A DNA stretch of 64,000 nucleotides from Planctomycetia bacterium (GTDB taxonomy: Bacteria; Planctomycetota; Phycisphaerae; Phycisphaerales; SM1A02), in assembly GCA_005787685.1 (NCBI GenBank), contig SYAC01000038.1:1-64000 (forward strand), given 5' to 3'. Position 1 is the first letter of the stretch. Every line of letters begins with the position of its first letter. Below are positions 1 through 64,000 of the stretch, one piece after another. A model generated the notes under the pieces. The model had not been told where the DNA came from. It made no database searches and worked only from the letters and a program-made list of their open reading frames with translations. The translations under genes were made by a program, and so were the position numbers.

Positions 1-236
1 GAGGCCCCTTTGACAAGTCCTGCGATATCGACGAACTCGACTGTCGTTGGTACCTCACGGTCTGTCTGATAGACATCGACAAGTTTCTTTAGTCGAGGGT
101 CGGGCACATTCACGATCCCTACATTAGGATCGATGGTGCAGAATGGATAGTTGGCGGCTTCAATGCCTGCCGCAGTGAGGGCGTTAAACAGCGTGCTCTT
201 GCCAACATTTGGTAGACCAACAATACCGCATTCCAT
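1..236 (-). CDS. ychF: Redox-regulated ATPase YchF (OBG-family P-loop NTPase), 5' part only
   Basis: The reverse strand from the ATG at 236 encodes the N-terminal 78 residues of a YchF/Ola1 protein, and the gene runs off the left edge of the window. The G1 loop GLPNVGKS lies at residues 7-14. Further on are the typical YchF segment [12 protein letters not shown] and the G3-like DIAGLVKGA. The family binds ATP rather than GTP, associates with ribosomes and is almost universal in bacteria. The gene is divergent from mrdA, with 85 bp between the two starts. Only the start of the gene is visible, so nothing can be said about the rest. Confidence 0.95.
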
Positions 237-321
237 AAGGCAACTCCTGTTTTTGAAAATCAATAGCGAAGGGGGAACATACTAGCGGCGAATCATGCCC
301 GAGAGGCGTTAGGCTTGGGGC

Positions 322-2715
322 ATGGCCACCGTTGATCGTCCCACCGCAAGAGCACGCAAGAGATTGGTATTTCTTGGGGTGTTTGCCTTGCTGGTCATCT
401 CGGGGTTGTCGGCTCGCTTGTGGCAATTGACCGTTGTGGACGGCGCCGAATATCGCCAAGAGGCTGAGCGGCGGCTTGATCGAACCATTTGGCTTCCAAC
501 AGTGCGTGGCACCATTACGGATCGCATGGGTCGAATCATTGCGCAGGATATTCCCGCGTGGGATGTTGCGCTTGACTACTCCGTCATTGATCGATCGTGG
601 GTTCGTGATCGAGCCACGCGCGCCGCGCGAAAAATCTATGGGCGTTCGTTGTGGGGACGGCTTTCGCGCGATGCGCGCAATTCAACCATCGAGTTGTGTT
701 TGATGCGGCAGGAAGAGGCGCGCAATGAGTTGCTTGATCAGATCGCGCTGCACTGCGATATTGCGCGCTCCAAGATTGACGAGCAAATAGAAATGATCCG
801 CGAGCAAGTTCAAATGCGCGCCGAGGCGATTTGGAGCAAGCAACGCCAAGCGCTTGCGGCCAAGTTGGGACATGACCCTGGTGACTCCTTTCATCCAGAG
901 CCGATCCGCGAGCAAAAGACATCCCATGTGATCGCGCGCCAAATTTCCGATGCCGCCGCGTTTGCTTTGCGCAAGTTGGGTGACACATTTCCACATTCAG
1001 TTGAGGTCGTCGACGCGTCGCTGCGTATTCGTCCTTGGGAATCCGCCGATGTCCGTCTGAGCCAAAAAACCCTCCCAAAACCCCTGCGAAAGTCGGGTGA
1101 TGCCAACATTCATGTGCGCGGAGTTTTTGATCATGTGCTCGGAACCATTCGCCAAGAGACATGGGCGGAGGACTTGGCGCGGCGGCCATTTGTGGGCCCC
1201 GACGGAAAAATTGATCCAGGTGGATACCGCCCCGGTCCCGATCTGATTGGTAGCCGCGGACTTGAGGCTGTGTATGAGGATTGGTTACGTGGCACTCGCG
1301 GGCAATTGCACACGCAACTTGAAAGTGGACAGATTGAAAGAGTGGATCCCATCTATGGGCGCGATTTAAAGTTGACCGTCGATATGGAATTGCAGGCCAG
1401 CGTGCAGGCTATTTTAAATCCCGACTTTGGATTGACCAAGGTTCAAGAATGGCATCATGGTGGCAATGATGGTTTGCCTTATGGAATGCCTTTGGCAAGC
1501 GCCGCGGTGATTGTTGAAGTGGACAGCGGCGAAATTCTCGCCATGGGAAGTTGGCCCACACTGGCCGACGCGCAGGGGATGTCACAGAGCGATGTGTTTC
1601 GGTTGCAACCTGGCGTGAACCGCGCGAGTGAGGCGGTCTATCCGCCCGGCTCCATTGTGAAGCCGTTGGTGTATGTGGGAGCAGTTGGCTCGGAGAAATT
1701 TCCGCTTGCGGGCACGGTGGATTGCAAGGGACATTATTTTTCGGAGTTCAAAGATCGCGCGCGCTGCTGGATTTACCGACCGCAATACAGCATGACCAAT
1801 CACACCGCGCAAACCGGTGGTCCCCTGAATGTGGAGTCGGGAATTAGCCGTTCTTGCAACATCTTTTTCTACACGGTGGCGCATAAATTAGGCCTGCGCC
1901 CGTTGGTGGATTTGTATAAAGATTTGGGCGTTGGCACGACCTTGGGGAGTGGTTTGCAAGGACCTCTGCCCGCTTCGCAGCGCGCGGCGGGCGGCGAAAG
2001 TATTGGCATGATTCCAAACGAGGAGCAGATGCTCAATATTGAGGGGCGCCACGACATGTTCACGCCCATCATCATGGGAATTGGTCAAGGACCAATCGCA
2101 TGGACACCACTGCAAGCGGCCAACGCATTCGCAACGCTTGCTCGCGGCGGAGAAATTCGTGACGCGCATATTGTGCGCGACGCTGCCGCGCTTCCACCGG
2201 ATCGTCGCACAGGCAAACTGAACATGCCACCTGAAGCGTGTCGGCGCGCGCTTGAAGGCTTGCGTCAGTCCGTGGAGTCAAAGCATGGAACAGGGCACCA
2301 TATAAAATATGGTGATGGAAGCCAGGAGCCCATCATTGCGATTCAAGGAATTACCGTGCGCGGCAAAACTGGAACGGCGCAGGCGCCACCGCTGCCGCTT
2401 GACGACAACGGAGATGGAACTTCAGATCGTTCATTGAAAGGCATTGATCATGCGTGGTTTGTTGGTTTGGCTGGCGTCAAAGGCGGCAAACCAAAATACG
2501 CCATCGCCGTTCTTGTGGAGCGCGGTGGGAGTGGAGGCAAAGCTGCGGGTCCCATCGCCGGACAAATTGTTAGGCAAATGCAGGCCCAAGGTTATTTTGA
2601 AAAGAAGCACGAGAGTCTTAAAGGAGATCAAAACACGCAAGTTGAGCCATTTTCCCCCTCACAGGATCCAATGCCCATTGACCCCGAACGAGATGAGGAT
2701 GAAACGCAACTATGA
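322..2715 (+). CDS. mrdA: Penicillin-binding protein 2, elongasome transpeptidase
   Basis: This 797-residue protein cross-links peptidoglycan on the outer face of the inner membrane. It has one N-terminal membrane segment at about residues 16-35, then a PBP dimerisation domain and a transpeptidase domain. The three catalytic motifs are visible: SIVK with nucleophile Ser444, SCN at 511-513, and KTG at 682-684. It is longer than typical PBP2 (about 630 residues), owing to a basic helical insertion around residues 100-210 and an acidic C-terminal tail. It overlaps rodA by 4 bp (ATGA), the usual partnership of a class B PBP with a SEDS glycosyltransferase. The call as PBP2 rather than FtsI rests on this neighbour. 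Confidence 0.93.
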   Translation: MATVDRPTARARKRLVFLGVFALLVISGLSARLWQLTVVDGAEYRQEAERRLDRTIWLPTVRGTITDRMGRIIAQDIPAWDVALDYSVIDRSWVRDRATRAARKIYGRSLWGRLSRDARNSTIELCLMRQEEARNELLDQIALHCDIARSKIDEQIEMIREQVQMRAEAIWSKQRQALAAKLGHDPGDSFHPEPIREQKTSHVIARQISDAAAFALRKLGDTFPHSVEVVDASLRIRPWESADVRLSQKTLPKPLRKSGDANIHVRGVFDHVLGTIRQETWAEDLARRPFVGPDGKIDPGGYRPGPDLIGSRGLEAVYEDWLRGTRGQLHTQLESGQIERVDPIYGRDLKLTVDMELQASVQAILNPDFGLTKVQEWHHGGNDGLPYGMPLASAAVIVEVDSGEILAMGSWPTLADAQGMSQSDVFRLQPGVNRASEAVYPPGSIVKPLVYVGAVGSEKFPLAGTVDCKGHYFSEFKDRARCWIYRPQYSMTNHTAQTGGPLNVESGISRSCNIFFYTVAHKLGLRPLVDLYKDLGVGTTLGSGLQGPLPASQRAAGGESIGMIPNEEQMLNIEGRHDMFTPIIMGIGQGPIAWTPLQAANAFATLARGGEIRDAHIVRDAAALPPDRRTGKLNMPPEACRRALEGLRQSVESKHGTGHHIKYGDGSQEPIIAIQGITVRGKTGTAQAPPLPLDDNGDGTSDRSLKGIDHAWFVGLAGVKGGKPKYAIAVLVERGGSGGKAAGPIAGQIVRQMQAQGYFEKKHESLKGDQNTQVEPFSPSQDPMPIDPERDEDETQL

Positions 2716-3887
2716 GCTCGGCGTCACCACCACTTGGATACACAGGCGGACGCTCCTTGGGCAGCGGCGGCATTGCATGGTTGAACGCTGGCTGGATCGT
2801 GGTGGTGGCCGCGGTGTTGTTGACGCTGCTTGGAAGTTTGTCCATCGCCATTACCGAACCGAGCTTAGCCAAGCGGCAACTCATATTCGCGCTCTTGGGA
2901 CTGGTTGTGGCCGCGGTCGCATGTGTGCCAAGTCATAAAGTCTTTTCTCAAAGCGCGTGGTACTTGTACGGCATCTCCGCATTTTTATTATTGATCGTGT
3001 TGATTCCAGGAATACCCGAATGGTTGGTGCGCCCCAAAAACGGCGCGCGTCGTTGGATTAATTTGGGTCTATTTGAATTTCAGCCAAGTGAGGTCGCCAA
3101 ACTTGCGTTGGTGTTGGTGTTGGCAAATTGGTTGCGTCGCCCAACATCCATCTCGCGGTGGCTAGGATTTTTCACGCCCTTTGCGATTGCCATTCCGCTT
3201 GTCCTGCTTATTTTGGTTGAACCAGATTTGGGAACGGCCATGCTGTTTATTCCGCCGGTGCTGGCCATGTTGTTGGTGGCGGGCGCCAGAAAAAAACATG
3301 TCGCCATACTGATCTTGGGTGTCCTGTTGGTCGCGCCTATTACCTATCCCATTTTGCGGCCGCATCAACGCGATCGTGTTGACGCGCTTTTTGCCCAATT
3401 GCGCGGCGATGATCGCTACGCGCGCGACATTGGCTTTCAAGCTGATCGCGCCATGACCTTGGTGGGTGCGGGCGGATTTTTTGGGAACGACCGCGATCAC
3501 ACGCAAGCGTTGGTGCGCAACAATCATTTGCCCGAGGAGCACAACGACATGATCTTCGCCGTGATTTGTTGTCGTTGGGGATTTCTTGGCGGTCTTGTGA
3601 CTTGGATTTTAGGGTTCATGTACGCCGGCGGCGCCGTGGTGTGCGCGCTGTCCACGCGCGATCCATTTTCGCGCCTGATTGCCACTGGCATTGCCGCCAT
3701 TGTGTTCACACAAATCGCCATCAACACCGGAATGACACTTGGCGTTTTGCCGGTGACCGGAATCACCTTGCCGTTTGTCAGTTACGGCGGCTCCAGCATG
3801 GTGTCTGGTTGGCTGGCCACTGGAATTATTTTTGGACTTGGACTACGCAAACCACGCAACTTGGAAAGCCTAGGAGGTATCCGTTGA
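2712..3887 (+). CDS. rodA: SEDS-family peptidoglycan glycosyltransferase RodA
   Basis: A 391-residue polytopic membrane protein of the RodA/FtsW/SpoVE family, which polymerises lipid II into glycan strands. About ten membrane segments can be traced. Diagnostic stretches are KNGARRWINLG after the second helix, QPSEVAKLALV, EPDLGTAM, LPEEHNDMIFAVI and the C-terminal GITLPFVSYGGSS. It starts inside the last codons of mrdA (overlap 2712-2715), so the two proteins are probably made in equal amounts. RodA is preferred over FtsW because the partner resembles PBP2 and no division genes are nearby. Confidence 0.93.
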   Translation: MSSASPPLGYTGGRSLGSGGIAWLNAGWIVVVAAVLLTLLGSLSIAITEPSLAKRQLIFALLGLVVAAVACVPSHKVFSQSAWYLYGISAFLLLIVLIPGIPEWLVRPKNGARRWINLGLFEFQPSEVAKLALVLVLANWLRRPTSISRWLGFFTPFAIAIPLVLLILVEPDLGTAMLFIPPVLAMLLVAGARKKHVAILILGVLLVAPITYPILRPHQRDRVDALFAQLRGDDRYARDIGFQADRAMTLVGAGGFFGNDRDHTQALVRNNHLPEEHNDMIFAVICCRWGFLGGLVTWILGFMYAGGAVVCALSTRDPFSRLIATGIAAIVFTQIAINTGMTLGVLPVTGITLPFVSYGGSSMVSGWLATGIIFGLGLRKPRNLESLGGIR

Positions 3888-4636
3888 ACAGGGTTTCTGA
3901 TCCACCGCAAGCATTTCACGAGATGCTGCGATCACAATCGATTGAATTGGATCATGGCGATCAAGAGACATTGACGACCTATCTGTCGCATCTTCTGCTT
4001 GTGAACCAGCAATTTAATTTGACCGCCATCAAGGATCCCGCCGAGGCGTGGATCAAGCACATCGCTGACAGTCTTACGCTGCTGCCATTTTTGTCGGCGT
4101 TGGAAGCCAAGAATGTGGCCGACATTGGCTCTGGTGGTGGATTGCCGGGCATTCCGCTGGCCATTGCCATGCCCCATGTGTCTTTCACTTTGATCGAAAG
4201 CACAGGCAAAAAGGCTCGATTTCTTTCAGAAGCGGTCCAGTTGCTTGGTCTTTCCAATGTCACAATTCTGCAAGCGCGCATTGAGGAGGCTTGCGCCTTC
4301 CGTAGCGCCGAGCGCGAGGCCATGGACGCCGTCACATGTCGCGCAGTTGGTCAGTTGGCCTCGATCATTGAACTGGCTGTTCCGCTACTGAAAGTAGACG
4401 GGGTATTGCTGGCCATCAAGGGCGAGCGCGCGCCGCAGGAAATACAGGCGGCGCAACGGGCGCTTGACTTGTTGCACGCTAATGTGGACACGACCACGCG
4501 TACGCCCACAGGAACAATTGTGGCCGTGGTGAAATTGGCCAAGACCTCGCGGCTCTATCCGCGCGATCAAGGCCTGCCATCCCGCAAGCCACTTGGAATT
4601 GTGGAGTCCAATGACTCTGATTCGCAACCGGACTAG
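3884..4636 (+). CDS. rsmG: 16S rRNA (guanine527-N7)-methyltransferase
   Basis: A 250-residue RsmG/GidB protein that methylates G527 of 16S rRNA using S-adenosylmethionine. The SAM-binding motif is DIGSGGGLPGIPLA from residue 80. The FNLTAI and HIADSL segments upstream are family signatures. I chose the TTG at 3884 as start: AGGAGG at 3873-3878 sits just ahead of it and the codon overlaps the rodA stop by 4 bp. An ATG at 3923 would remove the first helix. A longer in-frame opening back to 3566 lies inside rodA and has no support. It is the third gene of the mrdA-rodA operon. Confidence 0.93.
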   Translation: MNRVSDPPQAFHEMLRSQSIELDHGDQETLTTYLSHLLLVNQQFNLTAIKDPAEAWIKHIADSLTLLPFLSALEAKNVADIGSGGGLPGIPLAIAMPHVSFTLIESTGKKARFLSEAVQLLGLSNVTILQARIEEACAFRSAEREAMDAVTCRAVGQLASIIELAVPLLKVDGVLLAIKGERAPQEIQAAQRALDLLHANVDTTTRTPTGTIVAVVKLAKTSRLYPRDQGLPSRKPLGIVESNDSDSQPD

Positions 4637-4645
4637 AAATTCTCA

Positions 4646-6673
4646 ATGACATTACACGCCGAATCCATGTTGTGCGAGGACGGTCCGCTGGCGCGGCGAT
4701 TGGTTGGATTTGAAATGCGTCCGCAGCAAGTGGAAATGGCCAAGCTGGTAGAAGAGACGCTGGCCAAGCGCGGTCGACTTTTGGTGGAGGCGGGCACGGG
4801 CGTTGGAAAAAGTTTCGCGTATCTCATTCCCGCCATCGCGCGCGCCGTAGAAGCCAAGGAGCGCGTCATTATTTCAACCAACACCATCAGCCTGCAGGAG
4901 CAGTTGATTGAAAAGGATCTGCCTTTGTTGCGCGCCGCCTCCAGCCACGAGTTCAGCGCGGTTTTAGCCAAAGGCCGCGGAAATTATCTCAGTTTGCGGC
5001 GCCTGCGTTTGGCCAGCGAACGCCAAGAGCGGCTCTTTCAAGATGAGGACGAGCGCCATCTTTTACACGCGGTGGAGGACTGGGCCATCAACACCCGCGA
5101 TGGAACATTGTCGTCGCTGCCGGTGCTGCGCACGGAATCTATTTGGGATCAGGTACAAAGCGACACTCACAATTGCATGGGCAAGCGTTGTCCAACCTAT
5201 GACAAGTGCTTTTATCAATCGGCGCGTCGGCGCATGGAGAACGCGGATATCTTGGTGTGCAACCACGCGTTGTTCTTCAGCGACTTGGCCATGCGTGCGC
5301 GCGGGCGCGGCTTTCTTCCCGACTACACGCATGTGATTCTGGACGAGGCGCACGAAATAGAAACCGTGGCCAGCGAAAATTTTGGTTCGCGTTTGTCCGA
5401 AAGCGGCATCAAACATTTTTTACGAACACTGGTTTCACATAGCGGCAAGGGCTACTTGCCGCAGTTGCGTTTGTCCACGGCCGGCTTGGAGCGCATTGAG
5501 CAGGCGGTGCGCTGCGTGGAGTTAACCGAGCAAGCGGCGGAGGGCTTGTTCAACGACCTTTGGCACTTGTCTAAAAATGGCTCAACGGATCCAGAGTCCG
5601 CGGGCGAGCAGCGGGTGATTGGCCCCGACGCGGTGGTGGACTGCCTGAGCGAACCCATGAAAAATCTGGCGGGCATGTTGCGGTTTTTGCGCGAATCCGC
5701 CCAGGAAGCCGACCAATTTGAATTGAACGCCTTTGCCGAGCGCGCCGACGCCTTTGCCTTGGCAAGCCAATCTTTGCTGGCGCAAAATATTCCAGGTTGC
5801 GTGTACTGGATCGAGGGGGGGCGTAAAAATAAACGCGCCACGCGCGCGGCGCTGTCGCTGCAAGCCGCGGCGGTTGATGTGTCGCCCCTGTTGCGCGAGC
5901 AACTGTTCTCTAAAAATATTTCCGTAGTGCTCACCAGCGCCACGCTGGCGACTGGCCTGAACGACTTCTCGCTGGCATCGCGGCGCTTGGGCTGCGACGA
6001 CGCCAAGTCCGTGCAACTTGGAAGCCCCTTTGATCTTGCGCGGCAAGTGAAATTTATTGTGGACGCCACCATGCCCGATCCAACCGATCAGAACTTTGAA
6101 GCCGCGCTTGCCAATCGTATTTTACGCCATGTGCGCGAAACCGATGGCGGCGCGTTTGTGTTGTTCACCAGTTTGGCCACCATGGAGCGCGTGGCGCGCG
6201 CGGTGGAGCCGGAGTTTGCGCGTCATGGTCATCCGTTCTTCGTGCAGGCCCGCGGCATGCCGCGCAACATCATGTTGGAGCGCTTCAAGGAAGATTCGCG
6301 CAGCGTTCTTTTTGGTGTGAGTAGTTTTTGGCAGGGCGTGGATGTGCGCGGCGATGGCTTGCGCAATGTCATCATCACGCGCCTTCCATTTGAAAGTCCC
6401 GACAAGCCGCTCACCAAAGCGCGCGGCGAAAAGTTGGCCGGCGAGGGCGGCGATTCATTCCGCGACGATCAACTTCCGCGCGCCATTCTGCGCTTTCGGC
6501 AGGGTTTTGGCCGCTTGATCCGATCCAGTCAAGATTCTGGGCGCGTGGTTGTGCTGGATTCGCGCATCGCCAAAAGGAATTACGGCCGCGCGTTTCTCAA
6601 GGCGCTGCCTGAAGGCGTGGTGCCGGAAATAGACGAAGGCCAAGGAATTGATCCGCCCAGTTTTGACGAGTGA
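4646..6673 (+). CDS. dinG: DinG-family ATP-dependent DNA helicase (XPD-like, Fe-S)
   Basis: A 675-residue superfamily 2 helicase. Walker A is GTGVGKS at residues 50-56 and the DEAH box is at 233-236. Four cysteines (177, 182, 188, 205) lie between them with the spacing expected for the iron-sulfur domain of the DinG/XPD group. C-terminal helicase motifs include SATLATG, FLSSFWQGVD-like VSSFWQGVDVRG and RFRQGFGRLIRS. These enzymes unwind DNA 5' to 3' and resolve R-loops and G-quadruplexes. It lies 9 bp after rsmG. There is no exonuclease domain, so this is the short form. Its stop abuts the convergent DUF1501 gene with no spacer. Confidence 0.9.
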   Translation: MTLHAESMLCEDGPLARRLVGFEMRPQQVEMAKLVEETLAKRGRLLVEAGTGVGKSFAYLIPAIARAVEAKERVIISTNTISLQEQLIEKDLPLLRAASSHEFSAVLAKGRGNYLSLRRLRLASERQERLFQDEDERHLLHAVEDWAINTRDGTLSSLPVLRTESIWDQVQSDTHNCMGKRCPTYDKCFYQSARRRMENADILVCNHALFFSDLAMRARGRGFLPDYTHVILDEAHEIETVASENFGSRLSESGIKHFLRTLVSHSGKGYLPQLRLSTAGLERIEQAVRCVELTEQAAEGLFNDLWHLSKNGSTDPESAGEQRVIGPDAVVDCLSEPMKNLAGMLRFLRESAQEADQFELNAFAERADAFALASQSLLAQNIPGCVYWIEGGRKNKRATRAALSLQAAAVDVSPLLREQLFSKNISVVLTSATLATGLNDFSLASRRLGCDDAKSVQLGSPFDLARQVKFIVDATMPDPTDQNFEAALANRILRHVRETDGGAFVLFTSLATMERVARAVEPEFARHGHPFFVQARGMPRNIMLERFKEDSRSVLFGVSSFWQGVDVRGDGLRNVIITRLPFESPDKPLTKARGEKLAGEGGDSFRDDQLPRAILRFRQGFGRLIRSSQDSGRVVVLDSRIAKRNYGRAFLKALPEGVVPEIDEGQGIDPPSFDE

Positions 6674-7972
6674 TCACGCCTTGATAATGGAGGTCTTCGC
6701 GAATGTTCCACCCAGAATCTTGGCGCTTGGCGCCCGCAGCCAATCCTCCAAGATGTTGGCGTACACGCCTCGGAAATCCTGTTTGAATTTCAAGTCGCCT
6801 TGATCAAGGTCCGTCAAACTTGGATGATCCCCATGCACACCGGCTTTCACCTTAGAGCCAATCACGAACATGGGCGCGGCGGTTCCATGATCGGTTCCGC
6901 CACTGGCATTTTGTCTTACGCGTCGACCAAATTCACTGAACACCATGGTGACCACGCGGTCCTCGGACTGCTGCGCCGCCATTTCATTTTGGAATGCCGC
7001 CAACGCGTCGCCCACTTGTTGTAATTGGCGGCCATGGCTTCCAAGTTGACCTCCATGCGTGTCGTAGCCGCCTTGGGAAACGTAGTACACGCGCGTGGGC
7101 ATTCCATCGCGAATCAGCGCGGAAACAATGCGTAGTTGTTGGGCGATTTCGGATTGAGGCCATGTGGTGAGCGGGGATTTACCCACTGCGGAACGAATGC
7201 GAACGCTGCTTAATTGGGCGTCCAGTGCGGTTCGCATTAAAAATGCAGCCTGACTTGTTTCCGCGGTCTGGGGCAAAATGCCAGCGCGGTTGATCTGTTG
7301 ATATGGATCATCCAAACTCTTGTGCGCCTCGGATCCAAGCCAGCGGAATAATTCAGGGCTCACAAAGGAAATTGGCTTTTGTATGTGACCATTCAGCGCC
7401 AGTGGCGCGGTGGCGCCAATATTGATGGATCCATCTGGAATTGGCGTTCCATTGCAGGTGTTGTCAAAGTAGCGTCCAATCCAGCCATTGCCTTTTGCGC
7501 CCATGTTGGCGGTCTGCCAAATATCCATACTGGTGAAGTGGCTTCGATTTGGATTTGGATATCCAACGCCTTGCAACACCGCCAACTTTCCATCGTCATA
7601 CAAACTCTTTAAGCCCCTGAGCGACGGATTCAAACCAAGTCCGCGCTTTTGATCAAGCATCAACGCGACACCAGTTTGGCCCTTGGCCGTACCGCTTGGC
7701 GCGGGTATTCCAATGGTTGGTCGCGCGTTGTAATACTCGTTCATTCCAAATGGAATCACGGTGTTCAGGCCATCATTTCCGCCGCCAAGTTGCACCACAA
7801 CCAAAATTCGGTCTTGAGGAAGTCCGGCGCCGCCAGGATTACCAGCCAATTGCGCCACCATTCCCAGCGCCGAATTTTGTATAAAATGCGGAATAGTTGT
7901 GGCCATGCTGGCCAACGCCACGCCATGGCGAATGAACAGTCTGCGTGAATATGGAATGTTGTGTTCACTCAT
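6674..7972 (-). CDS. DUF1501 family protein with twin-arginine leader
   Basis: A 432-residue protein of the DUF1501 family, which has an alkaline-phosphatase/sulfatase-like fold and is greatly expanded in Planctomycetes. The N-terminus has Arg10-Arg11 in SRRLFIRHG followed by a hydrophobic stretch, so Tat export is likely. Typical segments are LVVVQLGGGNDGLNTVIPF, HFTSMDIWQTA, YDTHGGQ and EFGRRVRQNASGGTDHG. AGGAG lies just ahead of the ATG at 7972. It follows the DUF1800 gene after 23 bp on the same strand, a pairing often seen in these genomes. The substrate is unknown. Confidence 0.88.
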   Translation of the reverse strand: MSEHNIPYSRRLFIRHGVALASMATTIPHFIQNSALGMVAQLAGNPGGAGLPQDRILVVVQLGGGNDGLNTVIPFGMNEYYNARPTIGIPAPSGTAKGQTGVALMLDQKRGLGLNPSLRGLKSLYDDGKLAVLQGVGYPNPNRSHFTSMDIWQTANMGAKGNGWIGRYFDNTCNGTPIPDGSINIGATAPLALNGHIQKPISFVSPELFRWLGSEAHKSLDDPYQQINRAGILPQTAETSQAAFLMRTALDAQLSSVRIRSAVGKSPLTTWPQSEIAQQLRIVSALIRDGMPTRVYYVSQGGYDTHGGQLGSHGRQLQQVGDALAAFQNEMAAQQSEDRVVTMVFSEFGRRVRQNASGGTDHGTAAPMFVIGSKVKAGVHGDHPSLTDLDQGDLKFKQDFRGVYANILEDWLRAPSAKILGGTFAKTSIIKA

Positions 7973-7995
7973 GATTTGCTCCTAAACGCGTCGCA

Positions 7996-9492
7996 TTAGC
8001 ACAGCTGGTACTCAGGCATGGCCGTGGTCAAGAGAAGTACGGCGATGATTCGATTATTGTCCAAGCGCTCGCCACGACTTTTAGCGAACGCCATAACTTC
8101 TTGTAGTCGCAGCGGTGCGGGGGACTGGCCCAATGTAAATCGCATGAGATATTCAATTCCGCTTGCCATGTCCACGCTGCCATCAGGTTGGCGCAAGTGT
8201 TCCAACAAATGTGTGGCGTCAAACGGAATGTCGATGGCCTGCCACTCATACATATCGGGCTTGCGTCCGGTGAGTAAATACACCAATACATTTTGGCGTA
8301 TGAACAATGTGCTGGTATTGATCCAACTCCGACCGCCGTCCCAACCCTTGACATTGGGCGGAAAGAATACATTTTGCCCCATCAAGTCGGTGGCACTGGC
8401 CAAGCTGCTGAGCTCGCGCACGGGTATTCGCAGGCTGCGTACGGCTTGCACCGTCAGTTGAATTGGACTTTTGATAATGGCGCCTCGGTTGGCCGCGCTG
8501 TAAAAGTAGGCGCTGGAAAAAACCGCGTCCAGCACGGGTTTGAGTTCATATTTACTGGAACGCAATATTTTAGCCATGGCCAGAATGAACGCCATTTGCT
8601 CTTTGGTGAAGTCTCTAGGCGAGTCGTTGATAAAAAACCTGAACAACTTTGAGGCAATAAATTCAGCACACTCATTGCGCGCCAGGATGACATCTAAAAA
8701 TCCATCGCCATCAAATGGACCGCTCTTGCCCAGGATTTTTTTAGTGGAGGAATCATGATTGTTTTTGTTGAAGTAAAAGGTGTCGTCTTGAAAGGTGTAA
8801 CCAGTCAACGCCAATGCGCCCGCCTTGATGTCGGCTTCGGTGTAGCCGCGACCCTCACCCAGTGTGAACAACTCCATGAGTTCGCGCGCTAAGTTTTCAT
8901 TGGGGTTGGACTTGCGGTTATCGTCGTTATCTAAATATTTCAGCATGGCTGGATCGCGAATAATCCTTCCCGCCAACTGCGCGAAGTTGCCCGTGGCGAA
9001 CTTTCGAAAGAGTTGGTTCTGCTGGAACATGTGAAAGCTGTCTTCAATAGTGCGATAGCCCGTGGTAAAATGCCCATGAAAGAACAGCGTCATTTTTTCC
9101 TCAAGTGGACGCGGTGTCTCAATCATGCGCTTGATCCACCACATTTGCAGTTCGGCGATCTGCTTGCGATCCAAGCCCTGCTTGCGTTGGCGTTCTCGTT
9201 GCAGCGCGGCCAAGGCCTCCTCATCATTGCTTTGGCGGGCTTTTTGAGAACTTACACGCTGTTCTTCCGTTGGCGGACTCATGATGTCGCTGTCAAATAG
9301 ATCGGCTGTGACAGACTCGTACGCAATGGATTCGTATTTCACCAGCTGATCAACCGCTTTGTGTAAGCCCATGTCGGCCAGCCCGCGAGCCTGTGCCGGT
9401 GTGCCACCAAAGCCCGCGCGGTTCAGTAAATGAACCGCGGCGTCATAGTCGAATGCTTTTTCAGGCAAAGGTTGAAGAGGGTTTTCCAACAT
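7996..9492 (-). CDS. DUF1800 domain-containing protein
   Basis: A 498-residue DUF1800 protein. Recognisable family segments are LNRAGFGGTPAQARGLADMG near the N-terminus, MTLFFHGHFTTG, NENLARELMELFTLGEG.GYTEADI, ALTGYTF, and PPNVKGWDGGRSWINTSTL near the C-terminus. The function is unknown. The gene is the upstream partner of the DUF1501 gene, and the two are likely co-transcribed and to act together at the cell envelope. No clear signal peptide is seen on the first residues, so export may depend on the Tat leader of the partner. AAAGG lies upstream of the ATG at 9492. Confidence 0.88.
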   Translation of the reverse strand: MLENPLQPLPEKAFDYDAAVHLLNRAGFGGTPAQARGLADMGLHKAVDQLVKYESIAYESVTADLFDSDIMSPPTEEQRVSSQKARQSNDEEALAALQRERQRKQGLDRKQIAELQMWWIKRMIETPRPLEEKMTLFFHGHFTTGYRTIEDSFHMFQQNQLFRKFATGNFAQLAGRIIRDPAMLKYLDNDDNRKSNPNENLARELMELFTLGEGRGYTEADIKAGALALTGYTFQDDTFYFNKNNHDSSTKKILGKSGPFDGDGFLDVILARNECAEFIASKLFRFFINDSPRDFTKEQMAFILAMAKILRSSKYELKPVLDAVFSSAYFYSAANRGAIIKSPIQLTVQAVRSLRIPVRELSSLASATDLMGQNVFFPPNVKGWDGGRSWINTSTLFIRQNVLVYLLTGRKPDMYEWQAIDIPFDATHLLEHLRQPDGSVDMASGIEYLMRFTLGQSPAPLRLQEVMAFAKSRGERLDNNRIIAVLLLTTAMPEYQLC

Positions 9493-9552
9493 TCAAATGC
9501 CTTTCATGCAACGCGACACGCGGCGAAGGTGGGGTTGAGCAACTATTCGCAT

Positions 9553-10788
9553 TCAAGCTTGGGAACGACCACCCTCAACACTCATTTCAGGCTCTTTTAT
9601 AATTTTGTCGCTTTGCCACAGAGCCGCGATCACAATGATGCCCAAAGCGACCATTAAAAGAGAAGTTCTCGCACCTACCATGCCTCGCTCGGCTGCGGCG
9701 GCGGCGACAAAAATGGCTGGCCACGCAATGGCAGCGGGCACTCTGCGCAATTTCAGCAGCAACCATGCCGGAAAAATTATGCCGTACAGTCCAAGCCAAC
9801 GCAAATAAGTGGCCTCGCCGGCGCTTGTCGCGTTTGAAACGGACGCCAATAACTCGCTGGCGGGCATCATTTGAGGAACATCCGTCGTAATGGCCGTTAG
9901 TAAGTCAAGCGCGAAGCGGCCCAGGGCCATGCCCACCACGGGTAGTCCCAAAACGCTTGCAAATCCAATCAAAAGTGACCTGCCGCTGAGGCGGGGAAAC
10001 CACGCGGGCGCGCTTGGCCAACTGCTAATGGATGCGGGGCTGGTCACTGAAACCATGGCGCACATGGTGAAGGTGGTTTGTAACACAATTTGCGCGGCAA
10101 TGGGCCACGCCAAAAACATAAGTCCGGTTGAGGCGTTGTATGCGCTTGCCGCAAACAGAAGTTGCGCCGCGAAGGCCACCCCAAACACGGCGAAAGAATG
10201 TTGGCTGGGACTTTGTTGCAGGGCGCGGTGAAATGTTGGATCAAGTGCGGGGCAGAGCAAAAATCCAAACGCCATAAACGGCGCGGCCCAGGCTAGCGAT
10301 AATGGAGGCATGCTTCCCACCACGGGCGGATCACTCAGAGCGCCAAGACCAGATTGCGCGAACAATACAAAGCTGGTCACCGTGCACGTGCTTCCAGCGA
10401 TGGTCCAGAAGCGCGCGCTGCATGGAACTATCAGAAATAAAAGTGGTAAAAGTCGGCACAGGTCCGACCAGTTTACTGATGTGCCAAGCAGTCCTTGCAT
10501 GCCGAGTTTGCGATCGGCCCATGATCCAAACCACGATTGAAACGCGATGGTGACCCAAGCGAACCAGCGCATGGTGGGAGCAAATCGTTCCACAAATCGG
10601 CGGCTGGTTTCGGGTGTGAAAATATAGCCAAAGGCCACGCACCCAAGAATGTTTGGCACGGCAAAGGCGACAAATCCTTGCCAACCCCACCAACGCAGCA
10701 GCAGAATGGGCAAAAACATGCCAATGCACCAAGTCCAACTGCTCGCTAAATACAATCCCCAACCCACAATTTCTACGGATCGTCGCAT
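9553..10788 (-). CDS. Polytopic membrane protein of unknown function
   Basis: A 411-residue hydrophobic protein with about ten to twelve predicted membrane segments, rich in Trp, Phe and Ala. I do not recognise a family. The N-terminal segment (GWGLYLASSWTWCIGMFLP) and the next one (FVAFAVPNILGCVAFGYIF) loosely recall sodium:solute symporter-type helices, but no signature motif is present. It sits 60 bp upstream of the DUF1800 gene and 37 bp downstream of the hotdog-protein gene on the same strand, so it may be part of the same transcription unit. Its last residues before the stop are polar (EPEMSVEGGRSQA). Confidence 0.7.
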   Translation of the reverse strand: MRRSVEIVGWGLYLASSWTWCIGMFLPILLLRWWGWQGFVAFAVPNILGCVAFGYIFTPETSRRFVERFAPTMRWFAWVTIAFQSWFGSWADRKLGMQGLLGTSVNWSDLCRLLPLLFLIVPCSARFWTIAGSTCTVTSFVLFAQSGLGALSDPPVVGSMPPLSLAWAAPFMAFGFLLCPALDPTFHRALQQSPSQHSFAVFGVAFAAQLLFAASAYNASTGLMFLAWPIAAQIVLQTTFTMCAMVSVTSPASISSWPSAPAWFPRLSGRSLLIGFASVLGLPVVGMALGRFALDLLTAITTDVPQMMPASELLASVSNATSAGEATYLRWLGLYGIIFPAWLLLKLRRVPAAIAWPAIFVAAAAAERGMVGARTSLLMVALGIIVIAALWQSDKIIKEPEMSVEGGRSQA

Positions 10789-10825
10789 TCACGCATCATG
10801 ACCGCAACTTGCGGACATGTCGAGT

Positions 10826-11461
10826 TCACTTTGGGGTTGAATTGTTGCTGGCGTTCTCAATGACCACCAACTTTTTTGACTTGCGAAGCGCACGCGCCTT
10901 GACCATGGACTTTGGCGTGCAATGAAACACAATCTGGCAACGGCCCACGCGCTTGTCGCCGCGTTGCTTTCCCATTTGCTGATGAATATTGATCGCCAGG
11001 TTGATGTTGAATTCCCCGCCGACTTTCACCAACTCATCAATGTCCTGCTCGGTGGTGATGTCGTACAGCGCTGGTCCCACGCATGGGCGCAGAAATCGAT
11101 ATTCCATTTTTTTACAGACTACGAAATAATCACTGCCAACTTTTCCAAACAGAAATAAGCCGGCTGCAACCTCACTGTTGCCAAGCAGCGCTGCGCCCGC
11201 CATGGCGTTGTACCAATTTCGATTGCCACGGCTAAACGGAAGCAGCGCCGTGAAGCGATTGGCATCGACGCGCCGCATGGTGATGCCCGATCGAAACGCG
11301 AACGGCAGCCAAATCAGGCTGCACACCTTTTGCCAAAACCAATTGCGCGTGCTCAGTCGGCTTATAAAAGCCTCGGCGCGTTCGGCCATGGTTCGCTTTG
11401 CAACGAGTGGCGTGTTTGATTCCACATCGGCGACACTTGGTTGTGCGGGCGCACTGCTCAC
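10826..11461 (-). CDS. Hotdog-fold (DUF4442/PaaI-like) protein
   Basis: A 211-residue protein. The centre (residues about 60-175) fits the hotdog thioesterase pattern: a helix in NWYNAMAGAALLGNSEVAAGLFLF followed by strands in YFVVCKKMEYRFLRPCVGPALYDIT and INLAINIHQQ. This resembles DUF4442 proteins, which are relatives of acyl-CoA thioesterases. The catalytic residue cannot be assigned by eye. The C-terminus is very basic (KARALRKSKKL). The gene begins the minus-strand run that continues into the membrane protein. The fold call is a judgement from pattern; a profile search for DUF4442 would settle it. Confidence 0.55.
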   Translation of the reverse strand: MSSAPAQPSVADVESNTPLVAKRTMAERAEAFISRLSTRNWFWQKVCSLIWLPFAFRSGITMRRVDANRFTALLPFSRGNRNWYNAMAGAALLGNSEVAAGLFLFGKVGSDYFVVCKKMEYRFLRPCVGPALYDITTEQDIDELVKVGGEFNINLAINIHQQMGKQRGDKRVGRCQIVFHCTPKSMVKARALRKSKKLVVIENASNNSTPK

Positions 11462-11572
11462 AAAATCATCTTAGTCGCAGATCACGATGTCTTCTAGAGG
11501 CAAGTCCCTGTTTTTTGCACATCAAAGGCTTGCACACATCATCGCAACATTGCGGGATAGGCTTGCAATGCA

Positions 11573-12394
11573 ATGCCGAAACGAAATCTCGCAGTGTGCT
11601 CTTGGAGTCTTCGCCCGCGCGATCCGGTTGAGTTAATCGAGCGTTTGCGCGCGACGGGTTTTGACCGTGTCCAATTCGCGCTTGCGCCAATGGTGTCGCA
11701 ACCAGAGGTGTGGCGCGGCGCGGTTGATGTGTTGCGCGCCAATGGAATTGTGATTGAAAGTGGAATGTTGGCAATGGCCAGCGAGGATTATTCTTCCATA
11801 GAGCGCATTCGCGCAACGGGTGGAGTGCGACCCGACGCGTATTGGCCCGCCAATCGCGAGCGCGCCGCGCAAGTTGCCGACATTGCCAAGAAGTGTGGCA
11901 TTGCGCTGGTGACATTTCACGCCGGGTTTTTACCTGCGCATGTGGACGACCCAGCGCGCGCCACCATGATCAATCGTTTGCGCGAAGTGGTGGATTTGTT
12001 TGACCATGTTGGCGTGCGCGTGGCATTTGAAACTGGCCAAGAAAGCGCCGTCACCTTAAGTGGCGTGTTGGATGAACTGGACCGCCCGAATGTGGGCGTG
12101 AACTTTGATCCTGCCAACATGCTTTTGTACGGCTTGGACGACCCGCTGACCGCCTTTCAAACATTGCTGCCGCGGGTGCGCCAAGTGCATGCCAAGGACG
12201 CAATTGCCAGTGGAAATACCAGTGTGTGGGGCAGGGAAACCCCGGTTGGAGGGGGACAAGTGCCGTGGCGGGAGTTCATGTGGTTGGTGTCAACGCTGCC
12301 AAGCGAGGTGGCGGTGGTGATTGAGCGCGAGGGCGGCGAACGCCGCATTGAGGAAATCATCGCGGCAAAAAATTTTCTGCAACCTATGATTTAG
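11573..12394 (+). CDS. Sugar phosphate isomerase/epimerase-like TIM barrel protein
   Basis: A 273-residue protein of the xylose isomerase-like TIM barrel family (AP endonuclease 2 fold). The pattern of metal ligands expected for the family is visible: Glu in VAFETGQE, Asp in VGVNFDPANM, His in VRQVHAKD and Glu in VVIEREGG. Such enzymes interconvert keto and aldo sugars or epimerise polyols; the substrate cannot be read from sequence. It is followed after 14 bp by the FmdB-like gene and then ligA, all on the plus strand. It is about the usual length for the family. Confidence 0.82.
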   Translation: MPKRNLAVCSWSLRPRDPVELIERLRATGFDRVQFALAPMVSQPEVWRGAVDVLRANGIVIESGMLAMASEDYSSIERIRATGGVRPDAYWPANRERAAQVADIAKKCGIALVTFHAGFLPAHVDDPARATMINRLREVVDLFDHVGVRVAFETGQESAVTLSGVLDELDRPNVGVNFDPANMLLYGLDDPLTAFQTLLPRVRQVHAKDAIASGNTSVWGRETPVGGGQVPWREFMWLVSTLPSEVAVVIEREGGERRIEEIIAAKNFLQPMI

Positions 12395-12408
12395 TCAGAG
12401 GTCATCCC

Positions 12409-12693
12409 ATGCCAACCTATGTCTATGAAGTGATCATGCCAAATGGAGAAGCTGGTGAGCGATTTGAAGTTTTTCAACCACTCAGCGATGCGGCGCTGGA
12501 GAAGCATCCAGAAACGGGTGAGCCAGTTCGGCGCGCCATTGTGTTGCCGCAAGTTCAAACAACCTCCGACAAGGGTCGCTATTCAAAATCAAATTTAGAG
12601 CGCCTTGGTTTTTCTAGGTTTGAAAAGCGCGGCGATGGTCATTATGAAAAGACCGCGGGTCAAGGCCCCGACGCCATTTCGGCCGGTGATTAA
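12409..12693 (+). CDS. FmdB-like small protein lacking the zinc-ribbon cysteines
   Basis: A 94-residue protein that aligns by eye with the FmdB/regulatory zinc-ribbon family. It starts MPTYVYEV like MPTYEYRC, then has ERFEVFQPLSD like HEFEVFQSISD, then GEPVRRAI like GPVRRLI. Yet it contains no cysteine: the two CxxC pairs are replaced (for example KHPETGEP where family members have CPxCG). It therefore cannot bind zinc in the usual way. It is translated 14 bp after the TIM-barrel gene and 12 bp before ligA. Role unknown. Confidence 0.7.
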   Translation: MPTYVYEVIMPNGEAGERFEVFQPLSDAALEKHPETGEPVRRAIVLPQVQTTSDKGRYSKSNLERLGFSRFEKRGDGHYEKTAGQGPDAISAGD

Positions 12694-14784
<2,091 letters not shown>

Positions 14785-14850
14785 TGAACAGAGTAATTGT
14801 CGTGCAATCAGTGAGTCATTTCACTGGATCAATCACCGTGGAGTGACCAA

Positions 14851-15633
14851 TTATTTTTTGTCTGTTGGTTTGCCAGGCAGTGGTCGAATAGAAATAATTT
14901 CCACGGTTTCAACAGGAACATCTTGTTGTTTTGTCTTGACAGCGCGAATCACATCGACCACCTCCATGCCGTCGATGACTTTGCCAAACACCGCGTAACC
15001 AGGATTGCGAGGGCTGGCGTTGAGAAACTGATTGTCGACGGTATTGATGAAGAATTGGCTGGTGGCGGAATTCGGATCGTTGGTGCGTGCCATGGCAAGC
15101 GTGCCACGAGCATTCAGCAACCCATTCTTGCCTTCGTTGACAATCGGTGCGTTGGTTGGCTTCTGTTTCATATCGCTCGTGAAACCGCCGCCTTGAATCA
15201 TGAAGTCGCGGATCACCCGGTGGAAGATTGTGCCGTCGTAATAATTTCCATTCACATACGCCATGAAATTTTCAACGCTCTTGGGTGCCATCTTGTGATC
15301 GAGTTCCATGACCACATCACCCTTGTTGGTCTTCATCACCACATACATCATGTCCGACATTGGCATGGTCGCGCTTGCGGCCGCTGGCGGGGCAGGTTTG
15401 GCTGGTGCAACTGGCTCAGCAGGTTTGGCTGGCGCAACCGGTGCGGCCGGTTTGGCAGGCTCGGTCGGTTTGGCTGGTTCAGTCGGTTTGGCAGCCACAA
15501 CTGGCGCGGCGGTTGTGGTTTCGGTCGATGGTTTCTCTTTCGGGGTTGCATTGCACGCGCCTAAAAAATGAGCGGTGCAGAATAAACCAAATACAAGGAC
15601 GGATTGAAGCGATTTGTGCATGGAGTTGTTCAT
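14851..15633 (-). CDS. Cyclophilin-type peptidyl-prolyl isomerase, lipoprotein
   Basis: From the ATG at 15633 this is a 260-residue protein with a lipoprotein signal peptide ending LGAC (Cys27), a Pro/Ala/Lys-rich spacer (about residues 30-85) and a cyclophilin domain. Domain signatures are FHRVIRDFMIQGGGF, GTLAMARTNDPNSATSQFFI and YAVFGKVIDGMEVVD, which include the catalytic Arg and the Gln/Phe of the proline pocket. It should assist protein folding in the periplasm while anchored to a membrane. The ATG at 15621 is an alternative start; the longer opening to 15681 adds an unlikely leader. Its 5' end is divergent from ccsBA. Confidence 0.88.
   Translation of the reverse strand: MNNSMHKSLQSVLVFGLFCTAHFLGACNATPKEKPSTETTTAAPVVAAKPTEPAKPTEPAKPAAPVAPAKPAEPVAPAKPAPPAAASATMPMSDMMYVVMKTNKGDVVMELDHKMAPKSVENFMAYVNGNYYDGTIFHRVIRDFMIQGGGFTSDMKQKPTNAPIVNEGKNGLLNARGTLAMARTNDPNSATSQFFINTVDNQFLNASPRNPGYAVFGKVIDGMEVVDVIRAVKTKQQDVPVETVEIISIRPLPGKPTDKK
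15386..15505. repeat. Degenerate tandem repeats encoding the Pro/Ala spacer of the cyclophilin lipoprotein
   Basis: Units built on GGTTTGGC(T/A)GG recur every 18-27 bp on the plus strand. On the coding strand they give repeated AKP(T/A)EP and APV blocks. Such runs usually vary in copy number between strains and form a flexible linker from the lipid anchor to the enzyme domain. Confidence 0.6.
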
Positions 15634-15729
15634 AGGAGCGACATGGTATCGAAATTTATGCGCAAGAATGGTAGGGCTCATTTTGTGTGGCTAAGCATCC
15701 AAAGCCCTCGTAGAATTGCTTATTCACCT

Positions 15730-18700
15730 ATGAATCCATTGCGAGCAATTTCCGATTTATTTTCCAATGTCAAGTTTGGAATCACGCTGCTGACGCTCTT
15801 ATTTATCTATATGACGGTGGGCAGCGCCGGAATTGTCTATCCTATTCATCCGAATATCTTTCACCCCGACGCGTGGCGCCACACCATGGTGCGCCAGTTG
15901 CGCCCATTTGAATTGACGGAGTTTGAGTGGTTCCATTGGTGGCCCTTCGTTACCTTGATGTTGCTGATTGCCGCAAACATTACATGGACCACGCTGCGGC
16001 GAATTCCATTTCGACCCGTGAACTTTGGCGTGTGGATGATCCACTCTGGAATTCTCACTGTGATCTCGGGAAGCTTGTGGTATTTTTTCACCAAGTTGGA
16101 GGGCGACGCGCCTGTGTCCCGACGCGATGTGCTTCTTGAAATCACTGCCAGCGATGGTGCCAGCAAGGGCATTGGAAAAATTGTTGCGTCGCCTGGCAAT
16201 CAAACAAAAATTCAAGTTGGCGCGGAGTCATGGTCCGTACAAGTGGCTTCGATTGATCCCGATTGGAAATTGCAAACCGCCGACGCCGCGGGGGAAGGCG
16301 CCTACAGCATCATGATGGTGGTCGATGGCCCGCGCCGGAAATTTATTCGCCAAGTGATCGCTGGTCGCCCCGATCTTGCCGAGGATTTGTTGTTCACTGG
16401 CAATGAGCAAATGCCTGTGCAAAGGGCTGTCAAAGCCTCAGGCAGCGCCATTGTGGAGCCGCTCTTTGTGGCGCGCGTGGACTACGCCAGCCAGCATTGG
16501 TTCTATCTGAAAAATGATTTGCAAAAGGCGTGGGCTTTGTATGTGCGCAAGCCTGGCGACATCACATGGTCAGAGCGACCCATCTCTGGCCTTCCATTTT
16601 ATAACGATTACATTTCCGATCGTTCCCACATCTTTTCCGCCACCGCCAATGAGCCGATCGATCCAATCGATGTCGCCATTCCGGCAGTCGCGGCCAACGA
16701 TCCATTTCCAAATGTCGTCTTTTCTGCGAGCGGCTATTTGCGCTATGCCGTTGAGCAAAGTCGCATGGCGCGGGGCGCGCCAGACAGCCCACTGAATCCG
16801 GCGATGCGTGTTCGTATTGAGTCAGCCAATGGCGGTATTCGCGACTTCACGCTGGCCGCGCTTGATCCACGCGCGCGCACTTCAGACGGGGACTTGATTC
16901 GATTTCGATTTGTGAATTCCGCGGCCATGCTGGACGAGCGCGCGCGAAAAGCTTGTGTGCAATTCACGCTGCCAGGCGCGGGCGACATTGTGGTGAATCT
17001 TGACGCCGTACCCGGCGCGGACGGCTTCATTCCCATTGGTCCCGTGGAGCGCGGTTATGGATTGAAACTTGCCGGTTCGCAAGATGACATTGTGCTCTCG
17101 GGTGGCGAAGTCAGCGTGGCGATCGTTGATTTGAAGACGCCGCACGGAGAATTTCGCCGCTGGATTTTTAATAATCCCACGCTCAACCGCGACATGAACG
17201 CCAACGACAATCCTGATCCACGTTCCGCGCCGCTGAATATGGCGCCCGAGCTTGGCGCCCGATATTTGCCTGGAATTGGCAAAATTCCCATCACTGTGAT
17301 CGCGGGTCCGGACCCAGCGCAGTTAACCGCGGTGCTGGCGATTACCAATGAAATGGAAGTTCGTCCACTGGCGATTGGCCAGCCACTTGTGGTGAGCGAA
17401 GGTACCACGCTGCGCGTGATGGAATATTTTCCGCGCGCAGTCCAGGAAGTTCGACCGGTCATTGTTGCAGAGAATCAAAGACTCAAAGACGTTGGTGAGC
17501 GATCATCCATGGCGCGCATTGGAACCAGTGGCGGAGAAACCAAATGGCTGCGCTACCACGACTACGCGTTTGATCGACCGGAAGATGTTTTATATGACCG
17601 CCTATTTGTTCCGACGCGCATTCGCCTTGCCGATGGAGCCGAAGCGGAGATTTTATTTTCACGCAAGCGCATGCCGTTGCCATGCGCGGTTGCGCTTGAG
17701 ACATTCACACTCACCTCGCATGTGGGCGGCTTCACTGGAGAAACTCCCACCATTCGCGACTACACAAGCCAACTGCGCTTTGGCCAACCCGACGGTCAAT
17801 GGAGCGCGGCACAATCGGTCAGTGTGAATCAGCCTGTTGAACATGATGGTCTTTGGTTTTTTCAAGCGCAGTGGGACCCGCCGGCCATGGGTCGTACTGG
17901 AGTGCCAGCAAGCGCTGGACTGAACTTCACCGTGCTTGGTGTGGGCACGCGCGAGGGTGTGTGGCTGCAACTCGCGGGGACTATCTTGGCCGCCATTGGA
18001 ATGTGCTACGCGTTCTATGTGAAGCCAATCTTAAAGCGACGAGCCGTTGAAAAAAGCAAAAAAGCGGCGCAAGTACGCTTGCATTCTCCTTCCGCGCTGA
18101 CCGCGCTGCTGCTGCTCAGCGGGGCACTTTTTGTCGGTCACCGCAGCGCCAGCGCGCAGCAACTTTCTGAGGTCCACAACACGCACGCCGCGGCGGCGGA
18201 CCACCCCGCGTTGGATCATCAACCGAGCGCGGCCACGCAAGCGCTGCCAGACAACCAAGCCGCCGCCAACAGCCCCAACCCCACAAACGCATTTATAAAA
18301 GAAGTGGACCTGTTGCCGCTGGAAGGCATGGCCATTATGAGCGAAGGCCGCATTGAAAGCCTGGGCAGTTTTTCATTTCGCTACTTGCAGAATATTTCTG
18401 GCGGTAAAAAAATTGGGGCGCAGGCTCCCATATTCACCGTGCTTGATTTAGCCATTCGCCCAGAAGCCTATCAAGACGCCGATATCATCCGCGTGAAGAA
18501 CACCGAGGTTCGCGCGCGCCTAGCCCAGGCCTTGTTGCAAAGTGATCCGTCGCTGCAAGAGCGCATGCGCGGGTTCCAATCGCATGGCATGATTGCACGC
18601 CAGTTGTTGTGGTCCGATACAAATCAAACTTGGCAAAGCAATATTGCGCCGTTGATGCGCCAACTTTCCAGCGATGTCATTCGCACCGCGAAGCAAGTTG

Positions 18701-19953
18701 ATCAAATTGGTGGCGCCGTTGCCTTGATGCAATCCGATGAAATCTTGGAGCGACTGCGTATGGTTGCACCAACTCCGATCGCGGGCGTGCCGCTAGCGAC
18801 CTTGGCAAACGCCGGCACTGGCGTAAATACCCCGCAAAACAGCGCAATTCAAGCTAATTCGGTGCCTATGATCCAGTGGCAATCACTGAACGACGCCAAC
18901 GGCGCAACGAGTGCGCCCTGGGAACAATTGCGGCGTGCGTGGCGTGCTGGCGACGCGGCAAGTGTGAATGCCGCCGCCCAAGCCTTAGCGAGCGCGGCGC
19001 TGAATATTGACGCGGCCGCGTATCCATCCACGCGGCGATTGTGGTGGGAGAGTTGGTATTTTCGCACCGGTCAAATGACATGGACATGGTTTGTATTTTT
19101 TGCCAGCGTGGCGTTGCTTCTTTTAGGAGTGTCTTGGAATTGGCCATGGGCACGGCGCGCGGGAATGGTGGTGTTTACCGCCGCCTTCTTGCTGCAAACC
19201 ACTGCGTTATTGTTGCGCTGGTACATCAGCGATCGCTGGCCGAATTCCAACATGTTTGAAGCCGTGACCACAAGCGCGTGGTTTGGCTCGTGCTTGGCTA
19301 TTGGGGTTGAAATTCTTTTGCGCCGAACCGCCGTGCGTGGATTGTTCGCGCTCGGCGCCGCCGTATTCAGCATGACGGCGCTTATGGCGTGCGCGCTATT
19401 GCCAGCCCATTTGAATCCCGCCATCTCAAATATGATGCCTGTGTTGCACGATATATGGTTGTATATACACACCAATGTCATCATTTTTAGCTACGCGCTT
19501 ATCTTCATGGCCGCGGTCAGCGCGGGGCTGTATTTGCTCTGGCGATGGTGCGGCGGCGCGGCCACCTACGCGCGTATTGGCGGCGCTGGCGAAATGATGT
19601 CGTTGTTGAATTCCCCCATTCCAACGGCGCAAATACGGCAAAGCCGCGTTGGTGAAATCTTGGATGGCGTCACTATGACCCTCATGGAACTTTCTTTTGT
19701 GCTGCTGTGGACGGGCCTTGCCATGGGCGCAATTTGGGCCGATCACAGTTGGGGGCGGCCGTGGGGTTGGGACCCCAAAGAGGTCTTCGCGCTCAACACA
19801 TTCATTGTCTTCGCACTGCTTATTCACACGCGCTGGCGCAGCAAGGACAAGGGGCTATGGACCGCGCTTCTGGCCATGATTGGAGCGGGCGTGATGTTGT
19901 TCAACTGGATCGTGATCAACTTTGTCATCTCCGGTTTACACAGCTACGCCTAA
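15730..19953 (+). CDS. ccsBA: Fused ResB-CcsA cytochrome c biogenesis protein (System II)
   Basis: A protein of about 1,407 residues that would export heme and ligate it to apocytochrome c. The N-terminal half is ResB/CcsB-like: helices near 20-40 and 75-95, a third helix in NFGVWMIHSGILTVISGS, then a very long periplasmic domain. A second ResB-type segment with VEHDGLWFFQAQWDP ends in a helix near residue 765. The C-terminal 280 residues are CcsA, with the tryptophan-rich heme-handling loop WADHSWGRPWGWDPKE and the external histidines in HDIWLYIHTN and LIHTRW. I start at ATG 15730, where the first helix begins, rather than at the in-frame opening at 15604. It is larger than most CcsBA proteins because of the middle region (about residues 800-1100). 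Confidence 0.9.
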   Translation: MNPLRAISDLFSNVKFGITLLTLLFIYMTVGSAGIVYPIHPNIFHPDAWRHTMVRQLRPFELTEFEWFHWWPFVTLMLLIAANITWTTLRRIPFRPVNFGVWMIHSGILTVISGSLWYFFTKLEGDAPVSRRDVLLEITASDGASKGIGKIVASPGNQTKIQVGAESWSVQVASIDPDWKLQTADAAGEGAYSIMMVVDGPRRKFIRQVIAGRPDLAEDLLFTGNEQMPVQRAVKASGSAIVEPLFVARVDYASQHWFYLKNDLQKAWALYVRKPGDITWSERPISGLPFYNDYISDRSHIFSATANEPIDPIDVAIPAVAANDPFPNVVFSASGYLRYAVEQSRMARGAPDSPLNPAMRVRIESANGGIRDFTLAALDPRARTSDGDLIRFRFVNSAAMLDERARKACVQFTLPGAGDIVVNLDAVPGADGFIPIGPVERGYGLKLAGSQDDIVLSGGEVSVAIVDLKTPHGEFRRWIFNNPTLNRDMNANDNPDPRSAPLNMAPELGARYLPGIGKIPITVIAGPDPAQLTAVLAITNEMEVRPLAIGQPLVVSEGTTLRVMEYFPRAVQEVRPVIVAENQRLKDVGERSSMARIGTSGGETKWLRYHDYAFDRPEDVLYDRLFVPTRIRLADGAEAEILFSRKRMPLPCAVALETFTLTSHVGGFTGETPTIRDYTSQLRFGQPDGQWSAAQSVSVNQPVEHDGLWFFQAQWDPPAMGRTGVPASAGLNFTVLGVGTREGVWLQLAGTILAAIGMCYAFYVKPILKRRAVEKSKKAAQVRLHSPSALTALLLLSGALFVGHRSASAQQLSEVHNTHAAAADHPALDHQPSAATQALPDNQAAANSPNPTNAFIKEVDLLPLEGMAIMSEGRIESLGSFSFRYLQNISGGKKIGAQAPIFTVLDLAIRPEAYQDADIIRVKNTEVRARLAQALLQSDPSLQERMRGFQSHGMIARQLLWSDTNQTWQSNIAPLMRQLSSDVIRTAKQVDQIGGAVALMQSDEILERLRMVAPTPIAGVPLATLANAGTGVNTPQNSAIQANSVPMIQWQSLNDANGATSAPWEQLRRAWRAGDAASVNAAAQALASAALNIDAAAYPSTRRLWWESWYFRTGQMTWTWFVFFASVALLLLGVSWNWPWARRAGMVVFTAAFLLQTTALLLRWYISDRWPNSNMFEAVTTSAWFGSCLAIGVEILLRRTAVRGLFALGAAVFSMTALMACALLPAHLNPAISNMMPVLHDIWLYIHTNVIIFSYALIFMAAVSAGLYLLWRWCGGAATYARIGGAGEMMSLLNSPIPTAQIRQSRVGEILDGVTMTLMELSFVLLWTGLAMGAIWADHSWGRPWGWDPKEVFALNTFIVFALLIHTRWRSKDKGLWTALLAMIGAGVMLFNWIVINFVISGLHSYA

Positions 19954-19978
19954 GCCACTCACATACAAAATTCGAAAT

Positions 19979-20048
19979 GCGCGTCATGATGCGTCATGCA
20001 AGGTACATGACCTCGCAAATACTGAGCCAAGCGCGCGTCATGATGCGT
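19979..20048. repeat. Pair of 16-bp direct repeats, 54 bp apart, between convergent genes
   Basis: GCGCGTCATGATGCGT occurs at 19979-19994 and again at 20033-20048. Each copy is followed by further CATG motifs and contains the palindrome TCATGA. The pair fills the 109-bp space between the ccsBA stop and the stop of the FG-GAP gene. No T-run follows either copy, so termination is not evident. Role unknown. Confidence 0.55.
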
Positions 20049-20062
20049 GATGTAATTGCATG

Positions 20063-22489
20063 TCACTTGACCGCGGGCTTGCTTGTCGAGGCATCCACCG
20101 CAGGACTCGGCGCGGATTTCTTCGCATTGGTCGCTTCAGGTTTTGGCGCGGCGCCGGGCTTCGTCTGCTGTGGATAAATCAATACGCGGTCGTGCGCCAT
20201 CAACACCAAGTCGCCCTTCCCGTCGCCAGTGATGTCCGTCACCAATCCCATGTTGGGTTCAAATTCTTTGGGCTCGCCGCCCGCGAACATCTTGGTTTCA
20301 AAAACTTCAAAGGCGGTTCCATAGCGCAACGCGCCCGATTGACTAAATGTCAATATCTCCGCCATTTGATCGGCGGCGTCCAGCGCGGTGACATCCACAA
20401 ATCCGTCGCCGTTCAAATCGCCAATCACAAATTCATGCTCCACACGCCGCGGTTCATCGCTCTTCCATGTCGCCACTTCATCCAACCGCCAACGCTCGCC
20501 CTTCAAGCGCACCACGGCGAAACTGGAATCGCCAATCACAAGGATCACATCATTGTCGTCGCCACCCAGGCGGCCGGCAAAAATTTGGTTGAACTTGAAT
20601 CCTGGAACTTCAAGCGCCTCGCTTTGCTTCCATTGATTTTTACCATCTTTGTCTGGAGTTCTCGAGAACACCACCAACCGCCCATTCTCCTTGTCGCCCG
20701 CCACAATCTTGTCGCCCATCATGGCGATGCTGGTGAGTTTGGCGTCGGAGGCATCAGCGTTAATTTGCGTCACCACTTGCCAACCTGGACTTGTGCCAGC
20801 CGCGGGCGCCGCGTTGTAACTGAGTGCGCGCACATAATTGCGATCAGCCACAAGCAACTCGCTTTTGCCATCGCCAAGCAGATCACATGTCGAAGTGTTG
20901 CGGCCATTGGCGGCTTGCACCAAGCCAAATTGCCCCATGTCCTTGCTTTCCAAAACTTTCAGTTCGGGCTTGCCGTCCTTGTCCATTCCGTCGCGCACCA
21001 TGATCATGGGCTTGTCTGGGGTGAACACCAACAGGTCCGAGCGACCATCATGGTCGGCGTCCAAACTTAAAATAGTTTCAGGCCCGCGGCTGAGCGTTCC
21101 CAAACTCACGCTGCGATGGTTCTTGATATCCATGGATTGTTCGCCCATGGCGGGAATTAAAAGCAATTGATAGTTGCGGCCATCCTTGGTCACCACCGCC
21201 AATGTGCTGACGCCATTGAAGTCCAGCAAATTCATGGTGACGGGGGTATTGCCCGCGGGCAGGGGAATTGCCTTGGGAAATGTAATGCCGTCGCTGCCCG
21301 CGTCGGAACGCCCAACAACGCCTTCTTTTTCCGAAAGCAAAAATACTTGCGCGCGCTGATCCCCTTTGGCGCCTTGGGCCGCGATGGAATCTAAATCGGA
21401 CAGCGCGGGAAATTTTTCGGGCGTTTCAAATCCCTTGCCAAGCTTTTGGCGATACAGCATCACGGCGTTCTCGCCAGTGTTGGTGGCCAGCAAATCCAAA
21501 CGCCCGTCGCCATCAATATCGGCTACGGCAAAGCTACGCTTTTTATTTTGCGGGTCGTTAAAGGTCACGGTTTGAATGCTGGCCTCGCGATCGCTGGCGC
21601 GCTCAATGGTGGACTTCACCAATTTGCTGAACACCAGGCGCTTGCTTGGTTTCTCAATCATGGCCAGCAGGGCCTGCTTTTCGCCAGGCAAACGCACCAC
21701 ATCCACCTCGCGCAGTTGCGGCATCTCAAATCGATTTTGCGGGCCAAACACCAGATTGTCGCCCTCTTGACTGGTCAACCAAATTCGAATTGGACTGGCG
21801 TCATCGGGCACAATGCCCGCAAGATCGGTGGTGCCATTGCCATCAAAGTCCTCGGCCTGAACGGCCACAATGGTTCCCTCGCCGGCGCTTAATTCTACGG
21901 GTGTTCCAAGTTGATCATTGTCCAGTGGCCACACGGAGATCTTGCCGCCTGTGTTGGTGATCAGCTCTGGTTTTGAATCGCCCACCACATTGCTCAGCAG
22001 TAAATTGTCGCGGTTCCCCACCAAGTTTTTCACTGGTGTCTTGCGGACGATTTCAAACACGCCAGGTTTTTTCTGTTGCACAAATGCGATCGTGCCTGGC
22101 TGCCCCGCGTAGATCAGATCCATTTTTCCATCGTGGTCAAAGTCGTTGGCAAGCACGCCCAACACCTCGTGTGGAACTGAAATAGTCTCGCGGCGAAAAC
22201 GCCAGAGTTCGGGCAATTCATTGGAGCCAACAGTGGGGGCCTTTTCCTCGCCAGGGGTGGCGTCGGCGCGCTGGTAATACAGTTCAATGCGGCTCTTGCG
22301 GTTGTTAATCACCACCAAATCTTTTCGTCCATCACCATCCAAGTCGGTGGCAATGAGGGGGCCAGCCTTGAAATCAATCTTTTGAATCTCCAGCGGATCA
22401 AAGCCAAAGTTTGCAGACAGATCGGCGGTTTGCGCGGCGGTGAGCGCAGTTATGGACAAACTGAAAGCAACAGCACAAAGAATGGACAT
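20063..22489 (-). CDS. Secreted FG-GAP/VCBS repeat protein
   Basis: An 808-residue exported protein with a signal peptide ending in ALTAAQ and a chain of FG-GAP repeats, which fold as a beta-propeller. Calcium loops of the type DxDxDGxxDL recur: DLDGDGRKDLV, DFDHDGKMDLI, DFDGNGTTDLA, DIDGDGRLDLL, DADHDGRSDLL, DLNGDGFVDVT and DITGDGKGDLV. The C-terminal tail is rich in Ala, Pro and Lys. I choose ATG 22489 because GGGAG lies 8 nt upstream and the signal peptide starts there; the in-frame opening to 22654 would overlap the divergent protease gene. Function is probably surface binding or adhesion; no enzyme domain is seen. Confidence 0.85.
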   Translation of the reverse strand: MSILCAVAFSLSITALTAAQTADLSANFGFDPLEIQKIDFKAGPLIATDLDGDGRKDLVVINNRKSRIELYYQRADATPGEEKAPTVGSNELPELWRFRRETISVPHEVLGVLANDFDHDGKMDLIYAGQPGTIAFVQQKKPGVFEIVRKTPVKNLVGNRDNLLLSNVVGDSKPELITNTGGKISVWPLDNDQLGTPVELSAGEGTIVAVQAEDFDGNGTTDLAGIVPDDASPIRIWLTSQEGDNLVFGPQNRFEMPQLREVDVVRLPGEKQALLAMIEKPSKRLVFSKLVKSTIERASDREASIQTVTFNDPQNKKRSFAVADIDGDGRLDLLATNTGENAVMLYRQKLGKGFETPEKFPALSDLDSIAAQGAKGDQRAQVFLLSEKEGVVGRSDAGSDGITFPKAIPLPAGNTPVTMNLLDFNGVSTLAVVTKDGRNYQLLLIPAMGEQSMDIKNHRSVSLGTLSRGPETILSLDADHDGRSDLLVFTPDKPMIMVRDGMDKDGKPELKVLESKDMGQFGLVQAANGRNTSTCDLLGDGKSELLVADRNYVRALSYNAAPAAGTSPGWQVVTQINADASDAKLTSIAMMGDKIVAGDKENGRLVVFSRTPDKDGKNQWKQSEALEVPGFKFNQIFAGRLGGDDNDVILVIGDSSFAVVRLKGERWRLDEVATWKSDEPRRVEHEFVIGDLNGDGFVDVTALDAADQMAEILTFSQSGALRYGTAFEVFETKMFAGGEPKEFEPNMGLVTDITGDGKGDLVLMAHDRVLIYPQQTKPGAAPKPEATNAKKSAPSPAVDASTSKPAVK

Positions 22490-22581
22490 CACGGGTCTCC
22501 CTAAATCTGATGGATCAAAAAAGTTTTTCAAAGTACACATAGAGACCCCGACCAACTGGACGGGTGAGCTATCATAAGCCT

Positions 22582-23577
22582 GTGAAAAAAAATATGTCTT
22601 TATTGTCGCTTCGAGTTGTTGGAAGTTTGTCTTTCCTTCTTGGATCGGTTGCATTGGCCAAGGCCGATGTCATTCATTTGCGAAGCGGATCAACGATTGA
22701 TGGGAGTATTGTCAAACGCAGCGATAAGCGCGTGTGGGTGGACATTGGAGCCGAGGTTTTGTCCTTTGACATGGAGGATGTCGCCTCGATTGACGCAGCC
22801 GCTGCCGCCGTGCCGTTTCAAGTTGTGCGCGATGACTTGTTTCACACGGTGGTCAATCCACCAACCCAAAGTCCCAAGGAGCACGCCAAAAGTATTGGTC
22901 CGGCGGTCGTGAAAGTCAGCACCCCCAGTGGCCTTGGTTCGGGCGTGATCCTTGACAAGGATGGATACGCCATCACCAACGCGCATGTTGTGCAGGGCGA
23001 GCAAAAGTTGAAAGTCACCGTTTGGTTTCCGCAACCAGATGGAACACTCAAGCGCGTTGATATTGACAAGGTGGAGTTGATCGCGGTGAACAATCATTTG
23101 GATCTGGCACTGATAAAGATTCCCACCACCAAAGAGGGCGATTTTTCTTTCGCGCCAATTCAAAAGGAGGAGCAACTTGATATTGGCCAAGCCGTGTTCG
23201 CCATTGGAAATCCCCTGGGCTTGGAGCGCACGCTGACGCAGGGTGTGATTAGCACAACTCAGCGCAGTTTTGATGGATTGACGTACATACAGATGGATTG
23301 CCCCATCAATCCTGGCAACTCTGGCGGTCCGTTGTTCAACACGCGTGGCGAGGTGATTGGAATTACAAACATGGGCTTGCGCGGCGGCGAATCGCTGGGA
23401 TTTGCAATTCCAGCCCGCTATGTGAAGGACTTTGTGCGCAACCGCGAGGCCTTTGCTTACGACCGCAGCAATCCAAATTCTGGCCACAATTACCACGATG
23501 GTCCAACGCGTTCCAAGTTTGACACCGAAAGCGCATTGCTGGATGGATCAAAGGCCACGCCATCCGCCGCACAATAA
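22582..23577 (+). CDS. Trypsin-like serine protease (HtrA/DegP type, S1C) without PDZ
   Basis: A protein of about 331 residues. After a signal peptide (to about LAKAD) comes a small N-terminal domain of about 60 residues (VIHLRSGSTIDGSIVKRS, VLSFDMEDVASID) that is often found on planctomycete envelope proteins. The protease domain has the triad His135 (TNAHVV), Asp174 (NHLDLAL) and Ser247 (NPGNSGGP). No PDZ domain follows; the last 50 residues look unstructured. It probably acts in the periplasm on damaged proteins. The start is uncertain among GTG 22564, GTG 22582 and ATG 22594; none has a good ribosome site. It is divergent from the FG-GAP gene. Confidence 0.85.
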   Translation: MKKNMSLLSLRVVGSLSFLLGSVALAKADVIHLRSGSTIDGSIVKRSDKRVWVDIGAEVLSFDMEDVASIDAAAAAVPFQVVRDDLFHTVVNPPTQSPKEHAKSIGPAVVKVSTPSGLGSGVILDKDGYAITNAHVVQGEQKLKVTVWFPQPDGTLKRVDIDKVELIAVNNHLDLALIKIPTTKEGDFSFAPIQKEEQLDIGQAVFAIGNPLGLERTLTQGVISTTQRSFDGLTYIQMDCPINPGNSGGPLFNTRGEVIGITNMGLRGGESLGFAIPARYVKDFVRNREAFAYDRSNPNSGHNYHDGPTRSKFDTESALLDGSKATPSAAQ

Positions 23578-23653
23578 TGTGACCCAAAGTGGACCGCTAG
23601 TCTGAACTTGGTGACTGACAAACTTGATTCGTGAACTATTTCAAGGATTCAAC

Positions 23654-25480
23654 ATGACGCACTTTTATAAAACTTTTTTCGCGGCGGTTGTATCGTTGTC
23701 CTGCATTTCCATTCACGCCTTGGCGCGCCCGCAAAGTGGTGACGCCACAAAGGACGCCATCAAATTTGAGCAGTTGGTTCCGCAAGACGCGTGGTTGGTG
23801 TTGAGTCTTGACAATGCCAAAGCAAGTGATGAGCGATGGAGCGCCACGCCGCTGGGCAAGTGGTTCAAGAGCGACCCCGTTCAAGCGTTCCTTAAAGATA
23901 CATTGGCCACGCAGGCGAGAAAATCCAAGGACCGCATGCAAGAGTTGGGTGTGCCAGAGGATTCGTGGAGTTGGCCCGACTCATTTGGTGTTGGTTTGTA
24001 TCTGGCGCACGACGACATGTTGGACGCGGATTTGCCGCACATTTTGGCTTGCGCGGCGTGGGGCGACCGCGCCGACAAAGTCAATACATTGTTCGAAGCC
24101 ATCCTTACTGAAATGCAAAAAAAAGATGTGGCGTCCGTCAGCTCGATTGAGATTCGCGGCAAACCCGCCAAGGCCATCCGGGTGCGTGACCTGCAAGAAC
24201 CACCCAAGAAAAGGCGCAGCCGTAGGACCGATTCGTTTGTGCCAGAGGGATCGCTTGACCACATTGAAACGATCTACTTTGTGCGCGACGGCAATCGATT
24301 TTTGTTGGGCAGCGTGAAAGACGATTTGGAAGAGGCGCTTGGCGTGTATGCGGGTATCCCTCGCAAATCCGTGGCCGACTCCGCCGATTTTCAAAAGACA
24401 TTGGACAGCGTTGGCCGCGGCGATGTGTGGATGGTCATGTTGACCTCCGCTTTACACAAAGTGGCTGGCGCTGGCGGAGCGCAAGTGGAATTGATTCAGC
24501 CGTATTTGCAAACACTGTTTGGCGATGTGCTTGGCTATGGATTTTCACTCGCCTCCGACGCGCCTGGCGCGCAATTTCAAGTGCTTTCAGGCATTGTGAT
24601 TGATGGCGATCGCAAAGGATTATTGGCGCTTATCAATCCGGCAAAAAGCCCTTCGGAGCCACCGAGTTTTGTCGGCGACAACGCCACAGGGTACGGAACA
24701 GTGAACACGCAATTTGGCGAGATCATGAAATTAGTGGAGATGTTGGTGTCCTCCATACCCGAAGAATTGTCCCAACCATTTGACGCCTCATTGCAGCAAT
24801 ATGGTCCTGATTTGTCGCGCGCGCTGGCCAAACTTGGTCCTGATATGCACATTGTGCGCAGCAAAATTGCAGACGAGTTTCTTATCCTCCCTGACGGACG
24901 AAAAGCCACCCTTATGAACACCTCAGAATCGTATTACGCCGTTCGCTGCTCGGATGAGAAATCCATGATGACCTTGATGAACTTATTTTTGCCCCAAGCC
25001 GGTTTTGAGCCACGCGATTTTAATGGAAACACCATCTTTGATGACGACTCCCGCCAGACCAGTTTCGGATTTGGTTCGGGCTGGGTCTTCACTGGTCAAA
25101 GTAGACTTGTGGAGAGCGTTCTACGCTCTGTCAGCAGTCCAAATCTGCCGTCCAATTTGGCCTCTACCCCGGTGTGCAAGCAGGTTGTGGCGGACTTGGG
25201 AACTGCTCCAGTTTTATGCTGGGGGTATCAGGATATTTTGATCGATTTCAGCAAGGACAAAGCGCCCGTGAGGGACAATTCCCCAGGCATATCCACGGGC
25301 TACCAATCAAACACCTTTGACAAGGTTGGAGCCAGCGTGCCTATGGATTTAATTTTCATATTATTCGAGGATGACACATCCAATTGGAAAAGCGCAATGG
25401 GTCCAAATGTATTCAGCATGACGTCGGAGTCATTTGGACTCATGACAAAGATTCGTGTGTTGCCACCGACGACGCCGTGA
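23654..25480 (+). CDS. Secreted protein of unknown function (DUF3352-like layout)
   Basis: A 608-residue exported protein. The ATG at 23654 has AAGGA at 23643-23647 and opens a clear signal peptide (to about ALARPQ). The mature protein begins FEQLVPQDAWLVLSLDNAKA, a layout common in planctomycete proteins assigned to DUF3352, where a model of the form P.DA....V.D...A opens the domain. No catalytic motif is visible. A basic patch (PPKKRRSRR) lies near residue 190. It follows the protease gene by 76 bp and may be co-transcribed with it. Its last 41 bp overlap the convergent alpha/beta hydrolase gene. Confidence 0.65.
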   Translation: MTHFYKTFFAAVVSLSCISIHALARPQSGDATKDAIKFEQLVPQDAWLVLSLDNAKASDERWSATPLGKWFKSDPVQAFLKDTLATQARKSKDRMQELGVPEDSWSWPDSFGVGLYLAHDDMLDADLPHILACAAWGDRADKVNTLFEAILTEMQKKDVASVSSIEIRGKPAKAIRVRDLQEPPKKRRSRRTDSFVPEGSLDHIETIYFVRDGNRFLLGSVKDDLEEALGVYAGIPRKSVADSADFQKTLDSVGRGDVWMVMLTSALHKVAGAGGAQVELIQPYLQTLFGDVLGYGFSLASDAPGAQFQVLSGIVIDGDRKGLLALINPAKSPSEPPSFVGDNATGYGTVNTQFGEIMKLVEMLVSSIPEELSQPFDASLQQYGPDLSRALAKLGPDMHIVRSKIADEFLILPDGRKATLMNTSESYYAVRCSDEKSMMTLMNLFLPQAGFEPRDFNGNTIFDDDSRQTSFGFGSGWVFTGQSRLVESVLRSVSSPNLPSNLASTPVCKQVVADLGTAPVLCWGYQDILIDFSKDKAPVRDNSPGISTGYQSNTFDKVGASVPMDLIFILFEDDTSNWKSAMGPNVFSMTSESFGLMTKIRVLPPTTP

Positions 25481-26411
25481 TTGATTTTAAAAATTCGCGT
25501 AAAGCGCGATCAAATTTTTCGTCGTCTCCCAGCCGCAAGTCGTCGTGCCGCTGGTAGGGCAGAGTGAGCAGCGTTCCCTGCGGTGCGGCGGCGGCAATTT
25601 TTCGCGCGTCCACAAGCGGCGAAATTGGATCGCTGTCGCCCGCGATGACCAGCAGCGGAGAGCGCAATTGGCGCGCGTCTAGTTCAAGTGGGCGATCCAT
25701 GCGGCCAAAAATACGCAACATCAACAAGGCGATGGGCGCAAACGGCCATGTCGGAAGTTTTTGCATTGCAAGGCGCGCTGGAATGGGGGATCGCAGCGTG
25801 CTGTAGGCAGCGAAAGCAATCACGCCAGCGATGGAAATGCGCTCCTTATCAAGTGCATTGTGTTTGAAATCAGTCGCGGCCTGGTCGAGCAAGTTGGCGG
25901 CGCGTATGGCAATACCCGCGCCCATGGAGTGTCCCGCCAAAATGAATGGCCGATTGGGAAATTGGTGGGCAATGTCCTGCAGCGCATGCGCCACACACTC
26001 GGGTTCGGACACGCCCAGTCCGCTGCGCGCGCCGGCGTGCTCGCCATGCGCGGGCAAATCAATCAACACAATTTCAGAGCAGACGGTTTGAAATGGCTCG
26101 ATACGCGTCAGTGAATCCCAGCGCGAGCGGCCCCAGCCATGCAACATCACCAAAATTGGAGCGTTCGCATGGATGGCTCGTCCCGAAATACGCCATGCGG
26201 GTAACGGATGCTGTTGTCCCGATGCACATGTAATCTCCTGAAACGTCAAGCCAAGATCCGACGGATCTTTTGGACGACCCGTAGCTAACGCCCACGCAAA
26301 ATATTTGCGTGGCGGCTTGAAGGCTTGCAACGCCGTCAGCACGCCGCCCCACACGCACAACAGCGCAAGCACCAGCGCGAATAAAATGAAAAGCCCCCAA
26401 GGCTGCGCCAT
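25440..26411 (-). CDS. Alpha/beta hydrolase, membrane-anchored
   Basis: A 323-residue protein with an N-terminal membrane anchor (residues about 5-27) and an alpha/beta hydrolase domain. The oxyanion segment is MLHGWGRSRWDS, the nucleophile is Ser162 in GHSMG, the acid is probably in GDSDPISP near 265, and the histidine is in QRHDD near 297. Substrate unknown; it looks like a serine esterase or lipase-type hydrolase acting at the membrane. It starts 3 bp after the cyclodeaminase-family gene ends, so it is the last gene of the pheT operon. It overlaps the secreted-protein gene by 41 bp at the 3' end. Confidence 0.83.
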   Translation of the reverse strand: MAQPWGLFILFALVLALLCVWGGVLTALQAFKPPRKYFAWALATGRPKDPSDLGLTFQEITCASGQQHPLPAWRISGRAIHANAPILVMLHGWGRSRWDSLTRIEPFQTVCSEIVLIDLPAHGEHAGARSGLGVSEPECVAHALQDIAHQFPNRPFILAGHSMGAGIAIRAANLLDQAATDFKHNALDKERISIAGVIAFAAYSTLRSPIPARLAMQKLPTWPFAPIALLMLRIFGRMDRPLELDARQLRSPLLVIAGDSDPISPLVDARKIAAAAPQGTLLTLPYQRHDDLRLGDDEKFDRALREFLKSITASSVATHESLS

Positions 26412-26414
26412 GGA

Positions 26415-27044
26415 CTACCTGGCCTTCATGATGCTGGCGATTTGGTTGGCTATGGAATCCGCGGCCGCGCGCACACCCGCAAGCGCACGATCCAGTTGCA
26501 TTTGCATGGCGGCGCGCTCGGCGTTGTCGGTCAGTTGCGGCATATTCACCCGCACATTCCAGGCCGCGGCGTCGGCGGCGGTGTCGGCCAATTTGGCCGC
26601 AATGGCCAAGTCGCTGATCAAGTTTGGATTGCTGGTTGCAGGCAGGTTGTGCAATGATTCCAGAATTGCGCCCGCAACCAAAATAATGTCCATGGGCGCG
26701 GCCGTGGCGGCGCGCACAGCCTCTGGTTCTTGCTGCGTACGGCGCGCATCGGTGGGGGGCAATTTCCAAAGTGCCGACAAATGCCCGTAGGCAATGGCGT
26801 CTTGATCGGCCAACGCAAGCGCTTGCATTTGCGCCCGCTGTAAACGCGCCAATATGTTTTTATTTTCATGCTCATGCGGCGCGTACTTTGGCTTGCCCAG
26901 CGTGTAGGCCAGCACCATGCATCCAAGCGCCGCGGCGTTGGCGGCGGTCACCGCGGCAACCGCTCCGCCACCGGGAATAGGTTGCTTGCTCGCCAAACGG
27001 TCGGCGAATTCTTGCAATGATAGTTGCCCAAGTGCCTGGTTCAC
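26415..27044 (-). CDS. Cyclodeaminase/cyclohydrolase family protein (FTCD_C, FchA-like)
   Basis: A 209-residue all-helical protein of the formiminotransferase-cyclodeaminase C-terminal family. Family marks are LSLQEFADRLASKQPIPGGGAVAAVTAANAAALG at the start of the fold (glycine-rich PGGGA) and the helix VRAATAAPMDII. Free-standing members include methenyl-tetrahydrofolate cyclohydrolase FchA, so a role in one-carbon metabolism is likely. It starts with GTG overlapping the pheT stop (GTGA, 27041-27044) and is followed 3 bp later by the hydrolase gene. Confidence 0.82.
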   Translation of the reverse strand: MNQALGQLSLQEFADRLASKQPIPGGGAVAAVTAANAAALGCMVLAYTLGKPKYAPHEHENKNILARLQRAQMQALALADQDAIAYGHLSALWKLPPTDARRTQQEPEAVRAATAAPMDIILVAGAILESLHNLPATSNPNLISDLAIAAKLADTAADAAAWNVRVNMPQLTDNAERAAMQMQLDRALAGVRAAADSIANQIASIMKAR

Positions 27045-29104
27045 GCTCGCAACTCCGCCTTCAGTTCTTTCTGCAAGACTTGAACAAGCGATTGAACCTC
27101 AAGATCTATTTCCTCGCGGCGCAAGGTGCGCGCGCTGTCGCGGAACACAAGCCGCAGAGTCAAACTTTTTTTATCCGCCCCAATTTGCTTTCCCTTATAA
27201 ACGCCAGTGAAGGACATGGATTCAAAGTGCTGCGGACGATTGCCCAGCACGACGCTCTCCACTTGCGCCCATGTTCTTGCATTGTCCAAAATAAGCGACA
27301 GGTCACGCTCCACGCTGGGCATATTGGGAAGCATGGCAGCGGGGCGCTCTGGTGGCCAGTGCGCCAAGAGCAAATCAAGCGCAATTTCCGCGGCAATCAT
27401 GGGTTTGTCAATTCCAAATGCGCCGCGCGCCGCGGGCGTGAGAAATCCAATTCGCCCAATCGCCACTTGATTCAATTCAATTTTTGCCACAGGGTGCATG
27501 ACTGCATCCGATGTGGTGGGCGTACAAGTGGCGTTCTGTCCGGCGATTTCATGCGCTAGACGCTCCACAACGCCACGCAGGGCTCGGTAGCCAAGGTCGT
27601 CCTTCTCCACATCCGCAATCATTCCCAGCGACACGGATTCGTGGTGTTGCTTCTTGGCGTCCAAATGAAAGATGGAGGCAATCTCAAATAGGCGCATGGA
27701 CTCCATCGCACCCCGATCCTGATTCAATTTGCGCGCGGCCAGCAATCCCGGCAAAATACTGGGACGCAAACATGGTGTCCCACCTGCGCGTTCATCTTCT
27801 ATGCGTAGCGCGGAATGTTGCGCCAATAGAAACGCGTTGGCGGCGGCGTCGCTGATCAAGGCGTGTGTGACGCACTCCACAAAATCCATTCCCGCAAGCG
27901 TGTCGCGAACGCGCTCAGCGGACTCCACCTTGGCGTCGGCGGCCGCGGTTCGAATTTGTATGGACTCAGTCATTGGAACGCGCTCCAGTCCAAGCAGGCG
28001 GATGACCTCTTCGATCAAATCCACCTCGCGCTCAATGTCCATGCGCTGCGGAGGCACGGCGCATTCAATGAGGTCGCCTTGTAAACGCGGGGAGAACCCC
28101 AGGGTTTGCAGGGTTTGCGACATTTCTTGATTGGAAATATCCGCGCCCAGCACTGCGCGGCAACGATCGCAACGCATGCTCACCATCTTCAACTCGGGCA
28201 GCGGCGCGCCGGCTTGCACCACACCGTCACATAAAGTTCCACCGGCGGTTTGCACAATTAAATCAGCCAAGCGTTCGGCGGCACCATCAATCGCCGCCGC
28301 GTGCACGCCGCGCTCAAAGCGCTTGCTGGAATCGCTGGCAATCTTATGGCGGCGGCTGCTGGCGCGCACCTGCGATGGATTAAATGTGGCGGCCTCCAGC
28401 ACAATGTCGGTGGTGCTTTCGCGCACCGCGCTCAACGCGCCGCCCTTCACTCCTGCGAGCGCCACGGGTTTTTCGCCATCGGCAATCACCAGATCGGCGG
28501 GGGACAATTCAATGGCCACTGCCTGATCACCAAGCGGCAAAAACATTTCCTTGGCGCGCGCGCGGCGAACTTGAATCTCACCTCCGGCAAGCGTGGACAA
28601 ATCAAACACATGCGTAGGTTGACCCAATTCCAGCAGTACAAAGTTGGTGCAATCCACAATGTTGTTGCGCGGAATTTGTCCCACATCGCGCAGGCGTTGC
28701 TGCAGCCACTCGGGACTTGGACCAACTTTCACCCCGCGAATCACGCGCGCGCTATAGCGCGGACACGCTTGATGATCCATATTGCAGACGCGTATGAATT
28801 CAGAGCAATTGCGTGCGCTAGATTTGGCGGGCGCCGCGGAATTCCTTTTCACGCCACCGTCGCCCTGGCTTCCAGGCGCAACCAACACGCGCTTGGTCTT
28901 GGCCGCAAGTTCGCGCGCCAAGCCAAAGTGGCACAGACAATCGCCGCGGTTGCTAGTGGTTTCAATCTCCTGCCAAATGGAGCCGTCGGGCAGTGTTTCG
29001 CGGCCATCAAAATTCAAGCCCACGGCGGTTAGCGCGTCGGCTTGCTCCTGCGCGCTCGCTGGCTTCTCCAAATAATCATTGATCCACCGCACGCTTGTTC
29101 GCAT
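27041..29104 (-). CDS. pheT: Phenylalanine-tRNA ligase beta subunit, short form without the tRNA-binding OB domain
   Basis: A 687-residue PheT. The N-terminal B1 part (MRTSVRWINDYLE, AVGLNFDG) runs straight into ETTSNRGDCLCHFGLARELAA, which corresponds to the segment after the EMAP-II-like tRNA-binding domain in normal PheT. About 108 residues, the whole tRNA-binding OB domain, are therefore absent (E. coli PheT has 795). The B3/B4 domain (CPRYSARVIRGV, NNIVDCTNFVLLELGQPTHVFD), the B5 domain and the C-terminal ferredoxin-like anticodon-binding domain (MPSVERDLSL to the end) are present. It is not next to pheS here. It overlaps the following gene by 4 bp. Confidence 0.92.
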   Translation of the reverse strand: MRTSVRWINDYLEKPASAQEQADALTAVGLNFDGRETLPDGSIWQEIETTSNRGDCLCHFGLARELAAKTKRVLVAPGSQGDGGVKRNSAAPAKSSARNCSEFIRVCNMDHQACPRYSARVIRGVKVGPSPEWLQQRLRDVGQIPRNNIVDCTNFVLLELGQPTHVFDLSTLAGGEIQVRRARAKEMFLPLGDQAVAIELSPADLVIADGEKPVALAGVKGGALSAVRESTTDIVLEAATFNPSQVRASSRRHKIASDSSKRFERGVHAAAIDGAAERLADLIVQTAGGTLCDGVVQAGAPLPELKMVSMRCDRCRAVLGADISNQEMSQTLQTLGFSPRLQGDLIECAVPPQRMDIEREVDLIEEVIRLLGLERVPMTESIQIRTAAADAKVESAERVRDTLAGMDFVECVTHALISDAAANAFLLAQHSALRIEDERAGGTPCLRPSILPGLLAARKLNQDRGAMESMRLFEIASIFHLDAKKQHHESVSLGMIADVEKDDLGYRALRGVVERLAHEIAGQNATCTPTTSDAVMHPVAKIELNQVAIGRIGFLTPAARGAFGIDKPMIAAEIALDLLLAHWPPERPAAMLPNMPSVERDLSLILDNARTWAQVESVVLGNRPQHFESMSFTGVYKGKQIGADKKSLTLRLVFRDSARTLRREEIDLEVQSLVQVLQKELKAELRA

Positions 29105-29146
29105 GGGAGCAAAGAGTAGCGAACGCGGTCTTGGTACGCTGCCTTC

Positions 29147-29740
29147 GTGAAAGCGGCGCTTCTATTCATGGTGACACTGCTCATGCACTCCGCGCTGGCG
29201 ACTGGTTGCGCTGCGCCCGCGCCCGATCCATTGGTGACGCCCAATGAGTTGACCTTTGACGTGACCATTCTCAAAGGCGAAAAGGTTCCATTTCGCACCG
29301 AAGCCTGGATGCAGCCAGGGAAGATGATCGTGTTTCCAGATGGCACTTTGCTGGCGGATTTTGGTCCCAGCGTGAACACGCGCGTGCGTCCCGGCGTGGC
29401 GCGCGTGTTGTATCAGCGGCAGCTTTATGAATTGTGGGATGTTGCCAAGAAACTTGGTTTCACCGATCCCCAACTCGCGGACTTCACCGCCAATCCCTAT
29501 TTGGTGGAAGCGCAACCAAATGAAATGGTTTACATCATGACCTTCGCAGCCAACTCCGATCGCTGGACATTTGTGCGGCGATTTGAAGGTACGGCGCAAC
29601 CCGATCCCGCGAGCGAAGTGTGGGTGAAGGTCATGGCGCAAGCAGCTTTCGCCATGGATTTAAAAGCCGATGCGGACTTGCCCATCCGCTATGACTTTGG
29701 ACCCGATCCATACGCGTGGTTCAAGCCACCCGCCAAATAA
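29147..29740 (+). CDS. Small predicted lipoprotein, unknown function
   Basis: A 197-residue protein starting with GTG at 29147. The signal peptide ends in LATGC, a lipobox, so it is probably membrane-anchored by lipid. The mature part begins with a beta-rich region (FDVTILKGEKVPFRTEAWMQPGKMIVFPDGTLLADFG). No known domain recognised. The next gene encodes another lipoprotein of similar layout, one base after this gene's stop, and the pair may be distant paralogues. The gene is divergent from pheT, with 42 bp between the starts. Confidence 0.72.
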   Translation: MKAALLFMVTLLMHSALATGCAAPAPDPLVTPNELTFDVTILKGEKVPFRTEAWMQPGKMIVFPDGTLLADFGPSVNTRVRPGVARVLYQRQLYELWDVAKKLGFTDPQLADFTANPYLVEAQPNEMVYIMTFAANSDRWTFVRRFEGTAQPDPASEVWVKVMAQAAFAMDLKADADLPIRYDFGPDPYAWFKPPAK

Positions 29741-29741
29741 G

Positions 29742-30335
29742 ATGGGCGCAATCATGGCGGCACAATTTCAATTCATGCGATTCGCTCGGTTATCAATTGT
29801 GATGGCGGCGACCGTGCTCATGGCGCCAAGTTGCGCCTCAAACATTCCATCCGCCGCCACTTCACCCGTGGCGGGTTGGCGATTTCAGATCGCCATGCGA
29901 TCGCCTAGCCAACAACGCTACGAACTTTTTCGCGTCATGCCCACCGGGGAAATTCAATATGGCGGCGGCATGAACGCCATGAATGATTACACGCCGTGGG
30001 AGACGGCGTTGACGCCGGAGCAAGCCGCCGAATTTGTGGCGTTGGTTGAATCGCTTTCTTGGATCAAGTTGGTTCCCAAGGAAACAGGCGACAACAAGAC
30101 GGAGCCAGTGTTCATTATTCAGTATCAACAGTACGGTGGCAGCGAGCGCAATTTTGCTATTCGTGGCAGCACTCCGGAAACTGACAAAGTGATCGCCTTT
30201 ATGAAAAATCTAACCCAGACGCGCTATCACTCCACCTTGCAAAAACTTCCAGAGGCCACGGAAAAGCCGGCATCTGCGCCAGCTGCACCAACGCCAACCC
30301 CGCCCACGCCAGTTTCATCAACACCGCGCACCTAG
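29742..30335 (+). CDS. Small predicted lipoprotein, unknown function
   Basis: A 197-residue protein from ATG 29742 (ATG 29754 is equally possible). The signal peptide ends in MAPSC, a lipobox. The body has WRFQIAMRSPSQQRYELFRVMPTGEIQYGG and a helix TPEQAAEFVALVESLSWIKL; it ends with a Pro/Ala/Thr-rich tail. It is one base after the preceding lipoprotein gene and 8 bp before the Hsp70 gene, so the three form one unit. No family recognised. Confidence 0.7.
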   Translation: MGAIMAAQFQFMRFARLSIVMAATVLMAPSCASNIPSAATSPVAGWRFQIAMRSPSQQRYELFRVMPTGEIQYGGGMNAMNDYTPWETALTPEQAAEFVALVESLSWIKLVPKETGDNKTEPVFIIQYQQYGGSERNFAIRGSTPETDKVIAFMKNLTQTRYHSTLQKLPEATEKPASAPAAPTPTPPTPVSSTPRT

Positions 30336-30343
30336 GATGTCCC

Positions 30344-32392
30344 ATGTCTCCAATTGTTGGAATTGATCTAGGAACAACGCATTCTCTTGTCGCTATTTGC
30401 GACCAAGCCGGCCCGCGCGTGTTGCTAGATGATCAAGGGCGGGCGCTGCTTCCAAGCATTGTGCAATTTTTAGACGACGGCAATACCAAAGTGGGTTGGC
30501 AAGCCAAACATGAAGCCGCCCAATCTACGCACACCACCATTGTCAGCGCCAAGCGATTCATGGGCCGCGGCTTTGATGAAAGCCTTGACATGGCGGCGCA
30601 AATGTCCACTCAACTTGTGCGGGGTCCGCGGGGACTGGCGGCCTTCAATGTGCGCGGCACGGCCATCACGCCCCAAGAAGTTGCCGCCTTGGTGCTGGGG
30701 CAACTGCGCAACATTGCGCAGGCGCGGCTTCAAACACAAGTCACGCGCGCCGTGATCACCGTGCCCGCCTCCTTTGATGACGCGCAGCGCCAGGCCACCC
30801 GCGACGCGGCGCGCCTATGTGGTTTGACCGTGGAGCGAATTGTGAACGAGCCAACCGCCGCCGCGCTGGCCTACGGCATTGGACACAGAATGAAAGCATC
30901 GCCGCAGACGAACGCCGCGGTGCATGTTGGCCGCAAAGATACCCGCAACGCCAAGAATCCCGCCGCCAACATGGGCGAAACCGTGGCGGTGTACGACTTG
31001 GGCGGTGGAACCTTCGATGTTTCCATTTTGCGCATCGAGGCCATGGACGACGCGCATCCAAACCAAGGCGACGCCTTTCAAGTGTTCAGCACGCGCGGCG
31101 ACACGCGTCTTGGTGGCGATGACTTTGATCAACTGATTGCGCTTTGGCTGCAAAGCGAAATGAAACGTGAATTGAACATGGACGCATTCACTGTCGGCGA
31201 CATGACCACCATTCGCATGGCGGCCGAGCAAGCCAAGTGCGCGCTTTCAGAGCATGCAGAGGCCACCATTGAAATTGAATGCGACGCCTCCCTGAAATTG
31301 CAGCGGTGCGTGGTGATTCATCCGCAAGCTTCGTTCACGGCAACCACGCCACCAACGGCATCTCCATTCACAGCAACACCCGCGCAATCCAAATATCTTT
31401 TGCGCCGCACACTCACGCGCGCGCAATTTCAAGCCATGATCGCGCCGCTCATCGCGCGCACGCTTGACGCCTTCACACGCGCCCGCGCCGACGCGGACAA
31501 CATCAAGATTGACCGCGTTGTGCTGGTGGGCGGATCCACTCGTATTCCATATGTGCGCGCGCAAGTGGCCGCGCATACTGGCCTCATTCCATACACCGCG
31601 CTTGATCCCGATCAAGTGGTGGCCCTGGGCGCGGCGGTGCAAGCCAGCATCTTGGCGGGTGGGCGCACGGATTTGCTGCTGCTGGATGTGATTCCGCTGA
31701 GCTTGGGAATTGAAACCCAAGGCGGCGCATTTGCCAAACTGATCGTGCGCAACAGCGCCATTCCCGCGCGCGCCACGGAAATGTTCACCACTTCAAAGGA
31801 CAACCAAACTGGCGTGTTGATTCATGTGGTCCAAGGCGAGCGCGAAATGGTGGCTGATTGCCGCAGCATTGCGCGGTGTGAATTGCGCGGGCTTCCGCCC
31901 ATGCCTGCGGGCATAGCGCAAGTGGAGGTTGAATTTCTGGTGGACTCCAACGGCGTGTTGAATGTGTCCGCGGTGGAGCGTCGCAGCGGCATGCGCGCCG
32001 CCATTCAAGCCGCGCCCAGTTACGGTTTAACCGGCGCCGAAGTTGAGCAAATGGAGCGCGACAGCGTCACGCACGCCCGCAGTGACATGCATCGCCACCG
32101 TATCAGCGACTTAACCGTGAACGCGCGCCTGGATGTGAAGTGGATTGGGCAGGCGCTGGAGCGCACGCACGCGGCCTTGGAGCCCGCGTATGTGCTTGAA
32201 CTTCGGGAAATGTTGCACAAAATTGAATCCATGTGCGCTCAAGCTGAAAGCGATCCCATGGCCGCCAACGCCAACGCGTTGCAGCAGGCCAAGGAGCAAC
32301 TTGATCGTCAAAGCGTGCGGTTGCATGAGACTTCCATCGCCCAGAGTTTGCGCGATATGCGTGTGACGCCAACCAACAAGCCCAATGTCTGA
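30344..32392 (+). CDS. Hsp70-family chaperone, HscA-like
   Basis: A 682-residue Hsp70. ATPase-domain motifs are present: GIDLGTTHSLVA at the N-terminus, AVITVPASFDDAQRQATRDAA, NEPTAAALAYG, VYDLGGGTFDVSI and VLVGGSTRIPYVR. VSAKRFMGRG resembles HscA more than DnaK. The substrate domain follows (IPLSLGIETQGGAFAKLI, PARATEMFTTSKDNQ) with a short helical lid. Two insertions, both Ala/Pro/Thr-rich, lie in the ATPase domain (about residues 185-205 and 325-345). No isc genes or hscB are nearby, so a role in iron-sulfur assembly is only a possibility. It shares an operon with the two lipoproteins. Confidence 0.85.
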   Translation: MSPIVGIDLGTTHSLVAICDQAGPRVLLDDQGRALLPSIVQFLDDGNTKVGWQAKHEAAQSTHTTIVSAKRFMGRGFDESLDMAAQMSTQLVRGPRGLAAFNVRGTAITPQEVAALVLGQLRNIAQARLQTQVTRAVITVPASFDDAQRQATRDAARLCGLTVERIVNEPTAAALAYGIGHRMKASPQTNAAVHVGRKDTRNAKNPAANMGETVAVYDLGGGTFDVSILRIEAMDDAHPNQGDAFQVFSTRGDTRLGGDDFDQLIALWLQSEMKRELNMDAFTVGDMTTIRMAAEQAKCALSEHAEATIEIECDASLKLQRCVVIHPQASFTATTPPTASPFTATPAQSKYLLRRTLTRAQFQAMIAPLIARTLDAFTRARADADNIKIDRVVLVGGSTRIPYVRAQVAAHTGLIPYTALDPDQVVALGAAVQASILAGGRTDLLLLDVIPLSLGIETQGGAFAKLIVRNSAIPARATEMFTTSKDNQTGVLIHVVQGEREMVADCRSIARCELRGLPPMPAGIAQVEVEFLVDSNGVLNVSAVERRSGMRAAIQAAPSYGLTGAEVEQMERDSVTHARSDMHRHRISDLTVNARLDVKWIGQALERTHAALEPAYVLELREMLHKIESMCAQAESDPMAANANALQQAKEQLDRQSVRLHETSIAQSLRDMRVTPTNKPNV

Positions 32393-32469
32393 ATAAATAT
32401 TTTGTAAAATGCAAAAAGTTTTATCGCTTTTCACTCTGACTGTCGTATAGTGCACATGCCAATTGGCGA

Positions 32470-32494
32470 GCGACTCAGGTGAGTCGCAAAGGAG
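32470..32494 (+). promoter_or_regulatory. Hairpin directly ahead of the speA ribosome-binding site
   Basis: GCGACTC (32470-32476) and GAGTCGC (32481-32487) pair perfectly across the loop AGGT. AAAGGAG, the likely ribosome site of speA, begins one base later at 32488. A TATAGT at 32446-32451 could be the -10 box, so the hairpin would sit in a short leader. It may stabilise the mRNA or tune translation. No operator protein can be named. Confidence 0.4.
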
Positions 32495-32504
32495 ATTCAT
32501 CGAG

Positions 32505-34607
32505 TTGACGAAGCAGGCTATTTCTCAGGTTCAAAATTCAGTTCATACATCCGCTCCCAAAGCAACCATCGCCAACACTGTCCATGAGCATGTGGCCACG
32601 GCAGTCCAAACGCTTCCTCCTTCCCCAAGCGAAGTTCGACCCACGCGCGCGCCAAAAACCTCGCCCGATCCAGTGTGGACCACGGAAGATTCCGTAGACC
32701 TGTACAACGTGCGCGGTTGGGGCAAAGGTTTCTTTGATGTCAACGCCAAGGGCCATGTGGTGGTTCTGCCAACACGCACGCCTGGCGCCGAAATTGATTT
32801 GCATAGCGTGGTGGAGGGTCTGCGCGAGCGCGGGCTAAAGACGCCCGTGCTGGTTCACTTCAGCGATCTCCTTGAGAAGCGCCTGAACGATATTCATCAG
32901 GCTTTTGCCAGCGCCATCAAAGAGCACAACTACAAGGGCGAATATGTTGGCGTGTATCCCATTAAGGTGAATCAGCAGCGACGCGTGGTGGAGGAAATTC
33001 GCCAATACGGAATGAAGCTTGGATTTGGCCTGGAAGTGGGCAGTAAACCAGAACTTCTGGCCGTGCTGGGCATGACCAGCGACACGCCGGAACGCTTGAT
33101 TGTGTGCAATGGTTTCAAAGAGGCGCGCTACATTGAGTTCATCACGCTGGCCGCCAAGCTTGGCCGCACCATTATTCCAGTCATTGAAAATCTGACCGAA
33201 CTCAAGCTTATCGTCGAGTACGCGCAGCGTTATCAAATTCGTCCGCGCATTGGTGTGCGCGTGAATCTCAGCACACCGGGCGCGGGCCGTTGGCGCCATT
33301 CCAGCGGAGCCAAGGCCAAATTTGGTTTGAGTTTCAGCGAAGTGCTGGAGGTGCTCGAGTATCTGCGCGTGCGCGATATGGCCGATTGCTTCGAGCTTTT
33401 GCATTGCCACATGGGCAGTCAAATTCACGAAGTTCGCCAAGTCAACGCCGGCGTGAATGAACTTGTGCGCACCTATGTGCAGCTTGCCAAGTTGGGCGCG
33501 GGCATGAAGTATCTGGATGTTGGCGGCGGCATGGGCATTGACTATGACGGCAGCCAAACCAGCTTTGAGTTCAGCACCAATTACACGCTTCAAGAATACG
33601 CGGCCACCGTTGTCTACCGCGCCATGAGTGTGTGCGATGAGGAGGGCGTTGCGCATCCCACAATCGTCACCGAAAGCGGCCGCGCCATGGTTGCGCAGCA
33701 AAGCGTGTTGATCTTTGACACCATTACCGCCGACCGGCCCGATCGAACTCTTGTGCCAAATGAGTTGCCAGCGCTGAAGCCTGGTGATGAAGAAATGCCG
33801 CGGCCCTTGCTTGAGTTGTTCGACACCTACAAGAACATCACCGAGCGCCGCTTGATTGAGCAATATCACGACGCCTGCGAGGCGCGCGACGAGTCCAGTC
33901 GATTGTTCAGTCTGGGCTACATGAATCTGGAGCATCGCGCTCTGTGTGACGCCATTTACTGGGCCACCTGCGCCAAGATTCGCGACAAGTGCCGCGAGTT
34001 TCATGAAACGCCAGAGGAACTAGAAGACCTTGAAAGCTTGCTCAGCGACACCTACTTCGGCAACTTGAGCGTCTTCCAAAGTCTGCCCGATATTTGGGCT
34101 ATCCGCCAGCTCTTTCCAATTCTGCCAATTCACCGCTTGAACGAGAAGCCAACCCGTAAAGCCACCATTGCCGACATTACTTGTGATTCGGATGGCCGCG
34201 TGGACCGCTTCGTGGACGCGCGCGATGTGAAAAAGTTTGTGGAATTGCACGAGTTTGATGAGAACGAGTCCTACTACATTGGCGCGTTCCTGGTCGGCGC
34301 GTACCAAGAAACACTGGGCGACCTTCACAATTTATTTGGCGACACGCATGTGGCGCACGTGAAGTACGACGGCAGCGGCAATTGGTGGATTGATGAAATC
34401 ATTGAGGGTGACGCCGTACGCGATGTACTTTCCTATGTGCATTACGATGTGAACACACTTTTGGCGCAAGTTCGCCGCGAATGCGAAAAAGCCGTTCGTC
34501 TGAAGCAAATGACCGCCACCGAAAGCCAATCATTGGTGCGTATTTATGAAAGCGGCATCAACGGCTACACCTATTTGGAGCGCGAAATTCTCTCGAGCGA
34601 AGGCTGA
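32505..34607 (+). CDS. speA: Biosynthetic arginine decarboxylase SpeA
   Basis: A protein of about 700 residues that makes agmatine from arginine, the first step of polyamine synthesis by this route. The PLP lysine is Lys154 in GVYPIKVNQ. Further marks are GLEVGSKPELLAV, CNGFKEARYI, HCHMGSQI, YLDVGGGMGIDYDGS and VTESGRAMVA. Length matches the SpeA family. I start at TTG 32505 because AAAGGAG lies 10 nt upstream; the opening back to TTG 32463 lies within the leader hairpin. The gene ends in a strong bidirectional terminator. Confidence 0.92.
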   Translation: MTKQAISQVQNSVHTSAPKATIANTVHEHVATAVQTLPPSPSEVRPTRAPKTSPDPVWTTEDSVDLYNVRGWGKGFFDVNAKGHVVVLPTRTPGAEIDLHSVVEGLRERGLKTPVLVHFSDLLEKRLNDIHQAFASAIKEHNYKGEYVGVYPIKVNQQRRVVEEIRQYGMKLGFGLEVGSKPELLAVLGMTSDTPERLIVCNGFKEARYIEFITLAAKLGRTIIPVIENLTELKLIVEYAQRYQIRPRIGVRVNLSTPGAGRWRHSSGAKAKFGLSFSEVLEVLEYLRVRDMADCFELLHCHMGSQIHEVRQVNAGVNELVRTYVQLAKLGAGMKYLDVGGGMGIDYDGSQTSFEFSTNYTLQEYAATVVYRAMSVCDEEGVAHPTIVTESGRAMVAQQSVLIFDTITADRPDRTLVPNELPALKPGDEEMPRPLLELFDTYKNITERRLIEQYHDACEARDESSRLFSLGYMNLEHRALCDAIYWATCAKIRDKCREFHETPEELEDLESLLSDTYFGNLSVFQSLPDIWAIRQLFPILPIHRLNEKPTRKATIADITCDSDGRVDRFVDARDVKKFVELHEFDENESYYIGAFLVGAYQETLGDLHNLFGDTHVAHVKYDGSGNWWIDEIIEGDAVRDVLSYVHYDVNTLLAQVRRECEKAVRLKQMTATESQSLVRIYESGINGYTYLEREILSSEG

Positions 34608-34637
34608 GCGCGCTTCTGTGAGAGCCACACAAAAACC

Positions 34638-34673
34638 AAGCCTCCCGCGTTGATCGCGGGCGGCTTTCTTTTT
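34638..34673. terminator. Bidirectional intrinsic terminator between speA and the HdeD-like gene
   Basis: AAGCC and CCCGCG pair with CGCGGG and GGCTT across the loop TTGAT, with one T/C mismatch. TCTTTTT follows on the plus strand, and on the minus strand the stem is followed by GGTTTTTG. The hairpin lies between the convergent ends of speA (34607) and the HdeD-like gene (34694) and should stop both. Confidence 0.85.
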
Positions 34674-34693
34674 ACGCCTGCTTGACGCGCTCA

Positions 34694-35227
34694 TTATCCC
34701 CGCAAATGCTTCATGCGTATGCCGACGCGCATCAAGTGAAAGCCACTGAAGATCAACTGCACTCCAAAGAAAATAGCGAACACAAATATGGCTACGCCCG
34801 GCGAGATCAACATGGCCACGCCAGCGCCAAGGGTGAGCAAGCCGTTGAGCAACAGTAAGCCCCAGTGAATTTTTCCAGACAAACCGAGCGCCGCCACCAC
34901 TTGAAATATGCCGGTGACCACCGCGAACGCGCCCAAAAATTCCGTCAGCGCCACCAGGCCTTGCGCGGGGGTGAACCAAAGAATGGCTCCGATCAAGATG
35001 GAAAAAATCGGTCCAAGGAAGACCAACAAACTGTGCTGCGCGTTGCCCATGGATTTCAGCGCGGCGAATAATCCAACCACGCCGACAACAACCAAACACA
35101 ATCCAAACGCCGCCGCAAATGTGAACGCGGCCAGGAAAGGCACGGCCACCAGCGCAAGTCCGCCCACACTCAGCAACGCTCCGTTGAGTGTCACCATGGC
35201 CCAATGCGAGTGTTGTTGAGTTGACAT
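34694..35227 (-). CDS. HdeD-like membrane protein (DUF308)
   Basis: A 177-residue protein from ATG 35227 with six predicted membrane segments in three pairs, as in HdeD/DUF308 proteins. Typical features are GLVALTEFLGAFAVVTGIF and the repeated pattern G..L...P. In E. coli HdeD helps acid resistance at high cell density; here the role is unknown. An in-frame opening reaches 35278, but it adds only a polar, unlikely leader. The 3' end faces the speA terminator. Confidence 0.8.
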   Translation of the reverse strand: MSTQQHSHWAMVTLNGALLSVGGLALVAVPFLAAFTFAAAFGLCLVVVGVVGLFAALKSMGNAQHSLLVFLGPIFSILIGAILWFTPAQGLVALTEFLGAFAVVTGIFQVVAALGLSGKIHWGLLLLNGLLTLGAGVAMLISPGVAIFVFAIFFGVQLIFSGFHLMRVGIRMKHLRG

Positions 35228-35377
35228 TGTGTGAGGTCTTTCAGTTTGAATTGATTTGCAATGGAAGGATGATGACAAAGTGATCAGGTTCTACTTTACA
35301 TCAGGCTGGTATTGAGCGCGCAAAAAAGCGCGAACTCGCGGTGGAAAGGTAGCCCATTGCCTGATAGCGTTGGCGCC

Positions 35378-35905
35378 ATGAACGACATTCACAATGACAC
35401 CAATCTTGCGTCGCGGCTTGACCGCGTGGAACGATCGCTGACCCGAGTGCGTGGCACGAATCTTGTGCTGTTTGGCGCCCTTGCTGCGCTGGTTGTAGGT
35501 GGCGCCAACGCTCCCCAAGACACCATGAGCGTGCGCCGCTTGGCGGTGGTTGATTCCAACGGCAATGAACGCCTGGTGCTCAACGGGGAGGACGACAAAC
35601 AGGCCGCTGGACTCTCTTGGTACGACCAGGACGGATACGCGCGCCTTTCCGCCAAGACCTATCCAAGTGGTCAATCCAGCTTTCAATGTTTGGACACCAA
35701 AGGTCAGAGCCGCATCGCCATGACCACGCAGGCCAGCGGTGAGAGCAGCGTTCAATGGCGCGATATGAGCAACAAATTGCGCATTGGAGCATCCACCAAA
35801 GCCAACGGCGACGCGTTGATGATTTGGCTTGCGCCCGACGGCAAAAGTCAAATTAAAATATTCACGGATGAAAACGGCGTGGCCCGCTTCACCTCGGGTG
35901 GCTAA
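35378..35905 (+). CDS. Membrane-anchored protein with beta-rich periplasmic repeats, unknown function
   Basis: A 175-residue protein from ATG 35378. It has a short charged coiled segment (LASRLDRVERSLTRVRG), one membrane helix (LVLFGALAALVVGGANA) and a beta-rich region in which a motif of the type (V/T)D(S/T)(N/K)GN.R(L/I) recurs: VVDSNGNERLVLNG, LDTKGQSRIAM, LAPDGKSQIKIF, TDENGVARF. Such strands are seen in bacterial surface proteins that build a beta-helix or beta-roll. The stop lies 3 bp from the convergent serine-hydrolase stop. No family name given. Confidence 0.65.
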   Translation: MNDIHNDTNLASRLDRVERSLTRVRGTNLVLFGALAALVVGGANAPQDTMSVRRLAVVDSNGNERLVLNGEDDKQAAGLSWYDQDGYARLSAKTYPSGQSSFQCLDTKGQSRIAMTTQASGESSVQWRDMSNKLRIGASTKANGDALMIWLAPDGKSQIKIFTDENGVARFTSGG

Positions 35906-35908
35906 ATA

Positions 35909-37252
35909 TTATTTCTTATTGAGCAGCAATTGATCCAATAAAGCGCTGCACGCCTCGTTCACCGCGGTTTCAGCTTTTTTGCCACCTTGATTGGTGGCTG
36001 CCAGCACCCCAAAATCTTTTTGCGGGGACATCCACACCACGCAATAATTCAGCATGTTTGATCCCGCATGATGCAGGGTTCGCCCGCCCGACCACTCCCG
36101 ATTTGGCCGCATCCAGCCGCAGGCGTAGCCAAATTTATCCTCGGCCACCTCGCCCGCAAGCGTGTGCAAATGCTCCAGCGTTTGTGGCTTCAGGAGCGGA
36201 GGAGTTGGTTGATGGCCCAAATGCAGCAGACAAAATTTTGCCCAGTCGGTCACATTCATGTGAATGCGTCCTGCTGGAGTGATGGCTTCGGGATTGTCAA
36301 GAAAGTTCGCCCCCCCGGTTTCCAAGTGCGGATATGGAGCGGTTAATTCATTTTCACGACCTGCGGGACCAAATCCAGCGCTGGTGAGTCCAAGTGGAAT
36401 GAAAACTTTTTGCTCCATCAGTTGCTCATAAGGCGTGTTGGTTATGGTTTCCGCAATCAATCCAAGAATGGCGTAGCCCGCGTTGGAGTACAAATATTTA
36501 CCCGCCGGAAATCGCGGCGGCTGTGAAAGAATGGATTCCACATAGCTCAAGCGTTGCTCCACTGGTGTTTTTAGAGTGCTTCTTTGCGCGGCCTTCCAAA
36601 CCTCGCTGGGTCCATTCGGCCAAGCGCCAGAGCGGTGGTGCAGCAATTGGTCAATGGTCACTGGCACATAATCGGGATTGATCCCATTGATGTCGCGGCC
36701 AATCAAGTCGCCAATGGTGCTGTTCCAATTTAACTTTCCCTCGTCCACAAGAATGCCAATCAATGTGGCGGTGAGTGCCTTGGTGCAACTGCCCAAATGA
36801 AACGGATCGTCGACCAATACTGGATCGGGCATTCCTCTTTTACGCACGCCAGCCGCGCCCGCGCCAAGAATTTTGCCATTCATAATGACTGCCGCGGCCA
36901 TTCCTGGCATGTCGTCGGCTTTCACGATGGCTTGGAGTACGTTTGTTATGGCGGCTTGAACTTGAGCTGGGTTGGTGTTGTCCACAACACTGACCGGAAT
37001 GGTCAACCCGTCTTTGGGAGCCAATGGAGATGTTTGGCCAACCGCAACTGTGGCGGGGGATTTTGCTGGTGCGCCTTGTGGAGTCGCGTACTTATTGGTG
37101 GCGGGCGCCGCTGGATTTTGAATTGAGGGATTCGCATTTTGCGCCACCGCAAGTGTGATGGCGGCCGCGCCAACAATCACGCACACGAGAAGTACGACAA
37201 TGTTTCGTGCGGATGTGGCGGTAATTGATTTTTGTGGAGAAGAATTATTCAT
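35909..37252 (-). CDS. Serine hydrolase of the beta-lactamase/penicillin-binding (class C-like) family
   Basis: A 447-residue protein with an N-terminal membrane anchor or signal sequence (residues about 18-38), a Pro/Ala-rich linker and a beta-lactamase-like domain. Catalytic motifs are SCTK (Ser155, Lys158), YSN (Tyr255 to Asn257) and HHAGS near residue 400 in the HxG position. These enzymes act as D-Ala-D-Ala carboxypeptidases, esterases or peptidases; true beta-lactamase activity cannot be claimed. It precedes the SGNH lipoprotein gene, which lies 87 bp upstream on the same strand. Confidence 0.85.
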   Translation of the reverse strand: MNNSSPQKSITATSARNIVVLLVCVIVGAAAITLAVAQNANPSIQNPAAPATNKYATPQGAPAKSPATVAVGQTSPLAPKDGLTIPVSVVDNTNPAQVQAAITNVLQAIVKADDMPGMAAAVIMNGKILGAGAAGVRKRGMPDPVLVDDPFHLGSCTKALTATLIGILVDEGKLNWNSTIGDLIGRDINGINPDYVPVTIDQLLHHRSGAWPNGPSEVWKAAQRSTLKTPVEQRLSYVESILSQPPRFPAGKYLYSNAGYAILGLIAETITNTPYEQLMEQKVFIPLGLTSAGFGPAGRENELTAPYPHLETGGANFLDNPEAITPAGRIHMNVTDWAKFCLLHLGHQPTPPLLKPQTLEHLHTLAGEVAEDKFGYACGWMRPNREWSGGRTLHHAGSNMLNYCVVWMSPQKDFGVLAATNQGGKKAETAVNEACSALLDQLLLNKK

Positions 37253-37339
37253 TGCGATATTTGGTTGGGGGAGAATACGCTACGAAAGTATTGAGGAGAA
37301 ATTTTTCGTGATATTTCCAACAAAGCGCTTGCAAATTGA

Positions 37340-38395
37340 TCATGGATGCGTGGTGGTGGGGATAACCTCCAGGGGTTGCGCGGCCAACGATAAATCCAAT
37401 TCTGGTTTGATTGAGGCCGCCCATATGGCGTATCCCTTCTGTGAAAAATGCAGCAAGTCCGGCATGACCGTTGGATCAATCGTTGAAGCTGTGTCCAAAA
37501 ATTGACCGCTCACACACACAAAGCGCGCGTTCGCTGGCCATTGGCATTGTGCAAGCAGGGTGTTGATCTGTGTAATTTTGGCGCGCGCGGAATCCAGGGG
37601 CACGCCGCGTGGCGGAATGTCCAAAATTAAAATTCCAGCATGAGGGCATTGAGCGCTCATCAGCGCAACGATGGCCCGAATGCCCGCCACAATGTCTTCG
37701 GCGCTGTCATCGTAAATATTGTTGGTGCCAATCATCAGCACAATAACCTTTGGTTGAATACCGATGAGTGGCGCTTGCTCAAGCCGCCACAACACATGTT
37801 GCGTGCGATCGCCACCCACGCCCAAATTGGCCGCGCTACGCAATCCAACCAGCGCGTGTAATTGGTCGGGCGCGCCTTCCCACCCCTCTGTGATGGAGTC
37901 GCCAATCAAGACCACTTGTGCGTGGCTGGCGCCGGCGCGCTCAAGCACAAGATTTTGCCTAGTGGCCTCGCCAGGATCTCGCGACACTGGCGTAGTGGTT
38001 ACGGTTGGTGCTTGTGCGGGCGCTTCAGTCACAACTTCAGTTACAACTTCAACCGGCGTTTTTGCTACCACTTCGGCTGGTTCAGGGGATTGTGATGGAG
38101 TGGCTTGAACAGTTGGCGCAGTTGGCGCAGTTGGCTTTGGCCCGGAAGTTTCCGTGAGTTGCGTTGTCACTGGCGTTGATTTTTGTCCTGGTGGCAATGT
38201 TGATGGCGCCAGTCTCTTGCTGCGCATGGACATTGATGATTCTACGACAGGGGCGTTGGTTGGCTTGGCTTTGGGCACTGGCTTGTACGCGCCTGCGCAT
38301 CCGGCCAGGATGAGAAGCATGGACACACTTGCACTCGCGATCACACAGCCATGCACACTGAAAAAATTTTGAAATATAAAAATGGTTTTTTTCAT
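37340..38395 (-). CDS. SGNH/GDSL hydrolase, lipoprotein
   Basis: From ATG 38395 this is a 351-residue protein: a signal peptide with lipobox LAGC (Cys33), a long Pro/Thr/Val-rich linker (about 40-140) and an SGNH domain. The four blocks are visible: GDSITEG with Ser167, GVGGDRTQ with Gly, GTNN with Asn225, and DLLH with Asp313 and His316. The pattern WRL..APL.GI.PKVIVLMIGTNN is like PAF-acetylhydrolase-type and carbohydrate esterases. It would act on acylated sugars or lipids at the envelope. GTGGGA lies upstream of the start. Confidence 0.87.
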   Translation of the reverse strand: MKKTIFIFQNFFSVHGCVIASASVSMLLILAGCAGAYKPVPKAKPTNAPVVESSMSMRSKRLAPSTLPPGQKSTPVTTQLTETSGPKPTAPTAPTVQATPSQSPEPAEVVAKTPVEVVTEVVTEAPAQAPTVTTTPVSRDPGEATRQNLVLERAGASHAQVVLIGDSITEGWEGAPDQLHALVGLRSAANLGVGGDRTQHVLWRLEQAPLIGIQPKVIVLMIGTNNIYDDSAEDIVAGIRAIVALMSAQCPHAGILILDIPPRGVPLDSARAKITQINTLLAQCQWPANARFVCVSGQFLDTASTIDPTVMPDLLHFSQKGYAIWAASIKPELDLSLAAQPLEVIPTTTHP

Positions 38396-38463
38396 GCGAC
38401 ATTCCCACCTGTCGAGTGCTTGCATACAAGATATTTATGGATATGCATGGGACAATTCCAAGA

Positions 38464-39315
38464 TTAGCGTACTTGCGCGCCGCGCTCAATTACCAACGAA
38501 GCATTTGAATAATTCTGATCTTGATCACCTCGCTGATAAGTGGATGGCTCGAAGCGGCATGTCCAAGCACTACTTGTGTCAGTGCCGTGGTCGCTGGAAT
38601 CGTGTCCGCGCCTAGATTGAGATTCCACGAGCTCCACAATCGCATCCATATATGGATGGCGCCGAGCGGGCTTGGTGCGGGTTGTTGTGGGATAGATATG
38701 CAGCGATCCCCGCGTTACCCGCATCATTTCTAACACCGCCGCCAAGTGCCATTCCAGAGTGAAGGGTGAATTGGATAGACAACCGCCTACAGCAGAATCG
38801 CTGTAAGTCACCAGCAAATGCGCGCTCAATGTGTGGTCAAAATGGCGATTGGCAAATGGCAGCTTGGGCAAACTTGCGTTGATGTACCGCTGGCCGGCGC
38901 GGTCTGACTCGTAGTCGGGCAAAAATAATTCAAGCGCTTGGCGCTTGTTGTTCGCGTACGCCTGTAAATCCAAATCGCCGTATGCGGCATCATGCTTCGC
39001 CATTTGCCGCACCGTGTAGTCAATGTCATCCAAGCAGCGGTTGCGTAATTCATTCGCGGCGTGCGCGTACAAAGGGTCAACGCCAATCGCGTTGACGCCA
39101 GCCGCGCATGCCTGCGCTACAAACGAACTTGGCCCCGATGGGCAATCAAGTACGCGCTTGCCCGCCAGTGATTCCAGAGTTGTGCCGAACATGGCCTGGT
39201 AATCCGTGGCAAGACGGCCAAAGAATTGCATGCGCTCAAGTTGGAGCGTGGGTTTGCTCACACGCGCATTGTGACCAAATCCGCAATTCGTGTGCGGGGC
39301 TGTTTGGTGGTTCAC
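38464..39315 (-). CDS. SAM-dependent methyltransferase-like protein
   Basis: A 283-residue protein. Motif I of class I methyltransferases is seen in KRVLDCPSGPSSFVAQACAAG followed by the acidic residue of strand 2 in AIGVDPLYA. A later LPFANRHFDHTLSAHLLV fits motifs II/III. Substrate unknown. The start used is GTG 39315; the ATG at 39231 would begin just before the fold and is possible. The gene is divergent from addB, with 177 bp between. Confidence 0.72.
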   Translation of the reverse strand: MNHQTAPHTNCGFGHNARVSKPTLQLERMQFFGRLATDYQAMFGTTLESLAGKRVLDCPSGPSSFVAQACAAGVNAIGVDPLYAHAANELRNRCLDDIDYTVRQMAKHDAAYGDLDLQAYANNKRQALELFLPDYESDRAGQRYINASLPKLPFANRHFDHTLSAHLLVTYSDSAVGGCLSNSPFTLEWHLAAVLEMMRVTRGSLHIYPTTTRTKPARRHPYMDAIVELVESQSRRGHDSSDHGTDTSSAWTCRFEPSTYQRGDQDQNYSNASLVIERGAQVR

Positions 39316-39492
39316 AATCAGTTCAGCGCCTGGACTTGCTCAACTCTTCGCAACATTGGGGCACCGTTGTATTTCCTGCTGCAATAGCGGTATTTGCGCT
39401 TTAACCAATCTGGATGGTGCCAATAGTATTCTTACATTTGTGGCGCAAAGGCAGTCACACTTGCCCATCTCAATCGTTAGAAGAAAGAACCC

Positions 39493-42400
39493 ATGCCACC
39501 GCATGAACGCCATTTTCTGGGTTGGTCCGAATGCGCCGCCAACAGCGTGGCGCGGTGGCTACATGCGCAGCGTGAATCGATTGCCACATATTCCAACGGG
39601 GTTCTTGATTTCACCACTACGCTGGTGATTGTTCCAGGCGCGGGCGCTCGGCGCCAAGTTCTTGCTGCGCTTCGAAAAATAACCCAGGGGCCCATGATTC
39701 CACCAAGCATGGCCACGCCTAGCCAATTCATGGTGAATGCATTTGAAACTCCCGCTGGTTGTGTTGTGGCTGGACCACTTGAACGCCTGTTCGCCATCAG
39801 CAAGGCGCTCGCAAAGCAGCACGATCTGCGCGAACAGTTACTACCTGCGGTTCGAGCCACTTCGCTCGCCGCGCTTGCAGGTCCTGCCAAACGCCTGCTT
39901 GCCGTCATTGACCGCGCCGACGACGCGCATCGAAGTGTGCAAGAGATTGGCCGCCTCGACATTTTGAGCAACAGTCCAACTCTGGCCAACAATTGGCAGT
40001 TGCTTGGGCGGCTTCATCAAGCAATGAAGCATGAGTTGCAGGAAATGGGAACGATTGTGAGCATGGAAATGTTGGAGCGCAGTGAAGTGATTGATCTCGC
40101 CGCAACTGGATGGTCGCCAAAGTGCGCCACGCTGGTGTTGGCGGGCTTGCCTGATTTCGCGCGTAATGTTTCGTTTGCCACGGAATATTTCGCAAGGACC
40201 GCCTTCAAGGGACACCCGGTGCAGGTGCACGCGTTGGTTCTTGCGCCACCTAGTGAGGCCGCCAAGTTTGATCATCTTGGAGTTGTCATTGCAGGAATCC
40301 ATGGCTTCACCAGTGGTCCTGATATTCAAGACAGCATGATTGAAGTGGCGAGTGATCCACCCGATCAGGCGAGCGCCACCGTTGCCCGCTATAGCCAACT
40401 GACCGGCGCTCTAGACACAGGCGATACATGCATTGTGCTTGCTGACGAGTCGCTGCTGCCAAACATATCGCGCGCCTTTGCCCAACATGACCGCGCAGTC
40501 CATTCCGGTGGAGGCACGGCCTTTGCAAAGACCGAAGTTGGTCAATGTTTGCAGCGGCTCGAGCAGGCGGTCTGTGGCGAACAAGCCTCTCAGTTGATTG
40601 AACTGACCCGAGTTCCGGCGATCACGCATTTGATCAAGGCCGACAATGCGGCGGTGGATGGTTTGGATCATGAAGATGAGAGTGGAACTTTCCCACACAA
40701 GGCAACCCAAGCGCCAATACAAACTCTTGAAAAGTTGATGGTTGATTGCAAGGCAACTTCTATTGAGCAACTCTGGATGCGCCTGAACGCCACAAGCGCC
40801 ACCAAGAATTTGGCGCGCTCGCTTGACGCACAGTTCAAGGATTGGTTCGCGTGTATGTCGCCCTTGGCCAATACGCATGTGCAACTTGGCCAGCGCTGGA
40901 AACAGCTTGAACAATGGTTGCACCGCGCATTCGCAACCAATGAAAATCCGATCACGGCCCGTGCATTGACGGAGTGCGTTCAAACATTGCGTCATGCCCA
41001 GGAAAGCATGGCGGCGCAAGAATTGGGCAGCGCGGCCGACGCCTTGTCGTTCGCGCTGCTGTTGTGCGCGGATCTCAGTGTGCACGCTCCCGCAGAGGCG
41101 CAGAGCGTGGACACGGTGGGTTGGTTAGAAACATTGTTCCATCCAAGCGAAAAATTTGTACTGACCGGCATATTTGAGGGCAGCCTTCCATCTGCTGCGC
41201 CAGTGGACTGCTGGTTCAACGAAAGTATTCGTGCGGCGGTTGGTTTGCCAACACGCGCTGCGCGCTTTGCGCGTGATGCGTACTTGCTGAGCGCGTTGGT
41301 GGCGCGCGCGCGCACGACGCAAACTCATGTGGTTGGCAAAAGTCATGCCCAAGTGAACGCGCCACGGCTTGCCATTATTGTGGGACAACTTGGGAGCGAC
41401 GGTGATCCACTGAAGCCCAGCCGTTTATTGTTGCCACAAGATGAACTGGCCATCGCCAAAAGAATTTTATTGCTAGTACCCAATGATGCTGAAGGCGATG
41501 AAAGAAAGCGGGTGCGTCCATTGTCCCTGAATGTCACGGCATCTACCAGCGCGTTCGCCATCAAGCCGCAGCCAAGCGCAATCCATGCAAGCGCGATACC
41601 AAGCACCATCAGCGTCACCGATTTCGCGGTGTACATAGACAACCCATATCGCTATTGGCTGGAGAAAGTCCTGAAGTTGAGTGCTCCGGAATTGGACCAT
41701 GTGGAATTAAACGCAGCCGAGTTTGGGACATTGTTGCACACCGCCGCTCAGGCATTGGACACGCCAGCGATCAAACAACTTGACATCAATCACGCCAACT
41801 ATTGCGCGCAATGTGCGCAAGGCATCATGCAGGCGGCCCACGACAGCGCCCACAAGAAATTTGGTGGAGAACTCACACTGCCTATTCGCCTGGCGCTCCT
41901 TGAATTACAAAATCGTTTGCCCGCATTGGTGGAGTGGCACGCCGCGCAGTTGCGCATGGGTTGGACCATGGTGGCCTCTGAGTGGCCAAGCAAGCATGAG
42001 GACGCCGTGGCCATGCTCGATGTGGATGGCGCGCCGCAACCGATCAAATTTCGGGTCGATCGAATCGATTACCACCCTGAACATGGTTGGCGCATTATTG
42101 ATTACAAATCAAGCGACGGTGGATTTGTGGTTCAAGGCAAGGCAGCCAAGGTATTGCGTGGCGACAAATGGTTAGATTTGCAATTGCCCCTTTATAAATT
42201 GCTGTTGCCGCAAATTGCAGAGCACCATGATGCTCTTGTCAATCTGGCCACGGCCACGAGCGACAAAATAGAAGTGGGCGTGTTGTCCGTGCCAGCCTCC
42301 AACTTGGAACCAGCATGGTGTCCGCTGATCGGATCGATCGATAGCGCCATTGCTGAAGCCAAGCGAATTGTGCGTGAAATCCGCGCCGGGGTATTTCCAG

Positions 42401-42537
42401 ACACGGGCAAGGATCCATCGGGCAAGTTTGACCGCGTGCGCCGCGCCTTGTGCTTGCCCATGTTCGCCGAGGAGTTCGATGAGGACCAAGACAACGACCA
42501 AGGCGACGACCAAGGCAATGAGGGCTCGGCCACATGA
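39493..42537 (+). CDS. addB: AddB-type subunit of the helicase-nuclease for double-strand break repair
   Basis: A 1,014-residue protein. The N-terminal half is a degenerate UvrD-like helicase without a usable Walker A (VPGAGARRQ). The C-terminal part holds a PD-(D/E)XK nuclease: FGTLLH, then FRVDRIDYHPEHGWRIIDYKSS with the catalytic Asp and the DYK motif, then LQLPLYKLLL. The four cysteines that hold the Fe-S cluster in Bacillus-type AddB are not present (NPYRYWLEKVL where CPYRF would be). It overlaps addA by 4 bp (ATGA), which confirms the pairing. The complex resects broken DNA for RecA loading. Confidence 0.85.
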   Translation: MPPHERHFLGWSECAANSVARWLHAQRESIATYSNGVLDFTTTLVIVPGAGARRQVLAALRKITQGPMIPPSMATPSQFMVNAFETPAGCVVAGPLERLFAISKALAKQHDLREQLLPAVRATSLAALAGPAKRLLAVIDRADDAHRSVQEIGRLDILSNSPTLANNWQLLGRLHQAMKHELQEMGTIVSMEMLERSEVIDLAATGWSPKCATLVLAGLPDFARNVSFATEYFARTAFKGHPVQVHALVLAPPSEAAKFDHLGVVIAGIHGFTSGPDIQDSMIEVASDPPDQASATVARYSQLTGALDTGDTCIVLADESLLPNISRAFAQHDRAVHSGGGTAFAKTEVGQCLQRLEQAVCGEQASQLIELTRVPAITHLIKADNAAVDGLDHEDESGTFPHKATQAPIQTLEKLMVDCKATSIEQLWMRLNATSATKNLARSLDAQFKDWFACMSPLANTHVQLGQRWKQLEQWLHRAFATNENPITARALTECVQTLRHAQESMAAQELGSAADALSFALLLCADLSVHAPAEAQSVDTVGWLETLFHPSEKFVLTGIFEGSLPSAAPVDCWFNESIRAAVGLPTRAARFARDAYLLSALVARARTTQTHVVGKSHAQVNAPRLAIIVGQLGSDGDPLKPSRLLLPQDELAIAKRILLLVPNDAEGDERKRVRPLSLNVTASTSAFAIKPQPSAIHASAIPSTISVTDFAVYIDNPYRYWLEKVLKLSAPELDHVELNAAEFGTLLHTAAQALDTPAIKQLDINHANYCAQCAQGIMQAAHDSAHKKFGGELTLPIRLALLELQNRLPALVEWHAAQLRMGWTMVASEWPSKHEDAVAMLDVDGAPQPIKFRVDRIDYHPEHGWRIIDYKSSDGGFVVQGKAAKVLRGDKWLDLQLPLYKLLLPQIAEHHDALVNLATATSDKIEVGVLSVPASNLEPAWCPLIGSIDSAIAEAKRIVREIRAGVFPDTGKDPSGKFDRVRRALCLPMFAEEFDEDQDNDQGDDQGNEGSAT

Positions 42538-45500
42538 GCAACAACTCTAGCACCAATCGTCGCATGACCCGCATTATTGCCAACGCGGGTAGCGGAAAGA
42601 CCTATGCGCTTTCCACGCGCTTCATCGCCATTATCGCCGCAATGCTGCGGCGCGAAACTTCGGACGCCGCGTTTGATCCGGCCTCCGTGTTGGCAACCAC
42701 CTTCACGCGCGCCGCGGCGGGCGAAATTCGCGACCGCATTCTGACGCGTCTTGCGCAAGCCGCTCTGGATGAAGCCAAGCGCAAATCTCTGCATGACGAT
42801 GTCTGCAAAGTCGATCCTTCGCTTGCGGATACATTTGATCCTGCGCGCATCCTTGCGCGCTTGACCAATCAATTTGATCGTCTAGAAATTCGCACCATTG
42901 ACAGCGTGTTCACGCGCTTGGCGCAAGCTTTTGGCCAAGAGGTTGGTCTTCCATTGCCACTGCAATTTTTATGCGAGGCAGAAACAGCGGCCGCCTCACG
43001 GCGCGCCTTGCGGCATGTGATGCATGAATCAACCGATGTGGACACCATTTCCAAGCGATTACAAAAGTTGGCGTATGGCGTGGCAGCAAGTTCCTTAGAG
43101 CGCGTGATTGGCGCAAAGTTGGATCACGGTCTGTCGGCGCTGCGTGATTCGCAATTGCCCGACGCGCTAGCAATAGATATTCCGCCGGCGTGGAACGCCC
43201 CGCCAGGAAAGACATCCGGCACATTGCTCAGCGATGAGCAACTCGCCAAAGTAGTGGAGTCGCTTCGGCACGAGGTGCAAGCCATGCCCACCCAAAATAA
43301 ATCGTATGCCGCCATGGTTGAAAAATTAAGCCCGCCTCCGCCCACGCTAAAAGGCAAGAAAAGGAGTTGGGAAGATTGGAAAAAAAGCGGACCACCGGCG
43401 GCCGTGGTGGAAAACCCGAACAACCCCATTTTTTCCCGCCAGCCCGTTCCCGCGGGTTGTGTTAAGCAAATTCAAATTCTGCTGGACCACATCACCGCCC
43501 TGCAAGACGGCGCGATTGCTGATCAAGCGCTTGCCTGGGCGCAATTTCTTCTCCTCATTGACGACGCATGGAAGCGCATGATGGCGCAGGATGAGAAGGT
43601 CACATTTGAATCCGTCACACGCCGTTTGTCGCACGCCATGAATCATGCCAGTATTCCCGAGATTGCCTTTCGACTGGATGCGCGCATTGACCACTTGTTG
43701 CTTGACGAGTTTCAAGACACGAGCGTTGGCCAGTGGCAAGCGTTGCGACCATTGGCGCAGGAAATTGCCTCCACGGACAACCACGACCGCGTGCGCAGCT
43801 TGCTGGTGGTGGGTGATCCCAAGCAATCCATTTACGGCTGGCGCGCCGGCGAACCGCGCTTGCTGTGCGATTTTAAAAATATGATCCACAATGGCCGCGG
43901 CGAACATGATGTGGACGACTCGGTCACTCTGCATACTTCCTATCGCAGTTCGCCCGTGATCTTGCGATTTGTGGACCACTTGTTTACGCGACTCAAGCGC
44001 GGCGAGAGCGAGGTTCTTGATCTGATTGAGGATGAAGTTTCCAGGCGATTTTATTCCGCCATAACAAAGTGGTCCGCTCAGTATGTCTTGCATGAATCCG
44101 CCGACAAGTGCAAAAATCTTGCTGGATGCGTCCAAGTTCGCATGCTTCCATCGGTGAAGGGGGTTTCCGCTGCCGCCGTTGAGCGCCGTCTGATCAGTGA
44201 AAGCGCAAGTATTGCCATGGAACAATTCCGCCGATTCAAAGGCGACGCCAAGGTTGCAATCATCGCGCGCCGCAACAAAGATGTGGCCAAACTTGTGGAG
44301 TGCATTCGCAACCACCCCAACCCCGTCGCATGTGTGGCTTTGGCCGGCGGCGATATGCAAACTTCACCAGCGGTTGTCGCGTTTCTGGACGCGCTGCGAT
44401 TCAGTTCGCATCCTGGGGACACCATTAGTTTATTTGGAGTCGCGACAACGCCACTGGCGCAAGTGCTTGGGCTCAAGCAAGAGTGGGCATGCAATCATCA
44501 TGATAAAAAGGTGTTGCATGAACGCGTTTGCCAGCGCGAAACTGCCGCGCGCGCAATTCGCGAGCAGCTTGCGCAGTTGGGCGTGGCAGGGGCATTCACG
44601 CGGTGGCATCGTCAACTCTCGCACTCTGGCACGAAGCTCTTTGATCAAAGCGATCAGTTGCGAATTGCGCGTCTGATTCAAGAAACAACTCGTCTTGAGG
44701 AGCAGGGCACACGAAGCGTGGAGGAACTTGTGGACTCCCTCGCTGCTGTGCGCGTGCAAGACGCACGCGCCAATGCCATTCATGTCATTAACATTCATCA
44801 AGCCAAAGGCTTGGAGTGGGACATGGTTGTGTACCACGCGGGCGCGGATAAATTGGAAAGCACCCGTCCAACATTCGCGGTCAATCGCCAGCAGCCGCTG
44901 CAGCCACCAACCTGTATTGTGCCGTGGATTTCTGGCGACCTCATTCCAGAGCGCTATCAAGACACAATGAATTACGCCCAAGAATTCCGCCTGCAGGAGC
45001 AACTGAGCCAGTTGTATGTTGCCCTGACCCGAGCGAAGCAAGGCTTGTGGATTGTTGGCGCGCGCAAAAAAGATGGCATTGGCGCAACACCCGCCGGCAT
45101 TGTGTACGACGCCATATGTTCCATGCCTGGCATGCGCCTGTCGGAGTTGGCGTACGAGCTGCCCGATGCCGTGCAACCATCCGCGCAAACAATCTCCTTG
45201 GCATCCGTGCAAGTGGATTCCGTCAATAATGCGCAAGCAACATCCGTTGAACAATTTGTCATGGAACGGTCCGCAGCGTTTGAGATCATGACGATTGGCG
45301 ATGAACATTGGAAGCCAAATCACTCCAAAGCAAGCGAAGCGCAAGACGACACAATGGAAATTGTGCCCATATGCAAGTCCGCACCAAGCGCGGTTCACAC
45401 TCGTGCGCGTAGTTCGCCTTCATCCCGCCACGAAAGTTTTTCAATATCTGCAGCCGCCACCGCCACGAATCAATCGTCCGCGTTGCAGCGCGGCGCGCTG

Positions 45501-46073
45501 TTGGCAACCGAACGAGGCACCATTGCCCACTTGGTGGCTGAAAGTATCCAGTGGAGCGACAACTGGAACCCTCATGCGCCCGGTTTCATTTCCAACCTGG
45601 TGGCCAAGGCGCTCGCGCAATTTCCACAGCGCGACAAATCCGCCATTGAACAAGTGGTGGGCGACACCATCGCGCAGCTCACAAGTTCTGAAATTCAATC
45701 CATGTTGGCCAAGCCCGCCGCCTCATGCGCTGTGTTGAACGAGCGCAAATTCGTGCGCTTGTTTGCTGACGGCGGCGTGCAAGAAGGAATCATTGACCGT
45801 GTGGAATTGCTTGGCATATCAAAGGACAATTCAATCCAATGGCACAGCGCACGCATTATTGACTTTAAGACCGATTCCTTCAATTCTGACACGCACTCAT
45901 TGGAGCTGTGGAAGCAGCAGCGAGCGCAGCACCACGCGTTCCAACTCAACGCCTACGCGCATGTGATCGCACAGGAACACTCCATTGCCTTGGAAAATAT
46001 TTCATTGCATTTGGTTCTATTGCACGCCAGCACAACGGTTCAAGTGCCAATTACCTCAAGATCCGATCATTGA
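42534..46073 (+). CDS. addA: AddA-type UvrD helicase with C-terminal nuclease
   Basis: A 1,179-residue superfamily 1 helicase. Motifs in order: I (ANAGSGKT near residue 16-23), Ia (ATTFTRAAAGEIRDR), II (LLLDEFQDTS), III (VVGDPKQSIYGWRAG), IV-V (VINIHQAKGLEWDMVV) and VI (YVALTRAKQGLWIVG). The C-terminal nuclease domain has ERGTIAHLVAE and GIIDRVELLG...ARIIDFKTD, giving the second nuclease of the AddAB pair. It moves 3' to 5' along DNA and drives resection. It is translated by coupling from addB. Confidence 0.92.
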   Translation: MSNNSSTNRRMTRIIANAGSGKTYALSTRFIAIIAAMLRRETSDAAFDPASVLATTFTRAAAGEIRDRILTRLAQAALDEAKRKSLHDDVCKVDPSLADTFDPARILARLTNQFDRLEIRTIDSVFTRLAQAFGQEVGLPLPLQFLCEAETAAASRRALRHVMHESTDVDTISKRLQKLAYGVAASSLERVIGAKLDHGLSALRDSQLPDALAIDIPPAWNAPPGKTSGTLLSDEQLAKVVESLRHEVQAMPTQNKSYAAMVEKLSPPPPTLKGKKRSWEDWKKSGPPAAVVENPNNPIFSRQPVPAGCVKQIQILLDHITALQDGAIADQALAWAQFLLLIDDAWKRMMAQDEKVTFESVTRRLSHAMNHASIPEIAFRLDARIDHLLLDEFQDTSVGQWQALRPLAQEIASTDNHDRVRSLLVVGDPKQSIYGWRAGEPRLLCDFKNMIHNGRGEHDVDDSVTLHTSYRSSPVILRFVDHLFTRLKRGESEVLDLIEDEVSRRFYSAITKWSAQYVLHESADKCKNLAGCVQVRMLPSVKGVSAAAVERRLISESASIAMEQFRRFKGDAKVAIIARRNKDVAKLVECIRNHPNPVACVALAGGDMQTSPAVVAFLDALRFSSHPGDTISLFGVATTPLAQVLGLKQEWACNHHDKKVLHERVCQRETAARAIREQLAQLGVAGAFTRWHRQLSHSGTKLFDQSDQLRIARLIQETTRLEEQGTRSVEELVDSLAAVRVQDARANAIHVINIHQAKGLEWDMVVYHAGADKLESTRPTFAVNRQQPLQPPTCIVPWISGDLIPERYQDTMNYAQEFRLQEQLSQLYVALTRAKQGLWIVGARKKDGIGATPAGIVYDAICSMPGMRLSELAYELPDAVQPSAQTISLASVQVDSVNNAQATSVEQFVMERSAAFEIMTIGDEHWKPNHSKASEAQDDTMEIVPICKSAPSAVHTRARSSPSSRHESFSISAAATATNQSSALQRGALLATERGTIAHLVAESIQWSDNWNPHAPGFISNLVAKALAQFPQRDKSAIEQVVGDTIAQLTSSEIQSMLAKPAASCAVLNERKFVRLFADGGVQEGIIDRVELLGISKDNSIQWHSARIIDFKTDSFNSDTHSLELWKQQRAQHHAFQLNAYAHVIAQEHSIALENISLHLVLLHASTTVQVPITSRSDH

Positions 46074-46149
46074 TTACAATGCATTGATCATTATTGATTA
46101 TCGCTGATTTGAATTCAACCATTCCGAAAACCTTTGCAAGAAAGCCACC

Positions 46150-46635
46150 ATGACCGACTCCGCATCCCGCGATGCTCACGCTGAAACCAACGCCCATCAC
46201 GCATCCGTGTGTAAAGCCTGCGCCATGTCTTGTGCAACCGATATGGGGGCATTGTGCCATGCCGCCGAGCGATTGAAGAAGCTAGAAACCTCGGTGAAAC
46301 GGCTGCGCATTGCGATATTGGTCATACTGATTGCCCTGCTTTTGTTTCTCGCATTTTTGTTTGGTCAGCGCACCCAATCCCGTGGCAACCAAATGCAGCC
46401 TGGTCCAATGCGCGGAATATATGTCAATCCAGATGACTTCAAAGGCATGACCGGTAATCCAAACAGCAATGTTGAAGTGTTTATAGAGCGCTATGAAATA
46501 GGCGATGACGATGGCCGTAATCAAAATGACGAAAATCAAAATGATGACCGTTATCGGGGTAGGCCAAGGAAGAACATGAAGAACAATGACAATCGCCCAC
46601 CACAACCGCCTGCGCCTCCCTTGAGCAATACATAA
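46150..46635 (+). CDS. Single-pass membrane protein with an N-terminal Cys cluster, unknown function
   Basis: A 161-residue protein. Cys21, Cys24, Cys28 and Cys36 lie in the first 40 residues (CKACAMSCAT, ALCHAAE), next to several histidines, and could bind zinc or an iron-sulfur cluster in the cytoplasm. A coiled segment leads into one membrane helix (about 53-72). The outer part is polar, with an Asn/Asp-rich stretch (GRNQNDENQNDDRY) and a proline tail. No family recognised. It follows addA by 76 bp and is convergent with the next gene. Confidence 0.6.
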   Translation: MTDSASRDAHAETNAHHASVCKACAMSCATDMGALCHAAERLKKLETSVKRLRIAILVILIALLLFLAFLFGQRTQSRGNQMQPGPMRGIYVNPDDFKGMTGNPNSNVEVFIERYEIGDDDGRNQNDENQNDDRYRGRPRKNMKNNDNRPPQPPAPPLSNT

Positions 46636-46660
46636 TTTTAATGCCGCGCCCGCGCGCAAC

Positions 46661-47227
46661 TCACCAATGCACTTGGCTGTTGTCATCCACAAGCGAGTAA
46701 AAACCTTGTCCTTCGCGGCGAAGTTTGCCCGCGTGCACCAAGGCTTCCCACACTTCCATAGGAAATTCGCGCGGGGGAATCATGGCGTCAATCTTGTGTT
46801 GCGCTCCGCCGCTCATGGGTCCAACTCCCAACTTGCTTTCGGCGTCTAACTGCGCAAACTTCACGCGCCGACGGAATATCTTCAGCGCACTCTGCATCAC
46901 GGATGCGTCCACCGCCACGGCCGCCGCCGCGGGCGCAACCACATCATCGGCAACTTCCTCTCCACGCAAGCGCGCCGCGACTCGCTTTAATTCCTTCACA
47001 TCGCGCGCGCCCACCAAACGCATAATGGCGGCGGGTTCCACCTTAGCCTTCAACAGCAATTTGTGCATGGCGCCCCAGTGCGGTCCCGCACTGGCCGCAT
47101 CGGCGCCTTCAATGGCGGCAACTTTGGCGGTGATTTCATTCAACAATGGTTGTGCAAGTGGGGGCATTCGGTTCAGCAATATAATGCCTGCGGCGCTTGG
47201 GGGATACCTGCGGTAGATTGCTTGCAT
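46661..47227 (-). CDS. Hypothetical helical protein
   Basis: From ATG 47227 this is a 188-residue protein, rich in Ala and helical throughout. Segments such as [24 protein letters not shown] and [31 protein letters not shown] near the C-terminus suggest a winged-helix-like end, but I do not recognise a family. Start choice is open: ATG 47227 overlaps the thiolase start codon on the other strand, and ATG 47167 has a cleaner upstream region. It probably shares the short A+T-rich stretch at 47175-47186 with the thiolase as a promoter region. Confidence 0.55.
47180..47185 (+). promoter_or_regulatory. TATAAT box, possible shared promoter of the thiolase and the divergent gene
   Basis: A perfect TATAAT lies at 47180-47185, 40 bp ahead of the thiolase ATG. 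The reverse strand of the same stretch reads ATTATATTG, which could serve the divergent gene from its inner start at 47167. No convincing -35 box is seen 16-18 bp upstream, so the call is tentative. Confidence 0.35.
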
Positions 47228-48431
47228 GTCCCGCAGAGTCGCCATTGTTGCAGCCATTCGAACACCCATTGGTCGTCACGGGGGCGCGCTTGCCGTGGTG
47301 CGCCCAGACGACTTGGCCGCGTATGTCATGCGCGCTGCCGTGGCGCGCGCTGGCATTGACCCCGCGCTTATTGAGGATGTGTACTTTGGCGCAACGAACC
47401 AAGCAGGCGAGGACAATCGCAATGTGGCGCGCATGGCCGCGCTGTTGGCGGGTCTTCCCCCGACCGTGGCTGGTGCAACGGTGAACCGCCTGTGCGCCTC
47501 GGGCCTTGAGGCGGTGAATCTTGCGGCGCGCATGATCGAGTCGGGCGCTGGCGACATCATGATCGCGGGTGGCGTCGAGTCCATGAGTCGCGCGCCGTAT
47601 GTAGTGAGCAAGGCCGATCAGGCTTTTGGCCGCGAGCAGCAAATGGTCGATACCACCATTGGCTGGCGCTTTGTGAATCCGCGCATGGCCGCCATGTATC
47701 CACCGATCTCGCTTGGCGAAACCGCAGAGAATGTGGCGCGCGCCCACCATGTTTCGCGCGCTGATCAAGACGCGTTCGCGCTTGCGAGCCAGCAGAAGTG
47801 GGCCGCCGCACACGCCGCTAGTCGATGGCGCGACGAGATTGCGCCAGTTGAGATTGTCCAAGGCAAGAAGCCGTCGATCATGTTTGACACCGACGAACAT
47901 CCGCGTTCGGACACCACACTTGAAAAGCTTGCCGCGCTCAAGCCCGCGTTCTCAAAGGCGACCGATGCCACGGTGACCGCTGGCAACTCATCAGGCATGA
48001 ACGATGGCGCCGCCGCGCTTGTACTTGTTGAAGCGTCACGCGCGGCCGCGCTTGGCTTAAAGCCGCTCGCCTTTGTGGGAGCATGCGCGTCGGCGGGTGT
48101 GGATCCAGCGCACATGGGCATTGGGCCTGTACCTGCGGTGAAGAAACTTTTCGCGCGCACTGGTCTTGCCGCTGGCGACATCGACTTGATTGAGTTGAAT
48201 GAGGCGTTTGCGGCGCAGTCCATTGCGTGTGTGCGCGAACTTGGCTTTGACATGGCGCGCGTGAATGTGAATGGCGGGGCGATCGCAATGGGGCATCCAC
48301 TTGGAGCAAGTGGCGCTCGTATTGTGGTCACGCTTGTCCACGAAATGCAACGGCGCAACTCCAAGCGCGGTGTGGCTTCGCTTTGTGTTGGCGTTGGGCA
48401 GGGACTTGCAACGCTGTTCGAGCGGGCGTGA
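47226..48431 (+). CDS. Acetyl-CoA C-acyltransferase (thiolase), beta-ketoadipyl-CoA thiolase-like
   Basis: A 401-residue thiolase of normal length with all catalytic residues: Cys90 ([10 protein letters not shown]), His357 ([10 protein letters not shown]) and Cys387 (SLCVGVGQG). The segment [24 protein letters not shown] is typical of the PcaF/3-oxoadipyl-CoA thiolase branch. It cleaves a 3-oxoacyl-CoA to acetyl-CoA and a shortened acyl-CoA. It points toward the CoA-transferase/KamA operon. A decayed copy of its last 150 bp lies at 53556-53709, right against the aminotransferase gene, so thiolase and operon were probably neighbours before the intervening segment arrived. Confidence 0.93.
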
Positions 48432-48435
48432 GTGT
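48281..48435 (+). repeat. Intact copy of a direct repeat: 3' end of the thiolase gene
   Basis: This stretch (from the GHPLG codons to just past the stop) matches 53556-53709 collinearly. GATCGCAATGGGGCATCCAC here pairs with GATTGCGATGGGGCGTCCAC there, and GTTGGGCAGGGACTTGCAA here corresponds to ATTGGGCAGGGACTTGCAA there. The repeats bracket about 5.1 kb that includes the nitric-oxide sensing operon. Confidence 0.85.
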
Positions 48436-48509
48436 GCTTGATAGGTCTTCGCATTTCCAGTGCCGTTGCACAATCAAGCGCCACTTGTGGTCGCGGCTTG
48501 TGAAGTTTC

Positions 48510-49502
48510 TTAGGCGCCAACCATCATTTGCAAAAAGAGTGCTACCACCTTGGGATCAAAGTGCGTTCCTGATTGCTGGCGCATGTGCTCCACGATCTTT
48601 TCATAAGGCCAAGCCTTGCGGTAGGGGCGATCGGATGACAACGCGTCCCACACATCGACCACGGCGAAAATACGCGAAGCCAAAGGAATTTCTTCGCCTT
48701 TGATTGCGCGTGGGTAGCCCGTGCCGTCCCAGCGTTCGTGATGGCACAAAGGAATAACAAGCGCGGGTCGCAGATATTCAATGGGCTCGAGCAACTCAAT
48801 CGCAAATTGCGGATGCTTTCGCATGATGTCCCACTCCGCTTCCGTCAGCGGACCGGGCTTGTGTAAAATATAATCGGGCACGGCCATCTTTCCAATATCG
48901 TGTAGTAAAGCGCTGCGACGCACATGAACAAGTTCATCCTCATTCATTCCCATTATGCGCGCAAGTTCAACCGTGAGTAGCGTGACACGCCGCGAATGAT
49001 CTCCTGTTTCGTTGTCTCGAAAATCCAGGGCTCGCACCCAGCCTTTGAGCGTGGCATCGTAGGCGTCCTGCAATTCATGGTGAGCCTGCAGCAAATCGGC
49101 TTGTTGCTTCATTAACTTTCGATAGCGATTCAAGCGGATGATGGTGTTGACGCGCGCGCGAATTTCCATGCGATCGATCGGTTTGGTAATAAAATCGTCG
49201 GCGCCCGCCTCAATGCCTCGGATCCGCGACACCTTGTCATCGAGCGCGGTGGTCATGACCACAGGCACATCCGCCAACAAAGGGTCCATACGAAGTCTGC
49301 GGCACACTTCAAAGCCGTCCATGACGGGCATCATGATATCAAGCAAAATAATATCGGGCTGCAAAATACTGGCTTGCTTCAGCGCGTCAAGACCGTTGTC
49401 GCAGAAGTGCAAGTTGTGACCAGATGGAGTGAGCAACGCATCCAATGTTTCACGGCCACCTGGTTCATCATCCACAATTAAAATAGTTGATGATGTAGTC
49501 AT
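48510..49502 (-). CDS. Response regulator with HD-GYP c-di-GMP phosphodiesterase output
   Basis: A 330-residue protein. A receiver domain (1-120) has the acidic pair Asp11-Asp12, the phosphate acceptor Asp55 (LLDIMMP) and Lys107 (ITKP). A helical linker leads to an HD-GYP domain with His201-Asp202 (LLHDIGKMAVPD) and the full signature HHERWDGTGYP at 254-264. Such enzymes hydrolyse cyclic di-GMP. It lies 12 bp after the HNOBA-hybrid kinase gene and is the third gene of the H-NOX operon, so it is the likely output. Confidence 0.92.
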   Translation of the reverse strand: MTTSSTILIVDDEPGGRETLDALLTPSGHNLHFCDNGLDALKQASILQPDIILLDIMMPVMDGFEVCRRLRMDPLLADVPVVMTTALDDKVSRIRGIEAGADDFITKPIDRMEIRARVNTIIRLNRYRKLMKQQADLLQAHHELQDAYDATLKGWVRALDFRDNETGDHSRRVTLLTVELARIMGMNEDELVHVRRSALLHDIGKMAVPDYILHKPGPLTEAEWDIMRKHPQFAIELLEPIEYLRPALVIPLCHHERWDGTGYPRAIKGEEIPLASRIFAVVDVWDALSSDRPYRKAWPYEKIVEHMRQQSGTHFDPKVVALFLQMMVGA

Positions 49503-49514
49503 GACGAATTTGAT

Positions 49515-51179
49515 TTAGCGCGTTTCGTCTTTGGGTAAGAGGGCATGCATAATCTTCACCAATTGTTTCATATTCACTGGCTTGCTCAGATAGTCGTTGG
49601 CGCCAGCAGCCATGCAACGTTCGCGGTCGCCCCCAATGGCGCAGGAAGTCAACGCAATGATGGGGATTTTCGCATATTGGTTGTCGGCACGCAAATGGAC
49701 GATGGCGTCAAGGCCATCCATCTGGGGCATTTGAATATCCATGAGCACCAATGAAGGAGCGTGCTGACGAGCCATTTTGACCGCCTCCAAACCATCGCGC
49801 GCCTGGATCACACGCCATTGATTCGCACGCAAATAATCAGATACCGTAATCAGGTTGATCTCATTGTCGTCGGCCACCAAGACGAGCGGAGTGTTGCTTG
49901 GAAGTATCTTGGTGGGCGAGATTTCAGAAATGGTGACAGCGCCTTTGTCGCCGCCACGAATCGCATTCTCTAAACCCTTGCCAGGAATCCGAAGGGTGAA
50001 GCAGCTGCCTTTGCCAATTTCACTTTCCACCGTCACGCTACCACCATGCAATTCGGCCAACTTCAGCACCAGGCTTAGACCAAGTCCAGTTCCCGCGTAC
50101 TGGCGGGAAAGTTTGGAATCCAATTGTGTGAAGGGACTAAAGAGTCGCTTTAAATCTTCAGTGGTAATTCCAATGCCAGTGTCCCGAACGGAGAACATAA
50201 GTGATTCACTTTCCAAATCCCACATGGTCTCCAGAGTCACGCTGCCGCCATCCGGAGTGAACTTCACTGCGTTGGAAAGCAGATTCACCAATATTTGTTT
50301 CAGGCGGCGTTCGTCGGCCATAAGCATGACGGATTTATCGTTCATAGCCAGCGTGAGATTTAAATTTTTCTTTTGCGCCTGCCCAAGAACCAATCGCAGA
50401 CTTGCTTGGCACACATCTTCCATATTGGCGTTGTTCAACTCCAATTCCATTTTGCCGGCGCCAATTTTGGCAAGGTCCAGCAAGTCGTTGATCAGAGATA
50501 AAAGGTGGCGGCCACTTTCCGCGATGGTGTTGATGGACTGGGCTTGTTTTGCGTTCATCTCGCCGTAAACGCCCTCGGCCAGCGATTCGGAAAGTCCAAG
50601 CACGGCGTTCAGTGGCGTGCGCAATTCATGGCTCATGGCCGACAAGAAATCATCCTTGGAGCGCATGACGCGCGACAGTTCGGCGTTGGCCAATGAAAGT
50701 TTAGCGGTGCGATCGGCCACGAGTTGATATAAATCTCTCTTGATTATATCGTTGGTTTGAGTCATCTGAAGCAGGTCAACAGTGGAATCATGTAGCGCAA
50801 AATCGTTCATCACCAATTGCAACAATTGCATTTGCTTGAGTGTACGCACCCATGGTGAGCCAAGAAAAAGATATCGCTCTGGGTCGCGCAAAATTATCGC
50901 TTGCAAGCGCAACGATAAATTAGATGTTGCGGATTCGAATATAAAGATTCCAGTTTGTCGACGCGATATCAATTCTGGAGTGATCCGTTTCGCGCGGTCG
51001 CTTGACAAATCAAAGAGCGAAAAGTGATCATTCAATTCCTGGCCCACGCAAAATTGTGGGCAAATGCGGGCCAACACGGCGCCAGTTTGCAACACGCGCA
51101 TGTTTGCGTCTAGTAGAAAGTGAAACGGAAACAGTTTTGAAAACTGCTCGCGGTCAATCATGAAATCTGCCTGAGTCAT
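49515..51179 (-). CDS. Hybrid histidine kinase with N-terminal HNOBA sensor-associated domain
   Basis: A 554-residue protein from ATG 51179. Residues about 12-140 are an H-NOX-associated (HNOBA) domain, as in the regulatory part of soluble guanylate cyclase: FSKLFPFHFLLDANMRVLQTG, LRDPERYLFLGSPW and NDFALHDS. Then come a coiled linker, the dimerisation domain with His184 (SAMSHELRTPLN), an ATPase domain (ILVNLLSNAVKFTPDGG, VRDTGIGI, GTGLGLSLV) and a receiver domain with Asp481 (VLMDIQMPQMDG). There is no membrane segment, so it is a cytoplasmic kinase. It overlaps the H-NOX stop by 4 bp (ATGA). Confidence 0.93.
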   Translation of the reverse strand: MTQADFMIDREQFSKLFPFHFLLDANMRVLQTGAVLARICPQFCVGQELNDHFSLFDLSSDRAKRITPELISRRQTGIFIFESATSNLSLRLQAIILRDPERYLFLGSPWVRTLKQMQLLQLVMNDFALHDSTVDLLQMTQTNDIIKRDLYQLVADRTAKLSLANAELSRVMRSKDDFLSAMSHELRTPLNAVLGLSESLAEGVYGEMNAKQAQSINTIAESGRHLLSLINDLLDLAKIGAGKMELELNNANMEDVCQASLRLVLGQAQKKNLNLTLAMNDKSVMLMADERRLKQILVNLLSNAVKFTPDGGSVTLETMWDLESESLMFSVRDTGIGITTEDLKRLFSPFTQLDSKLSRQYAGTGLGLSLVLKLAELHGGSVTVESEIGKGSCFTLRIPGKGLENAIRGGDKGAVTISEISPTKILPSNTPLVLVADDNEINLITVSDYLRANQWRVIQARDGLEAVKMARQHAPSLVLMDIQMPQMDGLDAIVHLRADNQYAKIPIIALTSCAIGGDRERCMAAGANDYLSKPVNMKQLVKIMHALLPKDETR

Positions 51180-51736
51180 TGTTTGGCCGCGTCGCCCCAA
51201 TAGACAAGAAATTCGTCATGGTCGTCGCCCTTGTCTTTGAATTTGGTCTGCGTGATTTGCGCGGGCGTGTTATACAATTTGGCAACGCCACTGAATAGAC
51301 CCCGCACAAAAACGGACAAGCCAGGGCGGTGGCTGAAGTAGTGCATGGTGATTCGATCCGCTTTCCGATTGGAACATTCAAAGCGCGGCGGTTTGAGATT
51401 TGGAAAAATAAGCGCCACGCGAATGTGAAACATTGGAAGGTATTCCAGAAACTCCGGCAAATTGCGGCCAGCGGAACTGAGCATGTCCCCGTATTCCTCT
51501 CGCGCAGTGTGCAGAATCCAAAACTCGCCAAAAGCGAACAGAATTTCGTCCGCGCTCATTCCCAGCACTTCTGTGGCCGCGCCAATCAAGCCATAGGTTA
51601 TGGAGTCGGGGTAGCTTTCATTGCTCAGGAAAACATCTTCCTTCACGCCCGCCTTTCTTTTAATGGATTCCCATTTGTCAATGCCGAATGTGGTCGTGAC
51701 AAGTGCTTGCACCGATTTATTCACCATTCCGTACAT
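51176..51736 (-). CDS. H-NOX heme nitric-oxide/oxygen sensor protein
   Basis: A 186-residue stand-alone heme sensor. It starts MYGMVNKSVQ, the classic H-NOX beginning. The proximal heme ligand is His104 in LPMFHIRVALIFPNLKPP, and the heme-propionate motif YxSxR is Tyr133-Ser135-Arg137 (HYFSHRPGL). The distal pocket around residues 70-80 is FGEFWILHTAREEYG. In known systems NO binding breaks the His-iron bond and changes the activity of the cognate kinase. GGAG lies 6 nt ahead of the ATG. It is first in the operon with the kinase and the HD-GYP protein. Confidence 0.95.
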   Translation of the reverse strand: MYGMVNKSVQALVTTTFGIDKWESIKRKAGVKEDVFLSNESYPDSITYGLIGAATEVLGMSADEILFAFGEFWILHTAREEYGDMLSSAGRNLPEFLEYLPMFHIRVALIFPNLKPPRFECSNRKADRITMHYFSHRPGLSVFVRGLFSGVAKLYNTPAQITQTKFKDKGDDHDEFLVYWGDAAKQ

Positions 51737-51751
51737 GACAGGCTCCTAGAA

Positions 51752-51790
51752 ATGTGTAAGTATAAAATTCAATTGACGAATTAAAAATAA
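51752..51790 (-). promoter_or_regulatory. Likely promoter of the H-NOX operon
   Basis: On the minus strand TATACT lies at plus positions 51759-51764, about 23 bp ahead of the H-NOX ATG, in an A+T-rich stretch (51760-51800) that stands out from the surrounding DNA. The -35 region is poor (TTTTTA at 17 bp spacing). A short leader with GGAG would result. Confidence 0.35.
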
Positions 51791-51890
51791 GAAATTAATA
51801 CTAGACGCATTGACTCGCGCGCAAATAGGTCTGTGGGGGCATGAGCAATATGGCTGTTTTCATTGGTATAGTTTACTTGATCATTCTAAG

Positions 51891-52334
51891 ATGCTTAAGC
51901 CAAATACATTGTTGCTCGTGCTCACGGGGGCGCTTATGTGGCTTTGTTGTGGTTGTCAAAGTGGCCAGCCAAAGCTGAACGCCAATGAAATGCCGCAAAA
52001 TTCTAGACATATTTGGATCAGCAAACGCAGTTCTGGACAGTGCGCCACGACACATTGCCAATCGCCAAGCCGATTGCAATTGTGATTTCAGTGGATTGCG
52101 ATGTGGTGTTGCGGGACATCAAGGGTCTGCAGATTCGTGAATACACTTTAAATATTGCTGCCAGCGCGGGCTTGTACGCCTCAAATCGTGTGTGGGGATC
52201 CGACCCGCGCGTGGGATCAGCGGACCTGATCGTCACCACGCATTCGATCGAGGAGACTGTAAAAAGCATGGCGCTGGCTGGGCCGTATCCATCGTTGAAC
52301 AGCGCGTGCGATTTCATCGCCCCAATCATTTATG
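51891..52334 (+). pseudogene. Lipoprotein gene broken by a frameshift and truncated
   Basis: The ATG at 51891 opens a good lipoprotein signal peptide (LVLTGALMWLCCGC). After about 38 codons the coding sense moves to another frame, which runs with sensible protein sequence from about 52013 (FWTVRHDTLPIAKPIAIVISVD) to SACDFIAPIIYDCY near 52333. A single indel between 52006 and 52080 would join the two. The gene then ends where the transposase remnant begins. No family recognised. Confidence 0.55.
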
Positions 52335-52758
52335 ATTGTTACGCAGCACATTCCAGACAAGCGTTTACAGATGGTGCGTTACGACGGCTGGTATTCCAAC
52401 AAGATGTGTGGTCAGCGCAGCAAGCGTGCCGAGGAGGCCGCGTGCGAGTACGCGGCAGCAGAGCAGTGGTGTGGTGCGGCAGCAAACTCAGCTGTGGAAA
52501 CAGCTGTGGAAATTATCGAGCATCATGAGTCGAAGCCGCGGCGCATTCCATTGCGATCGTGGCGCGAACTCATCAAGCTTGATCATGAAAGTCTGGGAAG
52601 TTGATCCGCTGTTGTGTCCCCAATGCCAGCACCAGATGCGCCCAATTTGACTGATCATGATGTCACTCATCAATGATGCGCAGATCATTGAGCGCATCTG
52701 GCGGCATGTTGGCCAGTGGCTTGACGATCCGATGCCGGAGTATGACTGCGGACTCTGA
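52335..52758 (+). pseudogene. Remnant of an IS91-family (Y2) transposase, C-terminal part
   Basis: Three pieces in two frames match the C-terminus of IS91/IS801-type transposases: HIPDKRLQMVRYDGWYSN followed by a charged spacer and WRELIKL in one frame; WEVDPLLCPQCQHQMRPI after a frameshift near 52590, with the zinc-type CPxC; and, past an in-frame TGA at 52648, DAQIIERIWRHVGQW. The family pattern is RYYGWYSN...RW..LIK.VYEVDPLLCP.CG..M. The N-terminal catalytic part with the two tyrosines is gone. It cannot move on its own. Confidence 0.75.
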
Positions 52759-52789
52759 TGACTGATTCGCAGCGCGATACGCCGCGCTG

Positions 52790-52842
52790 AAGCAGCAATG
52801 ACATTTCAGACCGCGATCGACTGCGCGCAAGCAGCAATGACA
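52790..52842. repeat. Two 14-bp direct repeats beside the transposase remnant
   Basis: AAGCAGCAATGACA occurs at 52790-52803 and 52829-52842, 32 bp after the end of the transposase remnant. They could be part of the old element end or of its insertion site. Confidence 0.45.
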
Positions 52843-53110
52843 CACGGGATTTGAAAATTTTCTAATTCTTCAAAGGCGCCGTGGATGTCGCATGGAATCA
52901 TTGCGTTCATTTGCGCCACTCGACCACCGTCGAAGCGATGGGGGACGCACGGGAACGCTCCGCGGCAAGGGCAATGTCCGAGCGCGCCACATTGTCGCCC
53001 GACGCTCGCACTCAAGCACTGCGGTGGCACAGTCAAGGCATGGAATCAGTGTTCCTCGGCGGACTTGTTGGGCGCCCGCCCGCGACGCTGGAAATGCGAA
53101 TTCCCATCAA
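52843..53110. other. Stretch without a recognisable gene
   Basis: Several short overlapping open frames exist on both strands but none has a ribosome site, a recognisable domain or convincing codon use. It lies inside the decayed segment between the H-NOX operon and the aminotransferase gene. Confidence 0.5.
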
Positions 53111-53401
53111 CAATATTATTATTCAGAACTCGAGCAGTTCAACAGGGCCGTCATGTATTCGCGGCAGTAGTGCGTGAGCCTCGTTGCAGTGTTCCTCGCT
53201 CTCGTGTCGCAAGTGGATGGGGTGAGGGTGGCTTACATTGCCTTTTTTCCGGTCCTGTTTCTGTGGTTTCTCGATGCGAAGAATGAGTTCCAAAAAGTGC
53301 AGCTGCTGAGGCTCTACGAGCGCGTGCGGACGACGCCTCCCGACCGTATTGATTTCGACATCCGCACAAGTGAACTCAAAATCCCGAGTGACAGCGTTTG
53401 A
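53111..53401 (+). pseudogene. Fragment of a small two-helix membrane protein with an internal stop
   Basis: In one frame YYYSELEQFNRAVMYSRQ is followed by TAG (53168) and then by VSLVAVFLALVSQ, a second helix YIAFFPVLFLWFLDA and an amphipathic end (LLRLYERVRTTPPDRIDFDI). This layout (a helix ahead of two membrane segments, then L..LY..VR...DFD) is common in small bacterial membrane proteins of unknown function. The N-terminal part is missing and the TAG interrupts it. A 75-residue GTG-started ORF from 53174 might still be made. Confidence 0.45.
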
Positions 53402-53407
53402 ATCTAC

Positions 53408-53485
53408 ATGTTGTCAGGTGAGACTTTTCTTTTCTACATTGCAATGCTGGTTTGCATCTTCGTCATCGACTGGATTGTGCGCTAG
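53408..53485 (+). CDS. Possible 25-residue hydrophobic peptide
   Basis: ATG 53408 to TAG 53485 encodes MLSGETFLFYIAMLVCIFVIDW and three more residues, a single membrane helix, starting 6 bp after the preceding frame ends. No ribosome site is seen, and it lies among broken genes, so it may be chance. Confidence 0.15.
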   Translation: MLSGETFLFYIAMLVCIFVIDWIVR

Positions 53486-53555
53486 AGGGTTCCTTTGCAG
53501 ACGCGCCTTACGCCGGCAATCACGCCACGCCGAAGCAGTTGTTCAGTGCGCGCGT

Positions 53556-53709
53556 GATTGCGATGGGGCGTCCACTGGCAGCAAGTGGCCCCCCATTGTT
53601 GTCAGGCTAGTTCATGAAACTTAACGGCGCGGTGCCAAGCGCGGTCTGGCGGCGCTGTGTGTTGGCATTGGGCAGGGACTTGCAACGCTGTTTGAGCAGG
53701 CGTGCGTGT
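53556..53709 (+). pseudogene. Decayed second copy of the thiolase 3' end
   Basis: This stretch aligns with 48281-48435 over its whole length with one or two single-base indels. It has lost the reading frame: the GHPLG region reads as MGRPLAASG and a TAG appears soon after. Nearly identical blocks include GGGCAGGGACTTGCAACGCTGTT at both sites, each split here for length. It ends 2 bp from the stop of the convergent aminotransferase. It marks the original junction between the thiolase and the KamA operon, or the target duplication of the inserted segment. Confidence 0.8.
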
Positions 53710-53711
53710 GT

Positions 53712-55064
53712 TCAGCCGATCTTTCTCAGTCCACTTTCCATCGCTGCCACCAGCGCGTCAATGTCTGCCTCGGTCATGGGAGTTGACAGCATGCCCGTGC
53801 ATGTGCCAACCATCAGGAAACCTTGGTCGAATAGGTGTTCAAGCATCATCTTGAGTCGGCGATTCTCATCGGCGCTGGGGTAGGCCTCGCGGTAGTTCGC
53901 TGGTACATCGGCTTTCATGTGCAGGCGAAACATGCTTCCGCCGCCAGTCACGCTGGCGCAAGCCTTGGTGCGATGGATGGCTTGCGCAATGCCATTGCGT
54001 ACGCGCTCGCCAAGCGCGTTCAAGCGCGCCACGGCGGGTTGATCAAAGTGCTCCATGGCGATTCGTCCCGCGGTCATGGTGACTGGATTTGCGGAGAATG
54101 TGCCTGACAGTGGAAAGAGAAGTTTGGCCGCGCCCGGATTGAGCACTTGCATGACATCGGCGCGACCAGCAAGCGCGCCCACTGGAAAGCCGCCGCCGAT
54201 CATCTTGCCCAGCGCGGTGAGATCGCCATGAATATCGTAACCCTGCTGCGCGCCGCCGTAGTGCGTGCGAAAGGTAATGACTTCATCCAGCACAAGAAGC
54301 GCGCCGTTCTTCACGGTCCACTCGCGCATGGCGGTCACAAACTCACGCGACGCGGGCTTTAACCCCACGCGGTGTGGCATGAGGTCAAGCAGCACGCATG
54401 CAAGTTCACCACGGTGCTCGTTCAGTAGCGCGATGGATCGATCAACATCGTTGAAAGGAATCACCACCACATCGTCCATGGCGGATTGCGGCTGACCATG
54501 CACCAGCGGCACGCGATTTGGATGATCAACAGCGCCCCAGTTGGCGGGCGATGAGCCCTGGCTGGTTTCCACATAGTCGTAGGCGCCGTGGTATGCACCT
54601 TCCACTTTGGCAATCTTGGGGCGACCAGTGAACGCGCGCGCGGCTTTCAGCGCGGCCATGACGGCTTCGGTGCCGGAATTCACAAATCGAATTTGGTCAA
54701 AGCCATCGCTGCGCGAGCACAGGTGCTCCGCATGCAGAACTTCCTGCTCGGTGGCCATCATGAAGGCGCTCCCGAGCGCAAGTTGCGCCGAGGCAGCTTC
54801 CACAATGGGCGCGTACGCGTGTCCGTGGATCAGTGAAGCGACATTGTTGGCAAAGTCGATGCGCGTAACTCCGTCTATGTCGGTGACGCGGCAGCCTTTT
54901 CCATACGCCACATAGGGGGGAACCGATGACCAAAGCACGGTATTGCGGCTGACACCGCCGGGCATGACCCTTTTGGCGCGCGCAAAAAGTTCCGCGCTGT
55001 GGCTCGTTGTGGGAGTCGCTACTTCTTTGGCCGAGTTGGTTGCCATGTTCATTTCCTTTTTCAT
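53712..55064 (-). CDS. Class III aminotransferase, HemL/beta-transaminase-like
   Basis: A 450-residue fold-type I PLP enzyme. The PLP lysine is Lys287 (LTALGKMIGGGFPVGALAG), the PLP-pyridine Asp260 is in LLVLDEV, and SGTEAVMAALKAARAFTGRPKI and GAYHGAYD form the phosphate and ring contacts. It looks like glutamate-1-semialdehyde aminomutase, but beta-amino-acid transaminases (for example beta-phenylalanine aminotransferase) have the same plan, including MPGGVSR and SGTF..N..TM.AG. Given its operon with an aminomutase and a CoA-transferase, I favour conversion of a beta-amino acid to a beta-keto acid over heme synthesis. It overlaps the CoA-transferase beta gene by 4 bp. Confidence 0.85.
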   Translation of the reverse strand: MKKEMNMATNSAKEVATPTTSHSAELFARAKRVMPGGVSRNTVLWSSVPPYVAYGKGCRVTDIDGVTRIDFANNVASLIHGHAYAPIVEAASAQLALGSAFMMATEQEVLHAEHLCSRSDGFDQIRFVNSGTEAVMAALKAARAFTGRPKIAKVEGAYHGAYDYVETSQGSSPANWGAVDHPNRVPLVHGQPQSAMDDVVVIPFNDVDRSIALLNEHRGELACVLLDLMPHRVGLKPASREFVTAMREWTVKNGALLVLDEVITFRTHYGGAQQGYDIHGDLTALGKMIGGGFPVGALAGRADVMQVLNPGAAKLLFPLSGTFSANPVTMTAGRIAMEHFDQPAVARLNALGERVRNGIAQAIHRTKACASVTGGGSMFRLHMKADVPANYREAYPSADENRRLKMMLEHLFDQGFLMVGTCTGMLSTPMTEADIDALVAAMESGLRKIG

Positions 55065-55732
55065 TTGCTTGCCTCAAGTGCAAGGTTGATGATCGGCGCG
55101 CCAGTGCGCTCTTGCACAAACTCAAATGATAGGCCAGGCGCCAGTTGCACAAGAGCAAATCCGCGCGCAGTCACATCAATGACCGCCAAGTCCGAGTAAA
55201 TACGAGTCACAACGCCGCGGCCAGTGAGCGGATAGGAGCAGCTTGGAACAAGCTTTGGCTCGCCTTCCTTGGTGACATGCGTTGTCATGACAAACACTCG
55301 CTTCACGCCAGCAACTAAATCCATTGCGCCGCCCACGGCGGGAATGGCGTCGTCAGCGCCGGTTGACCAATTGGCCAGATCGCCGTTGGCGGCAACTTGC
55401 AGAGCGCCCAACACTGAAAGATCAAGATGCCCGCCGCGAATCATGGCGAAACTTGTGGCTTGGTCAAAGAACGCGGCGCCAGGCATCATGGTCACGCGGC
55501 GTTTCCCCGCGTTGATGAGTTCGGGATCACCTTGGTCCGCGGCGGGTGATGGACCCATGCCAAGCAGTCCGTTCTCGGTGTGATAGATAAATGTTCGCCC
55601 CTGGGGCACATGTCGTGCGACAAGTTCGGGAATGCCAATTCCAAGATTCACATAGGAACCGTTGGGTATGTCCTGCGCAACACGCTGCGCGATTTCGTCG
55701 CGTGTCCAACCGATGGAAGTGGCAACGCTCAT
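55061..55732 (-). CDS. scoB: 3-oxoacid CoA-transferase subunit B
   Basis: A 223-residue beta subunit of a family I CoA-transferase (ScoB/AtoA/PcaJ type). The catalytic glutamate is Glu53 in HTENGLLGMGP; NLGIGIPELVARHVPQG and GGAMDLVAG are family marks. With subunit A it moves CoA from a donor such as succinyl-CoA to a 3-oxo acid. Both ends overlap neighbouring genes by 4 bp, so it is coupled to subunit A upstream and to the aminotransferase downstream. Substrate cannot be read from sequence. Confidence 0.92.
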   Translation of the reverse strand: MSVATSIGWTRDEIAQRVAQDIPNGSYVNLGIGIPELVARHVPQGRTFIYHTENGLLGMGPSPAADQGDPELINAGKRRVTMMPGAAFFDQATSFAMIRGGHLDLSVLGALQVAANGDLANWSTGADDAIPAVGGAMDLVAGVKRVFVMTTHVTKEGEPKLVPSCSYPLTGRGVVTRIYSDLAVIDVTARGFALVQLAPGLSFEFVQERTGAPIINLALEASK

Positions 55733-56439
55733 GGGTAACTTGCTCCAACTTCGTTGAGCGCGGATTCAAGCGCCGGCGACGGCACATGCACCACTCGATC
55801 CACAAAGATGCCGGGGGTGACAATCCCCTCTGGATCAAGTTCGCCGGCTTCAACAACTTGGGCCACTTGCACAATGGTCACGGTGGCGGCGGTGGCCATC
55901 ATGGGCGCGAAGTTTCGCGCGGTGCGGTGGTACAGAACATTGCCGTGCGTGTCGGATACGCGGCCTTTGATCAGCGTGAAGTCGGCGCGAATGCCCAGCT
56001 CTAGCACATGTTCGCGGCCGTCGAACACGCGCGACTCTTTGCCTTGCGCCAGCGGCGTGCCCACCGCGGTCGGCGTGTAAAACCCCACAATTCCAGCGCC
56101 ACCAGCGCGGATGCGCTCGGCTAGTGTTCCTTGCGGTACAAGTTCAAGCTCTATTTTTCCAGCGCGATACAGATCAGGGAACACGGTTGAGCCTGCGGTT
56201 TTAGGAAACGAGCAGATGATCTTGCTGACACGCTGCGCGCGCAGAAGCGCGGCAAGTCCAACCAGGCCAGTGCCCGAGTTGTTGCTCACGACCGTCAAGT
56301 TTTTCGCGCCCTGATCAATCAGGGCATGAATGAGCTCGATTGGACTTCCCGCTTCGCCAAAGCCACCGATCATGACAGTGGCGCCATCGGAGATGTCGGC
56401 GACCGCCTCGCGGGCGCTACCAACGCGCTTGTCGATCAT
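55729..56439 (-). CDS. scoA: 3-oxoacid CoA-transferase subunit A
   Basis: A 236-residue alpha subunit of a family I CoA-transferase (ScoA/AtoD/PcaI type). The CoA-binding glycine-rich motif is GGFGEAGSP near residue 25, followed by NLTVVSNNSGTG and the VPQGTLAERIRAGGAGI.GFYTPTAVGT segment typical of this subunit. It overlaps KamA by 4 bp upstream and subunit B by 4 bp downstream. Confidence 0.92.
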   Translation of the reverse strand: MIDKRVGSAREAVADISDGATVMIGGFGEAGSPIELIHALIDQGAKNLTVVSNNSGTGLVGLAALLRAQRVSKIICSFPKTAGSTVFPDLYRAGKIELELVPQGTLAERIRAGGAGIVGFYTPTAVGTPLAQGKESRVFDGREHVLELGIRADFTLIKGRVSDTHGNVLYHRTARNFAPMMATAATVTIVQVAQVVEAGELDPEGIVTPGIFVDRVVHVPSPALESALNEVGASYP

Positions 56440-57881
56440 CGGCAGGATGGTGTTGGTGCTGCCGCGTGGGTCACACGCGCGCTCTTCACGCGTGAGTAAT
56501 CAAAGAGACCTGCCTCGTCATAGAGCACGCGATCGGCGAACCCGTCGAACCACAACGCCTCTGGATTGCGGCCCACAATGCAAATCTTGCCTTTGTCTTT
56601 GGCGGAGCCGGCGTTGCGCAGAATCTTGAATATGACCACGCCGTTCTCGCTGCCCTTGAGTCCGGGGATAGGGTGGTCGGTGACAGCGCAGACTTCGGTC
56701 TTGCCCTTGTAGTGGGTAATGGAAAGTCGTGCGTGGCTTTCAACGCCAGACAATCCCTTCTGCGATTCATTGAGGATTTGCCACACGCGTTCAATCGGTG
56801 CATTGAAGGCGCGGTAGGCAATGATGTCGCGACCACAGAAGAAGTAGTGGTTCTCGCCGCCAGCACGCTTGAATTCGCGTTGCAAAATGCGAAGTGCGTC
56901 GGCATCATCGTTGATTCCCTTCATGATTGGCGTTTGGTTCTCAACGCTTAACCAACCGCGCGACACAAGGCGACGCATGGCGGCACCAGTGACGGGAACC
57001 CACTGCAAAAAGCCTTGCGCGTTGTGGATGTACTTGCCGTCGGCGTCCTTGGCAAGAAATTCATCGGGGTGTTCAAAGTGAACCACAATATGCAAACCAA
57101 CTTCGGGATATGTCTGGTGGAAGTTGTCAAGCATCGCGACAAATGCGTCGTCAAATCGCTCAGGATAAAATGCCATTTCCTTGGTGCCGATGCGGATCGA
57201 CTCAACACCCGCCTCCGCAAGCGCGCCCAGCCACGCCGCGATCTTTGAATTGTTCAGCACCATGGGATCGCCGCCCGACATGAGTATCTCGCGCAATTTT
57301 TCACGGCCACAGGTTGGGTGGTGTCCGCCATTGGCGGCAACTTCCGCGTTAAAGCGTTTGATATATGCGACCACCTCTGGAATGGTCGCCATGCCCTTCT
57401 TGGCAACAGTGCCGTCTTGACGCGTAATTTCCTTGCGCGCGATCAGTTCCTCGCGGTAGCAGAAGCGGCAGTGCGCCGAGCAGGTGGAGACAACATAAAG
57501 AAGACCCATTTCATACTTGTGCAACATGCCTTCAACTGGGCTGTAGTCCATTTGAAAGCCGGGGTCCTCAGAGCCAGCCAGGTCCATGGTTTCGGAGGGG
57601 TCCGCCTTCACAATGCGGCGAATAGGCGCGCTCTGTTTGGCAAGTTCAAAATAATGGCGCGTCATCTTCACTGGCATGCGCTTTTCAAGATCGCGATCCG
57701 TTCCCTTCAGGACACGCAATTGCACAAGTTCGGTTGATGAGTAAAGACCAAGCATGTCGGCGGGGGCTTTTTCATCAAGGAATGGCGCAAGACCGTTGAT
57801 AATGTTGCGCTCGTGGCGGGAATCTTGAACTTTGTCCAAGAAGGACTGCTGACGTTCGGTGGTGGCATACTCGGTAGACAT
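56436..57881 (-). CDS. KamA-family radical SAM aminomutase (lysine 2,3-aminomutase-like)
   Basis: A 481-residue radical SAM enzyme. The cluster motif is Cys134-x3-Cys138-x2-Cys141 (CSAHCRFCYREE), with LMSGGDPMVLNN, SIRIGTKEMAFYPERF and QTPIMKGINDD in the order seen in KamA. KamA enzymes use PLP and an adenosyl radical to shift an alpha-amino group to the beta position. Two features differ from classic KamA: the PLP-lysine motif PGGGGK is replaced by HYKGK (Lys392/394), and the substrate segment CDLSxGxxHFR is here FCGRDIIAYRAF. The substrate may therefore not be lysine. AAGGA precedes the ATG. It is first of four coupled genes. Confidence 0.85.
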   Translation of the reverse strand: MSTEYATTERQQSFLDKVQDSRHERNIINGLAPFLDEKAPADMLGLYSSTELVQLRVLKGTDRDLEKRMPVKMTRHYFELAKQSAPIRRIVKADPSETMDLAGSEDPGFQMDYSPVEGMLHKYEMGLLYVVSTCSAHCRFCYREELIARKEITRQDGTVAKKGMATIPEVVAYIKRFNAEVAANGGHHPTCGREKLREILMSGGDPMVLNNSKIAAWLGALAEAGVESIRIGTKEMAFYPERFDDAFVAMLDNFHQTYPEVGLHIVVHFEHPDEFLAKDADGKYIHNAQGFLQWVPVTGAAMRRLVSRGWLSVENQTPIMKGINDDADALRILQREFKRAGGENHYFFCGRDIIAYRAFNAPIERVWQILNESQKGLSGVESHARLSITHYKGKTEVCAVTDHPIPGLKGSENGVVIFKILRNAGSAKDKGKICIVGRNPEALWFDGFADRVLYDEAGLFDYSRVKSARVTHAAAPTPSCR

Positions 57882-57929
57882 GGTTCAATCCTTGAATGGG
57901 TTCGTGAACTGACTGAAGTAGACAAGGCA

Positions 57930-57957
57930 AGCATAGCGGATGAGCGCACTGAAACAA
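57930..57957 (-). promoter_or_regulatory. Candidate promoter of the KamA operon
   Basis: On the minus strand TTGTTT (plus 57952-57957) and TATGCT (plus 57930-57935) are separated by 16 bp and lie about 50 bp ahead of the KamA start. Both boxes are imperfect. The rest of the 240-bp space to the sugar porter gene shows no gene and no clear terminator. Confidence 0.3.
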
Positions 57958-58121
57958 ACAATATATACAACTACAAAAACATAGCAGGCACCGTGCCAGG
58001 ACCTGTTGTCGCCAAAGGACGCTTCAATGTGATGTCAACAAAAAATCCGCCAATATTGATTGAATTGGCAGTTTCTTACATTATCCGTGCGTGTGCGCAG
58101 TGCGGTACATGAACTTACAAT

Positions 58122-59627
58122 TCAGTTGGGCATGCTTGTGCTTGACGAAGTGGGCAATTGCTCCCCCAAATCGCGCTCAATTTCTTCCAATGTTCGTCCC
58201 GCAGTTTCGGGCAGGAAAAACAGCACAAAGAGAAGGGCGAACATTGAAATACTTGCAAAGAGCAGGAATGTGTTACTGGCTCCAAATGCATTGAGCAGGC
58301 TCAGAAATGTCGCAGCCACAATAAAGTTGGCAAAATAATTTCCTCCACAGGCGATTGCGTTGCCAGTGCAACGGGCCTGAATCGGAAACATTTCGCCAAT
58401 CAGTACCCACACTAATGGACCCATGCTGAATGCAAAACATGCGATATACACAATCACGCACACCAGAGTGAGCCATGCCAGTGTTTCTGATCCCTGGGCA
58501 GTGCTGGGAAGATCTTTTGGCGCAGCGACATCAACGGGGGCATTGATGGCGGGGGTCTTTGCGTCAACTTGAGTGGTCGATGGTGTGGCGGAAGCTTGTA
58601 TTGAACTTTGTTGGGTATCGATTCGGTCAAATTGTTGAAATGCGATACCCAAAATTCCCAGCGATGTGACCATGCCGGCCAAGCCACAAATGAGCAATTT
58701 TCTCCTTCCTGATTTGTCCACCATTCCAATGGTGATGAATGTGGCAACAACATTGACAACGCCAATAACCAATGTGGCCCAGAGCGCGGCCTTTTCATCC
58801 ACAAATCCAGCCTTCTGAAAAATGCGTGGCGCGTAATAAATAATTGCATTGATCCCGATGAGTTGTTGGAATATCGCCAGCGTTGTGGTGATAATCAACG
58901 CCTTCTTTGCGGCGCGGGATCGAAAGGCAAGCCACCATTGGGGATCATTTTTCTGACGCTCGATATCAGCTTGTATTTCGCGCAAGGCGGTTTCGGCCAT
59001 GGCAGGTTCCAGTGTTTGATCAAGAACTTTTTTTGCCTCGGCCATACGCCCTCGCGTCGCAAGCCAACGCGGGCTGTATGGCAGAAAAGCCATTCCCACG
59101 GCGAGCACGACACCAGGAACCGCGCCCAACCCGAACATCACACGCCAATGTGGAGCCGAGATGAGATCCACGACATAACTGACAAGGATTCCAATGGTGA
59201 TGAAAAGTTGATAGAGCGTGATCATCATGCCGCGGCGATCCGGCGGGGCAATATCAGCGATATACAATGGCGCGGCGACAGCGGTAATACCAATGCCAAG
59301 GCCAACAATGAGCCGCGATATCGCCAGTGTTTCGGCGCTATCCGATGCCGCGCTTGCAAACGCGCCAACGACAAAGATGGCGCCCGCCAGCATATTTGCG
59401 GATCGTCCACCAAATCGGCGCGTATACCAACCTGCACCAAGTGCGCCAAGGATGCTTCCAACCAGCACCGCGCTTGTGACAATTTCCAATCCTTCGTCAT
59501 TCAATGAAAAGTTTTTTCCAAGAAACAAGAGCGCTCCGCTAATCACGCCCACGTCATAGCCAAACAATAATCCGCCACATGCGGTCACAATTGCGATCAT
59601 CATGACATACATATTTTTATTCATCAT
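58122..59627 (-). CDS. MFS sugar:proton symporter (sugar porter family)
   Basis: A protein of about 500 residues with twelve membrane helices. Sugar porter marks are GYDVGVISGAL in helix 1, GRR-type loops (DKSGRRKLL), PYSPRWL after helix 6, QQLIGINAIIYYAP in helix 7, which forms part of the sugar site, and the C-terminal PETAGRTLEEIE. A low-complexity insertion of about 48 residues (near 336-383, Ser/Thr/Pro/Ala-rich) sits between helices 9 and 10. The start is ATG 59627, or TTG 59633. It is 33-39 bp after the OprB-type porin gene, and the pair likely imports a sugar. Confidence 0.88.
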   Translation of the reverse strand: MMNKNMYVMMIAIVTACGGLLFGYDVGVISGALLFLGKNFSLNDEGLEIVTSAVLVGSILGALGAGWYTRRFGGRSANMLAGAIFVVGAFASAASDSAETLAISRLIVGLGIGITAVAAPLYIADIAPPDRRGMMITLYQLFITIGILVSYVVDLISAPHWRVMFGLGAVPGVVLAVGMAFLPYSPRWLATRGRMAEAKKVLDQTLEPAMAETALREIQADIERQKNDPQWWLAFRSRAAKKALIITTTLAIFQQLIGINAIIYYAPRIFQKAGFVDEKAALWATLVIGVVNVVATFITIGMVDKSGRRKLLICGLAGMVTSLGILGIAFQQFDRIDTQQSSIQASATPSTTQVDAKTPAINAPVDVAAPKDLPSTAQGSETLAWLTLVCVIVYIACFAFSMGPLVWVLIGEMFPIQARCTGNAIACGGNYFANFIVAATFLSLLNAFGASNTFLLFASISMFALLFVLFFLPETAGRTLEEIERDLGEQLPTSSSTSMPN

Positions 59628-59666
59628 TGACAAGTGTTCCCTTAAAAAATGAAATGGTGTCCATTA

Positions 59667-61136
59667 TCAGAATTGCATTTTGAGTCGTAACGCCAAAGAA
59701 ACAACCGCACTTCCATCGCCGCTGGCTGGATTGAAAGACACTTGCAAGTCGGGCGAGAGCTGCATGCTGTCGGTGATTTGGAGGCGATAAAAAGTCTCAA
59801 GAACGGTAGCGCTTTGCGGATCGCTACCAGGAATCTCATCGCCATAATTATTGGTTGGTTTCGTCCACGCATAGGCGATCCCAAAGTCATCATCGGGACG
59901 ACCGAATGGACGCACGATTGAAATCCCGGCGCTCACTTCTTGTTGGGCGACAACATTGTTGCTTTCGCCCAATCCATATTCGACGAAAACTCCAAGCCAG
60001 TCGTTGAATTGTTGTTGCGCCAGAAATCCAATCATGGAGTTGGTCTGTTTGACGCCAGTGATGTTCCCATACCCAGCAAACGATTGATTCCCAGCGTTGG
60101 TTGTTCCCAAGGTCACGTTGAATCGTGAGAACTTATTCAGCCAATTTGGCGTCCATCCAACTTCCACACCCGCCCAATACAAGCCTTCATTTAAATTTTG
60201 AAAAGAATTGCCTGGATAATCCGCAATATCAAAGATGGCTGAGTTGACATATATGTCATCACACGGAATGACTTGTGAGACAAAGCCAGGCGCATATGTT
60301 CCTTGCGCGGGCTGAAAAACGCTGTTGCCGTCGAACGACCCATTCAGAAATTGGCGTGATTCATCGTTGGCATAGAAATTCAACATAAAAAATTGATTCG
60401 GATGCAATTTCCCGGTGCTTAAAACAACTCGGTCGTTCAGAAATCCCTGTTGATAACTGACAATGTTCAAGGTTGTATTGTCTGCATTTTGCAGCGAGTT
60501 CATGAAGAAGAAAGATCCCGATGCGCCACCGGGTGTCCAATTCGCAGGTTGTCCCAGGATATTGTGTTGCCGAAAAAGAATTTGCACGGCGCTGGTTCCA
60601 TATTCGGGCGATTTGGCAAGCACTGTGAGAAAATTCACATCGAGCCGACCCACGCCGGCCAAGTTGCCTTGCCCTGGCAATGTGCGAGAAACCCCTTGCA
60701 ACACAAGCGTGTAATAAATGTTGGACATCGTGCTGCATTGCTCATACAAAAGATGCTCCAAACCACGAATTGGTCGCATCGGCACCTCAAGCGGATCTGG
60801 AAAAATGGGATTCACCGGAGCAAACCCAAATGGTCGATCAATTTCCCCAAAATCAATGTTGCTTTCCATCGGACGCGGATCAAAGAACGGCAGGAAGCGG
60901 CGTGGACTTAACAAATCGGAACCAAATTCCGCGCGACGAATACCATTCATAAGCTCCCAAGGTTCATAGAATTCAGGTGGTTTCAAACCAGTATGATCAG
61001 GTAATACATAATCCTTGATCACGGCGGTGCGCGAAACCCCTGGGCCAACTTGTGACTGCGCCGATGCTTTTGCACTCATGATTGACGCCAGCACCAACCC
61101 CGTAACTATTAATTGTGTGCTGTGGAATTTGAGCAA
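59667..61136 (-). CDS. OprB-type carbohydrate-selective porin
   Basis: A 489-residue outer membrane protein with a signal peptide (to about KASAQ) and a beta-barrel of the OprB family. Family-like segments are GLYWAGVEVGWTP, LGVFVEYGLGESN and TVLETFYRLQITDSMQLSPDLQ, with a C-terminal Phe in LKMQF as needed for barrel insertion. The start codon appears to be TTG 61136, because TGA lies directly upstream in frame and later starts would lose the signal peptide. It is upstream of the sugar porter gene, consistent with passage of sugar across both membranes. Confidence 0.82.
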   Translation of the reverse strand: MLKFHSTQLIVTGLVLASIMSAKASAQSQVGPGVSRTAVIKDYVLPDHTGLKPPEFYEPWELMNGIRRAEFGSDLLSPRRFLPFFDPRPMESNIDFGEIDRPFGFAPVNPIFPDPLEVPMRPIRGLEHLLYEQCSTMSNIYYTLVLQGVSRTLPGQGNLAGVGRLDVNFLTVLAKSPEYGTSAVQILFRQHNILGQPANWTPGGASGSFFFMNSLQNADNTTLNIVSYQQGFLNDRVVLSTGKLHPNQFFMLNFYANDESRQFLNGSFDGNSVFQPAQGTYAPGFVSQVIPCDDIYVNSAIFDIADYPGNSFQNLNEGLYWAGVEVGWTPNWLNKFSRFNVTLGTTNAGNQSFAGYGNITGVKQTNSMIGFLAQQQFNDWLGVFVEYGLGESNNVVAQQEVSAGISIVRPFGRPDDDFGIAYAWTKPTNNYGDEIPGSDPQSATVLETFYRLQITDSMQLSPDLQVSFNPASGDGSAVVSLALRLKMQF

Positions 61137-61513
61137 TCAATTATAGTATACTGTATTGCCTACAGGCCCTGCGCCCGTTGCGTGAGTCGGTCCATGGACA
61201 GCGCTCACCGAAGTATGGCGCAAGTATTGAAAGGCGAAAAACTCAACGGAAATTAACGAACTGCTCGCAGTTCATCAAAGACTACAGAAATAAGCGCTGG
61301 GGTTTGCCAATCGTTCACACCCTCACGCGTTGGGTGGAAGGTGCGTAGGCGGATGTATTGATTTCGGCAACGACGACTTGCTATACTGAAAGCGCATGTA
61401 TTTGTAGAAAAATTTAATCTACATGTCATTTTTAATAATGAGTAATCCCCTAAGTCGTTCTAACTTCCATTTCAATTCTTACATTGTGGATTTAAATATT
61501 TGGAGTTCTTAAA
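61137..61513. other. 377-bp intergenic region with promoter-like boxes
   Basis: This stretch separates the porin from the divergent esterase. TATAAT-like boxes for the porin lie on the minus strand at plus 61140-61150. An unexplained TTG-started frame of 56 codons (61178-61348, plus) reads as basic protein sequence (RWGLPIVHTLTRWVEG at its end) but has no recognisable family and could be a remnant. The A+T-rich right half serves the esterase. Confidence 0.4.
61358..61423 (+). promoter_or_regulatory. Candidate promoter and operator of the dockerin esterase gene
   Basis: TTGATT (61358-61363) and TATACT (61382-61387) are 18 bp apart. Downstream, TGTAGA (61403-61408) and TCTACA (61418-61423) form an inverted repeat with a 9-bp centre of A and T, placed where a repressor would block early transcription. 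The start codon is about 90 bp further on. Confidence 0.45.
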
Positions 61514-62608
61514 TTGAAAAAAGCATATGCCGTTCTTCTTGTGTTGTTGTCTACGACGATGCTTATGCCATTGACCCGGTCGGCGCGAGCGCAGTGTTTG
61601 ACTGACTTAGACAACAATAGCCAAATCGACGGATCGGACATTGGTCTGTTGCTACTTGATTTTGGCGGCAATGGAACTGCCGACTTCGACAACAGTGGTC
61701 TGGTCGACTCCGCAGACATCAGTCTTATTTTACTTGACTGGGGTCCATGCTCGAATGGAGATCTCACTAGCACAACTCTCTCCATCACTCAAACTTGGTC
61801 GCAACAGCCCAGCGGATACAGTCGGACTGCAAAGGTCATTGTCCCCGCTTCTGGATCAGGCCCTCATCCGGTAGTGATCATGCTTCACGGCAATGGAGGA
61901 ACAGGGGATCTCAGATTCCTTGACTCATTGGGCTCCACCGCGAACAGTGCTATTCGCGTGGCTCCCAATGGATATTTGAATAGTTGGAATGTCCATAATG
62001 AAACTTCCAAAGCACCTGACGTGGCATTCATGTGTGATTTGATCGCACTGCTCAAGACTTACGACAATGTGGATGAAGGGAGGATATCCATCTATGGGGA
62101 CTCCAACGGAGCGGGCATGGTCAATCGGCTTCTGATTGAGCTGAGTGCTTTCGACTTCCAAAGAGCCGCCTGTCGTGTTTCGCAAATGATCACCAAGATG
62201 TATCACGACGGATCGTTTTGGTTCAACGCTGAGGGCAACAACAATTATGACCAAATGATCATCCCAGCCAGTGGACGAAGGATCATTTCCATCAGTGGCA
62301 CAAACGATTCGCTTGTCCCTTACACCGGTGGATACAGCAATGTCGGCACGACCTTTATGAGCTGCCAAGAAAGTATTTATCGCCTCGCACAACGGATGGG
62401 TGAAACAGGTTCGCAACTGAGTGATGGTGCAGGGATTCCAGGGAACAACACGAACGGTTACTCCAATCTCTTTGTGAAATACAGCTATGTTGGCGGCCAA
62501 GTTGTCCACTACAAACTCATCGGCGGAAATCACGGACTGCGCGTTGGCACCAACACCGCCTATTCAACCGAAGCGAATAATCTCATTGCCACATTTCTGT
62601 TGCAGTAG
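61514..62608 (+). CDS. Secreted esterase (PHB depolymerase/feruloyl esterase-like) with two dockerin-like loops
   Basis: A 364-residue exported protein starting with TTG, with GGAG 8 nt upstream. After the signal peptide, residues 28-79 hold two calcium-binding dockerin-like repeats (DLDNNSQIDGSDIGLLLLDF and DFDNSGLVDSADISLILLDW) bracketed by Cys28 and Cys79. Then comes an alpha/beta hydrolase domain with the oxyanion HGNGG, Ser197 in GDSNGAG, Asp265 in GTNDSLVPY and His340 in GGNHGLR. Such enzymes release ferulate or acetyl groups from polysaccharides or degrade PHB-type polyesters. An N-terminal dockerin position is unusual outside planctomycetes. Confidence 0.85.
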   Translation: MKKAYAVLLVLLSTTMLMPLTRSARAQCLTDLDNNSQIDGSDIGLLLLDFGGNGTADFDNSGLVDSADISLILLDWGPCSNGDLTSTTLSITQTWSQQPSGYSRTAKVIVPASGSGPHPVVIMLHGNGGTGDLRFLDSLGSTANSAIRVAPNGYLNSWNVHNETSKAPDVAFMCDLIALLKTYDNVDEGRISIYGDSNGAGMVNRLLIELSAFDFQRAACRVSQMITKMYHDGSFWFNAEGNNNYDQMIIPASGRRIISISGTNDSLVPYTGGYSNVGTTFMSCQESIYRLAQRMGETGSQLSDGAGIPGNNTNGYSNLFVKYSYVGGQVVHYKLIGGNHGLRVGTNTAYSTEANNLIATFLLQ

Positions 62609-62866
62609 AGAACTCTCAATTGTCATCGCTTGCAGGTTGCGTGTGTGATTGAGTGATCTGCAAACATCCTCATTCTCATGGTGCTATTGAAGCCAAGCGC
62701 AAAGCCTTGGCGATGGTCCACTTAAAGAAATAGCGCGAATTGGAATTGGTCGCTCTATGTATGGAGTGCGGGGAATGTGTGAGGATTTCGTGGAGATGCC
62801 CTGCAACCAAAAATAAATCTGAAATGGAATACTCACACAGAATAAAATTTTGGTTATGTTATGTGA
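62609..62866 (+). other. Intergenic region with a possible serine-recombinase remnant
   Basis: At 62683-62730 the DNA reads AIEAKRKALAMVHLKK, and in the next frame 62730-62768 reads IARIGIGRSMYGV. Together this resembles the C-terminal helix-turn-helix of resolvases and invertases (the pattern AR.M....S..EIARELGIGRSTVYRV). The evidence is short and a frameshift is needed. The last 60 bp are A+T-rich and probably carry the promoter of the next gene. Confidence 0.25.
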
Positions 62867-63466
62867 ATGCTCAATAAAACCCATTCTATCCGTCGTTCCA
62901 TTCGCATTGCCTTCCTTCCATTATTGGTCGCCACAGCCGCTTTCATAGCGATCGGCGCCAACATGGCCGCCCACCCTCCCGCGGGACCTATCACTGAAGC
63001 GCAGGTCAACGCCGCGCAACAGGCGTGGTGCGACGGATTGGTCAATGTGGCGCAGACACACGCGAAAGGTGGCAACGCGAAGGCCGAGGCTGAGAAGATG
63101 ATCGACAACTTATATGACTACAGCGATGGCAAAGTATTCTTCAAGCCCACGATGGCTTTCGGCCCACGCACATTCCGGCCAACGCGCGAAGGCGCGCTCG
63201 CCTACTTCGTGGGTGGTAACCCCAACTTCCCCGAGGACACCGGCTTTGCTCTGAAGGGCTGGACGAAGGCGCGCTTCGACAACAACGCCAGCGAAAACGG
63301 CATTCAGATCCACGGCGACCTTGCCATCACTATGGGCAACGTGTACATCACGGCCCCCGATGGCAAGGAAAACATGGTCGACAAAACCTTCGTGTTTCGT
63401 CGATGCAAGGACGGCAATCTGCGCTTGTGCGTGCACAAGTCGGCTTTTCCGTTCAATCCAAACTAA
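62867..63466 (+). CDS. Secreted NTF2/SnoaL-like protein (family often mislabelled phosphoribosyl-AMP cyclohydrolase)
   Basis: A 199-residue protein with an N-terminal signal or anchor (residues about 12-32). The body, ITEAQVNAAQQAWCDGLV then DNLYDYSDGKVFFKPTMAFG, FRPTREGALAYFVGG and TFVFRRCKDGNLRLCVHKSAFP, is close to a family common in marine Gammaproteobacteria, in which many members carry the name phosphoribosyl-AMP cyclohydrolase without evidence. The pattern fits an NTF2-like cone fold. The third codon position is richer in C and G than in the neighbouring genes, which may mean transfer. Function unknown. Confidence 0.7.
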   Translation: MLNKTHSIRRSIRIAFLPLLVATAAFIAIGANMAAHPPAGPITEAQVNAAQQAWCDGLVNVAQTHAKGGNAKAEAEKMIDNLYDYSDGKVFFKPTMAFGPRTFRPTREGALAYFVGGNPNFPEDTGFALKGWTKARFDNNASENGIQIHGDLAITMGNVYITAPDGKENMVDKTFVFRRCKDGNLRLCVHKSAFPFNPN

Positions 63467-63612
63467 CCGCAACAGCGCGACAACTTGATTTGCATCGTCA
63501 AAGTTCTTCCTTGACAAGAGCGCATGCCAAGTTCAATGTGTGCATTCGCTATGCCTGCAACTTGATTGCTAGCACGCTGATGCGTGGCTTGTAGCTAGGG
63601 TGCGCCGAGACC
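63467..63612. other. Short intergenic stretch, nothing recognised
   Basis: Between the NTF2-like gene and the edge region. No ribosome site, hairpin or gene stands out. Confidence 0.4.
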
Positions 63613-63969
63613 TTGTTGAAGGCTGGACTGCGGACACGCTCGGTCATCTATGCCAACTCGCTGCTTGAGAAGAAAATTGGTACGCGTGCGCCCGAGAGCC
63701 GCATCGTGTGGCAAAGTATTGGCGATTGCACCGAATACATCGAGACCATTTCCGGCGCACCGGTGCCGTTGCACACTGTGACAGCAGAAATCGCTGCGGC
63801 AATGGTAAACGACCAAGTGCGGGGTCCCTCGCGCACAACATTGATTTGGGTCATGAACCAGCCGGCGACTTGGAGCCCGAATAGGTTTCCGATGGCGCCG
63901 AGGGGCATTTGTTGCCAGAACCTGACTCGAACGGTGACGCCTCCTGGCCTTGAGAAAAGCCCGAAATAG
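63613..63969. other. Unresolved edge region with overlapping open frames on both strands
   Basis: A 118-residue frame on the plus strand (TTG start, 63613-63969) and a 115-residue frame on the minus strand (63648-63995) overlap almost fully. The first 75 residues of the plus frame (for example GTRAPESRIVWQSIGDCTEYIETISG) look protein-like; so do the first 60 of the minus frame (FWQQMPLGAIGNLFGLQVAGWFM). No family was recognised for either, and I cannot choose. A search of both translations would decide. Confidence 0.25.
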
Positions 63970-64000
63970 AATTCGAGCCTGTCACTGGTCATCATTCAAG

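What the first reader, a model, noticed from the sequence alone, without database searches (positions are those of the whole stretch)
53712..57881. Coupled operon for a beta-amino-acid route: aminomutase, CoA-transferase A/B, transaminase
Four genes are joined by three ATGA overlaps, so their products probably work together. A logical series is alpha-amino acid to beta-amino acid (KamA type), to beta-keto acid (beta-transaminase type), to beta-ketoacyl-CoA (ScoAB), to acetyl-CoA plus a shortened acyl-CoA (the thiolase at 47226). With lysine the products would be 4-aminobutyryl-CoA and acetyl-CoA. This differs from the clostridial lysine route (KamDE, Kdd, Kce, Kal), of which no gene is here.
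Basis: partly seen in the sequence, partly recalled or inferred. Interest (0 to 1): 0.75.

Follow-up and report, generated by a model that had tools for sequence, protein, structure and literature searches.

The report
Amino-acid-to-β-keto-acid degradation gene set
A conserved set of five bacterial genes looks able to turn an acidic amino acid, most likely 2-aminoadipate rather than lysine, into the β-keto acid 3-oxoadipate and then into succinyl-CoA and acetyl-CoA; I know of no description of such a route.

Summary
On the minus strand (53712-57881) lie a KamA-type radical-SAM aminomutase, CoA-transferase A and B, and a class III aminotransferase, joined by three ATGA overlaps. The four genes keep this order in 63 of 64 related loci with room, and a PcaF-like thiolase follows, convergent, in 51 of 60. 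The window's thiolase at 47226 is its orthologue, here 5.3 kb away. All 83 KamA rows have Arg and Ser where lysine 2,3-aminomutase has two lysine-binding Asp, and AblB was found in 0 of 41 genomes. EF-P and heme roles are unlikely. CoA-transferase and thiolase resemble PcaIJ and PcaF most. Best reading: L-2-aminoadipate to 3-aminoadipate to 3-oxoadipate to 3-oxoadipyl-CoA to succinyl-CoA plus acetyl-CoA. Glutamate is the main rival. No gene supplying 2-aminoadipate was found, two CoA-transferases from likely 3-oxoadipate clusters fall outside the PcaI group, and no structure model could be made, so the substrate remains an inference.

The parts
56436..57881 (-). KamA-type radical-SAM, PLP-dependent aminomutase (481 aa). 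Cluster Cys134/Cys138/Cys141, Arg143 (α-carboxylate), Lys394 (PLP); Arg351 and Ser387 stand where lysine 2,3-aminomutase has its two lysine-binding Asp
   Evidence: the roles of the residues in 2A5H are recalled except the two Asp
55729..56439 (-). CoA-transferase subunit A, PcaI-like (236 aa)
55061..55732 (-). CoA-transferase subunit B, PcaJ-like (223 aa)
53712..55064 (-). class III aminotransferase, HemL-like in sequence, related to β-transaminases (450 aa); Lys287 is taken as the PLP lysine and Arg40 lies in a PGGxSR motif (assignments recalled; each present in at least 97% of 65 rows)
47226..48431 (+). PcaF-like thiolase (401 aa), orthologue of the thiolase that directly follows the cassette, convergent, in 51 of 60 related loci

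Best explanation
The cassette encodes a route for an acidic α-amino acid, most likely L-2-aminoadipate. KamA moves the amino group from C2 to C3 (radical SAM and PLP), giving 3-aminoadipate. The aminotransferase removes it, giving 3-oxoadipate. The PcaIJ-like CoA-transferase makes 3-oxoadipyl-CoA at the cost of succinyl-CoA. The PcaF-like thiolase splits it to succinyl-CoA and acetyl-CoA, which regenerates the CoA donor. If the aminotransferase works on the CoA ester, as Kat does, steps two and three swap. Shown by sequence: the gene set, its conservation, the catalytic residues of the aminomutase, loss of the lysine-binding Asp pair, and likeness of the lower enzymes to PcaIJ and PcaF. Inferred: the substrate, the order of steps two and three, the CoA donor, and the catabolic direction.
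For: Four genes in order in 63 of 64 loci, thiolase convergent in 51 of 60. Among 41 genomes, KamA of at least 74% identity is in 12 (two of them in fragments) and the aminotransferase of at least 64% in 13; in the extra one, G008, the aminotransferase match starts at base 2 of a contig. Cys, Arg143 and Lys394 kept and Arg351/Ser387 in 83 of 83 rows. Glutamate 2,3-aminomutases have Lys and Asn at these two places (PMC3965090, passages read), so a basic residue there fits an acidic side chain. CoA-transferase A is 53-62% identical to six PcaI genes of pcaIJF operons, 40% to AtoD and 50% to one near a 3-hydroxybutyrate dehydrogenase gene, and groups with PcaI (19-row fork 95/94, 18-row fork 85/75). 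The thiolase's three best NCBIfam models are 3-oxoadipyl-CoA thiolases (552, 549, 487 bits; next 459); it is 55-57% identical to six pcaF genes and 46% to a partial AtoB. Intradiol dioxygenase was found in 0 of 13 cassette genomes and 6 of the other 28. On a Mesorhizobium plasmid KamA (63%) and the aminotransferase (61%) sit with a ferredoxin and a CoA-transferase subunit whose best solved relative is glutaconate CoA-transferase, a dicarboxylate enzyme (recalled).
Against: No source of 2-aminoadipate was found. Lysine 6-aminotransferase is over cut-off in 1 of 41 genomes (G017, with cassette); the two next best (G019, G022) lack the cassette. The saccharopine-dehydrogenase C domain is in 10 of 13 genomes with and 18 of 28 without the cassette. 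A motif screen of flanking ORFs found no aldehyde dehydrogenase, without a positive control. In the CoA-transferase tree, L140 (beside maleylacetate reductase) and L129 (in a catechol cluster), both likely 3-oxoadipate enzymes, fall outside the PcaI group, and L136, of unknown substrate, falls inside; no Bacillus or human SCOT rows were included. The best solved relatives of the A subunit are named succinyl-CoA:3-ketoacid CoA-transferases (3cdk, 3rrl). The thiolase misses the PcaF cut-offs (549 against 597), its best solved relative is 1ulq, a putative acetyl-CoA acetyltransferase, with PcaF third, and its tree leaves the fork open. Most genomes without the cassette (22 of 28) also lack the dioxygenase, so one search is weak. 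Arg is long and might suit glutamate better. Nine of 60 loci lack the thiolase beside the cassette, and the annotated Mesorhizobium stretch shows none. No structure model could be obtained.
Confidence: 0.37

Rival explanations
1. Glutamate route. KamA is a glutamate 2,3-aminomutase of a separate branch: glutamate to 3-aminoglutarate (β-glutamate) to 3-oxoglutarate. This is then thiolysed as a CoA ester to malonyl-CoA and acetyl-CoA, or loses CO2 to acetoacetate and goes through acetoacetyl-CoA to two acetyl-CoA.
For: Arg351/Ser387 resemble the Lys/Asn pair of glutamate 2,3-aminomutase. Glutamate needs no supply pathway. The CoA-transferase subunit of the Mesorhizobium cassette is nearest to glutaconate CoA-transferase, whose substrates have five carbons (recalled). 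The best solved relatives of the A subunit are named succinyl-CoA:3-ketoacid CoA-transferases, which would fit the acetoacetate branch.
Against: CoA-transferase and thiolase resemble the six-carbon PcaIJ/PcaF enzymes most. KamA is far below the glutamate 2,3-aminomutase model (76 bits against 650), and the glutamate-like L102 falls with the lysine enzymes. A simpler way to use glutamate exists.
Confidence: 0.24
2. Lysine route: lysine to β-lysine to 3-oxo-6-aminohexanoate to its CoA ester to 4-aminobutyryl-CoA and acetyl-CoA.
For: KamA belongs to the lysine 2,3-aminomutase superfamily. In B. subtilis kamA (BSU19690) and the aminotransferase gene yodT (BSU19740) have near locus numbers; that CoA-transferase and acetyltransferase genes lie between them is recalled.
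Against: Both lysine-binding Asp are lost in 83 of 83 rows. AblB, which acetylates β-lysine's 6-amino group in the known aerobic route (recalled), was found in 0 of 41 genomes; unprotected 3-oxo-6-aminohexanoate should cyclise (chemical inference).
Confidence: 0.08
3. Kat-like order: the CoA-transferase acts first on the β-amino acid and the aminotransferase then works on the β-aminoacyl-CoA. This is a variant of either route above, so its odds cut across theirs.
For: Gene order KamA, CoA-transferase, aminotransferase is colinear with it. Kat is HemL-like, its gene lies with a thiolase gene, and of the donors tested only thioesters reacted (PMC3149608; opening text and sections 7-9 read).
Against: The window's aminotransferase was not compared with Kat, because no Kat sequence was at hand. 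Nothing in the names of its best solved relatives (6k8h, ForI, GSA-aminotransferases) points to CoA esters.
Confidence: 0.35
4. KamA modifies EF-P, or the aminotransferase makes 5-aminolevulinate for heme.
For: KamA and EpmB share a superfamily; the aminotransferase's best NCBIfam models are HemL-type.
Against: HemB 0 of 16 in the genus with controls ringing in 11 of 14; aminotransferase 318-321 bits against HemL cut-offs of 398-527; tight linkage to CoA-transferase and thiolase; the three EpmB-like rows keep Asp/Glu and fall on the other side of the tree.
Confidence: 0.03

Closest known systems
Lysine 2,3-aminomutase (KamA/AblA; PDB 2A5H)
   Same: CxxxCxxC cluster motif, Arg that binds the α-carboxylate (recalled), PLP lysine
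   Different: Asp293/Asp330 are Arg/Ser; 24% identity to the lysine-type planctomycete row L098 (there L121); separated in the tree at 100/100; scores 72 against a cut-off of 525
Glutamate 2,3-aminomutase
   Same: a basic plus a polar residue in place of the two Asp
   Different: Arg/Ser instead of Lys/Asn; 76 bits against a cut-off of 650; the one glutamate-like row (L102) falls with the lysine enzymes
Lower β-ketoadipate pathway, PcaIJ and PcaF
   Same: nearest relatives of the CoA-transferase and thiolase with a named setting among those examined
   Different: here linked to an aminomutase and an aminotransferase, not to ring cleavage; intradiol dioxygenase in 0 of 13 cassette genomes
Bacillus kam/yod locus and the Pseudomonas B4 β-lysine pathway
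   Same: aminomutase with an aminotransferase (and, recalled, CoA-transferase)
   Different: those go through N6-acetyl-β-lysine (recalled); AblB in 0 of 41 genomes here
Kat, 3-aminobutyryl-CoA aminotransferase of Candidatus Cloacamonas acidaminovorans
   Same: HemL-like aminotransferase with a thiolase gene in amino-acid breakdown
   Different: belongs to a lysine fermentation with KamDE, Kdd and Kce (PMC3149608); no sequence comparison made

Membership tests
Lysine 2,3-aminomutase | CxxxCxxC, α-carboxylate Arg and PLP Lys | tested here: met
   83 of 83 rows
Lysine 2,3-aminomutase | two Asp binding lysine (293 and 330 of 2A5H) | tested here: not met
   Arg and Ser in 83 of 83 rows
Lysine 2,3-aminomutase | NCBIfam TIGR03820 cut-off | tested here: not met
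   72.1 against 525.4
Glutamate 2,3-aminomutase | Lys and Asn at the two Asp places | tested here: not met
   Arg and Ser; rule from PMC3965090, passages
Glutamate 2,3-aminomutase | NCBIfam TIGR04368 cut-off | tested here: not met
   75.7 against 650
EpmB | NCBIfam TIGR03821 cut-off | tested here: not met
   74.3 against 369.3
HemL (GSA aminotransferase) | TIGR00713 cut-off and a heme pathway | tested here: not met
   318 against 527; HemB 0 of 16
PcaIJ 3-oxoadipate CoA-transferase | TIGR02429/TIGR02428 (mixed pca/sco models) | tested here: met
   342 against 128.5; 292 against 243.6
PcaIJ 3-oxoadipate CoA-transferase | groups with PcaI apart from other CoA-transferases | tested here: inconclusive
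   groups with eight pca/cat rows and L122 (19-row fork 95/94, 18-row fork 85/75), apart from AtoD; but L140 and L129 from likely 3-oxoadipate clusters fall outside and L136 inside; no Bacillus or human SCOT rows
PcaF 3-oxoadipyl-CoA thiolase | TIGR02430 cut-off | tested here: not met
   548.7 against 597, though 3-oxoadipyl-CoA thiolase models score best
PcaF 3-oxoadipyl-CoA thiolase | tree position with PcaF | tested here: inconclusive
   open fork
N6-acetyl-β-lysine route | AblB acetyltransferase | tested here: not met
   0 of 41 genomes; controls rang in 5 of 14
Clostridial lysine fermentation | KamD | tested here: inconclusive
   0 of 41, but no control rang
Clostridial lysine fermentation | KamE, Kdd, Kce, Kal | not tested
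   no search made
Kat | acts on CoA esters | not testable with these tools
   needs an enzyme assay

The most novel reading that the evidence does not exclude
A radical-SAM 2-aminoadipate 2,3-aminomutase, on a separate Arg branch of the KamA superfamily, feeds amino-acid carbon into the β-ketoadipate pathway: a junction between lysine-type and aromatic catabolism that yields succinyl-CoA and acetyl-CoA without the glutaryl-CoA route. It occurs in bins labelled Planctomycetota and Verrucomicrobiota and, with another CoA-transferase, on a rhizobial plasmid.
Probability: 0.35. Interest if true: 0.75.

Novelty: new variant of a known kind. Interest (0 to 1): 0.6.

Why it matters
If right, a branch of proteins that are annotated as lysine 2,3-aminomutase or resemble it has another substrate, and there is an undescribed way to break down an acidic amino acid through a β-amino acid. 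The prediction is sharp (3-aminoadipate and 3-oxoadipate as intermediates) and can be tested with five purified enzymes. It would also warn against reading KamA-type genes in environmental genomes as lysine degradation.

Tried and rejected
Lysine as substrate: rejected on the lost Asp pair and AblB not found. Heme and EF-P roles: rejected. Genes supplying 2-aminoadipate: looked for and not found in step with the cassette (saccharopine-dehydrogenase C domain; lysine 6-aminotransferase; aldehyde dehydrogenase motifs in 954 greedy ORFs of L016-L095, no positive control). Neighbours of the Verrucomicrobia-labelled loci: nine tested, not informative (Dam-like, Vsr, permease, esterase-like, three without a hit). 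Neighbours of other Arg-branch KamA genes: one beside ThiF, others unclear. KamD search: silent controls, so no conclusion. Structure prediction: never ran. Thiolase tree: does not resolve PcaF; row L137 lies on an extreme branch and was given no weight, and AtoB was partial. HemB was searched in the genus only.

Literature: searches (10 of 10). No listed title or abstract joined an aminomutase with 3-oxoadipate, but several lists were capped (25 of 102, 15 of 343, 12 of 15, 25 of 190, 12 of 171). Searches found no paper with all their terms. One search found two papers with a 3-aminoadipic or β-aminoadipic term: one on a meteorite (listing only) and one where the term is in a reference title (passage read). 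One search found one rumen metagenome paper (listing only). The library holds open-licence papers only. Passages of PMC9105233 and PMC11284099 were read and gave nothing decisive.
Full report
What is there. The minus strand of 53712-57881 holds four ORFs, in order of transcription KamA (481 aa), CoA-transferase A (236 aa), CoA-transferase B (223 aa) and a class III aminotransferase (450 aa). Each junction is an ATGA overlap. The window lies on contig 30 of a 2.37 Mb draft genome of 65 contigs, 91% complete. Most loci with near relatives of KamA are titled Phycisphaerales or other Planctomycetota bins.

More than chance. A scan of one genome per species gave 164 relatives of KamA, of which the best 80 were kept (L016-L095; 71-93% identity). 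As far as their contigs reach, all carry the neighbours, in L068 in several pieces. With at least 2.8 kb after KamA, 63 of 64 have all four genes in order on one strand; L095 has them too, but with an insertion between the two CoA-transferase genes. Four loci are in bins labelled Spartobacteria, Chthoniobacterales or Verrucomicrobiota (L044, L045, L087, L095). Among 41 genomes (the window's and 40 relatives), KamA of at least 74% identity is in 12 (G004 and G010 in fragments) and the aminotransferase of at least 64% in 13. The thirteenth, G008, has the aminotransferase at the very start of a contig. In the class, 7 of 120 genomes at least 90% complete, the window's among them, carry this KamA at E up to 1e-100.

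The fifth gene. In 51 of the 60 loci with room, a thiolase (over 55% identity) lies convergent 10-181 bp behind the aminotransferase. The window's thiolase at 47226-48431 is 93% identical to the one in L020 and has the same relative orientation. In the window the two are parted by about 5.3 kb: a response regulator with HD domain, a hybrid histidine kinase, an H-NOX gene, and about 2 kb where three ORFs tested had no Pfam hit. The nine loci without an adjacent thiolase are L040, L044, L045, L060, L061, L062, L069, L080 and L095; in L044 and L080 it is 4.8 and 1.5 kb away. A divergent RpiR-family regulator stands before KamA in 38 of 70 loci; in the window a sugar-transporter-type gene is next instead.

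The aminomutase is not a lysine enzyme by its residues. Numbering was taken from the printed 2A5H alignment. Cys125/129/132, Arg134 and Lys337 are kept in 83 of 83 rows (window, 80 loci, L009 and L010; many are close kin). Asp293 is Arg (Arg351) and Asp330 is Ser (Ser387) in all 83. Lysine-type planctomycete rows (L098-L101, L103, L105) have Asp/Asp, EpmB-like rows (L106, L107, L109) Asp/Glu, and the glutamate-like L102 Lys/Thr. A tree of 24 rows (root for drawing only) splits an Arg group of 12 rows from the rest at 100/100. The Arg group also holds the Mesorhizobium protein, a Sinorhizobium protein, a Mycetohabitans protein and L013, L014 and L015. The SFLD paper (PMC3965090, passages read) says that the two Asp bind lysine and that Lys and Asn replace them in glutamate 2,3-aminomutases. 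By analogy Arg plus Ser suits a side-chain carboxylate. This is inference; no model or structure supports the geometry.

The lower half points to 3-oxoadipate. A tblastn of CoA-transferase A found 598 plasmid records, of which 60 spread down the ranking were listed; I looked at the setting of 16 of these and of three thiolase hits. Six A subunits lie in pcaI-pcaJ-pcaF operons and are 53-62% identical to the window's; the closest of all, Pseudosulfitobacter at 65%, has no thiolase beside it; two in catC clusters are 58 and 62%; AtoD is 40%, and one about 3 kb from a 3-hydroxybutyrate dehydrogenase gene 50%. In a 27-row tree the cassette rows fall with these pca/cat rows (19-row fork 95/94; inner 18-row fork 85/75), apart from AtoD. 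Against a simple reading, L140 (beside maleylacetate reductase) and L129 (in a catechol cluster) are likely 3-oxoadipate enzymes but fall outside, and L136, of unknown substrate, falls inside. The best solved relatives of the A subunit are named succinyl-CoA:3-ketoacid CoA-transferases. The thiolase's three best NCBIfam models are 3-oxoadipyl-CoA thiolases (552, 549, 487 bits; cut-offs 605, 597, 622, not reached); the general thiolase model gives 459. Among solved structures its best match is 1ulq, a putative acetyl-CoA acetyltransferase, then an unnamed thiolase, then PcaF (463, 459, 453 bits). It is 55-57% identical to six pcaF genes, 60% to a Deinococcus thiolase next to a single-chain CoA-transferase, 52% to the one of L140, and 46% to a partial AtoB; the tree leaves the fork open. 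Intradiol dioxygenases, a usual source of 3-oxoadipate (recalled), were found in 0 of 13 cassette genomes and in 6 of the other 28; the numbers are small.

An independent arrangement. On a Mesorhizobium sp. 113-3-3 plasmid, KamA (63%, with the same Arg and Ser) is followed by a ferredoxin, the aminotransferase (61%) and a different CoA-transferase. The best solved relative of its B subunit is glutaconate CoA-transferase (1poi, E 1.8e-32). The A subunit there is unannotated; by eye its frame breaks near the end, and its family was not searched. No thiolase is among the 19 annotated features of the stretch, though that gene table is incomplete. If functional, the CoA-transfer step was kept while its enzyme family changed, which supports the chemistry. 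A ferredoxin fits a radical SAM enzyme. Glutaconate CoA-transferase also fits a five-carbon substrate, which favours glutamate.

Mechanism. Most likely: L-2-aminoadipate, by KamA, to 3-aminoadipate; by the aminotransferase to 3-oxoadipate; by CoA-transferase with succinyl-CoA to 3-oxoadipyl-CoA; by thiolase to succinyl-CoA and acetyl-CoA. The scheme regenerates its own CoA donor. The aminotransferase may instead act on the CoA ester, as Kat does (PMC3149608; opening text and sections 7-9 read). Its best solved relatives are 6k8h, ForI and GSA-aminotransferases, with β-transaminases lower in the list. Arg40, Lys287 and other polar residues are kept in at least 97% of 65 rows.

What speaks against it. 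I found no gene that would supply 2-aminoadipate in step with the cassette. Lysine 6-aminotransferase is over cut-off only in G017, which has the cassette; G019 and G022 come close and lack it. The saccharopine-dehydrogenase C domain is in 10 of 13 genomes with and 18 of 28 without the cassette. A motif screen found no aldehyde dehydrogenase near. Glutamate needs no supply, and Arg351 could suit a shorter substrate than aminoadipate. I put 0.37 on aminoadipate, 0.24 on glutamate and 0.08 on lysine; the step-order variant (0.35) cuts across these. On rechecking I moved aminoadipate down from 0.40 and glutamate up from 0.22, because of L140, L129 and the PDB rankings.

Heme: HemB is in 0 of 16 genus members, with controls ringing in 11 of 14, and no HemL passes cut-off in the window's genome. 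EF-P: KamA is far below the EpmB cut-off and on the other side of the tree from EpmB-like rows. The N6-acetylated β-lysine route: AblB 0 of 41, controls ringing in 5 of 14. KamD: none found, but no control rang; KamE, Kdd, Kce and Kal were not searched.

Known or new. The parts are known families. I found no description of the combination or of the Arg group in the lists seen (several lists capped, open-licence papers only). The B. subtilis survey (PMC6522883, passages) says KamA makes β-lysine in vitro and that its physiological role is undetermined. The B. thuringiensis paper (PMC4428206, passages) places a σ54-controlled kamA locus in lysine metabolism. That those loci hold CoA-transferase and acetyltransferase genes, and the Pseudomonas B4 pathway, are recalled.

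Noticed in passing
window 48510-51736: An H-NOX gene, a hybrid histidine kinase and a response regulator with an HD domain sit between the thiolase and the cassette, where 51 of 60 related loci have 10-181 bp. HemB was found in 0 of 16 genomes of the genus, so a heme-binding sensor stands in a lineage that may not make heme by the usual path.
   Followed up: partly
L110:14986-19837: Mesorhizobium plasmid copy of the cassette with a ferredoxin and a glutaconate-CoA-transferase-like B subunit; the A subunit is unannotated and by eye its frame breaks near the end.
   Followed up: partly
L044:7252-8487, L045:7370-8602, L087:4317-5585, L095:7390-8628: All four Verrucomicrobia-labelled loci have another thiolase-like gene on the opposite strand before KamA; only that of L044 was scanned (Thiolase_C_1 type), the rest were clustered with it.
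   Followed up: partly
L013, L014, L015, L141:4953-6032, L142:4635-6014: Other members of the Arg group of KamA outside the cassette: one is beside a ThiF-type gene, the Sinorhizobium one near two genes annotated as biotin-carboxylase-like and a lysine-type aminomutase. Their substrates are open.
   Followed up: partly
L095:11212-14059: Insertion between CoA-transferase A and B with a weakly Dam-like gene; a Vsr-type endonuclease gene follows the aminotransferase.
   Followed up: no
L102:1165-2592: A planctomycete aminomutase with Lys at the Asp293 place and Thr at the Asp330 place, glutamate 2,3-aminomutase-like.
   Followed up: no
G010:C57:1734-3154: KamA matched in two pieces, one with a stop inside, so the cassette may be decaying or misassembled in that genome.
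   Followed up: no
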